The position numbers and the translations under genes are program-made. The notes under the pieces were generated by a model that worked only from the letters and a program-made list of their open reading frames with translations, ran no database searches and was not told the origin of the DNA. This document shows positions 1 through 64,000 of a stretch of 64,000 nucleotides of DNA, in pieces. Source of the DNA: Candidatus Altimarinota bacterium (GTDB lineage Bacteria; Patescibacteriota; Gracilibacteria; JAHISY01); contig JAIPGZ010000004.1 of the NCBI GenBank assembly GCA_021735425.1, positions 1 to 64,000 on the forward strand. Direction: 5' to 3'. Position 1 is the stretch's first letter. Every line of letters begins with the position of its first letter.

Positions 1-1
1 T

Positions 2-919
2 GATACAGGGGTGTATGATATTGGAACATATTGGGATACATCTGTAAAAACTTTTAATGTAAGAAACTCTTATGGGTCAGTAAATTTAGTGCCTGGTAGC
101 GGAGGAGATTTATCCTCTAGTTATTTGACTGTTGTTAACACAGGCAACGTCGGCATCGGCACAACCAGTCCTGGTACGGAATTAGAGGTTAGTGGAACCA
201 TCATTGCAGATAATGTTGTTTCTCAAGGAAGTAGCGGGCATCCTTCTGGGATTGGAGCTTACGTAGAAACATATGTTTATCAAGGAGATACAGGTAGATT
301 ATTTACTTATGATGGTTCTAGTTATTATGATTTAGCAATCGGCGATTGGAATTCTGGAAACCCTAATATAATGTTAAAAACAGGAGGGAAAGTAGGTATA
401 AATGAAGGTAGTCCAGGAAGTAAATTTAGTGTGGCTGGTAATGCTGCAATTGGTTCAAGTTATTCAGAAACGGCTGCACCGTCAAATGGAATGATAATAG
501 AAGGCAACGTCGGCATCGGGACGACGGCGCCTAATGTGAAGTTGGATGTCATCGGTGACATTGAATACACTGGCACGATTACCGACGTCTCGGATCGCAG
601 ACTGAAAGAGAATTTCGAGCCACTCGAAAACGCGCTCGCCAGACTCGATGGTTTGCAAGGTTACACCTTCAATATGCTTGACGATCCAGAGCGCCGTCAG
701 GCTGGTGTCATTGCTCAGGATGTGCAGGAAGTCTTGCCAGAAGCTGTTTCTATCATTGACGACGCCGGACACCTCGGCGTGGATTACACGCAGCTCATAC
801 CGCTTTTGATTGAAGCGGTGAAGGAGCAGCAGGGAACGATTGTGGAACTTGACGCGAAATACCAAGCTGAGATTGCGATTTTGAATCAAAAAATTGAGCT
901 TTTGCAGTCTGAAAAGTAG
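2..919 (+). CDS. Tail-fibre-like protein with C-terminal S74 (chaperone of endosialidase) domain, 5' end outside window
   Basis: The reading frame is open to the window edge, so only the C-terminal part is seen. Two fibre-type repeats carrying the motif GNVGIGTT lie near residues 46 and 166 (numbered from the GTG at 11). The C-terminal 110 residues form an S74 domain: SDRRLKEN supplies the Ser194/Lys199 pair of the self-cleaving intramolecular chaperone, followed by GVIAQDVQEVLPEAV and VDYTQLIPLLIEAV. The last 35 residues look like a coiled coil. In phages this domain trimerises a fibre and then releases itself. In CPR bacteria such domains are common on large surface proteins, and no capsid or terminase gene is nearby, so a host surface fibre is more likely than a prophage. 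The family assignment is firm; the role is inferred. Confidence 0.85.
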   Translation, partial: DTGVYDIGTYWDTSVKTFNVRNSYGSVNLVPGSGGDLSSSYLTVVNTGNVGIGTTSPGTELEVSGTIIADNVVSQGSSGHPSGIGAYVETYVYQGDTGRLFTYDGSSYYDLAIGDWNSGNPNIMLKTGGKVGINEGSPGSKFSVAGNAAIGSSYSETAAPSNGMIIEGNVGIGTTAPNVKLDVIGDIEYTGTITDVSDRRLKENFEPLENALARLDGLQGYTFNMLDDPERRQAGVIAQDVQEVLPEAVSIIDDAGHLGVDYTQLIPLLIEAVKEQQGTIVELDAKYQAEIAILNQKIELLQSEK

Positions 920-1198
920 CCTAAATCCATCTCCCGAATTTTTGTGGTACCCCCGATTTCTCTAAAATTCGGTAGGTTTTTCCAATTAAATCCGGTAGGC
1001 GATTGCTACTTTTTGACTTCAAAAAGCCGAATAGTCACTATTTGGTTTAATATCGCTTTATTTAAGCAGTTTCCTCTCTTTTTTACCTAAAAATCGAATT
1101 CCGATCAAAATATTTGAATTATTTTTACATTTGTTTCAAAATTGCGGGAGAGAGGAAAAAAAGTCTACCAACTACTAACTACAATCTACCAACTACCA
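920..1198. other. Intergenic stretch with no recognisable gene
   Basis: I see no coding signal. The stretch is AT-rich. Its 3' end (about 1163-1199) carries direct repeats of the type CTACCAACTAC, running into the start codon of the next gene. The same motif recurs in the tRNA spacers near 17.3-17.5 kb and inside the gene at 63.5 kb. Confidence 0.5.
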
Positions 1199-1747
1199 AT
1201 GATTGGTTTCAAAAAATATTCCGCTGCGAAAAAATCTGCTCGTGAGAAAGTTTCTGCCCCGACCATTCCCGTCAGAATTCCGCCAAAACAAACAAACTCA
1301 GCTCAAAATAAATCACGGTTTTGGAAACCGGAATACCAAAAGTTTCGCGTTCGTTCCGGTATCAAGACTTTTCGCGATCTCGAAGTTTACCAGCAAAGCA
1401 ATCAACTTTCCGCTGAGATTTTTCAATTCAAACTCCCGCCGAAAGCCAAAAATCGTCGCAATTTGACCGTCGAAATCGACAAATTACAAACTTGGACCAA
1501 ACAAATTCCGCGACTCATCGCCGAATCTTACGGCGACAAATTCGGCAATTTGAGCCAGTCGCTCGGCAAACTCGAAACCGCCGCCCAGCTCATCAGTGGC
1601 ATCATCGCCAAAATCGATTTCCTGCTTGCCTCGCTCGAGCACTCCGACAGCAAGGAACTTTTATTGCAGTGGCTCAAAAAATATCAAATTCAGCGCGTCC
1701 GGATTTTGAATTTGAAACGAGCGTGGGGAAGGATTTTCCGCAAATGA
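1199..1747 (+). CDS. Four-helix-bundle (S23/Avd-like) protein with N-terminal basic extension
   Basis: The protein is 182 residues from the ATG at 1199; a start at 1142 is possible but reads through repeat DNA. Residues 1-60 are basic and probably disordered. From TFRDLEVYQQSNQLSAEIF onward it fits the four-helix-bundle family seen in 23S rRNA intervening sequences and as Avd accessory proteins of diversity-generating retroelements. No reverse transcriptase or template repeat was found here, so an Avd role is not supported. The next gene (NYN nuclease) starts 35 bp downstream on the same strand. Function unknown. Confidence 0.6.
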   Translation: MIGFKKYSAAKKSAREKVSAPTIPVRIPPKQTNSAQNKSRFWKPEYQKFRVRSGIKTFRDLEVYQQSNQLSAEIFQFKLPPKAKNRRNLTVEIDKLQTWTKQIPRLIAESYGDKFGNLSQSLGKLETAAQLISGIIAKIDFLLASLEHSDSKELLLQWLKKYQIQRVRILNLKRAWGRIFRK

Positions 1748-1782
1748 TCGAAAAATTATCTCATGGGGTAAACTTGAAATAA

Positions 1783-2313
1783 ATGCAAAAGCAAAACAAT
1801 TACGCATTCATTGATGGCAATAATTTGATTTTAGGTTTGCGAAATCAGGATTGGAAAATTGATTATCAAAAGTTTCATCGCTTTCTGAAAGATAAATATC
1901 GTATCATGAAAGCATTTTGGTTTGTCGGCTATATTTCCGGAAATGAAAAAATATATCAAAAGTTAGTACGAGCAGGATTTGCATTAATTTTCAAAAAAAC
2001 AGTTATCGACAGATTCGACAAAGCCAAAGGGAATGTAGATGTGCTTTTGACCGTGAAATGCTTTGAAGAATTGGAAAATTTTGACGGGATGGTTTTAGTC
2101 TCGGGAGATGGTGACTTTGTAGACTTGATTCAATCGATAAAAAGGCGCGGCAAAAAAACAAAAATTATAGTTCCAAATGGCAAATTCTTTCCAAAACTTT
2201 TTGCCCCATTATCAAAAGAGTGTCTTTTTTTGAGCTGGCGGAATATTCGCAAAAAAATTGAATACCGTAAAAATGGATGGGGTATTTGTGGGGGACGCAC
2301 CACACCACACTGA
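1783..2313 (+). CDS. NYN-domain (LabA/DUF88-like) ribonuclease
   Basis: This 176-residue protein is a compact NYN (PIN-like) domain. Acidic metal-ligand positions are visible: Asp11 in FIDGNN, Asp86 in GNVDV, and Asp109/Asp111 in SGDGDF, the usual set for a metal-dependent RNase. The C-terminal tail after about residue 155 is Gly/basic and runs into a DNA inverted repeat (GGATGGGGT / ACCCCATCC, about 2274-2320), so the last residues may be a degraded or acquired tail. Neighbours are a four-helix-bundle gene and a nuclease fusion. Known family members act on RNA, but the substrate here is unknown. Confidence 0.8.
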   Translation: MQKQNNYAFIDGNNLILGLRNQDWKIDYQKFHRFLKDKYRIMKAFWFVGYISGNEKIYQKLVRAGFALIFKKTVIDRFDKAKGNVDVLLTVKCFEELENFDGMVLVSGDGDFVDLIQSIKRRGKKTKIIVPNGKFFPKLFAPLSKECLFLSWRNIRKKIEYRKNGWGICGGRTTPH

Positions 2314-2378
2314 CCCCATCCCGTTGAAACATTAATAGTTTATCGAAAATTTTCTAAAAGTCAAATTTCTTTCCCAAA

Positions 2379-3446
2379 ATGCTTTTCGACCAGCAAGCCA
2401 TCGGTAGCGAAAAAACTCTCGCCAAATGCCCCTACTGCGCGGGCAAAAATTTCGTCAAATTTGGCCAACGCCAAAAGAAACACGAGCTTGTGCAAATGTA
2501 TTTTTGCAAACACTGTCAAAAAAAATTCACTTCCTCCATTACCAAAAACAAAACTTTTCCGCTGCGGCTCATTCTCGATTCCATCACTTTTTACAACCGC
2601 CTCAATTCGCTCGAAGAATCCGCTCAAAAAATTAGCGCGCAATATGGGATTAAAATTTCTTTTCAAAATATTGCCAACTGGCTCAAAGCTTTCGCCGAGT
2701 ATTTGCCTTTCGCTCGGATGCGTGATTTTATCGCGCAGAATTATGACAAGCGTTCTGTTTTTGTCGAATCCAAAATGTTGCACGGACAGGTTTATGATTT
2801 CAAATACCACCGTGCCAAGACCAATTTGATTTTGGGCGAAGATTTCAAAAATTATAAATTCAAACCTTTGCGCCAATTCCTCGAGCTCATCGTCGCGGAA
2901 TGTCCGCATCAGATTTTCAAAAATAGTTCGCGACGCGCCTCCGAATACCAAAATGTTTTCGATCTCGACCAAGTCAAAATTACTCGCCGGGAAAATATGG
3001 CGGTCAAAAACACCAATTTTGTTTTACAGTCCGTCGCCAACAATAAATTGCGCCACCAGATTTTGCAGGAATTCATGTTGGTCAATGATTCCGTCACGAT
3101 CGCGACCGAAGTGCCGGTTTTACTCGATCGCGACGATTTGCTGCACTACAAAAACTCGCTCAATTTCAATGTGCCGCTTGATTTGAATGACGGTGAAGCA
3201 ATCACCGGACATATCGACTTTATCCAAATTCGCAACGGTGCGATTCACATTCTTGACTACAAGCCCTCTGCCAAAAAAGCCAAACCCATTGAACAGCTCA
3301 CGATTTATGCTTTGGCTCTCGCTCGGCTGACTAGTCTGCGACTTTTTAATTTCAAATGTGCGTGGTTCGACGAGGAAGATTATTTTGAATTTTTTCCGCT
3401 CCATGTGGTTTACAAAAAGAAGCGGAAGAAAAAGTTACAGAATTGA
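2379..3446 (+). CDS. Zinc-ribbon/HTH protein fused to PD-(D/E)XK (RecB/Cas4-like) nuclease
   Basis: The 355-residue protein opens with a transposase-type zinc ribbon (Cys17, Cys20, Cys43, Cys46) and a helical, HTH-like stretch (about 55-115) resembling the N-terminus of IS-type transposases. No DDE catalytic core follows. The C-terminal third instead shows a PD-(D/E)XK nuclease: GHID with Asp280, ILDYKP with Asp293 and Lys295, and the RecB/Cas4-type QxxxY motif at Gln306-Tyr310. The ribbon and HTH probably bind DNA and the C-terminus cuts it. The end of the gene is odd: the -1 frame stays open into a coiled coil (see the entry at 3413). The nuclease call is good; the biological role is unknown. 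Confidence 0.7.
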   Translation: MLFDQQAIGSEKTLAKCPYCAGKNFVKFGQRQKKHELVQMYFCKHCQKKFTSSITKNKTFPLRLILDSITFYNRLNSLEESAQKISAQYGIKISFQNIANWLKAFAEYLPFARMRDFIAQNYDKRSVFVESKMLHGQVYDFKYHRAKTNLILGEDFKNYKFKPLRQFLELIVAECPHQIFKNSSRRASEYQNVFDLDQVKITRRENMAVKNTNFVLQSVANNKLRHQILQEFMLVNDSVTIATEVPVLLDRDDLLHYKNSLNFNVPLDLNDGEAITGHIDFIQIRNGAIHILDYKPSAKKAKPIEQLTIYALALARLTSLRLFNFKCAWFDEEDYFEFFPLHVVYKKKRKKKLQN

Positions 3447-3541
3447 ACGCCGAGAAAGGTGCGGAGTTTGGATCTCAGCAAAATCAGATTGATGCCCTCG
3501 AGGCGGAGTTGGCGGAGATTCGGGCGATGTTGGTGGAGTAG
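3413..3541 (+). pseudogene. Coiled-coil reading frame in -1 frame, S74-fibre tail remnant or frameshifted extension
   Basis: In the -1 frame relative to the nuclease gene, 3413-3541 reads as a heptad-patterned coiled coil (QKEAEEKVTELNAEK, later QNQIDALEAELAEIRAML) ending in TAG. This is the typical tail found after S74 domains in CPR fibre proteins. It begins exactly where the nuclease gene carries a C AAA AAG heptamer (3413-3419), the shape of a bacterial -1 slippery site. It is either a leftover fibre gene end truncated by the nuclease gene, or a real extension reached by frameshifting. The open frame is directly seen; the interpretation is not settled. Confidence 0.5.
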
Positions 3542-3552
3542 AGTGGACCTTT

Positions 3553-3816
3553 ATAAAATCTCCCTGCTCGTTCCACTCACCTCCCTCTTTACGAAAGAGG
3601 GATTAAGAGGATGCCACAAAGTGGCCCCTTTGGGGCTTCGCACTGTTTTAATTCTCCTTTTCGAGTGAGCGGAGCGAGCCGAAAAGAAAGCCCCTCTCTC
3701 GCGATAGTCCGCCGTTGAAGTTTGCCGTAGCTTGGAAGGTGAAGGTTGGAAACTCGGAAACGAAGGCTGGGTAAAGAGGGCCTGCCTGCCGGTAGGCAGG
3801 GTTGGGGAGATTTTAT
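3553..3816. repeat. MITE-like element with 12-bp terminal inverted repeats, copy 1
   Basis: The ends ATAAAATCTCCC (3553-3564) and GGGAGATTTTAT (3805-3816) are perfect inverted repeats. Inside are several smaller hairpins, including CCCTCTTT/AAAGAGGG, CTTTTCG/CGAAAAG, and a CCTGCCTGCC palindrome at 3781-3800. A shorter relative lies at 53276-53405. No ORF is supported. This accounts for most of the gene-free stretch 3542-3945. Confidence 0.7.
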
Positions 3817-3910
3817 TAACAGCCTTTCCACCCTCCACCGTCCAATTTCCAATCAGGTTGGGGGAATTTTTTTGATAGCATTCAGGATTTGACAGCACAA
3901 TTGTCATTAT

Positions 3911-3939
3911 TTACAATAAGCATTGTAATAATTTACAAT
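3911..3939 (+). promoter_or_regulatory. TTACAAT box palindrome, probable operator of the HTH-MNT/HEPN pair
   Basis: TTACAAT (3911-3917) and ATTGTAA (3922-3928) form an inverted repeat, with a third TTACAAT at 3933-3939, ending 6 bp before the ATG at 3946. The downstream gene has an N-terminal winged-helix-like region, so autoregulation is a reasonable inference. Confidence 0.5.
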
Positions 3940-3945
3940 AACAAC

Positions 3946-4491
3946 ATGCTGAATTTCAGATCAAAAATAACGGAAAAAATCTTGGGATTTTATTTTTTGA
4001 ATACTGGAGCAAAAAAATATATCAATGAATTGGCGAAAATTATTGAGGCTGATCCGGGCAACTTGGATCGGAAACTGAAAGAATTGCAAGCTGAGGGTTT
4101 ATTGAGCTCGGAATTTTCCGGTAAAGAAAGGTATTATTCCTTGAATTTAAAATATCCGCTTTTAAAAGAGTTAAAAAAAATTTATTTGGCGAAATACGGT
4201 TTGTCGGAAGCATTAAAAAAACGGTTCAGTAAGCTTAGTGGTTTACAGCAAGGTTATATTTTCGGCTCGTACGCGGGGAAAAATTTTTCGCCGGAAAGCG
4301 ATGTTGACATTTTGCTCATTGGTAGCCATTCGGCACTAGAAGCGCAAAAAGCGGTCTTGCCCCTGCAAAGGCAGCTGCAGCGGGAATTTAATATCGTTGA
4401 TATGACCGAAAAAGAATTTTCTCAAAGAAAGCAAGATAAAGATGAATTTATTGCTAATATTTTTGAGGGCAAAATGATCAAAATAATCTGA
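3946..4491 (+). CDS. HTH-nucleotidyltransferase (MntA-like) antitoxin
   Basis: The ATG at 3946 (181 residues) is preferred over an upstream TTG because it follows the TTACAAT boxes. Residues 1-75 look like a winged helix (KYINELAKIIEADPGNLDRKLKELQAEGLL). Residues 100-165 form a minimal nucleotidyltransferase: GS at 107-108, paired Asp119 and Asp121 in SDVDIL, and a third acidic residue at Asp152 in NIVDMT. In MNT-HEPN modules this enzyme adenylylates and silences the partner HEPN RNase. The stop overlaps the HEPN start by one base (4491), so the two are probably translationally coupled. The fused HTH suggests it also represses its own promoter. Confidence 0.8.
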   Translation: MLNFRSKITEKILGFYFLNTGAKKYINELAKIIEADPGNLDRKLKELQAEGLLSSEFSGKERYYSLNLKYPLLKELKKIYLAKYGLSEALKKRFSKLSGLQQGYIFGSYAGKNFSPESDVDILLIGSHSALEAQKAVLPLQRQLQREFNIVDMTEKEFSQRKQDKDEFIANIFEGKMIKII

Positions 4492-4892
4492 TGTTTGAAA
4501 AGTTCAATTTTAGCCCGAGACAGATTAAGCATTATTTTAACGCGGCTTTGCGGGATTTTAAAATTGCTTCGGACTCCGTGATTCCTGAAGTGATTTTTAA
4601 ATTTTCTTATGACAGTCTGATGAAGCTTGCTGTTGCTACTTGCGCCAAAAATGGCTTCAGAGTCAAAGAGCGGATGGGTCATCATATTGAATTGCTGAGA
4701 AAATTATCCGAATTTATCGGGCTGGAAGATGTTGAAAATATCGGCAACAAAATGAGAAAAAAGAGAAATATGGATTTATACGAAGGTGGCATTTTGATTT
4801 CAGAAAAAGAGGCAGTGGAATACAGAAATTGGCTGAAAACAGTTTTTTCAAAAGCGGAAACATACCTTCTAGGTGCAAATAAATTATTGTAA
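4491..4892 (+). CDS. HEPN-domain protein, partner of MNT nucleotidyltransferase
   Basis: This 133-residue all-helical protein fits the HEPN family that pairs with minimal nucleotidyltransferases. The signature region reads MRKKRNMDLYEGG: Arg92 and Asn93 are present, but the usual catalytic His of RX4-6H is replaced by Tyr97. Tyr at or near this place is seen in some HEPN subfamilies and is a site of adenylylation in HepT-type toxins, so the protein may be a toxin of a variant type or may be inactive. Coupled to the upstream gene by ATGA overlap. Confidence 0.75.
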   Translation: MFEKFNFSPRQIKHYFNAALRDFKIASDSVIPEVIFKFSYDSLMKLAVATCAKNGFRVKERMGHHIELLRKLSEFIGLEDVENIGNKMRKKRNMDLYEGGILISEKEAVEYRNWLKTVFSKAETYLLGANKLL

Positions 4893-4988
4893 ACATTGAT
4901 TAATTTTGGAGCTAAAAAATTGGGAATAAAGAGCTTTGTAAAATAGTGCGGGGTGTTTTGATTTTCAGTGAAATTTATGTGTTATCAG

Positions 4989-5008
4989 CCTGCCTGCCGG
5001 CAGGCAGG
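4989..5008. repeat. 20-bp perfect palindrome (CCTGCCTGCC type)
   Basis: CCTGCCTGCC followed by its own reverse complement, a perfect 20-bp palindrome. A copy with one change is at 3781-3800. Short palindromes of this type are scattered through many CPR genomes. Confidence 0.8.
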
Positions 5009-5103
5009 TGTCCATCAGCGGTTCAAGACTTTTTTCTCCCCAAAATTCCCACCCCAACCCATCTTTTCCTTGTATTTCAGGCCGATTTTTGCTAAAATGA
5101 CTA

Positions 5104-5236
5104 GAATTTTAAAGTTTAAATTTAAAATTTTAAAACAAGGTCGAATGTTTGAATTTACCAATTTTGAAGCTTTCAAAATTAAGAAATTAGAGAATTTAAA
5201 ATTGTTTTAAAACTTAAAATTCGAAATTAAAAATTG
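5104..5236. repeat. AT-rich hairpin element 1
   Basis: The two halves are mutually complementary over about 62 bases around a GAAGCTTTC centre, giving a long imperfect hairpin. The right arm ends in the shared form AAATTAAAAATTG. With the palindrome at 4989 this fills the gene-free interval 4893-5265. The giant surface gene starts 29 bp downstream, so the element may lie in its leader. Confidence 0.75.
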
Positions 5237-5265
5237 CGCTGTGCGCTAATCATAAAAACAAAATA

Positions 5266-8200
5266 TTGCCTAAGTTTGCCCGAGCGGCCTTGGTTACGTT
5301 TCTCATCATTTCCGGTTTTTTCACGAATTTACAATCGGCGGACGCGGGTTACAATTTCTGGAAATGGCTTAATTTCGGTTCCGACCGCGACTCGACTGAT
5401 TTCACTGTCGCGACGACGAATAAGACTCCGACGGCTCCGACTTTGATTTCCCCGGCGGATGCGAGCTACACCACTGACACGACGCCGGAGCTTTCCGTCA
5501 CTTACGTCGATGCGGATACTGGCGATGTCGGGACGACAGAATACCGGATTGCGCTTTCGGCTTTCGGTTGCACGAATAACACTTCAGTCGTAGCTTCCGG
5601 TTCTTCCGCCGAAACCTCGGATGAATCCGAAACGACGACTTGGAGCGCCTCGAATTCCATTGGCGCGGACGGAATTTATTTCTGGTGCGCTCGGAATAAT
5701 GATGGCGTTTTGGCTTCCGCTTGGACGACGGGGACTGGCGATGGTTGGAGCTTCACACTCGACACGACGAATCCGACTACCACTGCGGCAGTGACTGCTG
5801 GCACAGAGGGCAATGCTTCCTGGTACACGACGGATGCGACTGTCACCATTACCCCGGCAGATGCGACTTCCGGAGTGGCCTCGACGGTTTACTGCGAGGA
5901 CACTACAGATTCCTGTACGCCGGCGACGGCTTACACCGGCGTGATTACCGTCTCGAATGAAGACACGAATTACATTCGTTACACTTCGACTGACCTCGCC
6001 GGCAATATTCAAACGACTCAATCACTCACAGTCAAAGTCGACAAGACTGCGCCGGTTTCCGGCACGGTTTCTCACGCCGACGCTTACCAGACTGCGACGA
6101 CGATTGCCGTGACAGTCGATGCTGGCTCAGATGCCAACTCCGGTTTGAGTGCGACTGATTCCGACTATCTCCTCGAATATCGTGCCGCCACTTTGGCTGA
6201 CGGGACTTGCGGAGAGTATGGCGAATGGACCGATTCTGTTGTGAGCGAGACTTACAATGCGACCGCTTACGATTTCACTGCGACGACCGCGCATTGTTAC
6301 CAATTCCGTTACAGCGTCACGGATGTGGCGGGGAATTCTGCGACTTTCACTTCGACCAACACGACCAAAGTCGATAGCTCGACTCCGGATATCGTTGATG
6401 TGGATGCTGGTGCTTCGGCAGAAGATCGAGTTTCTTTGACTTCCGCGACTTGGTTCAAATCTTCCGACACCGGTTCCGATGACCAAGTTTCTTTCTCTTG
6501 GACTGACCCAGACTCGGTTTCTGACGACACTTTTTATTACGAATTAAACAGCACTGCGACGGCGACGATTACAGGTGATGAATCTTCCGCTACGACGAAC
6601 TACATCGATTCCATTACCGTCGCCGAAGGGACTAATTATTTCCACGTCCGTCCGAAAAATTCAGCAGGAACTTGGGGTACGGAACGCATTTTCACCGTCA
6701 ATTACGATAAGACGGAGCCAACGACGACGGTGACGATTACTGAGACGACTTACGGAGTCAACTTTAATCACACCGCGACAATCAATGGTACCGCAGCCGA
6801 TGCTGGCTCGGGTGTCAGCTTGACAGAAATCACAATTCAAGAATCTAGCACCGACAATTACTGGACGGGTTCGGCTTGGACGGCGACCGAGACTTGGGTG
6901 GCGGTGACTACTGGTACGACGACTTGGACTTACACGCTTGACGATGAAAACTTCACGCATTCCCTGACCTACACCATCACCGCGCGAGCGACGGATGCGG
7001 TGGGGAATGTGACTGCAGCTGATTACGGTTCGGACAGTTTCCTCTACAACACCGGGAATGTCGCGCCAAACGCCCCGACCTTAGTTTCTCCTGCGAATGT
7101 CAGCTTCACCGCTGACACGACACCAGAGCTTTCCGCGCATTATTCTGACGATGATGTGGACGATGTCGGGACGACGAATTACCGTGTCGCGACTTCTTCT
7201 GAAAATTGTCTCGCTGGCACAGTCTTAGCTTCTGGTACTTCCGCCGAGACTTCCACCAATTCCGAAGCGACGACTTGGTCGGTTTCTTCCTCACTTGGTG
7301 CAGATGGGACTTATCACTGGTGTGCGCAAAATGATGACAGTACGATGCAGTCAGCTTGGACAGCGATGGGTTCTTTCATTCTTGACGCGACGAATCCAGT
7401 GATTGCCGACATCTCCATCGCTTCGACCAAATCAAGTTACTTCTACGAGGCGGACACCGACTTGGCAGATTCCGACGACAAGATTTATTTCAACTCTCTC
7501 ACGAGCGAAGGTGCCGGACAAACCATCACCATCACCATTAGCTCGACTGAGACCAATCCAGATTCGGCTGCGGGTGAGACCGCCTTCTCGGATACGCCGA
7601 CTGATTTGGACGACTCGCCGACTCAGACTTTGGATTATTCCATCGAGACCGATGCGGCGACTTATTCCGACCTGACTGTCACGCTGACAGACAAAGCGAC
7701 AAATACGGCGACTTACGATGTCGACTTCATTCAGGACAATGTCGATCCGACGACTGCGGCGGCGATTACATCTGGGACGGAGGGAGATGCTTCTTGGTAC
7801 ACGACGGATGTGGAAGTCACGCTGACCCCAGCGGATGCGACTGCGGGGATTTCGACGACTGTTTATTGCGTCGATCAGGCGGATAGTTGTACGCCTTCGA
7901 CGAGCTACACCTCGGCGGTGACGATTTCCGACAACGGCACGAATTACATTCGCTACTTCTCGACGGACAATGTCGGCAATATTCAGACGACACAAAGTTT
8001 GACAGTGAAGCTCGATAAAACTACTCCCGACATCGTCGCAGTCGACGCGGGTGCTGCTTCGGACGACAGGGTTTCTCTCACCTCTGCGACTTGGTTCAAA
8101 TATACAGACACGGGTTCAGATGACTTAATCTCATTCAGCTGGACAGATTCCGCTTCACCTTCTGACGACACTTTTTATTACGAATTAAACTCCACTGCGA

Positions 8201-11200
8201 CCGCGACAGTGACAGGTGATGAATCTAGTGCCACGACCGCTTACATTGATTCCATTGCTATCGCTGAAGGCAGCAACTATTTCCACGTCCGTCCGCAGAA
8301 TGTCGCGGGGACTTGGGGTACCGAGCGCATTTTCACCGTCAATTATGACAAGACTGTTCCGACGGGTGGTTCAGCCAGCACGACCGACGGTTACGAAAAC
8401 GACACGACGCTCGCGGTGACTGTTGCCGCCGGGACAGATTCTGGTTCTGGCATGTCGACGACTGCTTCCGACTACACTCTCGAGTACCACTTGGCGACTT
8501 TAGCAGCCGAAAGTTGCGGTAGTTACGGTTCTTGGATTGACGCCTCGGTCAGCGAGGTTTACGACGCGACGGCTTACGACTTCACTTCTGTCGGTGGCAA
8601 TTGTTATCAAATGCGCTACACCGTTACGGACATCGCGGGCAATGAGGCGACCTGGACTGCTACCACTACGACCAAAGTTGACACTTCCGCGCCGTCGACT
8701 CCTTCACTTAGTTACACTGATGGTTTCACTGCGACGACTTCCCAGAATGTTACTTTTGCCGCGACGGACGGCGAGTCGGGTGTTGCGAATTACACACTTT
8801 ATTACCGCGATGCGACACTAGCCGGGGGAAGCTGCGGCTCGTTTGGCGACTGGAATTCACTCGGTGTGCAGACTTCGCCCTACTCACACACTCCACTCAC
8901 GACGGCGAAATGTTATCAATACAAAGTGACTGCGACGAATAACGCCGCGCTCGCTTCGACCAAAGACGATTCCACAGCGGTGACGAAAGTCGATACTGTG
9001 ACTCCAGATATTCTCGCTGTCGATGCAGGTTCAGGCACGGATGACAATCGTACGAGCCTCGACTCTGACACTTGGTTTGATCACGTCGACACAGGTTCCG
9101 ATGATCAAATTTCTTTCTCTTGGGATGACCCAGACTCGACTTCGGACGATACTTTTTACTACGAATTAAATTCCACTGCGACGGCGACGATTGACGGCAC
9201 GGAATCTTCAGTTGCTACGAATTACATCGACTCGATTACTGTCGCCGAAGGCACGAATTATTTCCACGTCCGCCCGCGCAACGGCTCGCTGACGTGGGGC
9301 ACAGAAAGAATTTTTACCGTCAAATACGATAAGACGGATCCAACCACTTCGGCAGAAGTGACAGCTGGAACGGAAGGCGACAACTCTTGGTACACGACGG
9401 ATGCGACAGTTACCATTACTCCAGCGGATGCCACCTCTGGCATCGCTTCCACGGTTTACTGTACTGATACTGCGAACACTTGTACGCCAGAAACGGCTTA
9501 CACGAGCGCTCTCACAATCAGCACAGAAGACATCAACTACGTTCGTTACTTCTCGACAGATAATGTTGGCAATATTCAGGCAGCACAAAGTTTGACAGTC
9601 AAAGTCGACAAGACTGCGGCGGCGACTGGTTCGACTGCCCACACTGACGGTCACGAGACTGATACTACGATTGCCGTTACGGTCTCAGCCGGTAGTGATT
9701 CCAATTCCGGTCTGAGCACCGACGATTCCGATTATCTTCTCGAATATCGTTCGGCGACTTTGGCAGCTGGGACTTGTGGGACTTACGGCGATTGGACTGA
9801 TTCCGCTGCGAGTGAGACTGCCGCTGCGACGAATTACGATTTCACTTCGGCGACCGGCAACTGTTATCAATTCCGCTACACCATCGAGGACATGGCAGGG
9901 AATTCCACTACCTACACTTCTGACGACACGACGAAGGTCGATACCTCGACTCCAGATATTGTCGCGGTTGATGCTGGGGCTTCATCCGAAGATCGCGTTT
10001 CGCTGACTTCTGATGCTTGGTTTATCTACACCGACACTGGTTCCGATGACCAAGTTTCTTTCTCTTGGACTGACCCAGACTCGGTTTCTGACGACACTTT
10101 TTATTACGAATTAAACAGCACTGCGACGGCGACAATTACGGGTGATGAATCTACTGTTACCACCAATTACATTGATTCGATTACTGTTGCGGAAGGCATC
10201 AATTACTTCCACGTCCGCCCGCAGAATGCTGCATTGACCTGGGGCACCGAGCGCATCTTCACCGTGAAGTACGACAAAACGGATCCGACTGTCGAGACCG
10301 ACACGCTCATTTCGCCGAATGGTGGAGAGATTTGGACGGGTGGCGATGGCGCGACTTATGACATTGTTTGGGTTGACACTGACTTTGTCGATGCGACTTC
10401 CGATTTGACCGCTACTCCGATTACCATTGATTACTCAGTGAATAGCGGTACCGATTGGACGGAAATCGCGACCGGCGAAGCGAATGACGGGATTTACACT
10501 TGGACGACTCCCGATCTCACCGACGAGGAAGTTCAGATTCGCGTGACCGCGACGGATATTTCTGGCAATTATGCCTCTGATACATCTGATGCCGACTTCA
10601 GACTTTCCGCCCACGACAACTGGATTGCTCTTTATATTTCCGAGGGCAATAATCAAAGCGGTGGAATGGACGCAACTTTGACGACTGATTTCAAAACCCG
10701 TGTTGGTAATGGTGCTGACTCCGGAGAGACTTACGCTGGAGCAGATGCCGTGACAGTCACCTTCACTGTCGCCACCACTCCGACTGAGCCGACAGCAGTC
10801 GGACAGTCTCTGGCGGATGGTAGCTTTGGCACGACTTTCGGCGGTACTTCCGCAGCGAAGACTGTCACTACTGACGCGGATGGTTACACTTCTGTAGTGG
10901 CGACTTTGGGTGACAGGGCGGGGGATTACACCGTCATTGCCAGCTTCACGAATGTCGAGACAGCCGAAGCTAGTCGTACCTTTACTGCCACCGAGCGTGA
11001 GGTCTTTAAGTTTACGATTTCCGATCCGATTCTTTCTATGGATGTCGACCCAATGGTCAATTCCACCGGCAGTGAATCAACCACTCTTTCTGTCACCACC
11101 AATGCGGCGAGTTATCAAATCAATATTGACCCGACGGCGTGGCCGACTTATGACGAGGAAACAATTCAAAATTGGTCGGGTGGCTTCGGCTTCGGCTGGG

Positions 11201-11412
11201 ACAATAACGACGCGGGGACTAGCGGTGGTACTTCAGAAGCTTCTGCCTTCGACGGACTCGATACGCCGACAGATGCTTACGTCTGTTCTGGCGATACCTG
11301 TCAGGGGACCGTCGAATTTACGCTCGATTTTCACACCGCGGTTGATTACAGCTACGAAGCGGGGACTTATGAAAACACCCTGACAGTCGAGGGAGCGAAT
11401 ATCAGTTTTTAG
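5266..11412 (+). CDS. Giant secreted Ig-like repeat surface protein (2048 aa) with WxL-like C-terminus
   Basis: The TTG start at 5266 gives a clean signal peptide (about residues 1-28, ending QSADAG). The body is built from four Ig-like module types of about 85-115 residues, each usually closing with a DKT or VDKTAP motif, in the order A-B-C-D-unique-A-unique-B-D-C-C'-D-B-C-D. B modules carry a VYC...C pair and D modules contain FHVRP. A PNGGEIW module follows at about residue 1685. The last 130 residues (ISDPILSMDVDP ... AGTYENTLTV) resemble the C-terminal fold of WxL surface proteins and match the end of the next gene product. There is no LPXTG and no terminal anchor. It is probably a cell-surface adhesin or S-layer-associated fibre. 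Some D modules are nearly identical at the DNA level (6469-6570 versus 10035-10132), a sign of recent internal duplication and a risk for assembly. Confidence 0.8.
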   Translation: MPKFARAALVTFLIISGFFTNLQSADAGYNFWKWLNFGSDRDSTDFTVATTNKTPTAPTLISPADASYTTDTTPELSVTYVDADTGDVGTTEYRIALSAFGCTNNTSVVASGSSAETSDESETTTWSASNSIGADGIYFWCARNNDGVLASAWTTGTGDGWSFTLDTTNPTTTAAVTAGTEGNASWYTTDATVTITPADATSGVASTVYCEDTTDSCTPATAYTGVITVSNEDTNYIRYTSTDLAGNIQTTQSLTVKVDKTAPVSGTVSHADAYQTATTIAVTVDAGSDANSGLSATDSDYLLEYRAATLADGTCGEYGEWTDSVVSETYNATAYDFTATTAHCYQFRYSVTDVAGNSATFTSTNTTKVDSSTPDIVDVDAGASAEDRVSLTSATWFKSSDTGSDDQVSFSWTDPDSVSDDTFYYELNSTATATITGDESSATTNYIDSITVAEGTNYFHVRPKNSAGTWGTERIFTVNYDKTEPTTTVTITETTYGVNFNHTATINGTAADAGSGVSLTEITIQESSTDNYWTGSAWTATETWVAVTTGTTTWTYTLDDENFTHSLTYTITARATDAVGNVTAADYGSDSFLYNTGNVAPNAPTLVSPANVSFTADTTPELSAHYSDDDVDDVGTTNYRVATSSENCLAGTVLASGTSAETSTNSEATTWSVSSSLGADGTYHWCAQNDDSTMQSAWTAMGSFILDATNPVIADISIASTKSSYFYEADTDLADSDDKIYFNSLTSEGAGQTITITISSTETNPDSAAGETAFSDTPTDLDDSPTQTLDYSIETDAATYSDLTVTLTDKATNTATYDVDFIQDNVDPTTAAAITSGTEGDASWYTTDVEVTLTPADATAGISTTVYCVDQADSCTPSTSYTSAVTISDNGTNYIRYFSTDNVGNIQTTQSLTVKLDKTTPDIVAVDAGAASDDRVSLTSATWFKYTDTGSDDLISFSWTDSASPSDDTFYYELNSTATATVTGDESSATTAYIDSIAIAEGSNYFHVRPQNVAGTWGTERIFTVNYDKTVPTGGSASTTDGYENDTTLAVTVAAGTDSGSGMSTTASDYTLEYHLATLAAESCGSYGSWIDASVSEVYDATAYDFTSVGGNCYQMRYTVTDIAGNEATWTATTTTKVDTSAPSTPSLSYTDGFTATTSQNVTFAATDGESGVANYTLYYRDATLAGGSCGSFGDWNSLGVQTSPYSHTPLTTAKCYQYKVTATNNAALASTKDDSTAVTKVDTVTPDILAVDAGSGTDDNRTSLDSDTWFDHVDTGSDDQISFSWDDPDSTSDDTFYYELNSTATATIDGTESSVATNYIDSITVAEGTNYFHVRPRNGSLTWGTERIFTVKYDKTDPTTSAEVTAGTEGDNSWYTTDATVTITPADATSGIASTVYCTDTANTCTPETAYTSALTISTEDINYVRYFSTDNVGNIQAAQSLTVKVDKTAAATGSTAHTDGHETDTTIAVTVSAGSDSNSGLSTDDSDYLLEYRSATLAAGTCGTYGDWTDSAASETAAATNYDFTSATGNCYQFRYTIEDMAGNSTTYTSDDTTKVDTSTPDIVAVDAGASSEDRVSLTSDAWFIYTDTGSDDQVSFSWTDPDSVSDDTFYYELNSTATATITGDESTVTTNYIDSITVAEGINYFHVRPQNAALTWGTERIFTVKYDKTDPTVETDTLISPNGGEIWTGGDGATYDIVWVDTDFVDATSDLTATPITIDYSVNSGTDWTEIATGEANDGIYTWTTPDLTDEEVQIRVTATDISGNYASDTSDADFRLSAHDNWIALYISEGNNQSGGMDATLTTDFKTRVGNGADSGETYAGADAVTVTFTVATTPTEPTAVGQSLADGSFGTTFGGTSAAKTVTTDADGYTSVVATLGDRAGDYTVIASFTNVETAEASRTFTATEREVFKFTISDPILSMDVDPMVNSTGSESTTLSVTTNAASYQINIDPTAWPTYDEETIQNWSGGFGFGWDNNDAGTSGGTSEASAFDGLDTPTDAYVCSGDTCQGTVEFTLDFHTAVDYSYEAGTYENTLTVEGANISF

Positions 11413-11446
11413 GCTTATTCAAGGCAATCAAGATGGTTAAGAACAT

Positions 11447-11475
11447 TTGCTAAAAACCTTCAAAAATGCTAAAAT
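11447..11475 (+). promoter_or_regulatory. Promoter TTGCTA-17-TAAAAT
   Basis: TTGCTA (11447-11452) and an extended -10 TGCTAAAAT (-10 hexamer 11470-11475) are separated by 17 bp, 35 bp before the ATG at 11511. The same TGnTAAAAT -10 shape recurs before several genes in this window. Confidence 0.6.
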
Positions 11476-11510
11476 AGGGGAGTAAAAAACTAAAAATAAA
11501 CCAAAAGATT

Positions 11511-12782
11511 ATGCAAAACAAAAAACCACTTTTGACTCGGGTTAGCTCCGTCGTCCTTGCGTTGACGTTGCTTTTTACCGCGTTGCCTACGGCGACTGCT
11601 GCGGCGGATGAGCTCACTGGTTCCGGTGCGACCGGCAAACCGGCGGCGACGATTGCCTCCGAAGTTTCGACGACTTTAGCTGCGAATCTCGATGCGGCAG
11701 CGACCGCGACCTCGCTCACGAGCGGGACCGGATTCGCGAGCGGAGACCTCGCTTTAGTCGGCAATGAGGTCGTGACTCTGACGACGGTTTCGACTGATAC
11801 TGTTTCCGTGATGTCGCGTGGGACGACTTTAAACAGCGTTTCTACGACGGCAGCAGCTCACCAATCTGGTGATACGATTCGTAATATCGCTCAAAACATT
11901 CAAATCGTTTTAGAGTCTGGCGATCATATTATCCAGTCAGGAGACAAAATCGTGATTGCCGTTCCAGCAGATTTCGACAATTTTGAAAATTTAACAGCAG
12001 GTGATGTTTCCGTTACGACGGAAGGTGACGGAGCAGTTTCTGAGACTGAAACATTCGACACTACTGATCCGACCATTACGATTACTGCGACGGGTGATTT
12101 CGACGACGCGAATGAGGCGGTGACGGTTACGCTCGGTTCGACTAATCAACTCGATATGCCGGCGGCTCCAGGCAATTACGCTTTTCATATTTCAATTCAA
12201 AACGCGGCTGATCAAACTCTTGAGACCGGCTATGCTCTCCTCTCGTGGGCGAGCGAAGTGAAAGTTCGCGCTGTTGTGGCTGAGGCTTTGATTCTCACAA
12301 TTAATGACACAGCGGTTGATCTCGCGGTCGATCCATCAGTCGCTGACGGTGAGGATTTTAGCCAATACACGATTCTCACTGCCAAGACCAACGCTAATTC
12401 TGGCTACAAAATTCAGGCCAAACTGTCCGGTGCGGAGAATGCTTCTTCGGCCCAACTAGATGGTACTGATACGGGTAATTCTTCCGCAATTACTAGTGGT
12501 AATGCCGAAACGACCGAAAACAGAATTGGTTATTACGCCTACAATTCACAGGAAACTACCAAAACATTAGCGACGCTGAAATCAGAGGGTACACCGACTG
12601 CTTTCGCCGCCGCGACTGCCGCGAATCTCGCACTTTACGATGGCACGGCGAACGGGGTGGAGGCGACTGCTCCGACGAATGAACAAAAACACACGATTTA
12701 CTATGCTCTCAATGTCGATTACCTCACCCCCGCGGGGACATACGAGGGGACGGTGACTTATGTGGCACTGCCGACATTTTAG
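11511..12782 (+). CDS. Secreted surface protein with WxL-like C-terminal domain
   Basis: The 423-residue product begins with a signal peptide (residues 1-31, ...PTATAAADE). Residues 50-125 include a small beta module (SLTSGTGFASGDLALVGNE ... MSRGTT). Residues 125-240 are beta-rich. The C-terminal 170 residues (LTINDTAVDLAVDP ... PAGTYEGTVTYVALP) align in pattern with the end of the giant upstream protein and with WxL domains, which bind peptidoglycan non-covalently in Firmicutes. Its position between a large repeat protein and a membrane-anchored DUF916-like protein mirrors the small-WxL gene of Gram-positive WxL loci. The WxL relationship is inferred from pattern and context. Confidence 0.65.
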   Translation: MQNKKPLLTRVSSVVLALTLLFTALPTATAAADELTGSGATGKPAATIASEVSTTLAANLDAAATATSLTSGTGFASGDLALVGNEVVTLTTVSTDTVSVMSRGTTLNSVSTTAAAHQSGDTIRNIAQNIQIVLESGDHIIQSGDKIVIAVPADFDNFENLTAGDVSVTTEGDGAVSETETFDTTDPTITITATGDFDDANEAVTVTLGSTNQLDMPAAPGNYAFHISIQNAADQTLETGYALLSWASEVKVRAVVAEALILTINDTAVDLAVDPSVADGEDFSQYTILTAKTNANSGYKIQAKLSGAENASSAQLDGTDTGNSSAITSGNAETTENRIGYYAYNSQETTKTLATLKSEGTPTAFAAATAANLALYDGTANGVEATAPTNEQKHTIYYALNVDYLTPAGTYEGTVTYVALPTF

Positions 12783-12813
12783 GTTTTGGAGAATAGCAAG
12801 TAGAATGTGGAAG

Positions 12814-12927
12814 AATTTTAAATTTTAAGTTTCAAATTTTAAAACAAGATTGAATATTTAAATTTAAAAATTAAAAACTTGGGAAATTAGAAATTGTTTA
12901 AAAATTGAAAATTAGAAATTAAAAATT
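12814..12927. repeat. AT-rich hairpin element 2
   Basis: Left arm AATTTTAAATTTTAAGTTTC and a right arm ending GAAAATTAGAAATTAAAAATT are complementary along about 50 bases. It lies in the leader of the next gene, whose ATG is 8 bp past the element. Confidence 0.75.
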
Positions 12928-12934
12928 AAATCCA

Positions 12935-14224
12935 ATGCACTCTAAAATCCAAACAATAGCTCGTCGTGTCGCTGGCACATTCTGCGTATTAGCTTTGACT
13001 ATTTCGACGGTTCTTGCGGTTGGTGTGAAGCCAGTGCGGACAGAATTAATTATCGATCCAGGTGGGAGCGGATCGGCGACGATTCGTGTCATTAATTCCG
13101 AAAATATTCCTGTCATAGTTCGTCCGGAGATTACTGTTTACACCAAAAACGACGAGGAAGGCTTTCCGGTTTCTGAGAATTTATCTGCGGATGATCCGAT
13201 GAATATTCACGATTGGATTGAATTTCCAGAGGGCGATATTTCGCTGGATCCGAATTCCGAGGAGCAGGTGACTTTCACAGTGAATGTCCCAGAAGGTGCG
13301 CAGCCAGGTGGTCGCTATGCTTCGATTCTTTATACTTCCGTCGACGATGCGACTTCCGGTGGAGTCAAGATTCAAGTAGCGGTGCCGAGTTTGATTCTCG
13401 TCAAAGTTTCGGGTGAAGAAGTTCACGCTGGTGAGAGCTTGAGCTTCGGTGTCAAAGACGACAAATTACTCAGTGATTTCAATCCAATGTTGGCTGTCAG
13501 TTTCCAAAACTCTGGCAACGTTCATGAAAAACCAAGTGGTTTAATCACGCTCACTGATTCGACTGGTCAGTCTTTGACTCAGATTGCGAGATACCGCCAT
13601 CCTGTTTCAGGTGCTTTGGTTACCGGCGATGCGATTCCGATCAATCTCGATGGAGGCAATGTTTTGCCAGGTAGCTCTCGCACTTTCACTGCCGAGTGGA
13701 ATGAAAATATTCGACCGGGAAAATTCACCGCGAAGATGGAATTGAAATTCGGCGGCGATCAAGTTATCGAAAAATCAACTGATTTTGAGATTAGCGAAGA
13801 TTTGCGACTCGACAGTTTCGTCATCAATCAGCTCGAAAATTCGACTGACTTCACGATTACTCTCACCAACTCAGGTAATGTTTTCGAGAGGCTGGAAGGC
13901 ACGATTGAAATTTTAAATGAATTCGATAGCGTGATGGCTTCTCCAGAGATTCCAGCTGACGCGAAATACATCGCGCCTGGCTCGACTGCTTCGGTCACGA
14001 TTCCGTGGCTTGACAAGCAAGTCCCCAAAGGAAAATATTCCGCCAAAATTGTTGCAACACATGGTTTTACCGACACTCCGGTCGAGGGCGAAGTTCAGTT
14101 CTCCTCGGATGTTGTTGATTACATGCTCTATGGGATGATTGGAGGAGGAGTCTTAGTTTTGATTTTGCTGATTGCGGTGATTGTACTTTTAGCGAGGAAG
14201 AGAAAGCCGGAGGCAAGTGTTTAA
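12935..14224 (+). CDS. Membrane-anchored DUF916-like (WxL-interacting) surface protein
   Basis: The 429-residue protein has a signal peptide (about 1-29), then beta-sandwich domains: residues 30-150 (VKPVRTELIIDPGGSGSATIRV ... PGGRYASILYT) resemble the DUF916/WxL-binding or pilus-chaperone-like fold. Two further Ig-like domains cover about 160-275 and 280-390. A single membrane helix at about 397-420 is followed by a short basic tail (RKRKPEASV), so it is anchored with its bulk outside. In Firmicutes WxL loci such proteins bind the WxL partners. Here it follows two proteins with WxL-like C-termini on the same strand. The architecture is clear; the DUF916 assignment is moderate. Confidence 0.7.
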   Translation: MHSKIQTIARRVAGTFCVLALTISTVLAVGVKPVRTELIIDPGGSGSATIRVINSENIPVIVRPEITVYTKNDEEGFPVSENLSADDPMNIHDWIEFPEGDISLDPNSEEQVTFTVNVPEGAQPGGRYASILYTSVDDATSGGVKIQVAVPSLILVKVSGEEVHAGESLSFGVKDDKLLSDFNPMLAVSFQNSGNVHEKPSGLITLTDSTGQSLTQIARYRHPVSGALVTGDAIPINLDGGNVLPGSSRTFTAEWNENIRPGKFTAKMELKFGGDQVIEKSTDFEISEDLRLDSFVINQLENSTDFTITLTNSGNVFERLEGTIEILNEFDSVMASPEIPADAKYIAPGSTASVTIPWLDKQVPKGKYSAKIVATHGFTDTPVEGEVQFSSDVVDYMLYGMIGGGVLVLILLIAVIVLLARKRKPEASV

Positions 14225-14225
14225 A

Positions 14226-14371
14226 ATTTTCAATTTCTAATTTCTAATTTTCAAACAATTTTCAATGTAACAATTCCTCAATTTTCAAAATAACTTTTAA
14301 TTAGTTTGAAAAATTAAGAAATTAAATCATTAGAAATTGTTTATAAATTGAGAATTGAAAATTAGAAATTG
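14226..14371. repeat. AT-rich hairpin element 3
   Basis: The left arm begins CAATTTCTAATTTCTAATTT and the right arm ends AATTGAAAATTAGAAATTG; they are complementary with small gaps around ACTTTTAATTAGT. It fills most of the 181-bp gap before the SLH gene. Confidence 0.75.
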
Positions 14372-14405
14372 GGTATCTCAATAAAAATAAGAAATAAAAA
14401 AATAA

Positions 14406-16844
14406 ATGCGCTCCACCTTTACATCTCGATCTGCGCTTTTTCACAGAATCGTTGCGTCTCTTTTTGTCACAATCTTTTTTTTCACAAATTCCGCTGTCGC
14501 ACTTACCAATTTTTCAGCTTCGATTTTTGCTTTCTCCAGTGTTTTGTCTTCGACGTCTGCGGCTGTTCGGATTGCTCCGCCGGAAAATGTTTCCGCTGTC
14601 AGTCCAGCCTCTGCTGCCACGCTTTCCTGGAAAGCCTCGCCACACGCGGTTTCCGGCAGCGTCGACAGCTATCGGATTTATTTTAAGCCTTCTTCTGACG
14701 CTACTTATTCTAGCTGTCCAGCTTCTGATGCCGAAAAGAATTTGAAAAAAAATTGTGCGGTGGAATATTCTTTTTCGACTGACCCAACCGAAACTTTTTC
14801 GTTGACTATCGATAATTTAAGTCCCGGAAATTACGATTTTATCGTTCGAACCGTTGCGAATGTCGCTGATGCGGATTTCAATTCCGCCATCCATGAAAGT
14901 AAAACCGATTGTGCGAGTTGCGAAATCAAAAATTTTTCCGTCACAACTGAAGACGAAACAGCTCCAGCTCCGAATCCGAATCCGGGCGGTGGAGGCGGTG
15001 GAGGAGGTGGAGGAGGAGGCGGTGGAGGTGGAGGAGGTGGTTCGGTTGGAACACCAGGACCGACTCACGCTGCTGCGCCGAAAGCTACGGTTATCAAAAT
15101 TTCCGAAACAGAAAGTGAAATTAATTTTCGGGTGAACCTAAGTTCACCCCAAAAAACCAGGGCACAAATTGGGATTTCTTCTTTACAGAAAAGTGAAAAT
15201 TTTGACGAGCGGTTGATTGAAATCGGTCAGCTTGATAAAAATGAAGTTTGGAAAAGTTTTACTAAAACCGAAATCAAACCAGAATCAACCTCGATTGAAA
15301 TTCAAAAAAGTGAAAATGTGACGGCAAAAATTATCGATGCTGAAATTCTAGAAAAAGCTGCGGGCGTAAAAATTGAAACAACCAAAGCAATTTTGCCGAC
15401 GATGGGCGGTGAAATTCCGGTTGCCGTAAATTTCAAAAATCTGGCGGCGCAAATTGAAATTCCCGTGAATGCCAAAGTTCGTGAGGCAGATGAGACAATC
15501 TTTAACCGTGTGATTCATCCTCCGCAAGTCGTTTCGGCTCCGCCTAGTGGTGGCGGTGGTGGAGGCGTTCAAATTGAATCTGCCATCTCAGTCGGATCAT
15601 CGAATGGCTCGATTACTTTTGATCAGCCAGTTTTAATTTCGCTTCCGATTAAAGCAGGCTTGACTCAGCCCAAATTAGTTTTTTTCGATGAGATTTCTGA
15701 GGAATGGTTGCTGGCAGAGGATGTCAAGACTGGAAAACTCGGCGGAAAGATTAGTGCTGGCAGCAAGACAATTTCCGCTTTTGTGAATCACTTCACTATC
15801 TTCGCTGTCGCGGGCGTGGACGATGATCAAATTGCTGGGATGGAAGATAAATCCAAGGACTGGAGGCCGGCAGTGGGAAAAACTTTCCGTGATTTGGCCG
15901 AGAGCCATTGGTCTTATGATTTTGTGATTAATTTGAAAAACAAGGGAGTGCTGGCGGGCTATCCCGACTTGACTTTCCGACCAAATAATTCCATTAATCG
16001 CGCCGAGCTGACCAAAATTGCCGTCGAGGCTTTCTTGCCAGCTGAAAATTCCACTGACCAGAATTCCAAATTTCCTGATGTCGCGGCGGGGAGTTGGTTC
16101 GAAAAATCCGTCGTAAGGGCGGAAAAATCCGCAATCGTCGGAGGCTATCCCGATGGTTCCTTCCGTCCGGGCAATTCCGTCAACCGCGCGGAGGCTCTCA
16201 AGATTCTCATCGGCGCGGCGGGATTCACGACTGATTCTGTCGAATCACAATTCGCCGATGTTTCTACTTCGGATTGGTTCAATCCTTTTGTGGCTTGGGC
16301 GGAGCGTAAGGGGGTGGTCGGAGGTTATCCGCTCGAATTTGGAAAATACGAATTTCCGCGCGAGCTACAGTTCGGCAGTAATGGCGAGGACGTCGGAGTC
16401 TTGCAATTTCTACTTCGCGAGATGGGATTTTATGCTGGCAAAACTTCATTTTATTTTGGTAATTTGACAATTGATTCGCTCACGAAATTTCAAGAAAAAA
16501 ATCTCATCGCCGGCAGTTTCCGCGCTGGCGTTTTCGACGAAATCACTAAAAATAAAATTTATGAACTTACCGAGATTAATCAATCGCGTGTGGTTTACGA
16601 ATTCCGTCCGGCGAATCCGATTACTCGCGCGGAGGTTGCCAAAATTGTCTCAATTCTTCTTGATTTGAAAAATCAGGGATTTTCGCTCGATGCCAAAATC
16701 CACGAATCTTCTTCACAAGCAAAACCGCGTTTTGATCTCACGAAAGTTGAATTCGAAAATCCGCTTCCTGTTTCGGCTCCTGTCAAAAAACAGGAAGTTT
16801 TAACGCCGAATTCTTTGTTTGAAAAATTGCGAAAGATTTTTTAG
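14406..16844 (+). CDS. S-layer homology (SLH) protein with Fn3-like region and nested peptidoglycan-binding domain
   Basis: This 812-residue protein has a signal peptide (about 1-32), an Fn3-like domain (55-180), a run of 19 Gly (194-212), a central beta region (220-480) and C-terminal SLH repeats. SLH1 starts at 494 (FRDLAESHW), SLH2 at 556 (FPDVAAGSW) and SLH3 at 616 (FADVSTSDW). SLH3 is interrupted: after GGYP comes a peptidoglycan-binding-1-like domain (653-725, LQFGSNGEDVGVLQFLL ... TIDSLTKFQ), and the second half of SLH3 (FRPANPITRAEVAKI) resumes at about 729. SLH domains hold S-layer proteins on cell-wall polymers, so this is probably an envelope-anchoring protein of the surface cluster. 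An inverted repeat at 15130-15149 lies within the coding sequence. Confidence 0.85.
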   Translation: MRSTFTSRSALFHRIVASLFVTIFFFTNSAVALTNFSASIFAFSSVLSSTSAAVRIAPPENVSAVSPASAATLSWKASPHAVSGSVDSYRIYFKPSSDATYSSCPASDAEKNLKKNCAVEYSFSTDPTETFSLTIDNLSPGNYDFIVRTVANVADADFNSAIHESKTDCASCEIKNFSVTTEDETAPAPNPNPGGGGGGGGGGGGGGGGGGGSVGTPGPTHAAAPKATVIKISETESEINFRVNLSSPQKTRAQIGISSLQKSENFDERLIEIGQLDKNEVWKSFTKTEIKPESTSIEIQKSENVTAKIIDAEILEKAAGVKIETTKAILPTMGGEIPVAVNFKNLAAQIEIPVNAKVREADETIFNRVIHPPQVVSAPPSGGGGGGVQIESAISVGSSNGSITFDQPVLISLPIKAGLTQPKLVFFDEISEEWLLAEDVKTGKLGGKISAGSKTISAFVNHFTIFAVAGVDDDQIAGMEDKSKDWRPAVGKTFRDLAESHWSYDFVINLKNKGVLAGYPDLTFRPNNSINRAELTKIAVEAFLPAENSTDQNSKFPDVAAGSWFEKSVVRAEKSAIVGGYPDGSFRPGNSVNRAEALKILIGAAGFTTDSVESQFADVSTSDWFNPFVAWAERKGVVGGYPLEFGKYEFPRELQFGSNGEDVGVLQFLLREMGFYAGKTSFYFGNLTIDSLTKFQEKNLIAGSFRAGVFDEITKNKIYELTEINQSRVVYEFRPANPITRAEVAKIVSILLDLKNQGFSLDAKIHESSSQAKPRFDLTKVEFENPLPVSAPVKKQEVLTPNSLFEKLRKIF

Positions 16845-16893
16845 CTAAGTCGAAATTTCGTTCAGCCCTCGCAAATAAAAAAAGATGGCGAAG

Positions 16894-16996
16894 CCATTCG
16901 TAGCGCCAGCATTTAAAAATGTCTGTAGATTAGTCATACGCGTCGCCCTTCTTCGCCAAGGCTTCGAAGGGCATTCCTCGCTGGCGCGAAGAATGG
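16894..16996. repeat. REP-like nested palindrome after the SLH gene
   Basis: Outer arms at 16894-16910 (CCATTCGTAGCGCCAGC) and 16980-16996 pair, enclosing an inner hairpin GCCCTTC (16945-16951) / GAAGGGC (16966-16972). The right arm abuts the 3' end of tRNA-Lys. It may act as a terminator-like or REP element. Confidence 0.6.
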
Positions 16997-17069
16997 TGGA
17001 TCGGCTGGGGTTCGAACCCAGGACCTTTCGGTTAAGAGCCGACTGCTCTACCAGCTGAGCTACCGATCC
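16994..17069 (-). tRNA. tRNA-Lys(CTT)
   Basis: On the minus strand the acceptor GGATCGG pairs with CCGATCC. The D-arm AGCTCAGCTGG, anticodon loop CTCTTAA (CTT) and T-loop GGTTCGAACCCC are all intact, and CCA is encoded. Confidence 0.95.
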
Positions 17070-17138
17070 AGTTTAGTTTTTGGTGATTAGGTTCGATTGA
17101 TTTTAAAGCCGGGGGATTTTACAATAAAATTTTTGGGT

Positions 17139-17148
17139 TTGCTAAAAT
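17139..17148 (+). promoter_or_regulatory. Extended -10 element before tRNA-Leu
   Basis: TTGCTAAAAT lies 48 bp before tRNA-Leu, with a weak TTACAA 18 bp upstream of the -10 hexamer. It has the same shape as other TGnTAAAAT sites in the window. Confidence 0.4.
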
Positions 17149-17195
17149 CATTTCACTAAAATATTCAATCTTAAATCTAAAATTTTAAATTCCCT

Positions 17196-17283
17196 GCCGG
17201 GGTGGTGAAATGGTAGACACGGGAGACTTAAAATCTCTTGAGTATCAAAGCTCGTGCGGGTTCGAGTCCCGCCCCCGGCACCA
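17196..17283 (+). tRNA. tRNA-Leu(TAA)
   Basis: Class II tRNA: acceptor GCCGGGG/CCCCGGC, anticodon loop CTTAAAA (TAA), a long variable arm, T-loop GGTTCGAGTCC and an encoded CCA. Confidence 0.95.
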
Positions 17284-17355
17284 AAAAAGTTTTTAGTCGA
17301 TAGTTATTAGTTGGTAGAAAATTTTAAAAAAAGACTCATCACTCGCAACTAAAAA
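17284..17355. repeat. TAGTTGGTAG-type palindromic spacer, copy 1
   Basis: AGTTTTTAGTCGATAGTTAT and the later CGCAACTAAAAACTT give an imperfect inverted repeat between tRNA-Leu and tRNA-Cys. It is related to the spacer at 17449-17527. Confidence 0.45.
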
Positions 17356-17367
17356 CTTGAAACCATT

Positions 17368-17443
17368 TGGAGGCCACGGCCGGAGTTGAACCGGCGAATG
17401 GCGGTTTTGCAAACCGCTGCCTTAACCACTTGGCTACGTGGCC
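17368..17443 (-). tRNA. tRNA-Cys(GCA)
   Basis: Minus strand: acceptor GGCCACG/CGTGGCC, anticodon loop TTGCAAA (GCA), T-loop GGTTCAACTCC, CCA encoded. Confidence 0.95.
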
Positions 17444-17448
17444 GGAAA

Positions 17449-17527
17449 GTTTGTAGTTTGTAGAATGTAGCTGGTAGATAGTTTAATTTAAAATTCTATT
17501 TACTACTGACTACCAACTACTGACTGA
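17449..17527. repeat. TAGTTGGTAG-type palindromic spacer, copy 2
   Basis: AGTTTGTAGTTTGTAG at the left and CTACCAACTACTGACT at the right are complementary around an AT-rich centre, between tRNA-Cys and tRNA-Ala. Confidence 0.5.
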
Positions 17528-17528
17528 A

Positions 17529-17605
17529 TGGTGGAGCTGAAGGGATTCGAACCCTTGACCCCCTGCTTGCAAAGCAGGTGCTCTAACCAGCTGAGCTACA
17601 GCCCC
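17529..17605 (-). tRNA. tRNA-Ala(TGC)
   Basis: Minus strand: acceptor GGGGCTG pairs with CAGCTCC, including the G3-U70 wobble that marks tRNA-Ala. Anticodon loop TTTGCAA (TGC), T-loop GGTTCGAATCC, CCA encoded. Confidence 0.95.
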
Positions 17606-17631
17606 ATGATGTGAGTTTTATTTTAAGTGGA

Positions 17632-17688
17632 CTTTAACTGACCCTCCCGATGTCATCGGGATGCTCTAACCAACCGAGCTACAGCTCC
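17632..17688 (-). pseudogene. tRNA-Val(GAC) remnant, intact 5' half only
   Basis: The minus-strand sequence has an acceptor 5' strand GGAGCTG, a full D-arm (GCTCGGTTGGTTAGAGC) and a 5-bp anticodon stem with loop ATGACAT (GAC, Val). The T-arm is degenerate (GTTAAAGTCC, no stem) and the 3' acceptor strand and CCA are missing. It lies just upstream of tRNA-Ala in the same orientation. Confidence 0.7.
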
Positions 17689-17693
17689 ACGAA

Positions 17694-17804
17694 AATTTTT
17701 AATTTTGTAGTTTTTAATTTTTAAATAATTTTCAAATCCTAATTTTTAAAAATTTGGAATTAAGATTTATTTCAAAAATTACAAAATTATAAAACTTAAA
17801 AATT
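17694..17804. repeat. AT-rich hairpin element 4
   Basis: Left arm AATTTTTAATTTTGTAG and right arm ending AAACTTAAAAATT are complementary over about 50 bases. It shares sequence with the insertion in 16S helix 6 (AAATCCTA at the left of centre, GGAATTAAGATTTATTT at the right), so the two are copies of one element about 830 bp apart. Confidence 0.8.
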
Positions 17805-17869
17805 CATTCGTCTAAAGAGCTGGGAGATTTTAAATTCGAAAGCGGTTTTTCGCAAATCAAACTGCCAAA

Positions 17870-18121
17870 TCATTCGACGGGCATTCCTTGGTTCGTGATA
17901 AAACCGGGTACGATTCGGTCGAGTGTGCCAGTCAACCACAAAAAAGTCCCAATCATTAGTGCCAGACCGAGAAGTTTCAAAAAAGTATAAGTCCCGCCCA
18001 TTCCAAACCACTTCTCCGCGAAGGAGAAACTGCCAGTGAAATCTTTGACTCGTTTTGTTTTGACGACGAGTCCGAGGCCAGAGGCAATCAAAATTATCGC
18101 CCAAATTATTTTTCCAAACAT
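17870..18121 (-). CDS. Small two-helix membrane protein
   Basis: The 83-residue product has two predicted membrane helices (about 5-20 and 45-66) separated by a short charged loop (KTKRVKDFTG). The ATG start is favoured because both helices follow it. I do not recognise a family. It lies divergently from the 16S rRNA leader. Confidence 0.55.
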   Translation of the reverse strand: MFGKIIWAIILIASGLGLVVKTKRVKDFTGSFSFAEKWFGMGGTYTFLKLLGLALMIGTFLWLTGTLDRIVPGFITNQGMPVE

Positions 18122-18283
18122 AGCGAAATTTTAGCAAAAAACATTTGACTTCTAAAATTCATTTCCCTAAAATGCCTCGGCTCTCTTTTTGGAGGTGAAA
18201 TTTTTATTCTCCCAGAGCAGAGTTCGTCCTTTGATTTCTCGGTTTACAAAATTTATCAAAATTATTTATCAAAACTATTAAGT
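18122..18283. other. AT-rich region upstream of the 16S gene
   Basis: The interval between the small membrane-protein gene and the processing stem contains no gene. Short AT-rich stretches could hold the rRNA promoter, but I cannot name one with confidence. Confidence 0.4.
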
Positions 18284-18307
18284 TAGTATTCAAAATGTAG
18301 CAGGAAA
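18284..18307 (+). other. Left strand of the 16S precursor processing stem
   Basis: These 24 bases are complementary to 20284-20307 with one mismatch (TAGTATTCAAAATG... against TAGTCTTCAAAATG...). A long stem bracketing 16S is the usual RNase III substrate for precursor processing. Two smaller hairpins lie between this strand and the gene (GTTGGAAT/ATTCCAAC and CCTCGC/GCGAGG). Confidence 0.8.
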
Positions 18308-18521
18308 ATATTATTTCCGAAGTGATTCGGAAAAACAAATCAGTTTTAAAATTTTTTGTTGGAATAATTCCAACTTCAAACTTTTTATGACGAAGAGCTA
18401 ACCTCGCTTGCGAGGAAACGTTTTTCGTTTTTACGAAGAGTTTGATCCTGGCTCAGGATGAACGCTAGCGGTGCGTTTAATACATGCAAGTCGAGCGCCC
18501 AGCACTTTGTCTTCGACAAAG

Positions 18522-18641
18522 TAATTTTTAATTTTTAGTTTTGTAATTTTATAAATAATTTCTAAATCCTATTTTTTAAATATTAAAAATTGGAAATTAA
18601 GATTTATTTAAAAATTATAAAAATTTAAAAATTAAAAATTT
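18522..18641 (+). repeat. AT-rich hairpin element inserted in 16S helix 6
   Basis: The rRNA arms CCCAGCACTT (18498-18507) and AAGTGCTGGG (18653-18662) pair perfectly. Inside them sit a UUCG-type hairpin (CTTTGTCTTCGACAAAG), this 120-base AT-rich self-complementary block, and a short CACCGAAGGTG hairpin. The block is homologous to the intergenic element at 17694-17804. It has no ORF and no group I or II intron core that I can see. Confidence 0.8.
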
Positions 18642-18770
18642 CACCGAAGGTGAAGTGCTGGGAGCGGCAGACGGCTGAGTAACACGTTGGTACCTGCCCG
18701 ATACTTGGGGATAGCTCGGAGAAATCCGGATTAATACCCAATAGTCTCGGCAACCTTTTGTTCACCTTGT

Positions 18771-18890
18771 GAAAATTTTCAAGACTCAATTTACAAATTT
18801 TCAAATAAATCTTAATTCTCAAATATCAGTGTTTAAAAATTAGAATTTGAAATTTATTTCGTAAATTGAAAATTTGAAACTTGAAAATTC
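18771..18890 (+). repeat. AT-rich hairpin element inserted in 16S helix 10
   Basis: CTCGGCAACCT (18746-18756) and AGGTTGTCGAG (18907-18917) are the host stem. Between them lies a 120-base block with arms GAAAATTTTCAAG... and ...CTTGAAAATTC that are complementary. It has the style of the other AT-rich elements. Confidence 0.8.
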
Positions 18891-20283
18891 GAGCGAAGCG
18901 AGCAGTAGGTTGTCGAGTAAAGATTTATCGGTATCGGAGGGGCCTGCGGCCTATCAGTTAGTTGGTGAGGTAACGGCTTACCAAGACAATGACGGGTAGC
19001 TGGTGTGAGAGCACGACCAGCCAGAATGGGACTGAGACACGGCCCATACTCCTACGGGAGGCAGCAGTAAAGAATCTTCCACAATGGGCGAAAGCCTGAT
19101 GGAGCGACACCGCGTGAGGGATGAAGTCCTAACGGACGTAAACCTCTTTTGTGTGGGAGCAAATTTTTGAGTCAACCACACGAATAAGGACCGGCTAATC
19201 ACGTGCCAGCAGCCGCGGTAATACGTGAGGTCCAAGCGTTATCCGGAATCACTGGGCGTAAAGCGTCCGCAGCCGGAAATGTAAGTCTGGAGTGAAATTT
19301 CAGAGCCCAACTCTGAAAGCGTTCCGGAAACTGTATTTCTAGAGTTCGACAGAGGCAAGGGGAATTCCGATTGTAGGGGTAAAATCCGTAGATAATCGGA
19401 GGAACACCAAATGCGAAGGCACCTTGCTGGGTCGACACTGACGGTCAGGGACGAAAGCGTGGGGAGCGAAGGGGATTAGATACCCCCGTAGTCCACGCCC
19501 TAAACGATGATTACTCGATTTACGAGAGATTCGATCCTCTTGTGAGTCCAAGCTAACGCGTTAAGTAATCCGCCTGGGTAGTACGATCGCAAGATTAAAA
19601 CTCAAAGGAATAGACGGGGACCCGCACAAGCGGTGGAGCATCGGGTTTAATTCGATAATAAGCGAGGAACCTTACCAGGACTTGACATCCCGAGAATCCT
19701 GTAGAAATACGGGAGTGCTGCAAAGAACTCGGTGACAGGTGCTGCATGGTCGTCGTCAGCTCGTGCCTTGAGGTGTTCGGTTAAGTCCGTAAACGAGCGC
19801 AACCCACGTCGTGTGTTAATTTTTCACACGAGACTGCCCGTTCCAAACGGGAGGAAGGTGTGGATGACGTCAGATCAGCATGGCCCTTATGTTCTGGGCG
19901 ACACCGGTGCTACAATGGTCGGTACAAAGGGTAGCCAACCCGCAAGGGGGAGCCAATCCTGATAAAGCCGGCCTCAGTTCGGATTGGAGGCTGCAACTCG
20001 CCTCCATGAAGTTGGAATCGCTAGTAACCGTATATCAGCCATGATACGGTGAATGTGTTCCCGGGTCTTGTACTCACCGCCCGTCAAGCCACGAAAGAGA
20101 GGGGCACCCGAAGGCTTCCGTTTTACGGAGGACCACGGTGAAACTCTTGATTGGGGCTAAGTCGTAACAAGGTATCCGTAGGAGAACCTGCGGATGGATC
20201 ACCTCCTTTCTAGGGAGCTAAATTAGTGAGTGGCTTTTAGCCGCTAACCACTAGTTATGATCGAAGATCATTAGTGATCACAC

Positions 20284-20307
20284 TTTCCTGCTACATTTTG
20301 AAGACTA
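20284..20307 (+). other. Right strand of the 16S precursor processing stem
   Basis: Complementary to 18284-18307 at 23 of 24 positions, about 75 bases beyond the mature 3' end. Confidence 0.8.
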
Positions 20308-20324
20308 GATATTTGATAAAATTA

Positions 20325-20347
20325 AGCCTCCAGCGACGGAGGTTTAT
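20325..20347 (+). terminator. Probable terminator of the 16S transcript
   Basis: CCTCC-AGCGAC-GGAGG hairpin followed by a T-rich run (TTTATTTG), just past the processing stem. Confidence 0.6.
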
Positions 20348-20426
20348 TTGACGTAAAGAATTTTCTTTGTTCGTAAATCGCTGCTTTTGCATTCCTCCCT
20401 ACTTTTTCTCTAAACTGATTTCCGAA

Positions 20427-21041
20427 ATGGCACTCTCCAAAAAAGAACTTCGAGAAATTGAGTCTTTGATTCGCAAATCGAAAAAAGGCGATGCGGAGGC
20501 TTTTGGGCAGATTTATGACAAGTTCGTGCTGCCGATTTACCGTTACATTTATTATCGCGTTTCGAAGAGCCAGGCGGAGGATTTGACCGAGCTGGTTTTT
20601 CTGCGCGCCTGGGAAAAATTAGCCAGCTATTCCAAGCAGGCGGGTGGTAATTTCAATTCCTGGATTTTTCGTATTGCGCACAACGCGGTCATCGATTCTT
20701 ACCGTGAAAACTCTAAAGCCGATCTTTGTGAGCTCACCGAAGAAATTCCCGAAGTTCGGCTCGCTGCCGATCCGGTCCAAAATTTAGAAAACAAATTTGA
20801 GCAAGTAGAATTAATCCGCGCCCTGCGTCAATTGCCTGACTTGCAGCAACAGGTCGTCGTTTTGAAGTTCGTCAACGGATTCGAAAATTCTGAAATAGCC
20901 GCGGTTATCGGCAAAAGTGTCGGTGCGGTTCGTGTGATTCAATTTCGCGCGCTCAATCGATTAAAAGATTTACTCAAGCAAACTGAGGCGGCAAGTAACA
21001 AAGCGGCTAAAGCTGCGTTCAAGACAGTGGAAGATGCTTGA
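20427..21041 (+). CDS. ECF-type RNA polymerase sigma factor
   Basis: The product is 204 residues from the ATG at 20427, which sits directly before the conserved sequence. Region 2 is seen in AEAFGQIYDKFVLPIYRYIYYRV ... AEDLTELVFLRAWEKL ... FNSWIFRIAHNAVIDSYR. Region 4 is seen as LRALRQLPDLQQQVVVLKFVNGFENSEIAAVIGKSVGAVRVIQFRAL in shorter pieces. No region 1.1 or 3 is present, as expected for ECF sigma factors. The gene overlaps the next by 8 bp, and that gene encodes a membrane FecR-like protein, a typical sigma/regulator pair. Target genes are unknown; the nearby surface cluster is a candidate. Confidence 0.88.
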   Translation: MALSKKELREIESLIRKSKKGDAEAFGQIYDKFVLPIYRYIYYRVSKSQAEDLTELVFLRAWEKLASYSKQAGGNFNSWIFRIAHNAVIDSYRENSKADLCELTEEIPEVRLAADPVQNLENKFEQVELIRALRQLPDLQQQVVVLKFVNGFENSEIAAVIGKSVGAVRVIQFRALNRLKDLLKQTEAASNKAAKAAFKTVEDA

Positions 21042-22662
21042 TTTTCTACGCCGCTTTTCGAATTCTCCCAAACACTCGGATAACGAGACACGCTTTGGGC
21101 AGCTTTTTACTAAGCCAGAGTTGGATTTAGAAACTCAGAGCAACCTTAAAAAAAGGCTTCTAAATCAGATTTATACCGAGCTAAGAGAGGATTTCGAGGC
21201 TCAGACACTTGATCGACAGATTGCTGGTAAAAAGATTAAAGCGACCGGAGGGATGCTTGATTTTCTCGCTTCAGTCGTAGAGGCGCTACTCAATTTGCCC
21301 AAAGTTTTGCCAGAAAGAATGTGGCAGACTCGGACCCGCGAAAATTTTGAAGGTCGTGCGCCGCGTCGTTTTTTCATCGTTCTCCGACAGGCTACCGCTT
21401 TCGCGATGCTGTTGATTGTCGGTGGCGGGATTACTTTGACATCATTTATCACCCAGACTCAGACTGCGGTTGCGCAGTTGGCAGTTAGCTCAGGAGTGGT
21501 CCAAGTTCGTGAGGCGCAATCAACTTTCTTTGAGGAAGTCGCTGGTTTTGCGACGATTCGATTGGGTGACACGATTCGAGTTGGGGTGAATTCCACCGCG
21601 GATTTGTCTTTTTACGATGCGAGTAAAATGCATCTCACCGCATCGACCGAAGTCTCCATTACCGAATTTAGTCCGAACTACATTTCTCGCGAAAAAAGTG
21701 GGGTGAAAGTTGCGGTTTTGTCGGGCAGTGTGAATGCCGAAGTGGCGGCGAAGGAGGACTCTTCTTTTCAGGTCGAGACTTCGACCGGTAGCGTCGAAGC
21801 GCAAAATGCCAAATTTTCAGTCGCGATTAATCCCCAAACTGGCAGCACCAAAATTCAAAGCTCCGAAGATTCAGAAGATGTGGTGGCGGTGAAGTCTTCC
21901 AAAAATTCAGAATCAGTCGCACTCATTGCAGGCGAGGCGGTGATTTTCGCCGATCCGGCTTCTGAGATGCTGGTTTCCAAAAACGCTTCTGGCGAAATCG
22001 AATTACCGTCAATCACCAAAATTGCGAGTGAAGCTGAGTTCATCAAAATTCGCAGCTTCGATGCTCTGGTTTCCGCCCAAGACGGTGATGTTGCGATTGC
22101 CAACAAGATTCGCGCTGGCATCGAAGAGAAATTGGATTCCTTGCTCATCGCGAGCGGAGTTGCTGAGATTCATGGTGGGGGGATGGAGGCACTTCAAATT
22201 TTCGTCAGCAAGAATTATCTCGTCGGGGAGCAACGAGCAGCGACTTTGGCAAACCTACAACAGGCAGGGGAAATTAACCAAATCTTGAATTACTATTTCG
22301 TCTCGCCACGCTTTCTCAAAGGCGTTCCTGAATTTGAGATTCTCGCCAATAGTTCATTCACTCCGTCGGGTAAATTGCGCAATCTTTTTGCGGTTCTGCG
22401 TGCGAAGCAACTGGCTCATACTGAGATTCACGCGACGATTGACACTTTGGCAGCGCGGCTTACGCTCGAATTAGCCGAAAATTTACGCAGACAAAATCTG
22501 ACCGCCGAGCTGGCTCAGATTCTCCAGCGAATGGAAAATCAACCAATTTTCCTCTCCGTCCTCACCAATTTGCAATCGCTGATTCCGATTCAAGACTCCG
22601 CAGTTGTCGAAAAAGAGATTCAGACTTTAGAGCAAAGGATTCAAAAATATGCCGGCGCCTAG
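21034..22662 (+). CDS. FecR-domain membrane protein, probable regulator of the adjacent sigma factor
   Basis: The 542-residue protein has a cytoplasmic N-terminus (1-110), one membrane helix at about 115-138 (ATAFAMLLIVGGGITL), then an extracytoplasmic FecR-like beta domain (about 150-260: VQVREAQ, IRLGDTIRV, LSFYDASKMHL, VAVLSGSVNAEV). The C-terminal 230 residues are helical and without a recognised domain. FecR-type proteins sense envelope signals and control an ECF sigma factor, here encoded immediately upstream with an 8-bp overlap. Its 3' end overlaps the convergent leftward gene by 4 bp. Confidence 0.8.
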   Translation: MLDFLRRFSNSPKHSDNETRFGQLFTKPELDLETQSNLKKRLLNQIYTELREDFEAQTLDRQIAGKKIKATGGMLDFLASVVEALLNLPKVLPERMWQTRTRENFEGRAPRRFFIVLRQATAFAMLLIVGGGITLTSFITQTQTAVAQLAVSSGVVQVREAQSTFFEEVAGFATIRLGDTIRVGVNSTADLSFYDASKMHLTASTEVSITEFSPNYISREKSGVKVAVLSGSVNAEVAAKEDSSFQVETSTGSVEAQNAKFSVAINPQTGSTKIQSSEDSEDVVAVKSSKNSESVALIAGEAVIFADPASEMLVSKNASGEIELPSITKIASEAEFIKIRSFDALVSAQDGDVAIANKIRAGIEEKLDSLLIASGVAEIHGGGMEALQIFVSKNYLVGEQRAATLANLQQAGEINQILNYYFVSPRFLKGVPEFEILANSSFTPSGKLRNLFAVLRAKQLAHTEIHATIDTLAARLTLELAENLRRQNLTAELAQILQRMENQPIFLSVLTNLQSLIPIQDSAVVEKEIQTLEQRIQKYAGA

Positions 22663-25600
22663 TAAGGTTCTTCAGTGGTAGTCTGACTGTTGTGCGTGGC
22701 CTTTTGCAAATCCTTCCGCGAGTTAATTTCGCCTTTGTAGGTTTTGGCAATATCGATTTCGGCGCGAGTCAGTTTTTTGTTTGGGTCAGCGAGGCGATCG
22801 TAAGCCGCCATGATTTCACGATATTCGGCAGTGCTACCCCAGTTTTTACCAAGTGTCTTTTCGAGAAAAACTTTCAAAGTGCCAGTTATTTTGGTTGAGT
22901 TTCCTCTTGCTGCGCCTTCATCGGTGTCGTCATAATCGTAAAGCGTGTAAGTCGGTTGATTCGACAAAATCTCGCGATCTTCACGATAAAGCCACATATT
23001 TTTCAGAATCCGAACGATAATATCTTTACCTCGCTCAGCGCGCATTGCGCCCATGTGCTCTATCTGCCTTTGGGGAATTGGCGACTTGTCCAATTTCTGT
23101 CGACCGAGGTCGTCGAGGAAATAGCCTTTGGCATCGACTTCATCTTTCGTGAAGCTGTCGAAATAACGTTCTTGCCCATTGTCCACCATTCTTTTGCCAT
23201 CGACAAAATCTTCGACTGCGGCTTTGATCATCGACGCGATTTCGCGAATTTCACCTGTCGCGCCGCCAGTGTCATGCCGCATTTTTGTTGCTTGGTTGAA
23301 GACTTCAATACCCGATGCTTTCGTGACATAGCCGGCGAATTTATCGCCGATACCTTTGCGGGCTTGCTCGATACTCGTGATGCGTGCACCGGAGTGAGTT
23401 TTATAATTACTATCGCTCGCCATGTGAATAACTTTTTCAGTAGTCCCGGTCGGAGTCTTGATTTGGGCTTTCGCGTTACGGACGTTGAAAAAATTAATAA
23501 TCTGGGTCGCACCAAGCTCAGTAATTCCTTTTTCATCCACCCAACCCCAATATTCGAAATGCGAAATATTTTTGCCGTCCAAATTCTTTTTTTCGTTTGC
23601 GCCGACGACTTGCTGGAAAGTCGCGAAGGGTCGGAAGCACTGCTCATTACCTTTACCGATTTTCATCATCAACTCACGACTGAGTTCGCCCTGTATGAAG
23701 GCGTCGGTGATTAAGAGTCCGACGAGTCCCATATCAGCACTACGCACAATTTGTTTTTTACCCTTTCCTGTTCGAATTTCGACATTGGCGAATTGACCGT
23801 TGTCAGCGAAAGAATTTGCACGGTCGACCAATTCCCCCAAGACTCCGACGACCGTGCCCTCGCCCTCTCGCAGTGCGCGCCGAATTTGATTGCCGATATT
23901 ATGGACTTCCGCTCGAGTCGAAGTCGATTCATTCGAGCCGGCGTAACTTTTGCCGCTGCCTTCAGCTTTTGAAAAGCCGGCGTTGTGCATTTCCAGTAAT
24001 TCTTTACCGTAGTTATCTTCACCGATAAATGAGTTGTCGATTGATTCTTTGAAAGCCTCTCGCATCGGCGTGTAATCGATGTTGTTGTCGGCTTTTTTCC
24101 AAGCGTCATCGTCGAATTTTCCAGGGCAGATGATTTCGATTAGTTCTCGTTTACTCATTCTCAAGTTACCGCGATCGGCGAGTGATTCCAAAATCGCGCG
24201 GCGGCGGTCTTTGGCGGGTAATTCTTTTAACTCGGCTAACAGCTGATTGTCGTTGAAATTTTTGTAAGTTTTTTTCAATTCGTCGGCCCGCCCTCGTTCC
24301 GCTGCGATGTCTTGATGGTGAATTCTACGGACGACTTCTTTTTTCCAAAACATCGCTTTTTGCGCGAGTGGTCCACGTTTATCTTCGCTGACTGACTCGG
24401 TGTGCTTCTTCCACGATTCGGAAATCAATTTAAAACTTTCGGAAATGTCATACCAACTGTACCAAGTGACTCGACCGCCGACTGTCATCGTGTCTACAAA
24501 AGTTTTGCCGAATCGCGTGACAATATTATTCACGTCGTGGTGACCACCTTCGTGATTGTCGCCATGTTTATCAGGGTGATCATCAGCCGCCCCCGTTGTC
24601 GGAATTTTTACCACCTCATTTTTTTTGGTTTCTGCCTCTGCTTCTGCTTCCGCTTTTCGCACCTCCTTAAATTCGTCTTGCATTTTTTTGATTTCATCCT
24701 CATTGCCGTCCAAAAAAGCCGAGATTAATTTTAAGTTACTTGTATTCGGATCTTTCACAAAAAGCTTGCGGAGATGCTCAATGTCATTTTTTTTGTAGCT
24801 CAAGAATTTCTCCCAATGCTCCGCAAGTTGTTTATTTTCGGGTGATTGATTTTTATTTTCTTCGACTTCGAATTTTATTCGACTGAGATTTTTTTCGCAC
24901 TCGTTCAGCCGCCACTGCAAATTATCTTTATCGACATTTTTTTGGCTTTTCCATTTCGTGAAAAGCGTTTCGATATCTCGTAGTCCACGATCGAGCAAAA
25001 AAAGTTTTTCGCCGGTTGTTCCGATGAGTGTAGCGTCTGGATCTGTCGTAAATTGATTGCGATAACCAATGATTTCTTCGATAAAAAGTGGAACGTTTTT
25101 TTCGCTTGGGGTTGCGCCTTGCGGCACTTTTTTCAATCGCAAGGCGTTCAAAAAATCTTTTTTGTCTTTATCATCAGCGTCAAAAAGATTCTGCATTCGC
25201 TTGAAAACTTCTTTCGCGAGCCGCTCTTCCGCCTCGATTTCATCGAAGATTTGGCGATGTTTCCGCGTTTGCGCCAAAATATCTTTGATTCTTTTGACTG
25301 TTTCGTGCTCGAATTTTTCAATTTCTTTTTTGACAGCTTCCGTCTTGCTAGTCTCTTTTTTAATGCCGAGATCGAAAATTTCATTACGAATTGCTTCCCG
25401 CAATTCTTTTAGGCTGCTGATGTATTTTTTGTCAATTCCAGCGACTAATCTTTGATCGATTTCGTCGAGATTGGCGTTCTCTATCAATACAACCGCTTTT
25501 TGTTCCTCTACGATTTTTTCTTTCCCCTCGCCTGCTTTTTTTTCGCGCGAAGCTTGTTTTTTCAATCTTTCTTTTTCCGCTTCGCTCATTTTTCCGTCGC

Positions 25601-25799
25601 GGACGTGTTTCTCCAATTCCATTTCGAAGGTTCGCAGATTGGGAAAATCTTTCCAATCTAAATCAGATTTAGTTTCATCTTCGGCGCTGTCTTCGCCACC
25701 TTTTTGTTCGCCGCCCGAATTTTTATCGGCAAAAATCAGTCGTTGCTCTCGTGCAGAAATTTTTTCAAAATCGCGGAATGTTTTTTTTATTTGTTTCAT
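22659..25799 (-). CDS. Large charged protein of unknown function (1046 aa), last gene of a four-gene operon
   Basis: No signal peptide or membrane helix is visible. Residues 1-400 are strongly charged and helical, with long Lys/Glu coiled-coil stretches. A His/Asp-rich linker lies at about 403-425 (DDHPDKHGDNHEGGHHDV). Residues 440-1046 look globular, with conserved-looking segments (PGKFDDDAWKKADNNIDY, HFEYWGWVDEKG, YTLYDYDDTDEG). I do not recognise a known domain. It is 8 bp downstream of the 163-residue gene and clearly co-transcribed with three other unknown genes. Length and composition suggest a structural or scaffold component. Confidence 0.75.
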   Translation of the reverse strand: MKQIKKTFRDFEKISAREQRLIFADKNSGGEQKGGEDSAEDETKSDLDWKDFPNLRTFEMELEKHVRDGKMSEAEKERLKKQASREKKAGEGKEKIVEEQKAVVLIENANLDEIDQRLVAGIDKKYISSLKELREAIRNEIFDLGIKKETSKTEAVKKEIEKFEHETVKRIKDILAQTRKHRQIFDEIEAEERLAKEVFKRMQNLFDADDKDKKDFLNALRLKKVPQGATPSEKNVPLFIEEIIGYRNQFTTDPDATLIGTTGEKLFLLDRGLRDIETLFTKWKSQKNVDKDNLQWRLNECEKNLSRIKFEVEENKNQSPENKQLAEHWEKFLSYKKNDIEHLRKLFVKDPNTSNLKLISAFLDGNEDEIKKMQDEFKEVRKAEAEAEAETKKNEVVKIPTTGAADDHPDKHGDNHEGGHHDVNNIVTRFGKTFVDTMTVGGRVTWYSWYDISESFKLISESWKKHTESVSEDKRGPLAQKAMFWKKEVVRRIHHQDIAAERGRADELKKTYKNFNDNQLLAELKELPAKDRRRAILESLADRGNLRMSKRELIEIICPGKFDDDAWKKADNNIDYTPMREAFKESIDNSFIGEDNYGKELLEMHNAGFSKAEGSGKSYAGSNESTSTRAEVHNIGNQIRRALREGEGTVVGVLGELVDRANSFADNGQFANVEIRTGKGKKQIVRSADMGLVGLLITDAFIQGELSRELMMKIGKGNEQCFRPFATFQQVVGANEKKNLDGKNISHFEYWGWVDEKGITELGATQIINFFNVRNAKAQIKTPTGTTEKVIHMASDSNYKTHSGARITSIEQARKGIGDKFAGYVTKASGIEVFNQATKMRHDTGGATGEIREIASMIKAAVEDFVDGKRMVDNGQERYFDSFTKDEVDAKGYFLDDLGRQKLDKSPIPQRQIEHMGAMRAERGKDIIVRILKNMWLYREDREILSNQPTYTLYDYDDTDEGAARGNSTKITGTLKVFLEKTLGKNWGSTAEYREIMAAYDRLADPNKKLTRAEIDIAKTYKGEINSRKDLQKATHNSQTTTEEPY

Positions 25800-25807
25800 G
25801 TCTTGTG

Positions 25808-26299
25808 TTACATGTTCTCCAGCTGATCCAAAATATCTTTTGCCGCATCTTCTTCTTTCATCTCGCTGGCTTGCTCCTGCGCGGCGTTTTCTTTTTGCAT
25901 GTTTTTGAATTTTTCTGGATTCCAGCTTGCCTGCGTTTGATTTAATTTTGCGACTTCGTTTTCATATTTTTTATCGAGTTCCTCTAGCTGATCTCTTTCG
26001 TTCTGCAAAATATTTGCCAATTTTTTCACTTGTTCCTCACTCATGATTGGTAGTAGCTGAAACCAATATTTACGCTCCTCATCCTTCATTGATTCAGTTT
26101 TGAGGATTAGCTCGACGAGCGCGGGGTTCTTTTTCACGAAGGCTTCATCGATTCCGAATTTCTCGATGTCAGCGTGAGTAATAGCGATGTGTTTGACGCC
26201 GGTTTGCGCGAAGGGAATTCCGCCACTGCCTTGAGAGTTATTTTTCTCATCGGGGAGAGGAGTGAGTCCTGCTACGGGATTGTTTGAATTATCTGCCAT
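25808..26299 (-). CDS. Small acidic helical protein of unknown function (163 aa)
   Basis: The N-terminal 35 residues are disordered and polar. The middle is helical (HADIEKFGIDEAFVKKNP; MKDEERKYWFQLLPIMSEEQ) and the C-terminal 70 residues form a charged coiled coil. There is no signal peptide or membrane helix. It is third of four leftward genes, 27 bp after the lysozyme-domain gene. The KYWFQLLPIM region is the likeliest conserved core. Function unknown. Confidence 0.7.
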   Translation of the reverse strand: MADNSNNPVAGLTPLPDEKNNSQGSGGIPFAQTGVKHIAITHADIEKFGIDEAFVKKNPALVELILKTESMKDEERKYWFQLLPIMSEEQVKKLANILQNERDQLEELDKKYENEVAKLNQTQASWNPEKFKNMQKENAAQEQASEMKEEDAAKDILDQLENM

Positions 26300-26326
26300 T
26301 TTTAGAAGGATTGAGATTTAATTAAA

Positions 26327-27712
26327 TTAAGCTTGTGAATATTGTTCATGAGCTTCTCGAGAGTACGCGATTCGTTGATTGTGTCTTGCATCGCCAGGCT
26401 TGTCCGCAGATCTTTCAAAGTGTTGATTGAAAGCAGTCGTAGCTTCTTCGACTGTTTGGGCGCGTTGTAATCGCGTGAGTGCGCCTGACTCTCCATTTTT
26501 CAATTCGTGCACCAGGAAGGCTAATTGTGTTTTGAGCGAGCTCGGATCACTATCTTGATTTTTGGCAAACAGGAAAAGTGCTTCTTTTCTTTCGTTGTGC
26601 CACTGAGCGATTCCGTACGAAGTGCCGCTGTCGCCGACAGCTGTGGTATTCAAATTTTTGCCACTTTCTTGCTGAAGGTTTCCGATGAGTCCCGCGATTT
26701 GGACATCGGTCAGATTTAGTCCGCCGAGACCCTTCAAATAATTAAATGCGATTGCGGCGTTGCCACCATTGCCCATCACTTCGTTGAATTCTTGGTCAGT
26801 CATTTTCAGGAGTTTCGCGAGCTCGGCTTGCTCGGCGACATTTTTTTCAACTTTATTTTGCAGGCTTGCTTGTAAATCTTCAGGAATGTCATCGACTTCT
26901 CCGCTTGCCAGCATCTCACCAAACATTTTAAGTTTTGCAGGATTAGAGTCGATGTCATCGCCTCCGTAAGCTCGCAAAAAATTATTCAAATCGCGGTTAT
27001 GATAATAACTTTTAGTTTTGGTATTCAATTTCGCCAGTGCGTCGGATGGTGGTGGAGTTTTTTCAATTTTGATTGTTTGTTTGCCTGTTTCGACTTTGGC
27101 ATAGCCATCGCCGTTCGCGTATTCGAAGACTCCGCTTTCGAGACGGTAAGCAGTTTTTCCGTTGATTGTTAAGTGATTGTATTCCGCCGGCAAAACTCGC
27201 AATCCGACTCCCTTTTCTAGCGACTCTATGCCGCCAGAGTCAAAAACCAATTCGTCGCCGTTTTTCGCAAAACATGCTTTGAAAAGCAGAGTTGGATTAG
27301 TTTTTTCGAGCGTACGGATTTGCGCCGTCGAGAGATTTTTTAGATTTTCCCGAATTTCAACTGCTTCCATATTTTCTGAATTGAGCTTTTGTTTTTCCGC
27401 TAAAGTTTTTGCATTTAACCCTATTTTGTTTTCAGGACTACTCTCTTCATAAGCCACATCCATTTTTTTTTCGATTTTTGGTAATTCTTGCAAGTCATCA
27501 TTTTGACTAATTTTTTCCTGCGCATTATTTTTTGCCCTTAGCTCAGTAATTTTTTTCGGATCGAATGTTTCTTGTGTTTCTTTTTTTTCATTTGTTTCAG
27601 ATTTTTCGACTGAGTCAACATTGATGTCAGGACGCGTCGGCATCTGATCGACATGCCACACGAGGCGGTTTGGTTTTGCGTTCGAAACGAGATTTCTTAA
27701 GAATGAAAGCAT
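26327..27712 (-). CDS. Protein with C-terminal phage-tail-lysozyme-like domain (461 aa)
   Basis: The first 110 residues are charged and disordered; about 140-310 have no recognised fold. From about residue 314 a phage-tail-lysozyme domain (the family at the tips of phage tails) is visible: AFNYLKGLGGLNLTDVQIAGLIGNLQQESG with the likely catalytic Glu, then GTSYGIAQWHNERKEAL, and a helical end (FNQHFERSADKPGD). No secretion signal is seen, so the muralytic domain would need a special export route or act during envelope assembly. Only 4 bp separate it from the upstream gene. Confidence 0.75.
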   Translation of the reverse strand: MLSFLRNLVSNAKPNRLVWHVDQMPTRPDINVDSVEKSETNEKKETQETFDPKKITELRAKNNAQEKISQNDDLQELPKIEKKMDVAYEESSPENKIGLNAKTLAEKQKLNSENMEAVEIRENLKNLSTAQIRTLEKTNPTLLFKACFAKNGDELVFDSGGIESLEKGVGLRVLPAEYNHLTINGKTAYRLESGVFEYANGDGYAKVETGKQTIKIEKTPPPSDALAKLNTKTKSYYHNRDLNNFLRAYGGDDIDSNPAKLKMFGEMLASGEVDDIPEDLQASLQNKVEKNVAEQAELAKLLKMTDQEFNEVMGNGGNAAIAFNYLKGLGGLNLTDVQIAGLIGNLQQESGKNLNTTAVGDSGTSYGIAQWHNERKEALFLFAKNQDSDPSSLKTQLAFLVHELKNGESGALTRLQRAQTVEEATTAFNQHFERSADKPGDARHNQRIAYSREAHEQYSQA

Positions 27713-27716
27713 TTTA

Positions 27717-29426
27717 TTAAGCGAGTAGCTCAGGTTTTTCTGAAATTAAATCAAAAACCTTTTTATCTTTATCTACTGCGTCGATTGTTTTCGGTTTAAG
27801 TTGATTTTGTAATTTCGTGAGTTGTGTGGTGTCCAAATTAATTTGCTTGTCTTTCGCGAATTTCTCAAATTTATTTGGGCTCGTCGCGAGAAGTTCTGTG
27901 AGCGAAATATTGTTTAAGCTTTTTAATTTTTCAGTATCTTTTGTTTCGATTTCTAAAAAATTCAGAAGGGGATCATTTTTTTCGGTTGGAGTTTCGACGG
28001 TTTCCGCCTTTTTTTGTTCGTCGCGCGCGGCGACGATTATCGGTCCGACAAGCGGGATTCCACTAATCCAGCCTTTTACCGATTCCCAAATTCCGTCCAT
28101 AAAAAGTGCTTCCAAAACTTTGCTAAAAAAAGTTCCCCAATCACCTTTTTTGAAAGCATCGTAAGCTTCGCTAAATTTTTTGCTTGACTCTCCTAGTTTT
28201 TCACTAGTTCTCTCCAAAACACTTTTAGGTGCTTCGAAAATTTCGGTTTTTTGTTCGGCAAGTTTGATTTCACCGTTCTCGTTATTTTTCTCGCGCGCTT
28301 TGTTCCATTCTTCGAAAGTCTTGAGATCTTCCGCGACCTCGTTGAATGCGCAATAACGGATGAGCCAATCCGGATTTTCTTTCCAATCTTTCACACCTTT
28401 CAATTTGAAAAAGTTTTCGAGTTGCGTCTCTTTTTTGTTTCCCGAAAAATGTTTTTCGAATACGGCGAGATTTTTTTCGAGAAAATTTTTATTTTTGGCG
28501 TTCACGCCGGTGAGTCCGACGAGGGGGAGGCTATTGACGAGCCAGTTTGGATTTTGGCCGACAAAATTTTTGAGTGCTGTTTCGAATGAACTTCTATTGA
28601 TTCCGAATTTTTCGATTCTTGGAGATAGTTCCGCGAGCACTTTTTTCCACTCTTCACGTGCGACAATTTTGCCGACGATTTCTTGGTTTTCTTCCGGAAT
28701 CGTTTTTGGAAATTCGCCGTTCGCGTCTGTCGTCGCCCATTTTTCAACTTTCGTTGTTCGTAATTTTTCAGTTGGCGCTTTCGGTATCTCGTTCGGTTTT
28801 TTTAAGGTCTCAATCTTTTTCTTCGCCTCTATTTCATTCTGCTCCATTATCTTCGCTTCGGTTGCAATAAATTCCGCAATTTTCGTTGCCTCCGCTTTTG
28901 TTACCATTTTGTCTTTCATTTTGAAAAGTTCGCGTCCGGCTCGGTCCTCGACACCTTCAAAAATATCGTGATCCTTGTCGGCGTGCGCGATTTCCAAAAT
29001 TGCGGCGACGCGTTTTTGCAAATTGGCTTTTTGACTCTTCGATAAATTTTGCGTATTCGTCTCCCATGCATTTTCAATTGTTTGTCGCGCCTCGTTGCCG
29101 TCGTTATCGTAGCCTTCGTAATCCTCGGCTTTTTTGTCGAATTCGTTTTCGGTGAGTTCGTTCTCGATTTCATTTTGAATCAATTTCAAAACATCACTGC
29201 TTTCTTTTTTGTCGAGTTCAGTCTTTAGACTTTCGACAAACTTGCCTCGTTCGCGCGTGCTCCATTCAATTTTTTTGTCATGTTCGGTCGCGTAAAGGTC
29301 GTCAATTTCTTTTTTTAATTCAGCCTTTTTTTCTTCACTTAATTCACTTTGAATTTGTGTTTTCATTGCCTCAACAGTTTGTGCGGAAGTCTTTGGGGCG
29401 GGGACATTACTGGGAATGTTTGACAC
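27717..29426 (-). CDS. Charged coiled-coil protein of unknown function (569 aa), first gene of operon
   Basis: The GTG at 29426 begins a Pro/Ser-rich short tail, then highly charged helices (residues 15-220) rich in Lys and Glu. Residues 235-390 look globular, with repeated xxNPDWLIR / QNPNWLVNSL motifs. One hydrophobic segment (about 445-468, ESVKGWISGIPLVGPIIVAA) could insert in or lie on a membrane. No family recognised. It is first in the operon 29426 to 22659, and ligA is divergent 51 bp away. Confidence 0.7.
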   Translation of the reverse strand: MSNIPSNVPAPKTSAQTVEAMKTQIQSELSEEKKAELKKEIDDLYATEHDKKIEWSTRERGKFVESLKTELDKKESSDVLKLIQNEIENELTENEFDKKAEDYEGYDNDGNEARQTIENAWETNTQNLSKSQKANLQKRVAAILEIAHADKDHDIFEGVEDRAGRELFKMKDKMVTKAEATKIAEFIATEAKIMEQNEIEAKKKIETLKKPNEIPKAPTEKLRTTKVEKWATTDANGEFPKTIPEENQEIVGKIVAREEWKKVLAELSPRIEKFGINRSSFETALKNFVGQNPNWLVNSLPLVGLTGVNAKNKNFLEKNLAVFEKHFSGNKKETQLENFFKLKGVKDWKENPDWLIRYCAFNEVAEDLKTFEEWNKAREKNNENGEIKLAEQKTEIFEAPKSVLERTSEKLGESSKKFSEAYDAFKKGDWGTFFSKVLEALFMDGIWESVKGWISGIPLVGPIIVAARDEQKKAETVETPTEKNDPLLNFLEIETKDTEKLKSLNNISLTELLATSPNKFEKFAKDKQINLDTTQLTKLQNQLKPKTIDAVDKDKKVFDLISEKPELLA

Positions 29427-29447
29427 AATTTTGGTGTTAAAATTTAG

Positions 29448-31860
<2,413 letters not shown>

Positions 31861-31941
31861 TTAAAAAAATAAGGTTTGATTCTCTCAATTTTTTCATTTT
31901 TTGCAAATTTTTTATTTCGCTTTTGCTTTAAAATTAAAAAA

Positions 31942-33057
31942 GTGAAAACTCAGTCTCCTCGCATCGCGATTGTCCACGAATACCTCACTCGCATGGGAGG
32001 GGCGGAGAAAGTTGCCAAAGTTTTGAGCGACCTCTTTCCATCCGCGCGGATTTTCACCCTGCTTTACGACTCTAAAAATTGTGGAGATTTTTTCCCATCA
32101 TGGAAAGTTGAGACTTCGCGGCTGCAAAATTTCCCTAAATTTCTTCGCCGTCGCCCGAAATTATTGCTGCCCTTCATTCAGACTGCTGTCGAGGAATGGG
32201 ATTTCACAGATTATGATCTCGTGATTTCTTCTTCCTCAGCTTTTGCCCACGGTCTTGTTTTACCACTCCAGACAAGGCAAATTTGCTACTGTCATTCGCC
32301 AGCACGTTTCCTGTGGGATTACACTCATGAATATTTGCGTGAAAATAAGATTACCAGTTTTAGGAAAATTCTCGTCAACTCACTTCTCAAGAATTTGCGA
32401 ATTTGGAATAAATTGTCTGCCAAACGAGTCGATCGATTTATCGCGAATTCCGTGACGGTTCAAAAAAGAATTCAAAAATATTACCGCGTCGATTCAGACG
32501 TCGTCCATCCGCCGGTCGAAGTCGCGAAAATTAAAATGGGGATGAATCATCAAAATTATTTCCTCATTGTCTCGCAGCTGACGGCTTACAAAAAAATTGA
32601 TTTGGCGATTTCGGTTTTCAACAAATTGCGGAGGAGACTGGTAATTGTTGGCGATGGTCCACAAAGAAAGTTTCTCGAAGAAATTGCTGGTCCGACAATC
32701 GAATTTCATGGTTGGCGGTCGGATGCCGAGGTCGGAGAATTACTCAAAAATTGCCGCGGTTTTATTTTTCCTGGGGAGGATGATTTCGGAATTGCGCCAG
32801 TCGAAGCGATGGCGGCTGGTAAACCGGTCTTGGCTTTCGGATGTGGTGGGGCTACTGAGACGGTTCTTCACAAAAAAACAGGCATTCTTTTTGATTCCCA
32901 AACTCCAGAAAGTCTCGAGAATGGTTTGGCGGAGCTTTTCGCAAACGAGAAGAAATTCCAGCCGGCGAAAATCCGAGCCCAAGCCAAAAATTTTTCGCGC
33001 GAGATTTTCGAAAACAAAATTCAAAAAATCGTGGCGGAGGAATTTAGCAGAATATAG
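31942..33057 (+). CDS. Family 4 glycosyltransferase (WbaZ/mannosyltransferase-like)
   Basis: The GTG at 31942 is chosen because the GT-B N-terminal strand (RIAIVHEYLTRMGGAEKVAKVL) follows at once; a TTG at 31876 would add a hydrophobic leader. The protein (371 aa) shows the GT4 C-terminal features: LIVSQLTAYKKIDLAI, VGDGPQ, and the donor-site EDDFGIAPVEAMAAGKPVLAFGCGG in pieces. It probably adds a sugar to a lipid-linked or surface glycan on the cytoplasmic face. A second GT4 (47762) and a sugar-phosphate transferase (40547) are nearby. Confidence 0.85.
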   Translation: MKTQSPRIAIVHEYLTRMGGAEKVAKVLSDLFPSARIFTLLYDSKNCGDFFPSWKVETSRLQNFPKFLRRRPKLLLPFIQTAVEEWDFTDYDLVISSSSAFAHGLVLPLQTRQICYCHSPARFLWDYTHEYLRENKITSFRKILVNSLLKNLRIWNKLSAKRVDRFIANSVTVQKRIQKYYRVDSDVVHPPVEVAKIKMGMNHQNYFLIVSQLTAYKKIDLAISVFNKLRRRLVIVGDGPQRKFLEEIAGPTIEFHGWRSDAEVGELLKNCRGFIFPGEDDFGIAPVEAMAAGKPVLAFGCGGATETVLHKKTGILFDSQTPESLENGLAELFANEKKFQPAKIRAQAKNFSREIFENKIQKIVAEEFSRI

Positions 33058-33164
33058 AATAAAGAATAATAGAATAAGGTAATTTTAATTGAGGCAGAAG
33101 ACCGAATCTCTAAGATTGCTGACCTTTTGCCACAACAACCTTACTAACCTTCTAGACCTTCTGT

Positions 33165-33170
33165 TAAAAT
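33165..33170 (+). promoter_or_regulatory. -10 element TGTTAAAAT, leaderless start
   Basis: The -10 hexamer ends 7 bp before the ATG at 33178, so transcription would begin at or next to the start codon. Confidence 0.45.
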
Positions 33171-33177
33171 TATCTCG

Positions 33178-33507
33178 ATGATTGAAATGTTTAAAAAATC
33201 GCGGCTTGAAAAAAGAGAAAAATTGAACGAGCGGCGGGTCGCTGAAAAAGTGAGCGAAGCGGGACTCGATGATTTTGTGAGATATTTGCATTCGCCGTGG
33301 CGGATTATTTGGTCGAATCTTCTGGCAGGGATTTTTCGCGGACTCGGTTTCATCATCGGAGCGACGGTCGTGCTTGCGATTTCGGTTTATGTACTTGTTC
33401 AGATTCTTGGCAATATCCCGGTAGTGGGGGAATTCTTTCAAGAAGTAGGAGGATTTATCCAAAATATTCAGGAAAGCGCGGCGACATTGAAAGGTTTGGG
33501 ACGGTGA
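33178..33507 (+). CDS. DUF5665-like small membrane protein
   Basis: The 109-residue protein has a basic N-terminus, the conserved-looking segment DDFVRYLHSPWRIIWSNLLAGIFRGLG, a membrane helix (about 58-78, FIIGATVVLAISVYVLVQIL) and a NIPVVGEFFQEV tail. This order matches the DUF5665 family, of unknown function and common in Firmicutes and CPR. The start codon lies directly after a -10 element. Confidence 0.7.
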   Translation: MIEMFKKSRLEKREKLNERRVAEKVSEAGLDDFVRYLHSPWRIIWSNLLAGIFRGLGFIIGATVVLAISVYVLVQILGNIPVVGEFFQEVGGFIQNIQESAATLKGLGR

Positions 33508-33612
33508 TAAAGTTACTAGTTTTTAGTTATTAGTTGCTAGAATTTGAATCGTTTTAGCCGTGTTAAAATTTCGTGGTTGTTACTTTTGACGGCTGAAAAT
33601 TAAGCTCAACTG

Positions 33613-36600
33613 ATGTTTGTCCATCTCCACAATCACACCCATTATTCTCTCCTCGACGGCCTCGGCAAGCCGTGGGATTATCTGAAGCGAGCGCAAGAAT
33701 TAAAAATGGATGCTTTGGCGATTACCGATCACGGCAATGCTTTTGGTTTGATTGATTTCTACAAAACGGCGAAGGAAATTGGAGTCAAGCCGATTCTCGG
33801 GGTGGAAGCTTATTTGGCGCGTTTCGGCAGATTCCAAAAACGCGCAAATGTTGACACAAAACCTTACCACCTCGTTTTGTTGGCGCGAGATTTGGAGGGT
33901 TACCAAAATATCCTTCAGCTCGTCACGAAGGCGAATTTGGAAGGCTACTATTACAAGCCACGGATGGATTTAGAGTTGCTTGAGAAGTTTGGCGGTGGGT
34001 TGATTGCATTATCAGCCTGTCTGCAAGGGGAGATTCCGCAACATCTTTTGTCTGAAAATTACGTCGAGGCGGAAGAGGCAGTTCGTCGGTACCAAAAGTT
34101 TTTCGGGGCGGAAAATTTTTACCTTGAAGTTCAAAACCATCCCTCGATTCCTGAGCAGGCGATTGCCAACGCTCGGATTATCGAGCTGGCGCGCAAAATG
34201 AAGGTTCCATTGGTTGCCACGAATGACTGCCATTATGTCCGACCGGAGGATGCCGAGGCGCAGGATGTTTTGCTTTGTGTGCAGACCGGCAACCAGGTTG
34301 CCGAGCAAAATCGGATGTCGATGCGGAATGAGGATTTTTCCCTCAAAACTCCGGAGGAGATGCAGATGGCTTTTGCCGAAGTTCCCGAGGCGATTGAAAA
34401 CACTTTGAAAATAGCGGAAAGATGCAACGTCGAGCTGCCGCTAGGCAAAAGATTGCTACCGACTTATCAGACTCCTTTTCAAAAAAAACCAGAAGATTAT
34501 TTCCGCGAGCTTTGTTACGAAGGGATCAATCATCGTTTCGGTATTCCGATTCCGCCAGAATTTCGTCGTATCGACGGGGAGGAAGTTGCGCCTAAAAATC
34601 CGAAAGCACCTCCTTCCAAAGAGGAGACCAAACGGATTCTTGAGCGGCTGGAATATGAATTACAAGTTATCAACAAAATGGGTTTTGCGAGTTACTTCTT
34701 GATTGTCTGGGATTTCGTGAAATATGCGAAGGAGGCGGGAATTACCGTCGGTCCTGGTCGTGGCTCGGCAGCAGGCAGCATCATCGCTTTCGCCCTCGGA
34801 ATTACCGACATCAATCCGCTCGATTATGGACTTCTTTTCGAACGATTCCTCAATCCAGAGCGCGTGTCGATGCCTGATATTGACATCGATTTTGCCGATA
34901 ATCGTCGTGATGAAGTTCTCGAGTATGTTGGTCAAAAATATGGTCGCGATCATGTCGCTAGGATTATCACTTTCGGGACACTCGCCGCCAAAGCTGCGGT
35001 CAAAGATGTTGGAAGAGTTTACGGAATTCCCTTCGCCGAGATGAATAATTTCACAAAGTTAATTCCGTCGCGGCCGGGGATTACTTTGGCAGAAGCTTTT
35101 GAGGCTGAGTCGCAGCTTCGTTTCGCTGTCGAGAAAGAGCCTTTCAAAAAGATTTGGGCGATTGCTCGAAAGCTAGAAGGCGTGATTCGGCAGGCGGGGG
35201 TGCACGCTTGCGCCGTCGTGATTGCCGACAAATCGCTTCCGCATTACACGCCGTTGCAGACTGCGCCTGGTGATTCCGCGGAAATCATCACTCAATTTTC
35301 AATGCATCCGATTGACGACATCGGTTTGCTCAAAATGGATTTCCTCGGGCTGCGCAATCTCACGATTATTCAAAAATGCCTCAACATTATTCGTCGGACG
35401 CGGAAGACAGAGATTGACATTTCCGCCCTGCCTATGGATGACAAAAAGACTTTCGAGCTTTTCCAAAAGCCCGAGACGACCGGTGTTTTCCAATTCGAAT
35501 CGAGCGGGATGAAAAGATATTTGAAAGATTTGAAGCCGACGCGTTTCGAAGATTTGATTGCGATGGTGGCGCTTTTCCGACCCGGTCCGATGGAAAATAT
35601 TCCAGCCTACATTCGCGGCAAAAACAGTCCGGATTCGGTTCAATATCCTTATCCGATTCTCGAAGAATTTCTCAAAGAAACTCACGGTATCGCGGTTTAC
35701 CAGGAGCAGGTTCAGAAAATCGCTCAAGCTTTTGCCGGTTTTTCGCTCGGGCAGGGTTATCTCATGATCAAGGCCGTCGCGAAGAAAATTCCGAAACTGC
35801 TCAACAAGCAGCGTCAACTATTCATCGATGGCGCGATTAAAAAGGGTCACACCAAAAAAGAAGCCGAAAAGCTTTTCTCAATCATCGAGCCTTTTGCTGG
35901 TTATGGTTTCAACAAGTCGCACGCTGCTTGCTATGCGATGATTGCTTACCAAACGGGTTACCTCAAGGCGCATTTCCCCTCAGAATTTCTCGCAGCATTA
36001 CTTACTTCCGACCACGGTAATCTTGATCGCCTCGCGATTGACATTGAAGAAGCTGCCAAAATGTCGATTCGAGTACTCCCGCCGTCAGTCAACGAGTCTT
36101 TGGCAAACTTTACCGTCGTTGGTGGAGGTGACATTCGTTTCGGCATGAATGCGATTAAAGGCGTAGGCGAAGGTCCAATCGCGGCGATTCTTTCCGCTCG
36201 GGAGGCTGGCGGTAAGTTTTCCGATCTTGCCGACTTCGCTTCTAGAGTCGATCCGTCGGTCATCAATAAACGGACGCTCGAAGCGCTCGCTTTCAGTGGC
36301 GCGATGGATGATCTCGGTGAACGAGCTGCTATTGCTGTATCGGCATCGAGTCTTGCCGAATTTGCCAAAGCCAGCAAAAATTCAATTGAAACGACTCAGG
36401 GTAATTTGTTCGACCACGGTGGGGAAATTCCGAAGCTCGAATTTCAGCTTGAAAAAATTCCGCCGGCCAGTCGCTCCCAAAAATTAAAATGGGAAAAAGA
36501 ACTTCTCGGGATGTATGTCTCGGCGCATCCGCTTGCTGGTTTGCGAAAGGTACTTGGCAAAAAATTCCATCTTGCCGAGAAATTAGAGAAAAAAAATATT

Positions 36601-37179
36601 GGTAAAACTTTGACCGTTGGAGGGATTGTCACCAATTTTCGCAAAATTCTCACGAAAAAATCAGGGCAGATGATGGCTTTCCTGAAACTGGAGGATCCGA
36701 CAGGAGTGGTCGAAGTCTCGATTTTTCCAAAAGTTTTTTCTCAGTTTGGCGAGAAGATTGAGAAAGATGAGCTGCTCACTGCCACAGGGCGGTTGGAATT
36801 TCGCAATGACACTTTTCAAATTTCTGCTCACGAGATTGGTAAAATTGATTTGGAGAGATTGCGCAGCAAGGCAGAAGCGGATGGTTTCATCGACGATTCG
36901 AACGGTCGGGCAGAACCGAAAATTATCGAAGAAATTACGGAAATTAAACTTGTCCAGCCCATTCAAATCAAGCTTCCTGCTGATTTGGACGCCGCGATTT
37001 TGCCAAAACTGAAACAGCTACTAGTTGCCTCAAAATCTGAGACTGGAGCGGTCGTCGAAATTTTGATTCCGGAGAATTCGAAAAAAGTGAAACGAGTAAA
37101 AGTCCCTTTTCTGGTCGGAGTGGGGGATGACCTTGAAAAAGAAATTCTCAATCTAGTGGTAGGGGTAGAGCTGGCGTAG
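33613..37179 (+). CDS. dnaE: DNA polymerase III subunit alpha
   Basis: The 1188-residue replicative polymerase has an N-terminal PHP domain (HLHNHTHYSLLDG, residues 4-16), the C-family catalytic aspartates in PDIDIDF (Asp422, 424, 426) and KMDFLGLRN, a tandem HhH region, and a C-terminal OB fold (TVGGIVTNFRKILTKKSGQ ...). There is no inserted exonuclease, so this is the DnaE1 type. Length is normal. It is followed convergently by a small membrane-protein gene. Confidence 0.97.
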   Translation: MFVHLHNHTHYSLLDGLGKPWDYLKRAQELKMDALAITDHGNAFGLIDFYKTAKEIGVKPILGVEAYLARFGRFQKRANVDTKPYHLVLLARDLEGYQNILQLVTKANLEGYYYKPRMDLELLEKFGGGLIALSACLQGEIPQHLLSENYVEAEEAVRRYQKFFGAENFYLEVQNHPSIPEQAIANARIIELARKMKVPLVATNDCHYVRPEDAEAQDVLLCVQTGNQVAEQNRMSMRNEDFSLKTPEEMQMAFAEVPEAIENTLKIAERCNVELPLGKRLLPTYQTPFQKKPEDYFRELCYEGINHRFGIPIPPEFRRIDGEEVAPKNPKAPPSKEETKRILERLEYELQVINKMGFASYFLIVWDFVKYAKEAGITVGPGRGSAAGSIIAFALGITDINPLDYGLLFERFLNPERVSMPDIDIDFADNRRDEVLEYVGQKYGRDHVARIITFGTLAAKAAVKDVGRVYGIPFAEMNNFTKLIPSRPGITLAEAFEAESQLRFAVEKEPFKKIWAIARKLEGVIRQAGVHACAVVIADKSLPHYTPLQTAPGDSAEIITQFSMHPIDDIGLLKMDFLGLRNLTIIQKCLNIIRRTRKTEIDISALPMDDKKTFELFQKPETTGVFQFESSGMKRYLKDLKPTRFEDLIAMVALFRPGPMENIPAYIRGKNSPDSVQYPYPILEEFLKETHGIAVYQEQVQKIAQAFAGFSLGQGYLMIKAVAKKIPKLLNKQRQLFIDGAIKKGHTKKEAEKLFSIIEPFAGYGFNKSHAACYAMIAYQTGYLKAHFPSEFLAALLTSDHGNLDRLAIDIEEAAKMSIRVLPPSVNESLANFTVVGGGDIRFGMNAIKGVGEGPIAAILSAREAGGKFSDLADFASRVDPSVINKRTLEALAFSGAMDDLGERAAIAVSASSLAEFAKASKNSIETTQGNLFDHGGEIPKLEFQLEKIPPASRSQKLKWEKELLGMYVSAHPLAGLRKVLGKKFHLAEKLEKKNIGKTLTVGGIVTNFRKILTKKSGQMMAFLKLEDPTGVVEVSIFPKVFSQFGEKIEKDELLTATGRLEFRNDTFQISAHEIGKIDLERLRSKAEADGFIDDSNGRAEPKIIEEITEIKLVQPIQIKLPADLDAAILPKLKQLLVASKSETGAVVEILIPENSKKVKRVKVPFLVGVGDDLEKEILNLVVGVELA

Positions 37180-37223
37180 AATTTAAGACCAGCTCATCTA
37201 AACAATTTACCAATAAATAACAC

Positions 37224-37766
37224 TCAAGGTGTTGGCTTGAGATTGTTGAGCTCGCTGACAATTTGTTTTTTACTTTTATTGAGCCAGGCGTCGATTGTGA
37301 TTTCGTCGTAGTCAGGAGTTTGCTTGAATTTGATTTTATTTTTGGTGAACATGAGTGGTGGCCACTGGACCAGATTGGGCGTCAGCCTGATGCTCAGCAC
37401 ACTACGATGTCCACCTTGTGTGTCACGAAAGGTAGACTGAATGACTTCCGTACTGAGCTCATGGATATCAGGCCAAGTGACGAATATTTCTGCCAGAGCC
37501 TTGTCAGTGCTTTTCGTGAAAATAGTCAGACCGCTAGTATCAGCCGATAAGACGACATCCTTACCTTTCAATAAATTCAGCAAGGATCCGCTAAAAGTTA
37601 AAAATCCCAATCCGATCATTATGAATAATACAAAATTAGGCGGTGCGATATTCACTTGAATAAAACGATGCAGAACTAGCAAATCTAGACCGACTCCTAG
37701 TAGCGCCAAACCAAAAATCAAAAACAAAAAATTACCAAGGGGCGAATAATAGTATTTCAGTGGCAT
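37224..37766 (-). CDS. Two-helix membrane protein, STM3941-like
   Basis: The 180-residue protein starts YYYSPLGNFLFLIFGLALLGVGLDLLVL, with a second helix near residue 42-62, then a soluble PH-like beta domain (VVLSADTSGLTIFTKS ... IFVTWPDIHELS). This two-helix plus beta domain order resembles the STM3941 family. Function unknown. Confidence 0.6.
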   Translation of the reverse strand: MPLKYYYSPLGNFLFLIFGLALLGVGLDLLVLHRFIQVNIAPPNFVLFIMIGLGFLTFSGSLLNLLKGKDVVLSADTSGLTIFTKSTDKALAEIFVTWPDIHELSTEVIQSTFRDTQGGHRSVLSIRLTPNLVQWPPLMFTKNKIKFKQTPDYDEITIDAWLNKSKKQIVSELNNLKPTP

Positions 37767-37840
37767 GGCGACTAGTGTTAACTGATTAAATTATAGCAAA
37801 AACTTAGCGAATATTTAATTCAATCCATGGATGGGCTTGC

Positions 37841-37846
37841 TAAAAT
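37841..37846 (+). promoter_or_regulatory. -10 element TTGCTAAAAT, leaderless start
   Basis: The extended -10 ends 9 bp before the ATG at 37856, which would give an mRNA with almost no leader. Confidence 0.45.
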
Positions 37847-37855
37847 CTACCTGAT

Positions 37856-38806
37856 ATGCAAAAAAAACCTCGCACCCTCGTTCTTTTCTCTGGTGGGCTC
37901 GATTCTCAGATTGCTGTGAGATTGTTGCAGAATGCTGGCTGTGAGGTTACTGCGCTGAATTTCACTTCGCCATTTTTCAGCGCGACCAAAGCAGAAGCGG
38001 CAGTGAAGCAGCTGGGAATTGAAATTATTGTAAAAGATATTTCCGAGATTCATTTCAAATTACTTCGCGACCCACCGCATGGTTTCGGCAAAAACATGAA
38101 TCCTTGTATTGATTGTCATGGGCTCATGTTTCGTTTAGCGGGTGAATTAGCGAAAAAGAAAAAATTCCAAATTGTTGCGAGTGGGGAGGTCTTGGGGCAG
38201 CGACCATTTAGCCAAAACAAGCAGGCACTTCAAGTAGTTGAAAAAATTGCAGGAGTGGAAATCTTGCGACCGCTGTCTGCGAAATTACTGCCAGAAACTT
38301 CCTACGAAAAAGACGGCTTAATTAATCGGAAGCAATTACTAGACTATGGGAGCAAGAGCCGTAAACCTCAGATTGCCTTGGCGGCGGAGTTTGGCTTGAA
38401 AGATTATCCGGCACCTGCGGGTGGTTGTATTTTGACGGAGCCTGGTTACGCTCGGCGCTTGCGAGAATTTCTAGAGCGGGATCCAGATGCGACTCCGGAG
38501 GATGTGCGCCTGATTCGGATTGGTAGATTCTCACCAATAGGGAAGCGCTCTTTTGCGATGATCGGGAGGGGCGAGGTAGAAAATGTGCAGTTGGAAACTT
38601 TGGAATCTTTGAAAATTTATCTGATTAAAATGCAGGATTTTGTGGGACCGACAGCTTTAGTTCGTATTAAAAAGCCAGACGATTTTGAAAATATTTTTCC
38701 AGAGTTAGCGCAAAAAATTCGCAACTATGGGCGGGATTCAAAAAAACACGCAGGTAAAATAGCGTTCAAGATTTGGGGCAGGGAGAACTTAGAATTTAAA
38801 ACGTAG
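37856..38806 (+). CDS. PP-loop ATPase, tRNA thiouridylase-like (MnmA-related) with NFACT-R_2-like C-terminus
   Basis: The N-terminal PP-loop SGGLDS (residues 12-17) and the NPCIDCHGLMF cysteine motif mark an adenylating tRNA-thiolation enzyme related to MnmA/ThiI. The C-terminal 110 residues (DVRLIRIGRFSPIGKRSFAMIGRG ... VGPTALVRI) resemble the NFACT-R_2 RNA-binding domain found on this subgroup. It probably activates a uridine in tRNA for sulfur transfer; the exact position modified is not known. The 316-residue length fits the family. Confidence 0.75.
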   Translation: MQKKPRTLVLFSGGLDSQIAVRLLQNAGCEVTALNFTSPFFSATKAEAAVKQLGIEIIVKDISEIHFKLLRDPPHGFGKNMNPCIDCHGLMFRLAGELAKKKKFQIVASGEVLGQRPFSQNKQALQVVEKIAGVEILRPLSAKLLPETSYEKDGLINRKQLLDYGSKSRKPQIALAAEFGLKDYPAPAGGCILTEPGYARRLREFLERDPDATPEDVRLIRIGRFSPIGKRSFAMIGRGEVENVQLETLESLKIYLIKMQDFVGPTALVRIKKPDDFENIFPELAQKIRNYGRDSKKHAGKIAFKIWGRENLEFKT

Positions 38807-38808
38807 GA

Positions 38809-39702
38809 TTAAACCGTCAAAAATTTCACACAGCGATCGACCTCATTTTTGCTGCCGACACAGATGACAGTTCTTTGATTCAAATCCTCCACTTTTTCGT
38901 CGAGGAGGGATCCTTTGAGATTGCTGCTCGCGCCGCCGGCTTTTTCCACGACGTAGGCGAGTGGGGCGCATTCATAAATCAATCTCAGTTTTGGTGGGCA
39001 GGATTCACTCCCAGGGTAGCTAAAAATGCCTTTGCCTTTCACTAAGATTTGGTGAATGTCGGGAACCATGCCGCCGGAATAGCGGAGCTGGTAACCGTTC
39101 TCTGACCAAAAATCGAGGAGCGCGAGGTATTCTTTGTTTTCAGCGCAGGCTCGGAGATTGCCGGGGGCAAACATCTTGCCTTCATTGATTTCCATTTTTT
39201 CAATCGTCATTTTCCAGTTACCGTCTGACTGTAGCGTGAATTCCGTCGGATTTGAATCAATGGCGATTATGAAAGTCGTTCGCGGTCCATAAATCGCGTA
39301 GCCCGCTGCGACGAGATCGCGTCCCGTTTTCCCCATAAATCCTTTGCCTTGCCAAATTCCGAAAATTGTCCCGACTGCCAAATTCACATCGACGAGGCTT
39401 GATCCGTCGAGCGGATCGAAGCTGGCGCTAAATTCGCCTCCCTCGGTCAAAACTTTTTCTTCACTTTGCTCTTCGCTGCCAGCGATGGCGATGACTCCTG
39501 ATTTCTCCAATTCTGTGAAACAAATTCTGTCGCTGAGGACATCGAGTTTGAGTTGATCTTCACCGAAAGAATTCATACTGCCGGCTTCACTAGTCTCGGC
39601 GGTGCGAATCTTCCCGTCGATTTGCTTCACCGCCTCCGCGAAAGCGAGGATGGCTTTTTGCAAATTTTCCGGAGCGGAGGAGAGGTGGTCTGGTAGATTC
39701 AT
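38809..39702 (-). CDS. fbp: Class I fructose-1,6-bisphosphatase
   Basis: The 297-residue protein has the metal/substrate motif DPLDGSS, the GTIFGIW segment, the YGPRTTFI loop and SGGMVPDIHQILVKGKGIFSYPG in pieces. It removes the 1-phosphate in gluconeogenesis, and sedoheptulose bisphosphate is a possible alternative substrate. Its first 15 codons and about 40 bp of leader are duplicated upstream at about 40382-40471, on the far side of a toxin-antitoxin pair that now separates fbp from its former upstream region. Confidence 0.9.
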   Translation of the reverse strand: MNLPDHLSSAPENLQKAILAFAEAVKQIDGKIRTAETSEAGSMNSFGEDQLKLDVLSDRICFTELEKSGVIAIAGSEEQSEEKVLTEGGEFSASFDPLDGSSLVDVNLAVGTIFGIWQGKGFMGKTGRDLVAAGYAIYGPRTTFIIAIDSNPTEFTLQSDGNWKMTIEKMEINEGKMFAPGNLRACAENKEYLALLDFWSENGYQLRYSGGMVPDIHQILVKGKGIFSYPGSESCPPKLRLIYECAPLAYVVEKAGGASSNLKGSLLDEKVEDLNQRTVICVGSKNEVDRCVKFLTV

Positions 39703-39748
39703 ATTTTAAGAATACAGGATTAAGAACAAAGGATAAAGATTTTTTTAG
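39660..39748. repeat. 88-bp direct repeat, copy A (fbp 5' end)
   Basis: From GCAAATTTTCCGGAG through the fbp start codon to GGATAAAGA. It aligns with 40382-40471 at roughly 80 percent or more identity by eye, in the same orientation. Confidence 0.75.
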
Positions 39749-40096
39749 TCAAAATTCATCGGTTAAGTCAAAAAACAAAACTAATTTTTCGCATAATTCT
39801 TTTTTGTATGAATTATCAAGTATACCGATTTTTTTTATAATTCTCGTTTTATCGATTGTTCGAATTTGCGATAATTCAATTCGAGAGTCTTTTTGTAGCT
39901 TATTTTTAGAGTTGGATTTGACTATTATAGAGCTAGGAAAATTTTTGATGGTACTCGTAATCGGTGCGATTGCGACGGTCGCGATTTTTGAAGCATTGGC
40001 TAAATTATTTTGTAATACCAAACAAGGTCTAATTCCTTTTTGCTCGGAGCCTTTGGTGGGGTTGAGATTGACCAAAACGATGTCGTATTTTCGCAT
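39749..40096 (-). CDS. MazF/PemK-type endoribonuclease toxin
   Basis: The 115-residue protein has the family start YDIVLVNLNPTKGSEQKGIRPCLVLQ, the TSTIKNFPSSIIV middle and the ELSQIRTIDKTRI strand, all typical of MazF/PemK mRNA interferases. It lies 5 bp after its antitoxin gene and directly upstream of fbp. Base composition is AT-richer than fbp. The module is flanked by an 88-bp direct repeat, which suggests it was inserted. Confidence 0.9.
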   Translation of the reverse strand: MRKYDIVLVNLNPTKGSEQKGIRPCLVLQNNLANASKIATVAIAPITSTIKNFPSSIIVKSNSKNKLQKDSRIELSQIRTIDKTRIIKKIGILDNSYKKELCEKLVLFFDLTDEF

Positions 40097-40101
40097 GATA
40101 A

Positions 40102-40332
40102 CTATAAATTACTAGGATGATTGGCAATCGACAACCATTCGTTCATCTCTGTTTGGTCTTCTCCCATTTGTTTGTAGCCTTGAGATATTTTTCGGCTTTT
40201 GATTTCTTTTTTGTAAAAAGAAATAGCCTGCTCCAAAATTTCTCGTTTGGTTTTATTTAATGCACTAGCCTGTTTTGTAATGAAACTTATTAAGCTAGGG
40301 TCGAGATTTGTAGTCAGACGGGAGGTGTTCAT
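40102..40332 (-). CDS. Ribbon-helix-helix antitoxin
   Basis: The 76-residue protein begins with a likely RHH DNA-binding domain (SRLTTNLDPSLISFITKQASALNKTKREILEQA in parts) and ends in an acidic toxin-binding tail (GEDQTEMNEWL). It pairs with the MazF-type toxin 5 bp downstream. The RHH part probably represses the shared promoter. No Shine-Dalgarno is seen before the ATG. Confidence 0.85.
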   Translation of the reverse strand: MNTSRLTTNLDPSLISFITKQASALNKTKREILEQAISFYKKEIKSRKISQGYKQMGEDQTEMNEWLSIANHPSNL

Positions 40333-40356
40333 GATACATCAAATTAATACATACGA

Positions 40357-40385
40357 ATTATACAGACACATCATCAGCATTGCAA
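40357..40385 (-). promoter_or_regulatory. Promoter of the toxin-antitoxin operon, TTGCAA-17-TATAAT
   Basis: On the minus strand TTGCAA (40380-40385) and TATAAT (40357-40362) are 17 bp apart, about 25 bp before the antitoxin ATG. The -35 box lies within the duplicated fbp fragment. Confidence 0.65.
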
Positions 40386-40424
40386 ATTTTCCGGAGTGGA
40401 GGAGAGGTGGGTTTGGAGATTCAT
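40374..40424 (-). pseudogene. Duplicated fbp 5' fragment (16 codons)
   Basis: Reads MNLQTHLSSTPENLQC and stops, against MNLPDHLSSAPENLQK at the true fbp start. The surrounding repeat spans about 40382-40471. It could act as a short leader peptide for the downstream antitoxin gene. Confidence 0.7.
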
Positions 40425-40546
40425 ACCGAAAAAATACAGAATAAAGAATAAAGGATAAAGTTTATTTTTGTAGATGCTCATCATCTTTTTCCCAATTGCT
40501 CGGATTTTGCGGAAAAGCCGTTCACTTTAAAATTTTAAAATACGAT

Positions 40547-41098
40547 TCAACCGTTTGCCGGATGCGAAAAAGAATTGATGAACGCGCGAATGCCCGATCT
40601 GATTTTAAACGATCGGGGATTGCGGTTGTTTTCGAGATCAGTCAAAAATAGACCATAAGAGGAATATCTTCCTTCTTTTGACCACCAGTTAAATTGTTGT
40701 TCGCCGGGGATTAGTCCGGGTTTATTTTTTTTGTATTTTTCTTGGATGTCCTTCGGGAAAGTCGGGAATTCTTCGACGGGTAGTGCTCGCGAACCGACGA
40801 GTTGCAAATCGCCCCGAATTAAATTGATCAATTGTGGCAGTTCGTCGATTTTAATTTTGCGCATCCATTTTCGATTTGGATTGAGTCGCGCTTCGTCGTA
40901 ATGACCGCGAATTTGTGCGCGCAAACTTTCCGATTTGTGATGTTTGTGATTCGCGGGAACTTCATCGTAAAAAGTTTTGAATTTAATTATTTCAAAAATA
41001 TCGCCTCGCACACCGACTCTTTCTTGAAAAAAGAAAATTGCGGGGTGATTTTTGCAAAAACGAACTAACGGGTCGGTGATTTTTTCTCTCCAACTCAA
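40547..41098 (-). CDS. Bacterial sugar transferase (undecaprenyl-phosphate sugar-1-phosphate transferase family), soluble-type
   Basis: The 183-residue protein matches the catalytic core of the WcaJ/PglC family: FFFQERVG, EIIKFKTFYDE, RKIKIDELPQLINLIRGDLQLVGSR and PGLIPGEQQFN. The usual N-terminal membrane segment is absent or reduced, and the core is somewhat divergent. Family members start surface glycan synthesis by moving a sugar phosphate onto undecaprenyl phosphate. It may work with the GT4 enzymes at 31942 and 47762. Confidence 0.8.
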   Translation of the reverse strand: MSWREKITDPLVRFCKNHPAIFFFQERVGVRGDIFEIIKFKTFYDEVPANHKHHKSESLRAQIRGHYDEARLNPNRKWMRKIKIDELPQLINLIRGDLQLVGSRALPVEEFPTFPKDIQEKYKKNKPGLIPGEQQFNWWSKEGRYSSYGLFLTDLENNRNPRSFKIRSGIRAFINSFSHPANG

Positions 41099-41125
41099 AT
41101 TTAAAGATTAAGTTGGCGATTTTAC

Positions 41126-44002
41126 TCACTTCAACATTTTTTTCAAATACTTTCCTGTCGAGCTTTCTTTCACCTTCGCTACCTCCTCCGGTGTGCCGCT
41201 TGCCAAGATTATTCCGCCTTTCGCGCCGCCTTCGGGACCCAAATCAATTAAATAATCCACCGATTTCAAAACATCGAGATTGTGCTCGATCACGACCATT
41301 GTATTGCCGGCGTCGACGAGTCGCTGCAGTACCTCGATTAACCGCTTCACATCGTCGAAATGCAGTCCGGTCGTCGGTTCATCTAAAATGTAAAGTGTTT
41401 TGCCGGTTGCCCGTTTCGACAACTCCGTTGCTAATTTTATCCGCTGCGCTTCGCCGCCGGACAGAGTTGTCGCCGATTGGCCGAGCTTCAAATAACCGAG
41501 TCCGACATCGACTAAAGTGTCCAACTTCTTTTTGATCGCAGGTTGTGCCGAGAAAAATTCCGCCGCGTCCTCGATTGTCAATTCCAAAACATCGGCAATA
41601 TTTTTCGAGCGGTAGGTGATTTCCAGTGCTTCGCGGTTGTAACGCCGCCCGCCGCATTCCTCACAATCGACATAAATGTCGGGCAAAAAGTGCATCTCGA
41701 TTTTTTTCAAACCGTCGCCGCCGCAGGCTTCGCAACGTCCGCCTTTGACATTAAAACTAAAGCGTCCCGATTTGTAGCCTCGCAACTTCGCTTCCGATGT
41801 CGCCGCGAAAAGTTCGCGGATGTCGGTGAAGACGCCGGTGTAGGTCGCAGCGTTGGAGCGTGGAGTTCGTCCGATGGGGGCTTGGTCGATGACGATGGCT
41901 TTGTCCAAATTTTCAATCCCGATAAAATCGCGGTGCGCGCCGGGCACATCTTTCGAACGATTCAAATCTCGGAGGAGTCGTTTCGCCAAAATAAAATTCA
42001 CTAAACTCGATTTTCCCGAGCCGGAGACTCCCGCGACTCCGATGAACGAGCCGAGTGGGAATGTCGCGTCGACATTTTGCAAATTGTGTTCTGTCGCACC
42101 GACGATTTTCAAAAATTTACCATTGCCGGTCCGCCGCTTTTTCGGAATTTCAATTTTTCGTTTCCCCGATAAATACTCGCCGGTTTTGGAATTTTTATTT
42201 TTCATAATTTCTGCTGGTGTGCCCGCGCCAACAATCCTGCCGCCGTGTCGACCGGCACCCGGTCCGATGTCGATGATGAAATTCGCTTCGCGCATAATTT
42301 CCTCGTCGTGCTCGACGACTATGACAGTGTTGCCGAGATCACGTAGCTCGACCAAAGTTTGAATCAGTTTCGCGTTGTCGCGTTGATGTAGTCCGATTGA
42401 CGGCTCATCTAAGACATAAAGTACGCCCTGCAGTTTGCTCCCAATCTGAGTCGCCAGTCGGATTCTCTGCGCCTCGCCACCGCTCAAAGTGTTCGCTGCT
42501 CGATCCAAGTTCAAATAGGCGATGCCGACATTCTCGAGGAAACTCAAACGGGCGTCGATTTCCTGTAGAACCAGCTTGGCAATTTTTTGTTCATTTTCGT
42601 TTAACTTCAATTCGCCAAAAAATTTCCGCGACTCCGAAATTGAGAGAGCTGTTGTCTCGATAATATTTTTACCCCCGAGCAAAACTCCGAGGATATCGCG
42701 GCGTAATCTCTTGCCACCGCAGCTTTCGCAATCTTTCAAAAGCATGAATTTTTCCAACTTATTGCGCACAAAATCAGAATCAGTTTCGCGGTAGCGTCGT
42801 TCGACATTCGGAATGACGCCCTCGAACTTGGTTGAATAATCTCCAGCGAAACGGTCAGTTGCGAAATTTACCTCATAGCGATCATCGCCTGTTCCTCGCA
42901 AAATGATTTCCTTGGTGTCGGCTGACATTTTTTTCCAGGGTTGCTGTAAATTAAAGCCGTGCATTTCGGCGACTGCTTGCAAAATGTTGCCGTAGAAATC
43001 GTTCGAGGCGAGGGTGACCCAAGGCAAAATTGCACCTTCTTCGACCGATAGGTCGGGGTTTGGAATAATTTTTTTTTCGTCGACAGTCAGTTTCGAGCCG
43101 AGGCCGTGGCAGTCGGGGCAGGCGCCGTGCGGCGAATTGAAGCTAAACATGCGTGGTGAAATTTCCGGCAAAGAAATTCCGCAATCCGCGCAGGCGAAAG
43201 CTTCCGAAAAAATTTGCTCGTTTTTTTCGTCGTCCGCATCGACGACTTTGATTACACCATCCCCATTTTTCAAAGCGAGTTCGACAGAGTCGGCGAGTCG
43301 CGAGCGATCCGGATTCGGTTGCTCGATTTTTTCGCCGGTCGATAATTTTTTTACGATTGGTTTCAAATTCTCGACAACGAGACGATCGACGACGATTTCG
43401 ACAGAATGTTTTTTCTTTGGGTCGAGCTTGAGCTCCTCGTTGATTGTTACGATTTTTCCATCGACTCGAAATCGGACAAAACCATCTTTTTTAATTTTCT
43501 CGATTTCAGCGCGGTGCTCGCCTTTGCGGTCATTTACAACTGGCGCGAGCAGTAAAATTTTTCGCCCTTTCGGTAATTCCGCAATTGCGTCGACGATTTG
43601 GCTTGGTGATTGGTGCTCGATTTTCTTGCCACAATTTGGGCAATGGGGGATTCCAATTTTTGCGAAAAGCAGCCGCAAATAATCGTAAATTTCCGTGACT
43701 GTTCCGACTGTCGAGCGGGGATTGCGGCTCGCGGACTTCTGATCGACCGAGATTGCGGGCGAAAGACCGTCAATCGAATCGACATCTGGTTTGTTCGTCA
43801 TCCCGAGGAATTGTCGCGCGTAAGTTGATAAACTCTCGACATATCTTCGCTGTCCCTCAGCATAAATCGTATCGAAAGCGAGACTTGATTTGCCGCTGCC
43901 CGAGAGACCGGTGATGACGGTCAGCTTATCCCGCGGAATATCGATATCGATATTTTTGAGGTTGTGGGTACGCGCCCCTTTTATTTTGATAAAATCAGCC
44001 AT
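41126..44002 (-). CDS. uvrA: Excinuclease ABC subunit A
   Basis: The 958-residue damage-recognition ATPase has two ABC modules: Walker [15 protein letters not shown] and [13 protein letters not shown], signature [12 protein letters not shown] and [12 protein letters not shown], and Walker [14 protein letters not shown] and [13 protein letters not shown]. Zinc-binding Cys pairs are at CPNCGKK, CADCG/CPDC, CESCGG and CEACGG/CEECGG. Full length and well conserved; it acts with UvrB and UvrC, not in this window. Confidence 0.98.
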
Positions 44003-44254
44003 TTGGGAGGATTAAGAAGTAAGTTTTTGTTTAATTTTTCTGCACGCACAAAAAGTGCAAGCTTAACTTAACTAATCTAGCTTATCACGAGATTCTGGAT
44101 TTGGCAAGGAAAATTAACGGTTTTTATTCCTCTTTAGAATAAATTGGCGAGTGTGGCTCGGCTTGCGTTCAGCTCCTAAAATGTTGCATTTTAAACGAAT
44201 TCCATCTACACTCTCGCGGTTCATTTTTCGATTTCCACAATTTCATAAACTCAA
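44003..44254. other. Divergent intergenic region between uvrA and typA
   Basis: No gene or RNA is seen. The minus strand has a possible TTGCCA-17-TAAGCT pair for uvrA and a small CTTGCAC/GTGCGTG hairpin. No LexA-type box was recognised. Confidence 0.4.
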
Positions 44255-46078
44255 ATGTTTGAAAAAATTATTACGCTCGGTGTTATCGCTCATGTCGATC
44301 ACGGCAAGACGACGCTCGTTGACGCGCTTCTCAAACAAGGCGGAGCTTTCGCGGCGCACGAGGCGGTGGGAGAATTGATGATGGATTCGAACGCGCAGGA
44401 GCGCGAGCGTGGCATTACCATTCTCTCGAAAAACTGCGCGATTCATCACGGCGGAGTCAAAATTAACATAGTCGACACGCCGGGGCACGCCGATTTCAGC
44501 AGTGAAGTTGAGCGCGTGCTCAAAATTTGTGACACGGTTTTGCTGCTCGTCGACGCGCAGGAAGGACCGATGCCGCAGACTCGTTTCGTCACCCAAAAAG
44601 CTTTGGAGCTCGGTCTCAAGCCAATCGTCGTTATCAACAAAATCGACAAACCAGGGGCGAATATTGCCAAAACCCACGATCGGATTTTCGACCTTTTTGC
44701 CGAGCTCGACGCGACGGACGCGCAACTCGATTTCCCGATGGTGCTCACGATTGCCAAGCAGGGGATTGCGAAACTGAAAGATTCTGACGAGTCGGAAAAT
44801 CTCGAACCACTTTTCAATTTAATTTTCGAAAAGGCTGAATCGCGGGTCGATTCCGCCGAAAAAGATTTACAGGCTTTGGTTTATTCTCTCGAGTACGACA
44901 ATCACCTCGGAAGGATTGGCATCGCGCGCGTCATTCGAGGCAAGTTAAAAAAAGGCGCAGAAATTGCTTTGGTCCGTCGCGATGGCAAAATTATCAAAGG
45001 ACGGATTACCAAAATGTTTATTTTCCAAGGTCTCAAAAAAGTGGAAGCGACCGAGGCAGCAGCCGGGGAAATCGTCGGTGTCGCAGGGTTTCCTGAAATT
45101 ATGATTGGTGAGACTCTGGCTGATGCGCAAAATCCAGAAGCTTTGCCGATTATCGAGATCGGCGAACCGACTGTCGCGATGGCTTTCCATGTTAATACTT
45201 CGCCGCTTGCTGGTCGCGAAGGCAAATTCGTCACGACGCGACAAATTCGCGAGCGTTTAATGCGCGAACTAGAAACGAACGTTGGTTTGCAGGTTGAGTC
45301 GATTCCAGACTCCGACAGCTACAAAGTCTCCGGTCGAGGTGAATTACACCTTGCTGTTCTAATCGAAAATATGCGGCGTGAGGGTTTCGAGCTGGCAGCG
45401 GGACGCCCGGAGGTCATTCTAAAAAATGTCGATGGTCACCCTTCGACAGGCTCAGGGCAAGGAAAACTTGAGCCGATTGAAATTGCAATCGTCAATTTGC
45501 CGGATGAATTCGTTGGTGCGGTGATGGAAAAAATGGGCAAGCGGAAGGCGGAACTCAAAAATATGAAAGCCGAGGAAGGTTACACGCGTCTCGAATTCGA
45601 AATCCCGACGCGCGGTTTGATCGGCTACACCTCCGAATTTATCCGTGACACGCACGGAGAAGGTAACCTCAATCACATTTTCTTGAAATACGATTCCTGG
45701 CGTGGTGCTATCCCAGCACGGACGAATGGCGTTCTCGTTTCTCAGTGTGATGGCATTTCCGTGGGTTACTCGTTGTCGAATCTGCAAGAACGTGGGACAC
45801 TTTTCATTGGACCGCAAACTGAGGTTTACGAAGGCATGATTATCGGCGAAGCGTCGCGACCAGGGGATATCATCGTCAATCCGCTCAAGGGTAAAAAATT
45901 AAGCAACGTGCGTTCGAGCGGAACGGATGAGGCGCTCAGATTAACTCCGCCGCGCAAACTGACGCTCGAAACGGCGATTGAATACGTCTCCGAAGATGAG
46001 CTGGTCGAAGTCACACCCAGCAAAATTCGCTTGCGCAAAAAATTGCTCGACGAGACTGCTAGGAAGCGGGCGAAGTAG
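44255..46078 (+). CDS. typA: Ribosome-associated translational GTPase TypA/BipA
   Basis: The 607-residue protein has the G1 motif [10 protein letters not shown] (12-21), [26 protein letters not shown]-like domains and the BipA-specific C-terminus ([15 protein letters not shown]). It binds ribosomes under stress or cold. Within it, 45439-45458 carries a CCCTTCGACAGGCTCAGGGC repeat that encodes the extra residues HPSTGSGQG in a surface loop. The frame is intact. Confidence 0.97.
45439..45458. repeat. Dispersed palindrome-like repeat inserted in typA
   Basis: CCCTTCGACAGGCTCAGGGC is a near-palindrome of a type I recognise as dispersed in many CPR genomes. Here it is in frame and encodes part of STGSGQG. 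Confidence 0.65.
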
Positions 46079-46080
46079 GG

Positions 46081-46362
46081 TTAGGCTTGCGCCTCCCAAA
46101 AAGCTTCGGCCTCTTTTTCTAATTTTTCCAACCGCTCATAATAATCCGGAAATTCGTTCAGATGGGCGAGGGCGATTTTGCCAGTGGTGATTGGATCATC
46201 GTTGGTGACATTCGTGTCAGGATCGACGAGACCATGTTCTAGCTCGACATCCATCCCCGCGCGGAAGGATTCCAGCGTGAACTTCGCCTGCGCGAAATCA
46301 ATCTTGATTTGCTGACCGACGGTCGCGGCTTCCTCGGGAGTGAAGTGGGTTTGGCTACTCAT
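46081..46362 (-). CDS. DUF5661 family protein
   Basis: The 93-residue protein carries the family pattern FTLESFRAGMDVELEHGLVDP, then NDDPITTGKIALAHLNEFPDYYERL. It is small, acidic and all-helical. Function unknown, though very common in CPR and some phages. It is convergent with typA, 2 bp apart. Confidence 0.75.
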   Translation of the reverse strand: MSSQTHFTPEEAATVGQQIKIDFAQAKFTLESFRAGMDVELEHGLVDPDTNVTNDDPITTGKIALAHLNEFPDYYERLEKLEKEAEAFWEAQA

Positions 46363-46461
46363 AATAAAAAGTTAAATACTTCTAGATTCTAGCTGAGTTT
46401 TTAGATTAAAACGGAAGGTGGTTTCAGAAGGACGGGAGAGGCGGGGGACGGTCTCTGTTTT

Positions 46462-47112
46462 TTAGAAAAGCTCTCGATCAGACAAAAACAAGAGATAATC
46501 TCTTTGAAATATATATTTCGTCAGATGGGCAATCGAGTAGCTGATGAAAAAAGCGGCTAGTACGTCAATGGAGTAGTGCAGGTGACCCATCAAGACGATG
46601 GCACCGAAACAGATTGAAGTCGTGATAAAAATCCAGCGCAGATATTTATTGGGCCAAAAGATGATTGCCATCAAAAAAGGCAGACCGGTGTGTCCGGAAA
46701 AAAACAGATCTCCACCGAAAGCGAAATCATGAATGAAGCTTAGTGGGTCGATCGTCAGACTAGTCGGATAGCTGCCGATGTGCGTCAAAGAAATAAAAAC
46801 GGCTCGAACCAAGGTAAATACAGCGATACTTTTTAACGTAAAAGGGAGTGTTTTCGGTCTCAATAAACACAAAATAAGAAGCAGGATAAAGAACAAAAAG
46901 GAGCCATAGACAAAGAGATTCTCGACTTGGAAGACGGGAATATTGCTTAAAATAACATCGGTTACTGAATTACTTTGGACTCTCGTCGCGTAATTTCCAG
47001 CGTAAAAATTCGTCACGATGCTGGCGAATAACAACAGAAGAGAACTGAATAAAGAAAAGATGAATTTTTTTTCCATCATACACGCTCGATATTGATTAAA
47101 GACCTTTTTCAT
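46462..47112 (-). CDS. PAP2-like membrane phosphatase (PAP2_C / sphingomyelin-synthase-like)
   Basis: The 216-residue integral membrane protein has six likely helices. The catalytic pattern of the PAP2_C group is visible: GGDLFFSGHTGLPFL and HLHYSIDVLAAFFI. It probably acts on a lipid phosphate or headgroup at the membrane. It overlaps the DedA gene by 17 bp, suggesting a shared lipid-related role. Confidence 0.75.
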   Translation of the reverse strand: MKKVFNQYRACMMEKKFIFSLFSSLLLLFASIVTNFYAGNYATRVQSNSVTDVILSNIPVFQVENLFVYGSFLFFILLLILCLLRPKTLPFTLKSIAVFTLVRAVFISLTHIGSYPTSLTIDPLSFIHDFAFGGDLFFSGHTGLPFLMAIIFWPNKYLRWIFITTSICFGAIVLMGHLHYSIDVLAAFFISYSIAHLTKYIFQRDYLLFLSDRELF

Positions 47113-47689
47113 TTTGTTTGAGTTGAAAGTTCAGAAAATATTTTTTAGCCAAGATGAACACCAGAATCGCCAGGGCAATTATTATTGTAACAGAGGCGAA
47201 GTAACTCAAGTATCTATTAATTTGCAAATAAGCGTGTCCAAACAGAATTCCAATTAATAAAAATACGGCGGCTTGGAAAAGCGTGGTCAAAAAACAAATC
47301 AGCATGTAGCGGCGATAAGGAATTTTCGCCACACCGGCTGCAATCAGTCCCGTGAATCCGATACCATGCAACAATTTTGCCAAGATGATATTTTTTATGC
47401 GATTGTTCTGAAAAAATATTTTCGCGGTGGCTAATTTTTCGGCGGTAATTCCCAAATATTTTCCGAAGCGTTCTAGTAGTGGCTTACCGCCGAATCTACC
47501 CAAAGAATAATACAAAGTGTCTCCCATGATATCGCTAAAAACTACAATTAGATAGACAGCTACAAAATTCAAATCGTGCAAAGAAACCAATAAGCCCGCT
47601 AAGATAGAAACTATCGGTCCCTCTATTATCGCCAGCAGAATGAGGACAGGATATTTGTAGGCCAGCAATAATGCGATTATTTGTTCCAT
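47096..47689 (-). CDS. DedA-family (SNARE-associated) membrane protein
   Basis: The ATG at 47689 (197 aa) is preferred to one 54 bp upstream because the first membrane segment follows directly. Family marks include EGPIVSILAGLL, FSDIMGDTLYYSLGRFGG, AKLLHGIGFTG and PYRRYMLI. DedA proteins move lipid carriers such as undecaprenyl phosphate across membranes. It is coupled to the PAP2-like gene. Confidence 0.85.
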   Translation of the reverse strand: MEQIIALLLAYKYPVLILLAIIEGPIVSILAGLLVSLHDLNFVAVYLIVVFSDIMGDTLYYSLGRFGGKPLLERFGKYLGITAEKLATAKIFFQNNRIKNIILAKLLHGIGFTGLIAAGVAKIPYRRYMLICFLTTLFQAAVFLLIGILFGHAYLQINRYLSYFASVTIIIALAILVFILAKKYFLNFQLKQNEKGL

Positions 47690-47761
47690 GTTTCGGGCTA
47701 ATTTTGAGAAGATTAACACGGAAAAGGGCATTTTTTTTACCAATCATTTAAAATTCGCGCA

Positions 47762-48955
47762 ATGCCAAAAAAGGTACAGCTCGCTAAAAAATTTAAACGA
47801 ACAAGTATCGCCATAGTTTGCGATCCGATTACGGATTATATGGCGGGCTCTTTTGTTTCGACTTTGCGTTTTTCTGAACTCCTGGTCGAGAAAGGCCACA
47901 AGATTATTTTCATTGCGGCGAAGTCGCCCCGAAGTAAAGATAACGACAAGCATAAGAATATTAAGGTTTATCGTTTCAGGTCTGTTTTATTACCCAAAAC
48001 GGAAAAAAAGTTTTATCTAGCGCTGCCGACAGTCGGGCAATTGAAAAAGATTTTTCAAGCGGAAAAGATTGAGGTGGTTCATACCATTATTCCCACGCCG
48101 GCTGCCATGATTGCGATCAAAGCTGCTCAAGCGCTCAAACTTAAGATTGTCGTACACTCTCACACTCAGCCGGAAAATGTTTTTCTACATTTACCAAAAG
48201 TTTTGGCACGGGATATGCTTTCCAGCGTTTTTCAGAAATATATTTTTTGGTTTAATCAGCAGGCCCACGCCGTCATTTATCCCACCAAATTTGCCCAGAA
48301 TTTGTTTCCACCAATGAATCTTGCGGCGCAACACGTGGTGATTAGTAATGGAGTCAATCTGGCAAAATTTAAAAAAACCGACACTAAAGAATTATTCAAA
48401 AAATTCCAGCTGCCGCGAGGGACTTTGAATGTCCTTTTTGTCGGGCGACTGCATCCCGAAAAAAGCGTCGATACTTTGATTAAATCTATCCCACTAGTTC
48501 TACGTCGTCAAAAGAACGTGCACTTTCTGATTGTCGGATTCGGCCACATGGATAATCAACTCAAAAATCTCGCCAAAAAAATTGGCGTCAGCGATCAGGT
48601 TACTTTCTTCGATGAAGTGAGCAACGAGGATTTACTCATGGCTTACAACGTCTGCGATATCTTCGTCCTGCCTTCGCTCGCCGAGCTGGAGGGCATGGTC
48701 GTGCTGGAAGCGATGGCCTGCGGCAAACCAATCATCATCGCCAATTCCATCAACAGTGCTTCGACCTATTTCGTCGAAGGCAATGGTTTTCTCTTCGAGC
48801 CGGAAAACGAAAAAGATTTAGCCCGAAAAACTTTGAAACTTCTGACTGATGCAAAATTGAGAAAAAAGATGGGGGCGGTGAGCCTCAAAAAAAGTCGCGA
48901 TTATGATATTCACCATAGTGTCGCCAAGCTCGAAGAAGTTTATTATTCAGTTTAA
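47762..48955 (+). CDS. Family 4 glycosyltransferase (lipid-linked, PimB-like)
   Basis: The 397-residue GT-B enzyme has an N-terminal domain with IAIVCDPITDYMAGSFVSTLRF and VVHTIIPTPAAMIA, and a C-terminal donor domain with VLFVGRLHPEKSVDTLI, VGFGHMDNQL and LAELEGMVVLEAMACGKPIII. Enzymes of this type glycosylate diacylglycerol or phosphatidylinositol-like lipids. It is followed 23 bp later by an alpha/beta hydrolase and is divergent from DedA/PAP2. Confidence 0.88.
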   Translation: MPKKVQLAKKFKRTSIAIVCDPITDYMAGSFVSTLRFSELLVEKGHKIIFIAAKSPRSKDNDKHKNIKVYRFRSVLLPKTEKKFYLALPTVGQLKKIFQAEKIEVVHTIIPTPAAMIAIKAAQALKLKIVVHSHTQPENVFLHLPKVLARDMLSSVFQKYIFWFNQQAHAVIYPTKFAQNLFPPMNLAAQHVVISNGVNLAKFKKTDTKELFKKFQLPRGTLNVLFVGRLHPEKSVDTLIKSIPLVLRRQKNVHFLIVGFGHMDNQLKNLAKKIGVSDQVTFFDEVSNEDLLMAYNVCDIFVLPSLAELEGMVVLEAMACGKPIIIANSINSASTYFVEGNGFLFEPENEKDLARKTLKLLTDAKLRKKMGAVSLKKSRDYDIHHSVAKLEEVYYSV

Positions 48956-48978
48956 AACAGCATTATCGCCGCTTAAAA

Positions 48979-49779
48979 ATGCAGGAATTTATTTTTCAAA
49001 ATACTTACTACAGAATCAATAGTTGGCAGCCTGACCGACGGACTTTGGTTTTCATCCACGGACTGTCGGGGAGTTCTTCGGCCTGGGTGGAATACGAAAA
49101 AAAATTCAGCCCTCACTACAACCTCCTTTCTTACGATCTGTGCGGCCATGGCAAATCCGCCAAATCAGCTTCCGCCGAAGATTATCAGATCAAAATTTTC
49201 GCCCGAGATCTTCACGAATTGATCGAATTCCTCAAAATCAAAAAACCAATTCTGATCAGCCACTCTTTTGGTACTTTGATTGCTTTAGAATTCCAAGCTC
49301 AGCATCCCGACTGCGCGGCTGGCACCATCTTCCTCAGTCCTCGTGCCGAGATTGGCTCCGAAGGTTTCGACGGAGTGGCTAAAAAACTCCTGATGGTCGC
49401 GAACGCTTTGGTACCCAACTTCACTTCCGCCCAGCCCGGGCGACACATCGATTACTCCAAATACCTCAATACCGGCGATTGGAATATCCGCAGGATGATA
49501 GCCGATGTCGGTAACACCAAACTCAAAGTTTTCCTGCTCTGTTTGCTACAATCCTACGAATTCAACCGCCGCGACCTGCTCCCGCGAATCAAAATTCCGA
49601 CTCTCATCATGTACGGCAAAAAAGACACCATCTTCCCTGTGAGGTATGGCGAGGCTATGGCTGCCGAAATTCCCAAAGCCGATTTGGTAATCCTAGACTC
49701 GGCTGACCACATCCTCGTGCTCAATCATTTCCCCCGAGTCTCGGCTGAAATCGCCAAATTTATGGAAACAAAGTTTTGA
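48979..49779 (+). CDS. Alpha/beta-fold hydrolase
   Basis: The 266-residue protein shows an HG-loop (VFIHGLSGSSSAW), YDLCGHGKSAKS, the nucleophile elbow LISHSFGTLIALEF (Ser in SHSFG), an acid in MYGKKDTIFP and the catalytic His in SADHILVLNHF. The substrate is not predictable. It is co-directional with the GT4 gene just upstream. Confidence 0.85.
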   Translation: MQEFIFQNTYYRINSWQPDRRTLVFIHGLSGSSSAWVEYEKKFSPHYNLLSYDLCGHGKSAKSASAEDYQIKIFARDLHELIEFLKIKKPILISHSFGTLIALEFQAQHPDCAAGTIFLSPRAEIGSEGFDGVAKKLLMVANALVPNFTSAQPGRHIDYSKYLNTGDWNIRRMIADVGNTKLKVFLLCLLQSYEFNRRDLLPRIKIPTLIMYGKKDTIFPVRYGEAMAAEIPKADLVILDSADHILVLNHFPRVSAEIAKFMETKF

Positions 49780-49831
49780 ATTACTGCTTGGCTTATTGAC
49801 CTTGGCTAAAAATTGATTTACTTTACTTGCA

Positions 49832-50404
49832 GTGCAGTTTGACCAGATTTTTACGCTTATTGGAATACCACTCTTGATATTTATAGCTAGAATTTTTGAT
49901 GTTTCTATTGGTACCTTGAGGATTATGTTTCTCAATAAGGGTTATGGCTTGGCGGCACCAATCCTCGGTTTTTTTGAAGTTTTGCTTTGGATAATAGTGA
50001 TTGGACAGATCATGCAAAACGTAAATTCTGTGACCAATTACTTAGCTTACGCTGGAGGATTTGCTACTGGCACTTATGTCGGTATGTATATTGAGAATCG
50101 TCTAGCGATTGGCACTAATTTGATTCAGGTAATTACCAGAAAGGCTGCTTCTGGATTGATTCGAGCACTTCGTAAACGAAAAATTCGTACAGCGAGTGTC
50201 AAAGCTTATGGCAACAATGGTCCGATTAATATCCTTTATATCACCACCCAGAGGAGAAATCTGCAGCCATTGTTTAAAATAATTAAAAAATATAATCCTA
50301 ACGCCTTTGTCACGATTGAGGGAGTCAGAGTGGTGACAGCACTTTCTCAAAAACAAAAATTCAAAAAAAGAGTACGCTTTCGAAAAACAAATAAGACCAA
50401 ATAA
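49832..50404 (+). CDS. DUF2179/UPF0316-like membrane protein
   Basis: The 190-residue protein starts at GTG 49832. Three membrane helices occupy residues 5-85 (IARIFDVSIGTLRIMFLNKGY; FFEVLLWIIVIGQIM; YLAYAGGFATGTYVGMYIE), followed by a soluble domain (VKAYGNNGPINILYITTQRR). This is the UPF0316/DUF2179 arrangement. Function unknown. Confidence 0.8.
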   Translation: MQFDQIFTLIGIPLLIFIARIFDVSIGTLRIMFLNKGYGLAAPILGFFEVLLWIIVIGQIMQNVNSVTNYLAYAGGFATGTYVGMYIENRLAIGTNLIQVITRKAASGLIRALRKRKIRTASVKAYGNNGPINILYITTQRRNLQPLFKIIKKYNPNAFVTIEGVRVVTALSQKQKFKKRVRFRKTNKTK

Positions 50405-50502
50405 CTCTGTCTTGAGTCTTTGATATTAGTTCAACTGGTAGATCCTCTTGGAAATTTATCAGAGAATCTCTTTCTGTTAAAATCACCGCAATCTAGTAAA
50501 AC

Positions 50503-50577
50503 TGGGGTGTCGCCAAGTGGTAAGGCGCCGGGTTCTGGATCCGGTATTCGGGGGTTCGAATCCCTCCACCCCAGCCA
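50503..50577 (+). tRNA. tRNA-Gln(CTG)
   Basis: Acceptor TGGGGTG/CACCCCA, anticodon loop TTCTGGA (CTG), T-loop GGTTCGAATCC, discriminator G and an encoded CCA. An extended -10 TGTTAAAAT lies 20 bp upstream. Confidence 0.95.
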
Positions 50578-50646
50578 AAAAAACTTCCCAAACTCATCAA
50601 CGCAGAGTGATATAATGTAATCGTATTAGTTTTGTAATTCACAATT

Positions 50647-50892
50647 ATGAATAGATTCTCAGAATGGGGCGGGCGCATGTCTCCTGAACGGCTTCATGAT
50701 TTTTTGCCTTTTATCATCCTCTTGGTCATATGGAGCTTGTTTTGGAAGGGACTTGCGCTTTGGCATGCTGGGAGGCGAGGCCAACCGTGGTGGTTTGTAA
50801 TACTGCTCGTAGTCAATACTGTCGGCATTCTTGAGATTGTCTATCTGTTTGCGATTCTGAAAATCAAGTTTTCAAAACTTTTTAAAAAGTAG
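50647..50892 (+). CDS. DUF5652 family small membrane protein
   Basis: The 81-residue protein has two membrane helices and the pattern WKGLALWHAGRRGQPWWFVI ... VNTVGILEIVYLFAI, diagnostic of DUF5652, a CPR-rich family of unknown function. Confidence 0.8.
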   Translation: MNRFSEWGGRMSPERLHDFLPFIILLVIWSLFWKGLALWHAGRRGQPWWFVILLVVNTVGILEIVYLFAILKIKFSKLFKK

Positions 50893-51010
50893 TCGGAAGG
50901 TACTAGACCTGATGAGTAAGCCAGTTTTCGTTTCTCATTTCTCATTTCACTCGGACTTCACCAAGACAGGGTTTCTACGAGTTTTACTTTTTTACCGTAA
51001 AATTGGAAAG

Positions 51011-51817
51011 ATGAAACTCGAATTTAAAAATTCTCGTGTAGTCCGCGCCGAAAAATTTCTCGCGGAGGAGTTGCCTTTCCTGAAGCGGTCGTTTTTGCAA
51101 AAACTTTTTCGCAAATGCGAAATTAAAGTTGAAGGAATTGCCCAAAAGGTCGATTCCAAGATTCAGCCGAATTCTGTCGTCGAAATTTTCCTCCCTGAGC
51201 CACGAAAATATTTCACTGATTTGACTGGCAACGCGATTATTCACGAAGATGAAAATGTGATTGCTTTCGACAAACGTGCGGGGATTCCGACGCACTCGGG
51301 GATTGGGACGCGAGGCGATGATTTGAAGAATTGCGCGAAGATTCTCCTGAAACGCAATTTAATCGTCGTCCACCGCATCGACCGTGCCACGAGTGGAGTC
51401 GTCGTTTTCGCGAAGAATCAGAAGACGGCGCGGAAGTTGGAAGACGAATTTCGCGAGCGGCGGGCAGAGAAGATTTATCACGCTGTGGTTATCGGTCATC
51501 CGCCTCAAGAGGGGATTAGTGAAAAAAAGATTTTGCGGATGGGAAAACAAATGGAGCTTTCTGAGAAAGGTGTCGCGGCCAAAACTCTTTGGAAAGTTGT
51601 ACGCAAACTAGGCAGAAACTCTTTGCTTGAGGTGCGCATCGAGACTGGTCGGATGCATCAAATCCGCGTTCATCTCGCCGCGGCGGGTTTCCCGATTGTG
51701 GGGGATTCAGTTTACGGCAAGGCGACGGAGTCGCGGATGTTGCTGCATTCGAGCAGTTTGAAAATTCTGGATTATACTTTTGAGGATAAATTGCCGAAGG
51801 AATTTTTAAATTTTTAA
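51011..51817 (+). CDS. RluA-family pseudouridine synthase
   Basis: The ATG at 51011 (268 aa) follows a GGAAAG ribosome-binding site; the frame extends upstream without family similarity. An S4 RNA-binding domain covers about 15-60. The catalytic motif is VVHRIDRATSGVVVFAKN with the active Asp, and GRMHQIRVHLAAAGFPIVGDSVYG closes the core. It isomerises uridines in rRNA or tRNA. Its stop overlaps the next AT-rich element. Confidence 0.9.
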   Translation: MKLEFKNSRVVRAEKFLAEELPFLKRSFLQKLFRKCEIKVEGIAQKVDSKIQPNSVVEIFLPEPRKYFTDLTGNAIIHEDENVIAFDKRAGIPTHSGIGTRGDDLKNCAKILLKRNLIVVHRIDRATSGVVVFAKNQKTARKLEDEFRERRAEKIYHAVVIGHPPQEGISEKKILRMGKQMELSEKGVAAKTLWKVVRKLGRNSLLEVRIETGRMHQIRVHLAAAGFPIVGDSVYGKATESRMLLHSSSLKILDYTFEDKLPKEFLNF

Positions 51818-51914
51818 TTTTGTAATTTTTGAAATAAATCTAAAATCCAAAATTTTAAAAATTAGAAATTAAAGTTTATTTATAAAATTCAAGAATTTTA
51901 AAAATTAAAAATTG
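51812..51914. repeat. AT-rich hairpin element 7, overlapping two genes
   Basis: Arms AATTTTTAATTTTGTAAT and the right arm ending AATTTTAAAAATTAAAAATTG pair around CCAAAATTTTAAAA. The left end contains the stop of the pseudouridine synthase gene and the right end contains the TTG start of ispG. Confidence 0.75.
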
Positions 51915-52940
51915 TCCACCAAAGTAATCCAGATCGGCAAACTCAAGATTGGCGGCAAGACTCCGGTGACTATTCAGAGCATGCTGAATACTCCAGCGAA
52001 TAATTTTGCAAAAAGCACGAAACAAATTCGAGAGTTATTGAAAGCTGGTTGCCAGATTTTCCGAGTCGCCGTTCCGAGTCCTGAATCAATCCAGACTTTG
52101 GCGAAAATCCGTAAAAAGTTTCCTGCTTTACCACTCGTGGCTGATATCCATTTCTCGGCTGAGCTCGCCATCGCGGCAGCGGAATTTGTCGACAAGATTC
52201 GCATCAATCCGGGCAATTTCCCGCCGGCGCAATTAGCCGCCATCGTCAAAATTTGTCGCGCCAAGCAAATCCCGATTCGCGTCGGGGTGAATTCTGGTTC
52301 GCTCGAAAAAAACATTCCTGGTAAAAATCTACCAGAAAAACTAGCGCATTCTGCGCTGCAAAGTGTTCGGAAAATTGAAAAATTGGGCTTCCGCGATTTA
52401 GTCGTCTCGGTCAAAAGCTCGGACATTGCGACAATGGTCGCCGCGAATCGCATCCTCGCCAAAAAAATTAATTACCCTCTCCACCTCGGTGTGACCGAGG
52501 CTGGCTCACCGCGATTTGGCATTCTGAAGTCGGCGGTCGGCATCGGCAGTCTCTTGCTCGACGGCATCGGCGACACGATTCGAATTTCCCTCACGGGCGA
52601 TCCAGTCGCGGAAGTCGAAGCGGCGCAAGATTTGTTGCGGGTTCTCAAGATTCGCAAAGGCGTCGAAGTCGTCGGTTGTCCGACCTGTGGACGGACGGAA
52701 GTTGATTTACCCAAAATTTTGGCGCAAGTCGAAAAAGCGGTTGAAAAAATTGATAAACCTATGAAAATAGCGGTGATGGGCTGCATCGTGAATGGTCCAG
52801 GCGAAGCGGCGGATGCTGATTTCGCGCTCGTGGGCGGGAAAGAAAAATTTGCGATTTATGCGAAAGGAAAGTTTTTGAAAAGTGTAAAAGAGAAAGATGC
52901 TGTTGCGGAGTTTTTGAAAACAATTCAAAACGAATTTTAA
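51912..52940 (+). CDS. ispG: 4-hydroxy-3-methylbut-2-enyl diphosphate synthase
   Basis: The 342-residue protein starts at TTG 51912, inside the right arm of an AT-rich hairpin, with IGGKTPVTIQSMLNTP close behind as in IspG. The TIM barrel carries VADIHFSAELA, KIRINPGN and RVGVNSGSLE. The 4Fe-4S cysteines are in GCPTCGRTEVD and MGCIVNGPGEA. It makes HMBPP in the MEP isoprenoid pathway, which many CPR bacteria lack, so its presence says this lineage keeps at least part of it. Confidence 0.95.
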   Translation: MSTKVIQIGKLKIGGKTPVTIQSMLNTPANNFAKSTKQIRELLKAGCQIFRVAVPSPESIQTLAKIRKKFPALPLVADIHFSAELAIAAAEFVDKIRINPGNFPPAQLAAIVKICRAKQIPIRVGVNSGSLEKNIPGKNLPEKLAHSALQSVRKIEKLGFRDLVVSVKSSDIATMVAANRILAKKINYPLHLGVTEAGSPRFGILKSAVGIGSLLLDGIGDTIRISLTGDPVAEVEAAQDLLRVLKIRKGVEVVGCPTCGRTEVDLPKILAQVEKAVEKIDKPMKIAVMGCIVNGPGEAADADFALVGGKEKFAIYAKGKFLKSVKEKDAVAEFLKTIQNEF

Positions 52941-52946
52941 ATTTTC

Positions 52947-53264
52947 ATGAATTTCATCCCTCTCAAGCTCGTCCTCCAAAAAATCCTCGCTTCCAAAAAG
53001 ATGAGCGCGAAGTTCACCGCAGCAGAGATTTGTGTTGTTGCAGAAAAACTTTTTCTCGCCGAATTACCTGCTTTGTCTGGGAAGTTCGTAATCAAATTCG
53101 TCAAAAACGGAATTCTACAGGTCGCTGTTTTGAATTCCTCACTGGCGGCGGAGTTGCGACTCGCCGAGAATGAAGTCCTGAAAGCCTTGAAGAATCGAGG
53201 TGGGGGAGTTCGGTCGGTTCGCTATTCCGTCGGGACACTGCCGGAAAAGATTTTGCCGTTTTAG
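52947..53264 (+). CDS. DciA-like (DUF721) protein
   Basis: The 105-residue protein matches the DUF721/DciA core: a helical start (LKLVLQKIL), then GKFVIKFVKNGILQVAVLNSSLAAELRLAENEVLKAL in pieces, and VRSVRYSVG. DciA loads the replicative helicase in bacteria without DnaC/DnaI. It begins 7 bp after ispG, so it is probably co-transcribed. Confidence 0.75.
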   Translation: MNFIPLKLVLQKILASKKMSAKFTAAEICVVAEKLFLAELPALSGKFVIKFVKNGILQVAVLNSSLAAELRLAENEVLKALKNRGGGVRSVRYSVGTLPEKILPF

Positions 53265-53275
53265 ATTTATTTTTA

Positions 53276-53405
53276 ATAAAATCCCCCTGCTCACTCTGTT
53301 CGCTTCCCCCTTTACGAAAGGGGGATTAAGCGGATTGCTTGCGCAACTTTTTTATTGGTAGGCGCAAAGCCCCTCTTTCGTAAAGAGGGGTTGGAGAGAT
53401 TTTAC
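53276..53405. repeat. MITE-like element, copy 2
   Basis: Starts ATAAAATCCCCCTGCTC and ends GGTTGGAGAGATTTTAC, matching the ends of the element at 3553-3816. Inside are CCCCTTT/AAAGGGG hairpins. It directly follows the dciA-like stop. Confidence 0.7.
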
Positions 53406-53433
53406 AAACAGGGCAAAGGATCACTCGCAAACC

Positions 53434-53718
53434 CTACAAAAAACTAAAAATTATTTTCAATAAAAATCCTCGCAAGAGGTCAATCGAAATTAGTGCTACG
53501 AGGGCAGAAAAATCAATCATGCCAAGTCGGAGTGGCAGTTTGCGAAAAATCGCCAAAATGGGCTCGGTCGTGGAAATCACGAAATTCACAATCCCACCCT
53601 GCGAACGCGGTCCCAACCAGGACAGCAAAATTCTCATTAAAATTAAAAAACCCAAGGCGCGCAAAAAGATGTCGACGGTGTTGGCGAGGATGGCGATGAC
53701 GTCAGGATTGAAATTCAC
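53434..53718 (-). CDS. YggT family membrane protein
   Basis: The 94-residue protein has two membrane helices and the YggT pattern LILMRILLSWLGPRSQGGIVNFVISTTEPILAIFRKLP in pieces. YggT proteins are linked to cell division and osmotic protection. Divergent from the transporter gene. Confidence 0.85.
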   Translation of the reverse strand: MNFNPDVIAILANTVDIFLRALGFLILMRILLSWLGPRSQGGIVNFVISTTEPILAIFRKLPLRLGMIDFSALVALISIDLLRGFLLKIIFSFL

Positions 53719-53738
53719 CTAAGCAGTTTACGGCGGCG

Positions 53739-54506
53739 ATGGAATTCCGTAAAATCCTGGAGATGTCGAACGAAATTATTTTTTGCCTGCTGTTGATTTT
53801 CGTCTTTTTGACGACGCTGTTTGCCTTTCGACTGGGGCGACGCTATCTTTTCGGACTAATCATGCTGGAGGTCGGTTTGATGAATATTTTTGTCGTGAAG
53901 CAGTTCGATCTTTTTGGTTTAGCGATTACTGGTGGCAATGTTTTGTACGGTGGGATTTTCCTTGCGACGGATATTTTGAACGAATTTTATGGCAAGAGAA
54001 TCGCGACGTGCGCGGTTTGGGCTGGCTTCGGTGCGGGGGTTTTTATGCTGGTTACCTCGACTCTGGTTACCGCCCTTAGTCCGAATGAATTCGACAGTGC
54101 TCAGGCTGCTTTCAAAACAATTTTTTCACCTACTTTTCGGATTGTGTTTGCCTCGCTGGCGAGTTGTCTGATTTTTCAATCGCTTGATGTTTGGCTTTAC
54201 GATTTGCTAAAAAAAGCCACTAATGGAAAAGCTTTGTGGTTGCGCAACAATTTATCAACAATAATTTCTCAAACTGGTGATTCCATTTTTTTTACCGCCG
54301 TTGGATTGCTCGCGATTCCAGCTTTTGCTGACAGTAGGCTCTTCGCTGGATTTATCCCCGCGGAAGCTTTTTGGGAAGTCGTGGCTTTCACTTTGATCAT
54401 CAAAATCACAATCGCGATTCTCGACACCCCGATTATTTACCTTGCGCGGAAAGTGAAACATGAGGGGCTCGGGATTACAGAAAGGCTGCATAAATTTTTA
54501 GACTAA
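53739..54506 (+). CDS. Queuosine precursor transporter (VUT/YhhQ family)
   Basis: The 255-residue protein has about six membrane helices. Family marks are NVLYGGIFLATDILNEFYGKRIA, SLASCLIFQSLDVWLYDLLK and LSTIISQTGDSIFFT. It takes up preQ0/preQ1 or queuine. An internal ATG at 53763 is an alternative start. Confidence 0.85.
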   Translation: MEFRKILEMSNEIIFCLLLIFVFLTTLFAFRLGRRYLFGLIMLEVGLMNIFVVKQFDLFGLAITGGNVLYGGIFLATDILNEFYGKRIATCAVWAGFGAGVFMLVTSTLVTALSPNEFDSAQAAFKTIFSPTFRIVFASLASCLIFQSLDVWLYDLLKKATNGKALWLRNNLSTIISQTGDSIFFTAVGLLAIPAFADSRLFAGFIPAEAFWEVVAFTLIIKITIAILDTPIIYLARKVKHEGLGITERLHKFLD

Positions 54507-54508
54507 AG

Positions 54509-54568
54509 AAAAAATTTTCAAATTTTACAAGTTTCATAATTCTCAAATAAAATTCAATTTTCAAATTA
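54509..54568. repeat. Left arm of AT-rich element enclosing a four-helix-bundle gene (site 1)
   Basis: AAAATTTTCAAATTTTAC and following bases pair, imperfectly, with the right arm at 54919-54960 on the far side of the gene. Confidence 0.6.
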
Positions 54569-54570
54569 AA

Positions 54571-54918
54571 ATGGATTATAATCTCGAAGAACGAACAGCA
54601 AAATTCGGAGAAGATGTGATTATCTTTTTGCGGATAATTCCGCGAGATGAAATTACTCGACCGTTAATTTCTCAACTAATTCGTGCATCGACATCAATTG
54701 GTGCTAATTATTGCGAGGCTAGCGAGGCTGCTAGCAAAAAAGATTTCCGCAATAAAATTTGCATTGCGCGGAAAGAGGCTCACGAATCGAAACATTGGCT
54801 CAGGATGATTGCCAAGGCTGTGCCAAATTTCGCCCAAAAGGCACGCGAACTTTGGAAAGAGGCTCACGAATTGACTTTGATTCTCGCTTCAATCACAAAA
54901 AAATGTGACCCAAGCTGA
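54571..54918 (+). CDS. Four-helix-bundle protein (S23/23S rRNA intervening-sequence type), copy 1
   Basis: The 115-residue protein has the family pattern LEERTAKFGEDVIIFLR, LISQLIRASTSIGANYCEA, ASKKDFRNKICIARKEAHES and LWKEAHELTLILASI. This family is best known from ORFs inside 23S rRNA intervening sequences. It is about half identical to the gene at 60000-60344. Both genes sit between AT-rich arms that pair with each other, with start and stop codons within a few bases of the arms. Confidence 0.85.
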   Translation: MDYNLEERTAKFGEDVIIFLRIIPRDEITRPLISQLIRASTSIGANYCEASEAASKKDFRNKICIARKEAHESKHWLRMIAKAVPNFAQKARELWKEAHELTLILASITKKCDPS

Positions 54919-54960
54919 ATCTTGAAAATTTTTTTATAATTATAAAATTTAAAAATTATT
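54919..54960. repeat. Right arm of AT-rich element (site 1)
   Basis: TCTTGAAAATTTTTTTATAA and the following AT run pair with 54509-54568. It ends at the ATG of the next gene. Confidence 0.6.
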
Positions 54961-54961
54961 T

Positions 54962-55504
54962 ATGGTTCTCACTGAATCTGTCAAAGGCCTCGAAAATACT
55001 TCTGCGAAAGATTTCACTCTGCCCAGTAGTGATGGCAAGACTTACTCGCTCGCTGATTTCGCCGCCGCCAAAGTTTTGGTGGTGGTTTTTATGTGCAATC
55101 ATTGCCCTTATGTTTTGGCAGTCTTAGAAAGACTGAATTCGCTTGCTGCAGATTTCGCAGAGAGGGGAGTCCAATTCGTCGGGATCAATTCCAACGACTC
55201 CACCGATTACCCCGCTGACAGCTTCGGAAAAATGCAAGACTTAGGTGCACAATTTCCCTACCTACACGACGAGAGCCAAGAGATTGCGACGAAATATCAC
55301 GCTGTCTGTACGCCCGATATTTTTGTCTACGACGAGCGGCGGCAACTGAAATATCATGGTCGGATCGATGACAATTGGCAGGAACCAGAGAAAGTGCAAA
55401 AAGAAGAATTAAAAGTAGCGCTGGAAAAAATTCTGGCTGGTGAAGAGATTCCGCGCGAAGAGCAAAATCCGGTGATGGGCTGTTCGATTAAATGGAAAAG
55501 ATGA
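54962..55504 (+). CDS. Thioredoxin-fold peroxiredoxin/redoxin protein
   Basis: The 180-residue protein is a redoxin: DFTLPSSDGKTYSLADF, a CxxC active site in FMCNHCPYVLA, VQFVGINSNDSTDYP and CTPDIFVYDERRQLKYHGRIDDNW. It resembles the AhpC/TSA-like group with the CNHCPY motif. No signal peptide, so it is cytoplasmic. Overlaps the next gene by 13 bp. Confidence 0.85.
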   Translation: MVLTESVKGLENTSAKDFTLPSSDGKTYSLADFAAAKVLVVVFMCNHCPYVLAVLERLNSLAADFAERGVQFVGINSNDSTDYPADSFGKMQDLGAQFPYLHDESQEIATKYHAVCTPDIFVYDERRQLKYHGRIDDNWQEPEKVQKEELKVALEKILAGEEIPREEQNPVMGCSIKWKR

Positions 55505-56172
55505 GAAAAATTCTCGCAATCTGGCGACAGCGAATCAGATTTTTTAGGCTCGAACATTTTACTCGGCTTCATGAAAAAGATTTCACGACGATTCAGTCCA
55601 AAAAAACTCCGGTCGTTTTGGTCGCTGGGATTTACGCGGGCGGGCGGAGCTTATTGCCGCTGAAAAAATTTCTCGAATCCCAAAATTATCCCGTTTACCT
55701 CGCGCCAGAAAAGCAAAATTACGAGGTGGTTTCGATTCTCGCCAAAAGATTAGAAAAACAAATTCAAAATATTCCTGCCCCAAAAGTTCAAATCGTGGCG
55801 CACTCAATGGGCGGAATTACTGTTTTGCAAGCCTTACAGAATCCCAAAACTTTCGCGAAGGTCAAACAAGTCATCACGCTCGGATCGCCGCTCAATGGTT
55901 GTCTTTTGGGTAGTTTGGCTTTTCTCGAGCAGAGGCGGAATCAAAAATATCTCGCGCTCAACTCCCGAGTGATCGAAAAACTTAACCTCAACCCCAAAAT
56001 CAATCGTAAGATTCGGGCTTTGCATGCCTACTTTGACGGAATTGTTTTTCCCAAAAAAAGTACACAGCTGGCTTGCGCGAAAGAAAATTCTGAAATCCCG
56101 ATTTACGGGCACGTCGGTTTGATTCTGGCGAAGAAATCGTGGCAGGAGATTCTAAAACGTCTGGTGAAATAA
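55492..56172 (+). CDS. Lipase-like alpha/beta hydrolase
   Basis: The 226-residue protein has a basic N-terminus, VVLVAGIYAGGRSLLPLKKFL as the oxyanion strand, the nucleophile elbow QIVAHSMGGITVLQAL, LGSPLNG and a late His (GHVGLIL). It resembles small triacylglycerol-lipase or PGAP1-like esterases. Co-transcribed with the redoxin gene; substrate unknown. Confidence 0.8.
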   Translation: MEKMRKILAIWRQRIRFFRLEHFTRLHEKDFTTIQSKKTPVVLVAGIYAGGRSLLPLKKFLESQNYPVYLAPEKQNYEVVSILAKRLEKQIQNIPAPKVQIVAHSMGGITVLQALQNPKTFAKVKQVITLGSPLNGCLLGSLAFLEQRRNQKYLALNSRVIEKLNLNPKINRKIRALHAYFDGIVFPKKSTQLACAKENSEIPIYGHVGLILAKKSWQEILKRLVK

Positions 56173-56178
56173 TGATTT

Positions 56179-56946
56179 TTACTGACTGATTTTTTTCTCA
56201 ATCTCCGCCCGCAGTTTCGCAAAACCGGCTCCGGTTACTGCCGAGATTTTGATTGAATTCTCACCGGCGTGGTCAGCGAGGTCGATTTTATTCGCGACGA
56301 GAATTTGCGGATTGCGGTCGGCTTTCAGATCTATCAGAATTTCCTTGACGACTTTTTGCTTCCGTCGGATTTCCTTGCGGTCATCCGAAGCGTCGAAAAT
56401 ATGGAGCAGTAAATCTGCTTCGCGGACTTCCTCGAGTGTCGCGCGGAAAGCTGCGATTAAGTCCGGCGGCAATTTCTCAATAAAGCCAATCGTGTCGGCG
56501 AGTAAAACCTTTTTCTGAATTTTCGGCAGCCAGAGACTCCCGAGTCGCGGGTCGAGAGTCGCGAAAAGTTTGTCGGCGACGAAAACATTTTTCTTACTGG
56601 TTAGATTTTTTAATAAAGTTGATTTGCCAGAATTCGTGTAACCGACGAGGGCGACGGTCAACAAATTCTGCCGTCGGCGGGCGGCTCGTTGGTTGCCTCG
56701 CAAAATTTTCAGCCGATCTATTTTGGCGTCGATTATTTTTATCTCCCGCAAAATATGTCGTTTTTCCGCTTCGATGCCTGTCTCGCCAGCACCGCGCTGG
56801 ACGACTCCGCCGCCGCGTTCTCGTTCGAACAAGGTCGTCGAAGCTCGTCGGTAAAGTTTTGGAATGTCGTATTTCAGTCGTGCTCGTTTGACCTGCAATT
56901 TCGCCTCAGTCGTAGAGGCGTGTTTCTCAAAAATTCGCAAAATCAA
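56179..56946 (-). CDS. hflX: GTPase HflX, C-terminal part (split by in-frame UGA)
   Basis: This part holds the helical linker (FEKHASTTEAKLQVKRARLKY) and the G domain: VGYTNSGKSTLLKNL, ADTIGFIEKLPPDLI and LVANKIDLADH. HflX rescues or splits stalled ribosomes. It is in the same frame as the part at 56959-57258 and separated from it by one UGA (56959-56961). Restart at TTG 56946 would give a protein without the N-terminal domain; readthrough would give a normal full-length HflX. Confidence 0.85.
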   Translation of the reverse strand: MILRIFEKHASTTEAKLQVKRARLKYDIPKLYRRASTTLFERERGGGVVQRGAGETGIEAEKRHILREIKIIDAKIDRLKILRGNQRAARRRQNLLTVALVGYTNSGKSTLLKNLTSKKNVFVADKLFATLDPRLGSLWLPKIQKKVLLADTIGFIEKLPPDLIAAFRATLEEVREADLLLHIFDASDDRKEIRRKQKVVKEILIDLKADRNPQILVANKIDLADHAGENSIKISAVTGAGFAKLRAEIEKKISQ

Positions 56947-56958
56947 GTCAACTCGATC

Positions 56959-57258
56959 TCAGACCAGGACGGGAATCCGCGAGCTCAATTCGAAAATTTG
57001 GTTGCCTTTCAAAATTCCATTTACGACCACAACGTCGCATTTCAGCTCTGCTGCTGTCGCTCCAATCTCTTCTGCCTTGCCTGTCCCGAGGTAAGTCTTG
57101 CCGCTTGGTTGTCCTCGTTTTTGAATAATTTTCACCACGGTCATGCCGCCGAGTGTCTCGACTAGCCGAATGAGTTCGGCGAAATGTTTTTCCTCATCGA
57201 TTTTTGCTAAATCTTTTGGAATCACATCTGCCATGATGACGCGCAATTTATCTGACAT
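56959..57258 (-). CDS. hflX: GTPase HflX, N-terminal part (ends at in-frame UGA)
   Basis: The 99 residues match the HflX N-terminal domain: HFAELIRLVETLGG, GTGKAEEIGATAAELKCDVVVVNG and NQIFELSSRIPVLV. The next codon is UGA, and the same frame continues at once as DRVDLILRIFEKHAST. Many HflX proteins have VWDRVDLIL here, so the UGA probably replaces a Trp (UGG) codon. It overlaps the YjbQ gene by 11 bp. Confidence 0.85.
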   Translation of the reverse strand: MSDKLRVIMADVIPKDLAKIDEEKHFAELIRLVETLGGMTVVKIIQKRGQPSGKTYLGTGKAEEIGATAAELKCDVVVVNGILKGNQIFELSSRIPVLV

Positions 57259-57655
57259 CTGGAATTATTTTTACCACAACCTCACGTTCGCGCGGTCTGA
57301 CATCAAAATCGATCAAAACTAAATTTTGCCAAGTACCGAGGGCGAGTCTATTTTTCTCAATCGGAATAGAAATTGATGGCGGGGAAAGGGCGGATTTGAC
57401 GTGCGCCGCACCGTTACCGTCGTTCCATTTCGCGTGAAAATAATCGCCCTTTTGCGGGGCGATTCTCTCTAGTGCTGCGACTAAATCTTTCTGCGTTCCT
57501 GCTTCCCATTCCATCAGCGTCAGCCCGACAGTGGTGTGCTGTGCGAAGATTACTGCCACTCCAGATTTGACGCCCGACTCGGCGATGATTTCCCCGACAC
57601 GCTCGGTCAGATTCACAAGATCGTAATTACCGGCGGTTTGGATCGCAAAACGCAT
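57248..57655 (-). CDS. YjbQ family protein (UPF0047)
   Basis: The 135-residue protein has the family marks VAVIFAQHTTVGLTLMEWEAG, HAKWNDGNGAAHVKSAL and LGTWQNLVLIDFDVRPREREV. YjbQ proteins have weak thiamine-phosphate synthase activity; the true role is unclear. First gene of the leftward pair with hflX. Confidence 0.9.
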   Translation of the reverse strand: MRFAIQTAGNYDLVNLTERVGEIIAESGVKSGVAVIFAQHTTVGLTLMEWEAGTQKDLVAALERIAPQKGDYFHAKWNDGNGAAHVKSALSPPSISIPIEKNRLALGTWQNLVLIDFDVRPREREVVVKIIPDVR

Positions 57656-57704
57656 CGAGTAAAGATTAACGAAAAAGGTGAAAAGAATGAAATTGCTGTT
57701 TGTC

Positions 57705-57733
57705 TTGACAAGATAATATAAAAGTATTATTAT
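57705..57733 (+). promoter_or_regulatory. Strong sigma-70-type promoter TTGACA-17-TATTAT
   Basis: A consensus TTGACA (57705-57710) and TATTAT (57728-57733) with an ideal 17-bp spacer. It is the best promoter match in the window and drives the structured leader and secreted-protein gene. Confidence 0.85.
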
Positions 57734-57739
57734 AAGAAC

Positions 57740-57966
57740 CTTTTCAGGTAGAAATTGTGATGCTCCTTGAAATCACGCAACTATAAAATCGAGGGCAACT
57801 TGTCCGCGTGAATTTTGATTCTTACGAGAAGTCAAAGTTCCAACTTGCGGTAGGTGGGCAAGTCCCCCTCGATTTGCCTGTACCGCCCCTGCCAGCAAAT
57901 GGTAATTGTTTGCAGCGGTGGTGCAGGCAAAAAAATAAAAAATGAAAAACGAAAAAGGAGAAAAAA
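57740..57966 (+). promoter_or_regulatory. Structured 5' leader, candidate cis-regulatory RNA
   Basis: Three paired regions are visible: CACGC/GCGTG (57774-57778, 57806-57810), AAATCGAGGG/CCCTCGATTT (57786-57795, 57866-57875) and GCCTGTACCGC with GCGGTGGTGCAGGC (57876-57886, 57915-57928). The first two interlock, so they form a pseudoknot or exclude each other. A strong AAGGAG ribosome-binding site follows. No known riboswitch class was recognised. With the promoter this explains the gene-free stretch 57656-57966. Confidence 0.5.
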
Positions 57967-58533
57967 ATGAAAAAATTAATAATGAGTTTTTTGGTAATTC
58001 TGATCAGCGCATTTTGCGCGAGCTCCGCTTTATCCGCGGAGAACACTAATGTTTCAATCTCCGCATTTAGTGGAGATTGGCATGGCGGCGAGCTCGCCGT
58101 CCAAAAGCCTTTTGGCAATAGCTTTGGGGAGTTTAAACTTTCTGGAGCTGATGATGGAGACGGTGATTCTTACTTTTCTGCCGACCTAGTATTTGGCACA
58201 GAAGTTTTTAAAAACGTTTCCGTCTTCGGCGGCCTGACCGGTGGCTGTCGAGATGGCCTAGGGGAAAGAGATTATTTCAATTACGTCGGCATTAAAGTCG
58301 GCGCGATGTTGGAAGTTGGACCAGTATATGTCAAGGGGTGGGATACCATAGCTCCCCCGGCGACAAAAAGTACTGACTATTATTATGTCGCACCCGCCGT
58401 AGAGGCGGGGGTTAAAATTTCAGAAAACTTTTCTTTCGCCGTCAGAGCGACAGGTGAAAGACGTGGTATTAACGACAGACGGGTCTCCTTCAAAGAGACC
58501 CACATAGTCGGAATGGTCTCTTTTAAGTTTTAA
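57967..58533 (+). CDS. Secreted small beta-barrel-like protein (outer-membrane-protein style)
   Basis: The 188-residue product has a clear signal peptide (1-24, ...SSALSAEN) and alternating beta strands (FGEFKLSGADD, YFSADLVFGTEVF, VSVFGGLTGG, NYVGIKVGAMLEV, YYVAPAVEAGVKI), ending in Phe (MVSFKF) as outer-membrane barrels do. It has its own consensus promoter, long leader, strong ribosome-binding site and terminator, unlike most genes here, which suggests transfer or a highly expressed envelope protein. CPR bacteria are thought to lack an outer membrane, so the role is unclear. No specific family recognised. Confidence 0.75.
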   Translation: MKKLIMSFLVILISAFCASSALSAENTNVSISAFSGDWHGGELAVQKPFGNSFGEFKLSGADDGDGDSYFSADLVFGTEVFKNVSVFGGLTGGCRDGLGERDYFNYVGIKVGAMLEVGPVYVKGWDTIAPPATKSTDYYYVAPAVEAGVKISENFSFAVRATGERRGINDRRVSFKETHIVGMVSFKF

Positions 58534-58604
58534 AAAAAAGGGGGGAAGCCGCATTTTGGGGGAAGCCTGCAGACACCATTCCGCAGTTTCCCCCCCTTTT
58601 TTTT
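58532..58604. terminator. Bidirectional rho-independent terminator
   Basis: An A8G6 run (58532-58547) pairs with C7T8 (58588-58604), giving a T-tract on both strands. It serves the secreted-protein gene and the convergent radA gene, whose stop codon is at 58605. Confidence 0.85.
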
Positions 58605-59921
58605 CTATTGAAATACTTTTTTAATTGCCTCACTTACGCTGCGAAATTCTTTTCCGCTGGCGATTTTTTCGAAACCCATTTTTTGCGATTCCTTTTTGCG
58701 TTTTTCGATTTGGGAGACTGAGCGGATTTCGCCTGTCAGGCCGATTTCGCCGAAAGCCGTTAGGTCGGTGGACAGCGGAATTTTTTTCTGCGAACTCGCG
58801 ATTGCCAAAGCCACCGCCAGATCTGCTGCTGGTTCGCGCAGTCGAAACCCGCCGACGACATTCACAAAAACATCGCTTGAGTCTAATTTTATTCTGGCGT
58901 GTTTTTGTAAAACAGCGATGATGAGCTGCAAGCGATTTAAATCAAAACCACTCGCGGCGCGTTTCGGATAACCGAAAACGGAGGGCGCGGTGAGCGCCTG
59001 GACCTCGACCAGCAGTGGGCGGGTGCCTTCCAGGGTCGTCGCGACACAGCTCCCGACTGGGTTTTCCGCGCGACCTTCGAGGAAAGCGGCGGAAGGATTT
59101 TTTACCTCGACGAGACCAGCCTCCTTCATTTCGAAAACTCCGACTTCACTCGTGGCCCCGAAACGATTTTTCACGCTACGCAGTAAACGAAAATCATAAT
59201 TCGCGTCGCCTTCCAAAGTTAAAACTACATCGACGAGATGAGAGAGTAGGCGTGGTCCGGCAAGGTCTCCGTCTTTCGTGACATGCCCAATTAGAATTAC
59301 AGGTGTTTTGGTTGATTTAGCGAAGCGCAGCAGTCGCTCCGTGACGATTCGGATTTGGGGAATACTGCCCGGCATCGATGACAATTCCAGCGAGGAAAAA
59401 ACTTGGACCGAATCGACAATTAATAATTTTGGTTTTTCGATTTCCGCTGCGGCAATCAAATTTTCCAAAATGTTTTCGCCGACAATTTTCAAATCTCCGT
59501 CGGCGTGTCCGATGCGACCCGCTCGCAACGCAATTTGTTCCGCTGATTCCTCTCCGCTAGCGAGCAAGACTGGACCGAATTCTGTCGCGAATTGCGAGGC
59601 GAGTTGCAGCGTCAAAGTCGACTTGCCGATACCTGGTTCGCCACCGAGGAGGATCAAACTGCCTGGGACGATTCCGCCGCCGAGGACGCGGTCTGCTTCG
59701 TCGATTTTCGTTTTCAATCGCAGCAGGGGAGTGCTGATTAGTTCTCGCGCACTTTTAACATCGCCGACTGTCCCGATTACTTTTTCCTTTTTACCAAAAA
59801 CTTTTTGCTCGACTTTTTCCTCCATCATTGAATTCCATTCGCCGCACGCGCTACACTGCCCCGCCCAGCGAGGAGACTGGGAGCCGCATTTTTCACACGT
59901 GAAGATGGTTTTATCTTTCAT
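58605..59921 (-). CDS. radA: DNA repair protein RadA
   Basis: The 438-residue protein has a zinc finger (Cys9, Cys12, Cys23, Cys26), a RecA-like ATPase with Walker A GGEPGIGKSTL, the RadA motif KNRFGATSEVG, and a C-terminal Lon-like domain (VNVVGGFRLREPAADLAVALAIASS in pieces). It drives branch migration in recombination. Length is normal. Confidence 0.95.
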   Translation of the reverse strand: MKDKTIFTCEKCGSQSPRWAGQCSACGEWNSMMEEKVEQKVFGKKEKVIGTVGDVKSARELISTPLLRLKTKIDEADRVLGGGIVPGSLILLGGEPGIGKSTLTLQLASQFATEFGPVLLASGEESAEQIALRAGRIGHADGDLKIVGENILENLIAAAEIEKPKLLIVDSVQVFSSLELSSMPGSIPQIRIVTERLLRFAKSTKTPVILIGHVTKDGDLAGPRLLSHLVDVVLTLEGDANYDFRLLRSVKNRFGATSEVGVFEMKEAGLVEVKNPSAAFLEGRAENPVGSCVATTLEGTRPLLVEVQALTAPSVFGYPKRAASGFDLNRLQLIIAVLQKHARIKLDSSDVFVNVVGGFRLREPAADLAVALAIASSQKKIPLSTDLTAFGEIGLTGEIRSVSQIEKRKKESQKMGFEKIASGKEFRSVSEAIKKVFQ

Positions 59922-59942
59922 TAATTTTTTTAAGCTTAACTA

Positions 59943-60007
59943 AAAAATTTTCAATTTCTAATTTCTAATTTTCAAACAATTCTTAAATTTACTAATTTCT
60001 CAATTTT
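59943..60007. repeat. Left arm of AT-rich element enclosing a four-helix-bundle gene (site 2)
   Basis: CAATTTCTAATTTCTAATTT onward pairs with the right arm at 60351-60409. The stop codon of the enclosed gene (60000-60002) lies inside this arm. Confidence 0.7.
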
Positions 60008-60344
60008 TCAAACTTGTTGAGATTTTATTAAAAATAAGAGTTAATTCATGGGCTTCCTTCCACAATTTTTGAAGGACGGTTTTAGCTTCAGGATTTGTTT
60101 CTGCCAATAATTCAATCCAAAGCTCGGTTTCTTGAATTTCTTTTCGAGAAATAAAAATTTTATTCCGAAAATCTTTTTTAGAACTTGCGGCATTTGCTTC
60201 GCGATAATTTGCCGCCACACTTGTAGCGCAGCGAAGTAGCTGCCGAATGATATTCTCGTTGAGATAATTCATTTTTATTTTTTTCACAACTCGGATTACC
60301 GCAACTGCAAACTTCTTCGTTCTTTCTTCGAGATCATATTGCAT
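60000..60344 (-). CDS. Four-helix-bundle protein (S23/23S rRNA intervening-sequence type), copy 2
   Basis: The 114-residue protein shows LEERTKKFAVAVIRVVK, IIRQLLRCATSVAANYREA, SSKKDFRNKIFISRKEIQE and LWKEAHELTLIFNKI. It is a clear paralogue of the gene at 54571. It is bounded on both sides by AT-rich arms that pair with each other, so gene plus arms look like one unit of about 470 bp. Confidence 0.85.
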   Translation of the reverse strand: MQYDLEERTKKFAVAVIRVVKKIKMNYLNENIIRQLLRCATSVAANYREANAASSKKDFRNKIFISRKEIQETELWIELLAETNPEAKTVLQKLWKEAHELTLIFNKISTSLKN

Positions 60345-60350
60345 AATTCA

Positions 60351-60409
60351 AGAATTGAAACCTTGAAAATTGTTTAGAAATTGAAAATTAGAAATTAATT
60401 TAAATTAAA
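60351..60409. repeat. Right arm of AT-rich element (site 2)
   Basis: GAAAATTGTTTAGAAATTG and following bases pair with 59943-60007. It reaches the 3' end of the next leftward gene. Confidence 0.7.
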
Positions 60410-61005
60410 TCCGCCAAACTTTTGCCTCTCTCCTTCTCTCCTCGCACTTGTCGTTGCACCATTCCGGCGAGAACTTCTTTCAAAACTTTCTCGTCCTCCA
60501 TCCCGCGCTCGTGAGTGTATTTTTCTTTCGCTTCCATCACTTCTCTCTCGGCGTGCTGCGGTGAGACGGCAATTGGCAAATTTAAATTATCACCGCCGAA
60601 ACTTTGGATCGTAAAATTACCAAAATTAAAAATGTTGGACAAAATACCCCTTTTCTCAAAAGACACGCCAGTCAGGGTGTCGAAATCAATTCGTTGTGAA
60701 GATTTATCAAAAATGCTGCGCCAGTCGAGGTCGATGACCCCAAAATTTGTCACGAGTAGCGCGTCGAAATACCAATCCATCACTTCATGAATGAAACGGA
60801 AGAATCCCAAAGCGAACCAAGCTCCAAAAATCCAAAGCGAAACTTGGGTCGGGAACATCGTGAAAAAAAGTGCGGGAACTGCCATGCCAAAAAAACTGAC
60901 TTTACAAATGGGCTTGTAAGCTGCGAACCAATGCGAGTGAACTACATAAATCAGTTTCTCGTCATCCTGTAGGTGGCTCGCGAAAAGAATCCGATCAAAT
61001 ATCAC
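60400..61005 (-). CDS. PH-domain (YdbS-like) membrane protein
   Basis: The 201-residue protein has two membrane helices (about 35-75), then a bacterial PH-like beta domain (DALLVTNFGVIDLDWRSIFDKSSQRIDFDTLTGVS in pieces; NFGNFTIQSFGG) and a charged helical tail. This matches the bPH_2/YdbS-type architecture. Function unknown. Confidence 0.75.
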   Translation of the reverse strand: MIFDRILFASHLQDDEKLIYVVHSHWFAAYKPICKVSFFGMAVPALFFTMFPTQVSLWIFGAWFALGFFRFIHEVMDWYFDALLVTNFGVIDLDWRSIFDKSSQRIDFDTLTGVSFEKRGILSNIFNFGNFTIQSFGGDNLNLPIAVSPQHAEREVMEAKEKYTHERGMEDEKVLKEVLAGMVQRQVRGEKERGKSLADLI

Positions 61006-61048
61006 GATGATAGTTTACAGTTTTTCACATTCCACCGAAATCAATTTT

Positions 61049-61834
61049 TCATTTTCCCAATTCCTCCGCTCGTTTTTTCGCAGCGAAGACGGCGCGTGTG
61101 ACGATTTTTTTCAATCCGGCTTTTTCAAAGACTGCTAACGCTGCAGCAGTCGTGCCACCCTTGCTAGTCACATTTTCCCGCAATTTCGCGAAAGGAATTT
61201 CTGAAGTATCCGCCAATTTCGCCGCTCCAAAAAATGTTCCTCCGACGAAAGCAGTGGAAAGCTTGCCCAGTCCAATTTTCTTGGCGGCTTCTTCCAAAGC
61301 TTCTGCAAATGCGAAGAAGTAGGCGGGTCCGCTTCCACTGATTGCCGTGATGATGTCGAGCATATTTTCATTCTTCACTTCGGCAGTTTCTCCGAAGCTT
61401 TCGAGAATTTTGCGTACCAAAACTTTTTCCGACTTGGTCACGGCTTTGCTAGCGATCCAGCCGGAGACGCCCATGCCGACTTGAGCGGGGGTATTGGGCA
61501 TCACGCGCACGATTTTTTTACTACCAGTGATTTTTTTCAAAGTTGCCATACGGACACCAGCGAGGATTGATACGATTGGTTTGTCGCCGCGCCAGTTATG
61601 GCAAACGATTTTGAGACTTTGGGGCTTCACAGCAAGGAGAATGATTTCGGCTTCTTTCGTGGCGTCGTGAATTGATTTTTCAGTCTTGACTCCGAATTTT
61701 CTCTTCAATCCTCCGAGCTTCTTGCCATCGACATCGACGGCGATTATTTTCGAAGGAGTGAAGACTTCTTCTCGTATTAGCGAGGCGATGATGGCTGAGC
61801 CCATGACTCCGGTGCCGATGATTGCGATTTTCAT
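61049..61834 (-). CDS. proC: Pyrroline-5-carboxylate reductase
   Basis: The 261-residue protein has the NAD(P) loop IAIIGTGVMGSAII, VKPQSLK, RVMPNTPAQVGMGVSGW and the C-terminal SGSGPAYFFAFAEAL and VTSKGGTTAAAL motifs. It makes proline from pyrroline-5-carboxylate. Length is normal; no other proline gene is in the window. Confidence 0.95.
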   Translation of the reverse strand: MKIAIIGTGVMGSAIIASLIREEVFTPSKIIAVDVDGKKLGGLKRKFGVKTEKSIHDATKEAEIILLAVKPQSLKIVCHNWRGDKPIVSILAGVRMATLKKITGSKKIVRVMPNTPAQVGMGVSGWIASKAVTKSEKVLVRKILESFGETAEVKNENMLDIITAISGSGPAYFFAFAEALEEAAKKIGLGKLSTAFVGGTFFGAAKLADTSEIPFAKLRENVTSKGGTTAAALAVFEKAGLKKIVTRAVFAAKKRAEELGK

Positions 61835-61880
61835 ACGTTCTAGGGTTTAGGGGATAGGTTTCAATGGCTAGTTGCTAGAG

Positions 61881-62004
61881 AATTTCTAATTTTCAATTAT
61901 CAATTTTCAAACAATTCTTCAATTTGTTAATTTCTCAATTTTCAAGAAGTTTAGAAATTGCATAATTAGAAATTGTTTGAAGATTAGAAATTAAAAATTG
62001 AAAA
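61881..62004. repeat. AT-rich hairpin element 10
   Basis: Left arm AATTTCTAATTTTCAATTAT and right arm GAAATTAAAAATTGAAAATT pair along about 55 bases around TTCAAGAAGTTTAG. It lies between the 5' end of proC and the 3' end of the nnr gene (both leftward). Confidence 0.75.
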
Positions 62005-62013
62005 TTTTTGAGA

Positions 62014-63426
62014 TTAAAACCTCTTATCGAGAATTTTCCTCACCACTTTTGGAATTTCTCTTGCGAGTAGCTGGGGAGTGGTGCTTTCCGATTTTACCGC
62101 AATTTTCTTCCCGGCGAGACCGACCAAAAAAGCTGCGATTCCTGCCGCCTCGAAAGGTTCGACTTCCCTCGCCAGTAATCCGCCAACGATTCCTGCCAAA
62201 ACATCGCCCGTCCCGCCGACAGTCAAAATTGGGTTGCCTTGATCGTTCCATCTTGTCTGAGTAGAGGAGTGGATTGTGTCTACTTTGCCTTTTTCTAGAA
62301 TTACAGAATTTAGTTTTTTAGATAAACCCCTACAGTTAGTGGCACTAGAGGTAGTGCTGCTAGGGCTAGTATGTTCCAATAAACGTTTTAGCTCTCCGCC
62401 ATGGGGAGTCAAGACTACTTTTTTTGAAACGAATTTCGGTAAATTCGGAATCAGAGCGTCGGCATCGAAAACTAGTGGTTGCCGACAATTTCTCGCCAAA
62501 AATTCAATTGCCGCGATGGTTTCCTTTTGCTTCCCGAGTCCTGGTCCGACGACGAGAGTTGCTTTGTTTTTGCTCGCGAATTCCAAAATCTTCGCAGCTG
62601 CCGTGAGAGTCAAAAATCCCGAATTACCTAAAAATTTTCGCACTAAAAAATTTGGTGAGAATTTTCTTGCGGCTGAAAAATTCACCGCTGGCACGAAGAT
62701 TTCGACCAAATCGACGCCGATTGCCGCCGCGCCTAATCCAGCAAAAAGTGGGGCGCCGACGAATTCTGCGCTTCCGCCGATGATTACCACACGACCGTTT
62801 TTACCTTTGTGTGAATCCAACTTCCGGCGCGGAAAATAAAATTTCACATCACCGGGTCCGAAATGAGTTTCGGCGATTTTGGGGATTCCAATCGGAACCA
62901 CTATTTCGTTTTTTGAGTTTTTGGAAGCATGAAAAGCGACGACGAGTTTGGGTTTCAATTTCGACGAAGTGGCAACATCCAAACTTACTAAATTTCCCTT
63001 CGCTTTCATGAGTTTCTGCACGATTACATTAAGGGGTTTTTGCAAGCCTCCTACTGCTCCGATGCCGAGCAAAGCATCGACGAGGATGTCTCCGTCGAAT
63101 TTTGTTTTCACAGAAAAAATTGAAATAACTTTTGCCGACAGTTTCGCGCAATGATGTCTGGCAGCTTTTGTCCGAATCCGTGATTTTGCGACTGCGAGGA
63201 TGACTTCGACCTCGATTTTTTTCGCCAAAAATTCCGCTGCGAGTGCAAAACTATCGCCTCCATTATTTCCTCCGCCGCAGAAAATCTGTACTTTCCGAGG
63301 TTTTTTCCACTTCTGTAAAATCGCCCTACAAGCTTCTTTGCCAGCTCGATTCATCAGTTTCGTCACACTCACACCGCGGAATTCGGCGTTGTGGTCGATA
63401 ATTTGAGAAGAGAGGGCGGATTTCAC
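62014..63426 (-). CDS. nnr: Bifunctional NAD(P)HX epimerase/dehydratase
   Basis: The 470-residue protein joins a YjeF-N epimerase domain (FCGGGNNGGDSFALAAEF; VDALLGIGAVGGLQ) to a ribokinase-like ADP/ATP-dependent dehydratase (GKNGRVVIIGGSAEFVGAP; VVGPGLGK; LTVGGTGDVLAGIVGGLLA). It repairs hydrated NAD(P)H. Near 62341-62358 a hairpin (GGCACTA-GAGG-TAGTGCT) adds a Ser/Thr stretch (TSPSSTTSSATN) not expected in the family. The GTG start lies just after a CATAAAAT -10-like element. Confidence 0.92.
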   Translation of the reverse strand: MKSALSSQIIDHNAEFRGVSVTKLMNRAGKEACRAILQKWKKPRKVQIFCGGGNNGGDSFALAAEFLAKKIEVEVILAVAKSRIRTKAARHHCAKLSAKVISIFSVKTKFDGDILVDALLGIGAVGGLQKPLNVIVQKLMKAKGNLVSLDVATSSKLKPKLVVAFHASKNSKNEIVVPIGIPKIAETHFGPGDVKFYFPRRKLDSHKGKNGRVVIIGGSAEFVGAPLFAGLGAAAIGVDLVEIFVPAVNFSAARKFSPNFLVRKFLGNSGFLTLTAAAKILEFASKNKATLVVGPGLGKQKETIAAIEFLARNCRQPLVFDADALIPNLPKFVSKKVVLTPHGGELKRLLEHTSPSSTTSSATNCRGLSKKLNSVILEKGKVDTIHSSTQTRWNDQGNPILTVGGTGDVLAGIVGGLLAREVEPFEAAGIAAFLVGLAGKKIAVKSESTTPQLLAREIPKVVRKILDKRF

Positions 63427-63456
63427 GAAAACATTTTATGCTAAAATCGGGCGGAA

Positions 63457-63527
63457 ATTTTCAATTTTCAATTTACAAATTTTTAAACAATTCTCAATAA
63501 CTAAATTCTCAATTTTCAAACAAATTT
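63457..63527. repeat. AT-rich element arm upstream of the last gene
   Basis: CAATTTACAAATTTTTAAAC onward matches the left-arm form of the family; no right arm is seen before the gene, and it might lie beyond the window. Confidence 0.55.
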
Positions 63528-63536
63528 AATTTTAAA

Positions 63537-64000
63537 ATGCTCAAAAAACTAATCCTTACATTTCTCACTTTTTTGTTTACGTTTGCGCCTGTTTTTGGCG
63601 TTGAAGGTGTTGCAGTTGATGATATTCAGGGAAGCGGTGATTTTAGCAATGAAGCTAACCAAGAACTAATAACTACGGACTACGAACTACAAAAGACGCC
63701 AATCAATGTTTTCGTGCGCGAAGGTTGTAGTCACTGCCAGGATGAGGAGGAATTTCTTACCCAGCTTCAGGGAACTCGAAACGACTTCGAAGTTTTTTAT
63801 CACGATATTGGAGACAAGTCGCACTATCAACATTTCGATCAGCTGACTTCACTTGAAAAAATTCCCAAATCGACTCCGGTTACTCTCGTCGGCAATACCA
63901 TCATTCAAGGTTTTGGTTCGGCTGCTTCGACGGGAGTTCGCATTCAAGAAATTCTCGACGCTTCTGCGGGAAAAGCGACTTTGAATTTCGAGGAATTTAT
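63537..64000 (+). CDS. Secreted thioredoxin/glutaredoxin-like protein, 3' end outside window
   Basis: The ATG at 63537 opens a signal peptide (about 1-21, LILTFLTFLFTFAPVFG). A linker (NQELITTDYELQKT) encoded by the dispersed AACTAATAACTACGGACTAC-type repeat follows. A thioredoxin-fold domain starts at about residue 57, with the redox pair Cys64-Cys67 (EGCSHCQDE) and the cis-Pro strand KSTPVTLVG. It runs off the window after 154 codons; later membrane helices are possible. It probably handles disulfides outside the membrane. Confidence 0.75.
   Translation, partial: MLKKLILTFLTFLFTFAPVFGVEGVAVDDIQGSGDFSNEANQELITTDYELQKTPINVFVREGCSHCQDEEEFLTQLQGTRNDFEVFYHDIGDKSHYQHFDQLTSLEKIPKSTPVTLVGNTIIQGFGSAASTGVRIQEILDASAGKATLNFEEF

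Follow-up and report, generated by a model that had tools for sequence, protein, structure and literature searches.

The question raised by this locus is whether two small four-helix-bundle genes, each set between AT-rich arms in a 64,000-nucleotide stretch of a Candidatus Altimarinota genome (the window; genome G000, 97.5% complete), are parts of one mobile element resembling the intervening sequences (IVSs) of rRNA genes, as a first-pass annotation had proposed. Genes of this kind (PF05635, S23) occur in many phyla yet have no accepted function, and a role as cargo of a mobile hairpin is testable. Such a hairpin would also provide a concrete origin for rRNA IVSs, a decades-old question for which a mobile element is one of the hypotheses listed in PMC4990558.

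S23 genes and their arms in the window

The assignment of both genes to the S23 type was upheld by profile matches to PF05635 (S23 / 23S_rRNA_IVP) that scored 56 and 60 bits, exceeding the curated cut-off, and the two proteins are 49% identical. The elements containing them, designated A (54509-54961) and B (59943-60409), are each ~450 bp long (Table 1). In the proposed layout, quasi-tandem 7-nt repeats make up the 5' arm, the S23 ORF fills the loop and a complementary 3' arm follows. The claim that the arms around each gene pair with each other held clearly for element B (score 24 against a dinucleotide-shuffled mean of 13.6–14.8, reached by 1–2 of 500 shuffles) and only marginally for element A taken by itself (18.5 against 13.6–13.9, reached by 11–21 of 500 shuffles). 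In the predicted RNA fold of B the arms close end to end (z -3.5), the fold of A being weaker (z -2.5).

Table 1. Elements, hairpins and arms located in the window.
Feature	Position	Strand	Evidence or remark
Element A, 5' arm	54509-54569	+	AATTTTC/TCTCAAAT-type dialect; pairs with 54920-54961, marginal alone
Element A, S23 (PF05635) ORF, 115 aa	54571-54918	+	Profile match; sense with both neighbour genes
Element A, 3' arm	54920-54961	+	Complementary to 54509-54569
Element B, 5' arm	60351-60409	-	TTTCTAA/TTTTCAA heptad dialect; pairing and fold
Element B, S23 (PF05635) ORF, 114 aa	60000-60344	-	Profile match; sense with both neighbour genes
Element B, 3' arm	59943-60007	-	Pairing and fold; 8-nt overlap with ORF end
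ORF-less heptad hairpin in 16S rRNA helix h6	18523-18640	+	G001 has S23-bearing element in same helix
ORF-less heptad hairpin near 16S rRNA h10	18772-18890	+	Dialect resembles element A; absent in G003, G005
ORF-less hairpin, same kind	5105-5235		Pairing against shuffles, heptad periodicity
ORF-less hairpin	12811-12932		No hairpin at site in G003
ORF-less hairpin, element B dialect	14220-14370		Pairing against shuffles
ORF-less hairpin	17689-17800		Missing at this site in G001
ORF-less hairpin	51797-51916		Pairing against shuffles
ORF-less hairpin, element B dialect	61881-62007		Pairing against shuffles
Solitary arm, element B dialect	63455-63531		Sequence likeness

Like known IVSs, A and B contain an S23 / PF05635 ORF, have ORF-less counterparts and possess complementary ends that make a stem (by pairing, fold and the many-locus test below), but both genes lie outside rRNA genes; strictly speaking, A and B are thus not IVSs but IVS-like elements located elsewhere than in rRNA. 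Pairing across a gene can also arise in another way: 12863-12927 pairs with 14225-14289 across an unrelated gene (12935-14224), and 61947-62007 with 63455-63515 across another (62014-63426), the partners being arms of different hairpins; dispersal and a shared dialect allow such arms to face each other. The decisive evidence comes from a test over many loci and from empty sites, not from loci A and B alone.

Arm pairing and heptad periodicity across loci

For each S23 gene the pair formed by its own 150-nt flanks was scored against swapped pairs from other loci. The own pair exceeded 95% of swapped pairs at 93 of 140 Patescibacteria loci (99% at 65 of the 140) and at 50 of 74 loci in a GTDB-wide scan (43 of 64 outside Patescibacteria), compared with 9 of 126 neighbouring ORFs (7%) and 4 of 65 pairs tested in direct-repeat orientation. 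The expectation that S23 flanks elsewhere would likewise be complementary was thus confirmed, far above chance and above neighbouring genes. About one third of S23 genes showed no detectable arm pairing within the 150-nt flanks; decay, domestication, or ends lying beyond these flanks are offered as alternatives.

The arms consist of quasi-tandem 7-nt repeats whose sequence varies between loci while pairing is kept. Lag-7 autocorrelation was 0.42 on both sides of 214 unselected loci, against 0.26 in pieces 0.7–0.9 kb away, and 0.51 in confirmed arms; the periodicity is also present in the ORF-less hairpins of the window. The description of one ‘AT-rich hairpin family’ is sound only within this genus, AT-richness being no more than a local dialect; in general, arm sequence is not fixed, and conservation extends to the 7-nt periodicity and to self-complementarity. 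The fixed terminal inverted repeats common to the copies of a DNA transposon or MITE were not found, the arms being locus-specific. Freely drifting yet paired arms are unusual for the ends of a mobile element, and they probably stay matched through repeat slippage together with templating of one arm on the other in the folded hairpin. The asymmetry of G.U wobbles, used as a test for pairing at the RNA level, did not reach significance, with counts of 168:134 in Patescibacteria (p 0.06) and 85:87 in other groups, so pairing may take place at the DNA level.

Empty sites and copies at other sites

The proposal that a single IVS-like mobile element exists in ORF-bearing, empty and rRNA-inserted states gained support from the empty sites it had called for, found in sister genomes and on Nostoc plasmids. 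Element A (arm and gene) is absent from its site in G002, G003 and G004, the site of element B is empty in the same three genomes, and a further copy also has an empty site. An arm-to-arm copy of element B (91% identity) lies in the sister genome G001 at a non-orthologous site that is empty here, with a dS of 0.59 compared with about 2 or saturation for host genes, and a dN/dS of 0.04 for the S23 gene; judged by such substitution rates, the protein is under purifying selection. Low dS alone is no proof of late transfer, since the S23 gene of element A (dS 0.72) is less diverged than its neighbours even though its site in G001 is orthologous; the copy there appears frameshifted.

One gap on Nostoc plasmids occurs in three filled and six unfilled versions, with the arms extending to the junction, and the same element is present at unrelated sites in Aulosira, Trichormus and Scytonema. 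ORF-less and S23-bearing forms of one dialect also lie within one operon of these plasmids, in agreement with the idea of one element in several forms. The sequences show that the arms are the ends of the element and that its insertions lie in rRNA helices and in the short gaps separating co-directional genes. No clear target-site duplication was seen at the junctions examined (a possible ATG repeat at one), and one protein query against 50,697 phage records gave no match, leaving carriage of S23 on phages unsupported at that sensitivity.

ORF-less hairpins and insertions in 16S rRNA

The window holds eight ORF-less AT-rich hairpins, of which two lie within the 16S gene. Pairing exceeded all 200 shuffles in seven of the eight, and all but one in 12811-12932. 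The insertion in 16S helix h6 is ORF-bearing in the sister species G001, ORF-less in G000 and G003, and lacking in G005, which again accords with several forms of the same element, and S23 also occurs in the h6 region of G033, from a distant family. The rRNA location typical of IVSs is thus seen in the two ORF-less 16S hairpins here and in the S23-bearing 16S copies of G001 and G033. The sequences show that hairpins of the same dialect lacking an ORF are inserted and polymorphic as well. Only 2 of 214 S23 loci had rRNA motifs near the gene, and the remainder lie nearly all in protein operons or intergenic gaps, with many copies per genome. In the best reading, rRNA IVSs belong to a widespread mobile hairpin, as those of its members that have inserted into rRNA.

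Orientation and distribution

Between co-directional genes S23 was sense-oriented in 109 cases against 8 (also 52:5), a bias to which the survival of expressed copies may contribute in part; native genes, in a small sample, were also mostly co-oriented with their neighbours. A role as cargo of a mobile hairpin explains this sense placement in operons. PF05635 genes were present in 59% of sampled Patescibacteria genomes, at up to 11 copies per about 1 Mb, and G000 has nine matches. A tree of 175 S23 proteins contained 11 changes between Patescibacteria and other groups, at least 7 of them by well-supported branches, with query-biased sampling outside Patescibacteria; the phylogeny suggests some inter-phylum transfer within a mostly clustered distribution.

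Mode of spread

Taken together, A and B are very probably two ORF-bearing copies of a small mobile hairpin element. The element would be transcribed as a sense-oriented part of the host operon or rRNA and fold into a long stem, and would for that reason be harmless to its host; RNase III could cut the stem, as in known rRNA IVSs. We infer that an S23 pentamer produced from the element's own ORF binds to the repetitive stem and aids the copying or insertion of that element. Profile searches of G000 gave no match to RVT_1 (reverse transcriptase, RT) or PF01797 (Y1_Tnp), and on present data neither an RT nor a Y1 transposase is required in the same genome. We lean, with some reserve, towards an unrecognised class of mobile element, in which an S23 ORF within a self-complementary, hypervariable heptad stem is inserted in sense and spreads without a transposase or RT of its own in Patescibacteria, Bacteroidota, Cyanobacteria, Bacillota, Pseudomonadota and others. 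If this is true, a single system would include rRNA IVSs and the ‘cas-associated’ IVP genes as well as many of the heptanucleotide repeats of cyanobacteria and many of the ORF-less hairpin inserts in rRNA.

A possible, if doubtful, alternative is that no dedicated enzyme is involved, the hairpin being spread by hairpin-templated replication errors and illegitimate recombination, with S23 carried along and doing no more than protect the transcript. Dialects that differ between loci while pairing is kept agree with slippage and hairpin-templated correction, and the lack of a detected RT or Y1 transposase in G000 and of a clear target-site duplication points the same way; however, arm-to-arm copies with an intact ORF at unrelated sites, together with the low dN/dS, suggest that the ORF is needed for spread.

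It is unlikely that the element is a non-autonomous retroelement whose transcript is copied by an RT in trans (DGR-type or group II intron), with S23 as an Avd-like partner. PF05635 is described as homologous to the DGR accessory protein Avd and belongs to the same four-helix-bundle family (structures 2GSC and 4DWL; PMC10053308), and the strong sense bias would fit, but G000, with its nine S23 matches and many polymorphic hairpins, has no RVT_1 match, on which ground an RT in trans was rejected as a requirement; many other multi-copy S23 genomes also lack an RT. S23-positive genomes were more frequent among RT-positive genomes (37 of 48 against 49 of 97, p 0.002), yet the same held for the Y1 transposase (49 of 66 against 37 of 79, p 0.001), so the RT enrichment probably tracks general mobile-element load.

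Hairpin ends, intergenic location and no obvious target duplication resemble what is seen for DNA-level hairpins mobilised in trans by an IS200/IS605- or RAYT-type Y1 transposase (REP/BIME-like), and the Y1 enrichment also speaks for such a mechanism. We regard this as quite improbable: the arms have no fixed recognition sequence, the orientation bias follows host transcription, insertions lie within rRNA helices, and mobilisation in trans was rejected on the finding that G000 has no detected Y1_Tnp.

Its sense position in operons and the stable stem might suggest that S23 is simply a gene of the host, with the arms acting as a terminator or regulatory stem. This is scarcely credible, since the empty sites already contradict it, as do ORF-less copies, insertions in rRNA and the occurrence of copies at unrelated sites. 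A low-complexity artefact, with AT-rich flanks pairing with anything, is next to negligible: locus A alone is marginal and within-genus swapped pairs also score through their shared dialect, but swapped pairs generally score like background, arms of non-AT-rich dialects pair equally well, and the swapped-pair, direct-orientation and neighbour-gene controls were all low.

Relation to known systems

Through the mobile hairpin, the long-known rRNA IVSs are linked with a far broader family of mobile DNA. As in the S23-bearing IVSs of Coxiella and Leptospira (PMC4990558), S23 lies in the loop between complementary ends in an element of about 430-450 nt. The Coxiella 23S IVS has tandem heptamers (GACAGAT) directly before S23, a 28-bp terminal inverted repeat and RNase III cutting (PMC4990558); heptamers before the ORF and insertion into an rRNA helix, as in 16S h6 of G001, are shared. 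In contrast to IVSs, the S23 loci here are nearly all outside rRNA, multi-copy and accompanied by ORF-less forms. A survey of CPR rRNA insertions reported ORFs of the 23S_rRNA_IVP type at several sites in 16S and 23S genes, together with numerous short inserts without an ORF, left uncharacterised, at the tips or bases of rRNA stem-loops; a term search of its text returned neither heptad arms nor copies outside rRNA (PMC11270868).

The ORF-less form resembles the cyanobacterial STRR and the P6b stem of the tRNA-Leu(UAA) intron, in which degenerate 7-nt repeats pair into a hairpin inside structured RNAs (PMC3488679; Vioque 1997 via PMC2858038). The architecture of 7-nt periodic pairing arms is common to both, the two Nostoc plasmid forms share one dialect, and cyanobacterial heptanucleotide repeats and S23 hairpins may descend from one element; no connection to S23 was found in PMC3488679 or PMC2858038. 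MITEs, REPINs and BIMEs are likewise short, dispersed, hairpin-forming and non-coding in intergenic gaps, but in the present elements the terminal sequence is not fixed, a target-site duplication was not seen, and G000 has no Y1 transposase partner. In a search that lay mostly outside the subscription literature, we found no paper connecting S23 genes with heptad arms or with mobility beyond rRNA.

Lastly, 23S_rRNA_IVP has been listed as a CRISPR-linked gene (PMC3936711, PMC10910872). The S23 copy between cas6 and cas4 in Anabaena sp. 90 is flanked by heptad arms of the typical kind and seems to be a hitchhiker, and guilt by association is risky for 23S_rRNA_IVP genes beside cas genes.

Complementary heptad arms flank S23 genes

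The Patescibacteria source genome G000 (997 kb, 38 contigs, 97.5% complete), of which the window is contig 2 (GC 45%), held nine PF05635 matches, and both genes that the first-pass annotation had called four-helix-bundle S23 type indeed belonged to this family, the two proteins being 49% identical. Each S23 copy in G000 had its own low-complexity 7-nt repeat type (its dialect), the reverse complement of which was repeated on the opposite side; these dialects were of GGAATATTGAATAATGG-, AAATGCAAAATG-, CAATGTGCAGTGTACA-, TAGGGTTTAGGG- and TTTCTAATTTTCAA-type. The annotation had also proposed that the AT-rich arms bracketing both genes pair, which was clear for locus B but, for locus A taken alone against dinucleotide shuffles, marginal. 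ORF-less AT-rich hairpins occupied eight places in the window, two of them within the 16S gene, and these hairpins, both 16S inserts included, had a 7/8-nt periodicity as in the S23 arms.

Coordinates of elements, genes and other features (window positions unless stated)
Feature	Position	Strand	Remark
Element A	54509-54961	+	
S23 gene, locus A	54571-54918	+	PF05635, 23S_rRNA_IVP
Element B	59943-60409	-	
S23 gene, locus B	60000-60344	-	PF05635, 23S_rRNA_IVP
ORF-less hairpin	12811-12932		missing in G003
ORF-less hairpin	17689-17800		missing in G001
PemK/MazF-type toxin gene	39749-40096	-	region 39749-40332
76-aa ORF	40102-40332		no Pfam match
HflX-type GTPase gene	56179-57258	-	GTP-bdg_N, GTP-bdg_M, MMR_HSR1
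In-frame stop in HflX-type gene	56946-56959		one stop
Intergenic gap L008/L080	G000 contig 14:10567-11016 / L080:346-524		S23-bearing element in G000

Elsewhere in the window, the ORF adjoining the toxin gene could encode its antitoxin, and the stop in the HflX-type gene represents a recent pseudogene, a sequencing error or recoding.

The pairing was examined across loci by taking 150 nt from either side of each gene and aligning the upstream piece to the reverse-complemented downstream piece; own pairs were compared with pairs swapped between loci. Over 140 Patescibacteria loci the mean score was 16.6 for own against 9.5 for swapped pairs, and the own pair exceeded 95% of swapped pairs in 93/140 loci and 99% in 65/140; excluding the window's own family, 71 of 109 own pairs passed. 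A GTDB-wide sample of 74 loci, mostly from Bacteroidota, Bacillota and Pseudomonadota, behaved similarly (50/74 above 95%, 38/74 above 99%; 43/64 outside Patescibacteria), whereas only 9/126 other ORFs in the same stretches passed, one of these itself an S23 gene, and 4/65 when direct replaced inverted orientation. The expectation that S23 flanks are complementary beyond chance was thus borne out: the arms are complementary and locus-specific.

The arms are also heptad repeats, with autocorrelation in 115 well-paired arms of 0.51 (lag 7) and 0.45 (lag 14), compared with 0.30 in shuffled arms, and, without selection, of 0.42 on both sides of all 214 loci versus 0.26 in pieces 0.7-0.9 kb away. 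On the sense strand the 5' arm was G-rich (G>C in 162 loci, C>G in 44) and the 3' arm C-rich (146 loci versus 54), TAG and CAG being enriched in the 5' arm at 7-nt spacing across the 214 loci; this asymmetry could provide a binding register for an S23 ring.

Empty sites and moved copies

Searching the window region as DNA in the sister genomes, and reading alignments and junctions, showed that G001 shares the filled state of locus A with G000; G002, G003 and G004 were empty there and also at locus B. The radA site occupied by element B in G000 carried a different S23 element in G001, where a copy of element B, 91% identical from arm to arm, lay at another site (C34) that was empty in G000, G002, G003 and G004. 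Host genes of G000 and G001 differed by dS of about 2 or were saturated, compared with dS 0.59, dN 0.024 and dN/dS 0.04 for the element B copies; element A, however, also had a low dS (0.72) though its site is orthologous, so the argument for mobility rests on the non-orthologous positions and not on dS.

The cleanest junctions are those of Nostoc plasmids, found via protein search. Within one operon, the second gap of pNsp_c contained an S23 element whose arms are of GGGAAAA type, and its first gap contained none; in pC052_D and pNsp_a the arrangement was reversed, the first gap holding an S23 element with arms of GTCAGGA type and the second gap none. Three plasmids had the element in the first gap and six lacked it, two of the six being further plasmids of strain C052; the junctions read ..GGTTCTAG|GTTATGC.. 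when empty and ..GGTTCTA|AATCAGGAGTCAGGAGTCAG..S23..CTGACTTCTGGATTCTGA|TTATGC.. when filled, the arms extending to the junction, with no clear target duplication there. Aulosira, Trichormus and Scytonema carried the same element at unrelated sites (78-81% identity over about 400-420 bp, arm to arm). We conclude with high confidence that this is a mobile unit bounded by its arms.

ORF-less hairpins were polymorphic too (Table), and pNsp_a had a further one upstream in the same dialect, which pC052_D lacked. Solitary 7-8-nt repeat arms without partner, at the orthologs of 12811 in G003 and 17689 in G001 where G000 has the full hairpin, are either remnants or one-armed precursors. The locus A ortholog in G001 (L063, contig 27) retained its arms, its S23 ORF being apparently frameshifted past a T run through decay or homopolymer error. 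At the L008/L080 gap, an apparent insertion hot spot, G001 had a hairpin without ORF that differed in dialect and had a GC-richer loop; G004 had neither form.

rRNA-inserted forms

The 16S gene measured 1497 nt without insert in G005, 1612 nt with one hairpin in G003, 1780 nt with two hairpins in G000 and 2055 nt in G001, where a sense S23 ORF with its own arms replaced helix h6 at exactly the position of the ORF-less hairpins of G000 and G003 (helices named by position and context). Together with the empty sites in sisters, this agrees with the suggestion of ORF-bearing, empty and rRNA-inserted forms. In the distant Patescibacteria genome G033, an S23 element whose arms are of GTTAACAATTAAC type lay in the h6 region of the 16S gene, the Rfam 16S start falling on the far side of the insert and the gene's 5' end being readable upstream of S23. 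Since 16S or 23S motifs were near S23 at only 2/214 loci, rRNA is a minor home. The Coxiella 23S intervening sequence, which is cut by RNase III, carries tandem GACAGAT heptamers 5' of its S23 ORF (PMC4990558), an independent report that ties the classical intervening sequence to the present element; the two very likely belong to one family.

Proposed mechanism

Between co-directional genes, S23 was sense in 109 and antisense in 8 cases in Patescibacteria, and 52 versus 5 elsewhere, a bias which with the rRNA insertions points to an element living inside host transcripts. There its stem would fold, and the element is probably, on balance, tolerated at the RNA level; the locus B RNA fold had z -3.5, and a wobble test did not separate RNA from DNA pairing. 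We infer that S23 would bind its own heptad stem and, as a tentative possibility, promote the spread of its own element. PF05635 has solved structures (2gsc, 2rld), and XCC0516 has been described as a homopentameric toroid (PMC4990558) and as a homologue of DGR Avd (PMC10053308). As for a candidate copying enzyme, neither RVT_1 nor Y1_Tnp had a match in G000; their statistical enrichment among genomes that carry S23 (p 0.002 and 0.001, respectively) looks like general mobile-element load.

Relation to known systems

S23 ORFs within rRNA intervening sequences and IVP ORFs within CPR rRNA inserts (PMC11270868) were already known, as were hairpins of heptanucleotide repeats inside the tRNA-Leu intron of cyanobacteria (PMC3488679) and heptamer repeats in intergenic regions (PMC4679880), and intervening sequences had been speculated to be formerly mobile (PMC4990558). 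New, as far as the literature searched shows, are that the majority of S23 genes belong to an arm-bounded unit outside rRNA, that in different phyla these arms consist of paired heptad repeats specific to each locus, that the element has empty sites, moved copies and a sense bias, and that a single dialect occurs in both ORF-bearing and ORF-less forms.

Published cas-IVP associations may reflect hitchhiking. In type I-D CRISPR loci, an S23 gene separated cas6 from cas4 in Anabaena sp. 90 pANA02 (L272), with typical heptad arms (AGGTGACAGGTGACAGG), and in Pseudanabaena galeata pPg_01 (L274), with arms not clearly resolved.
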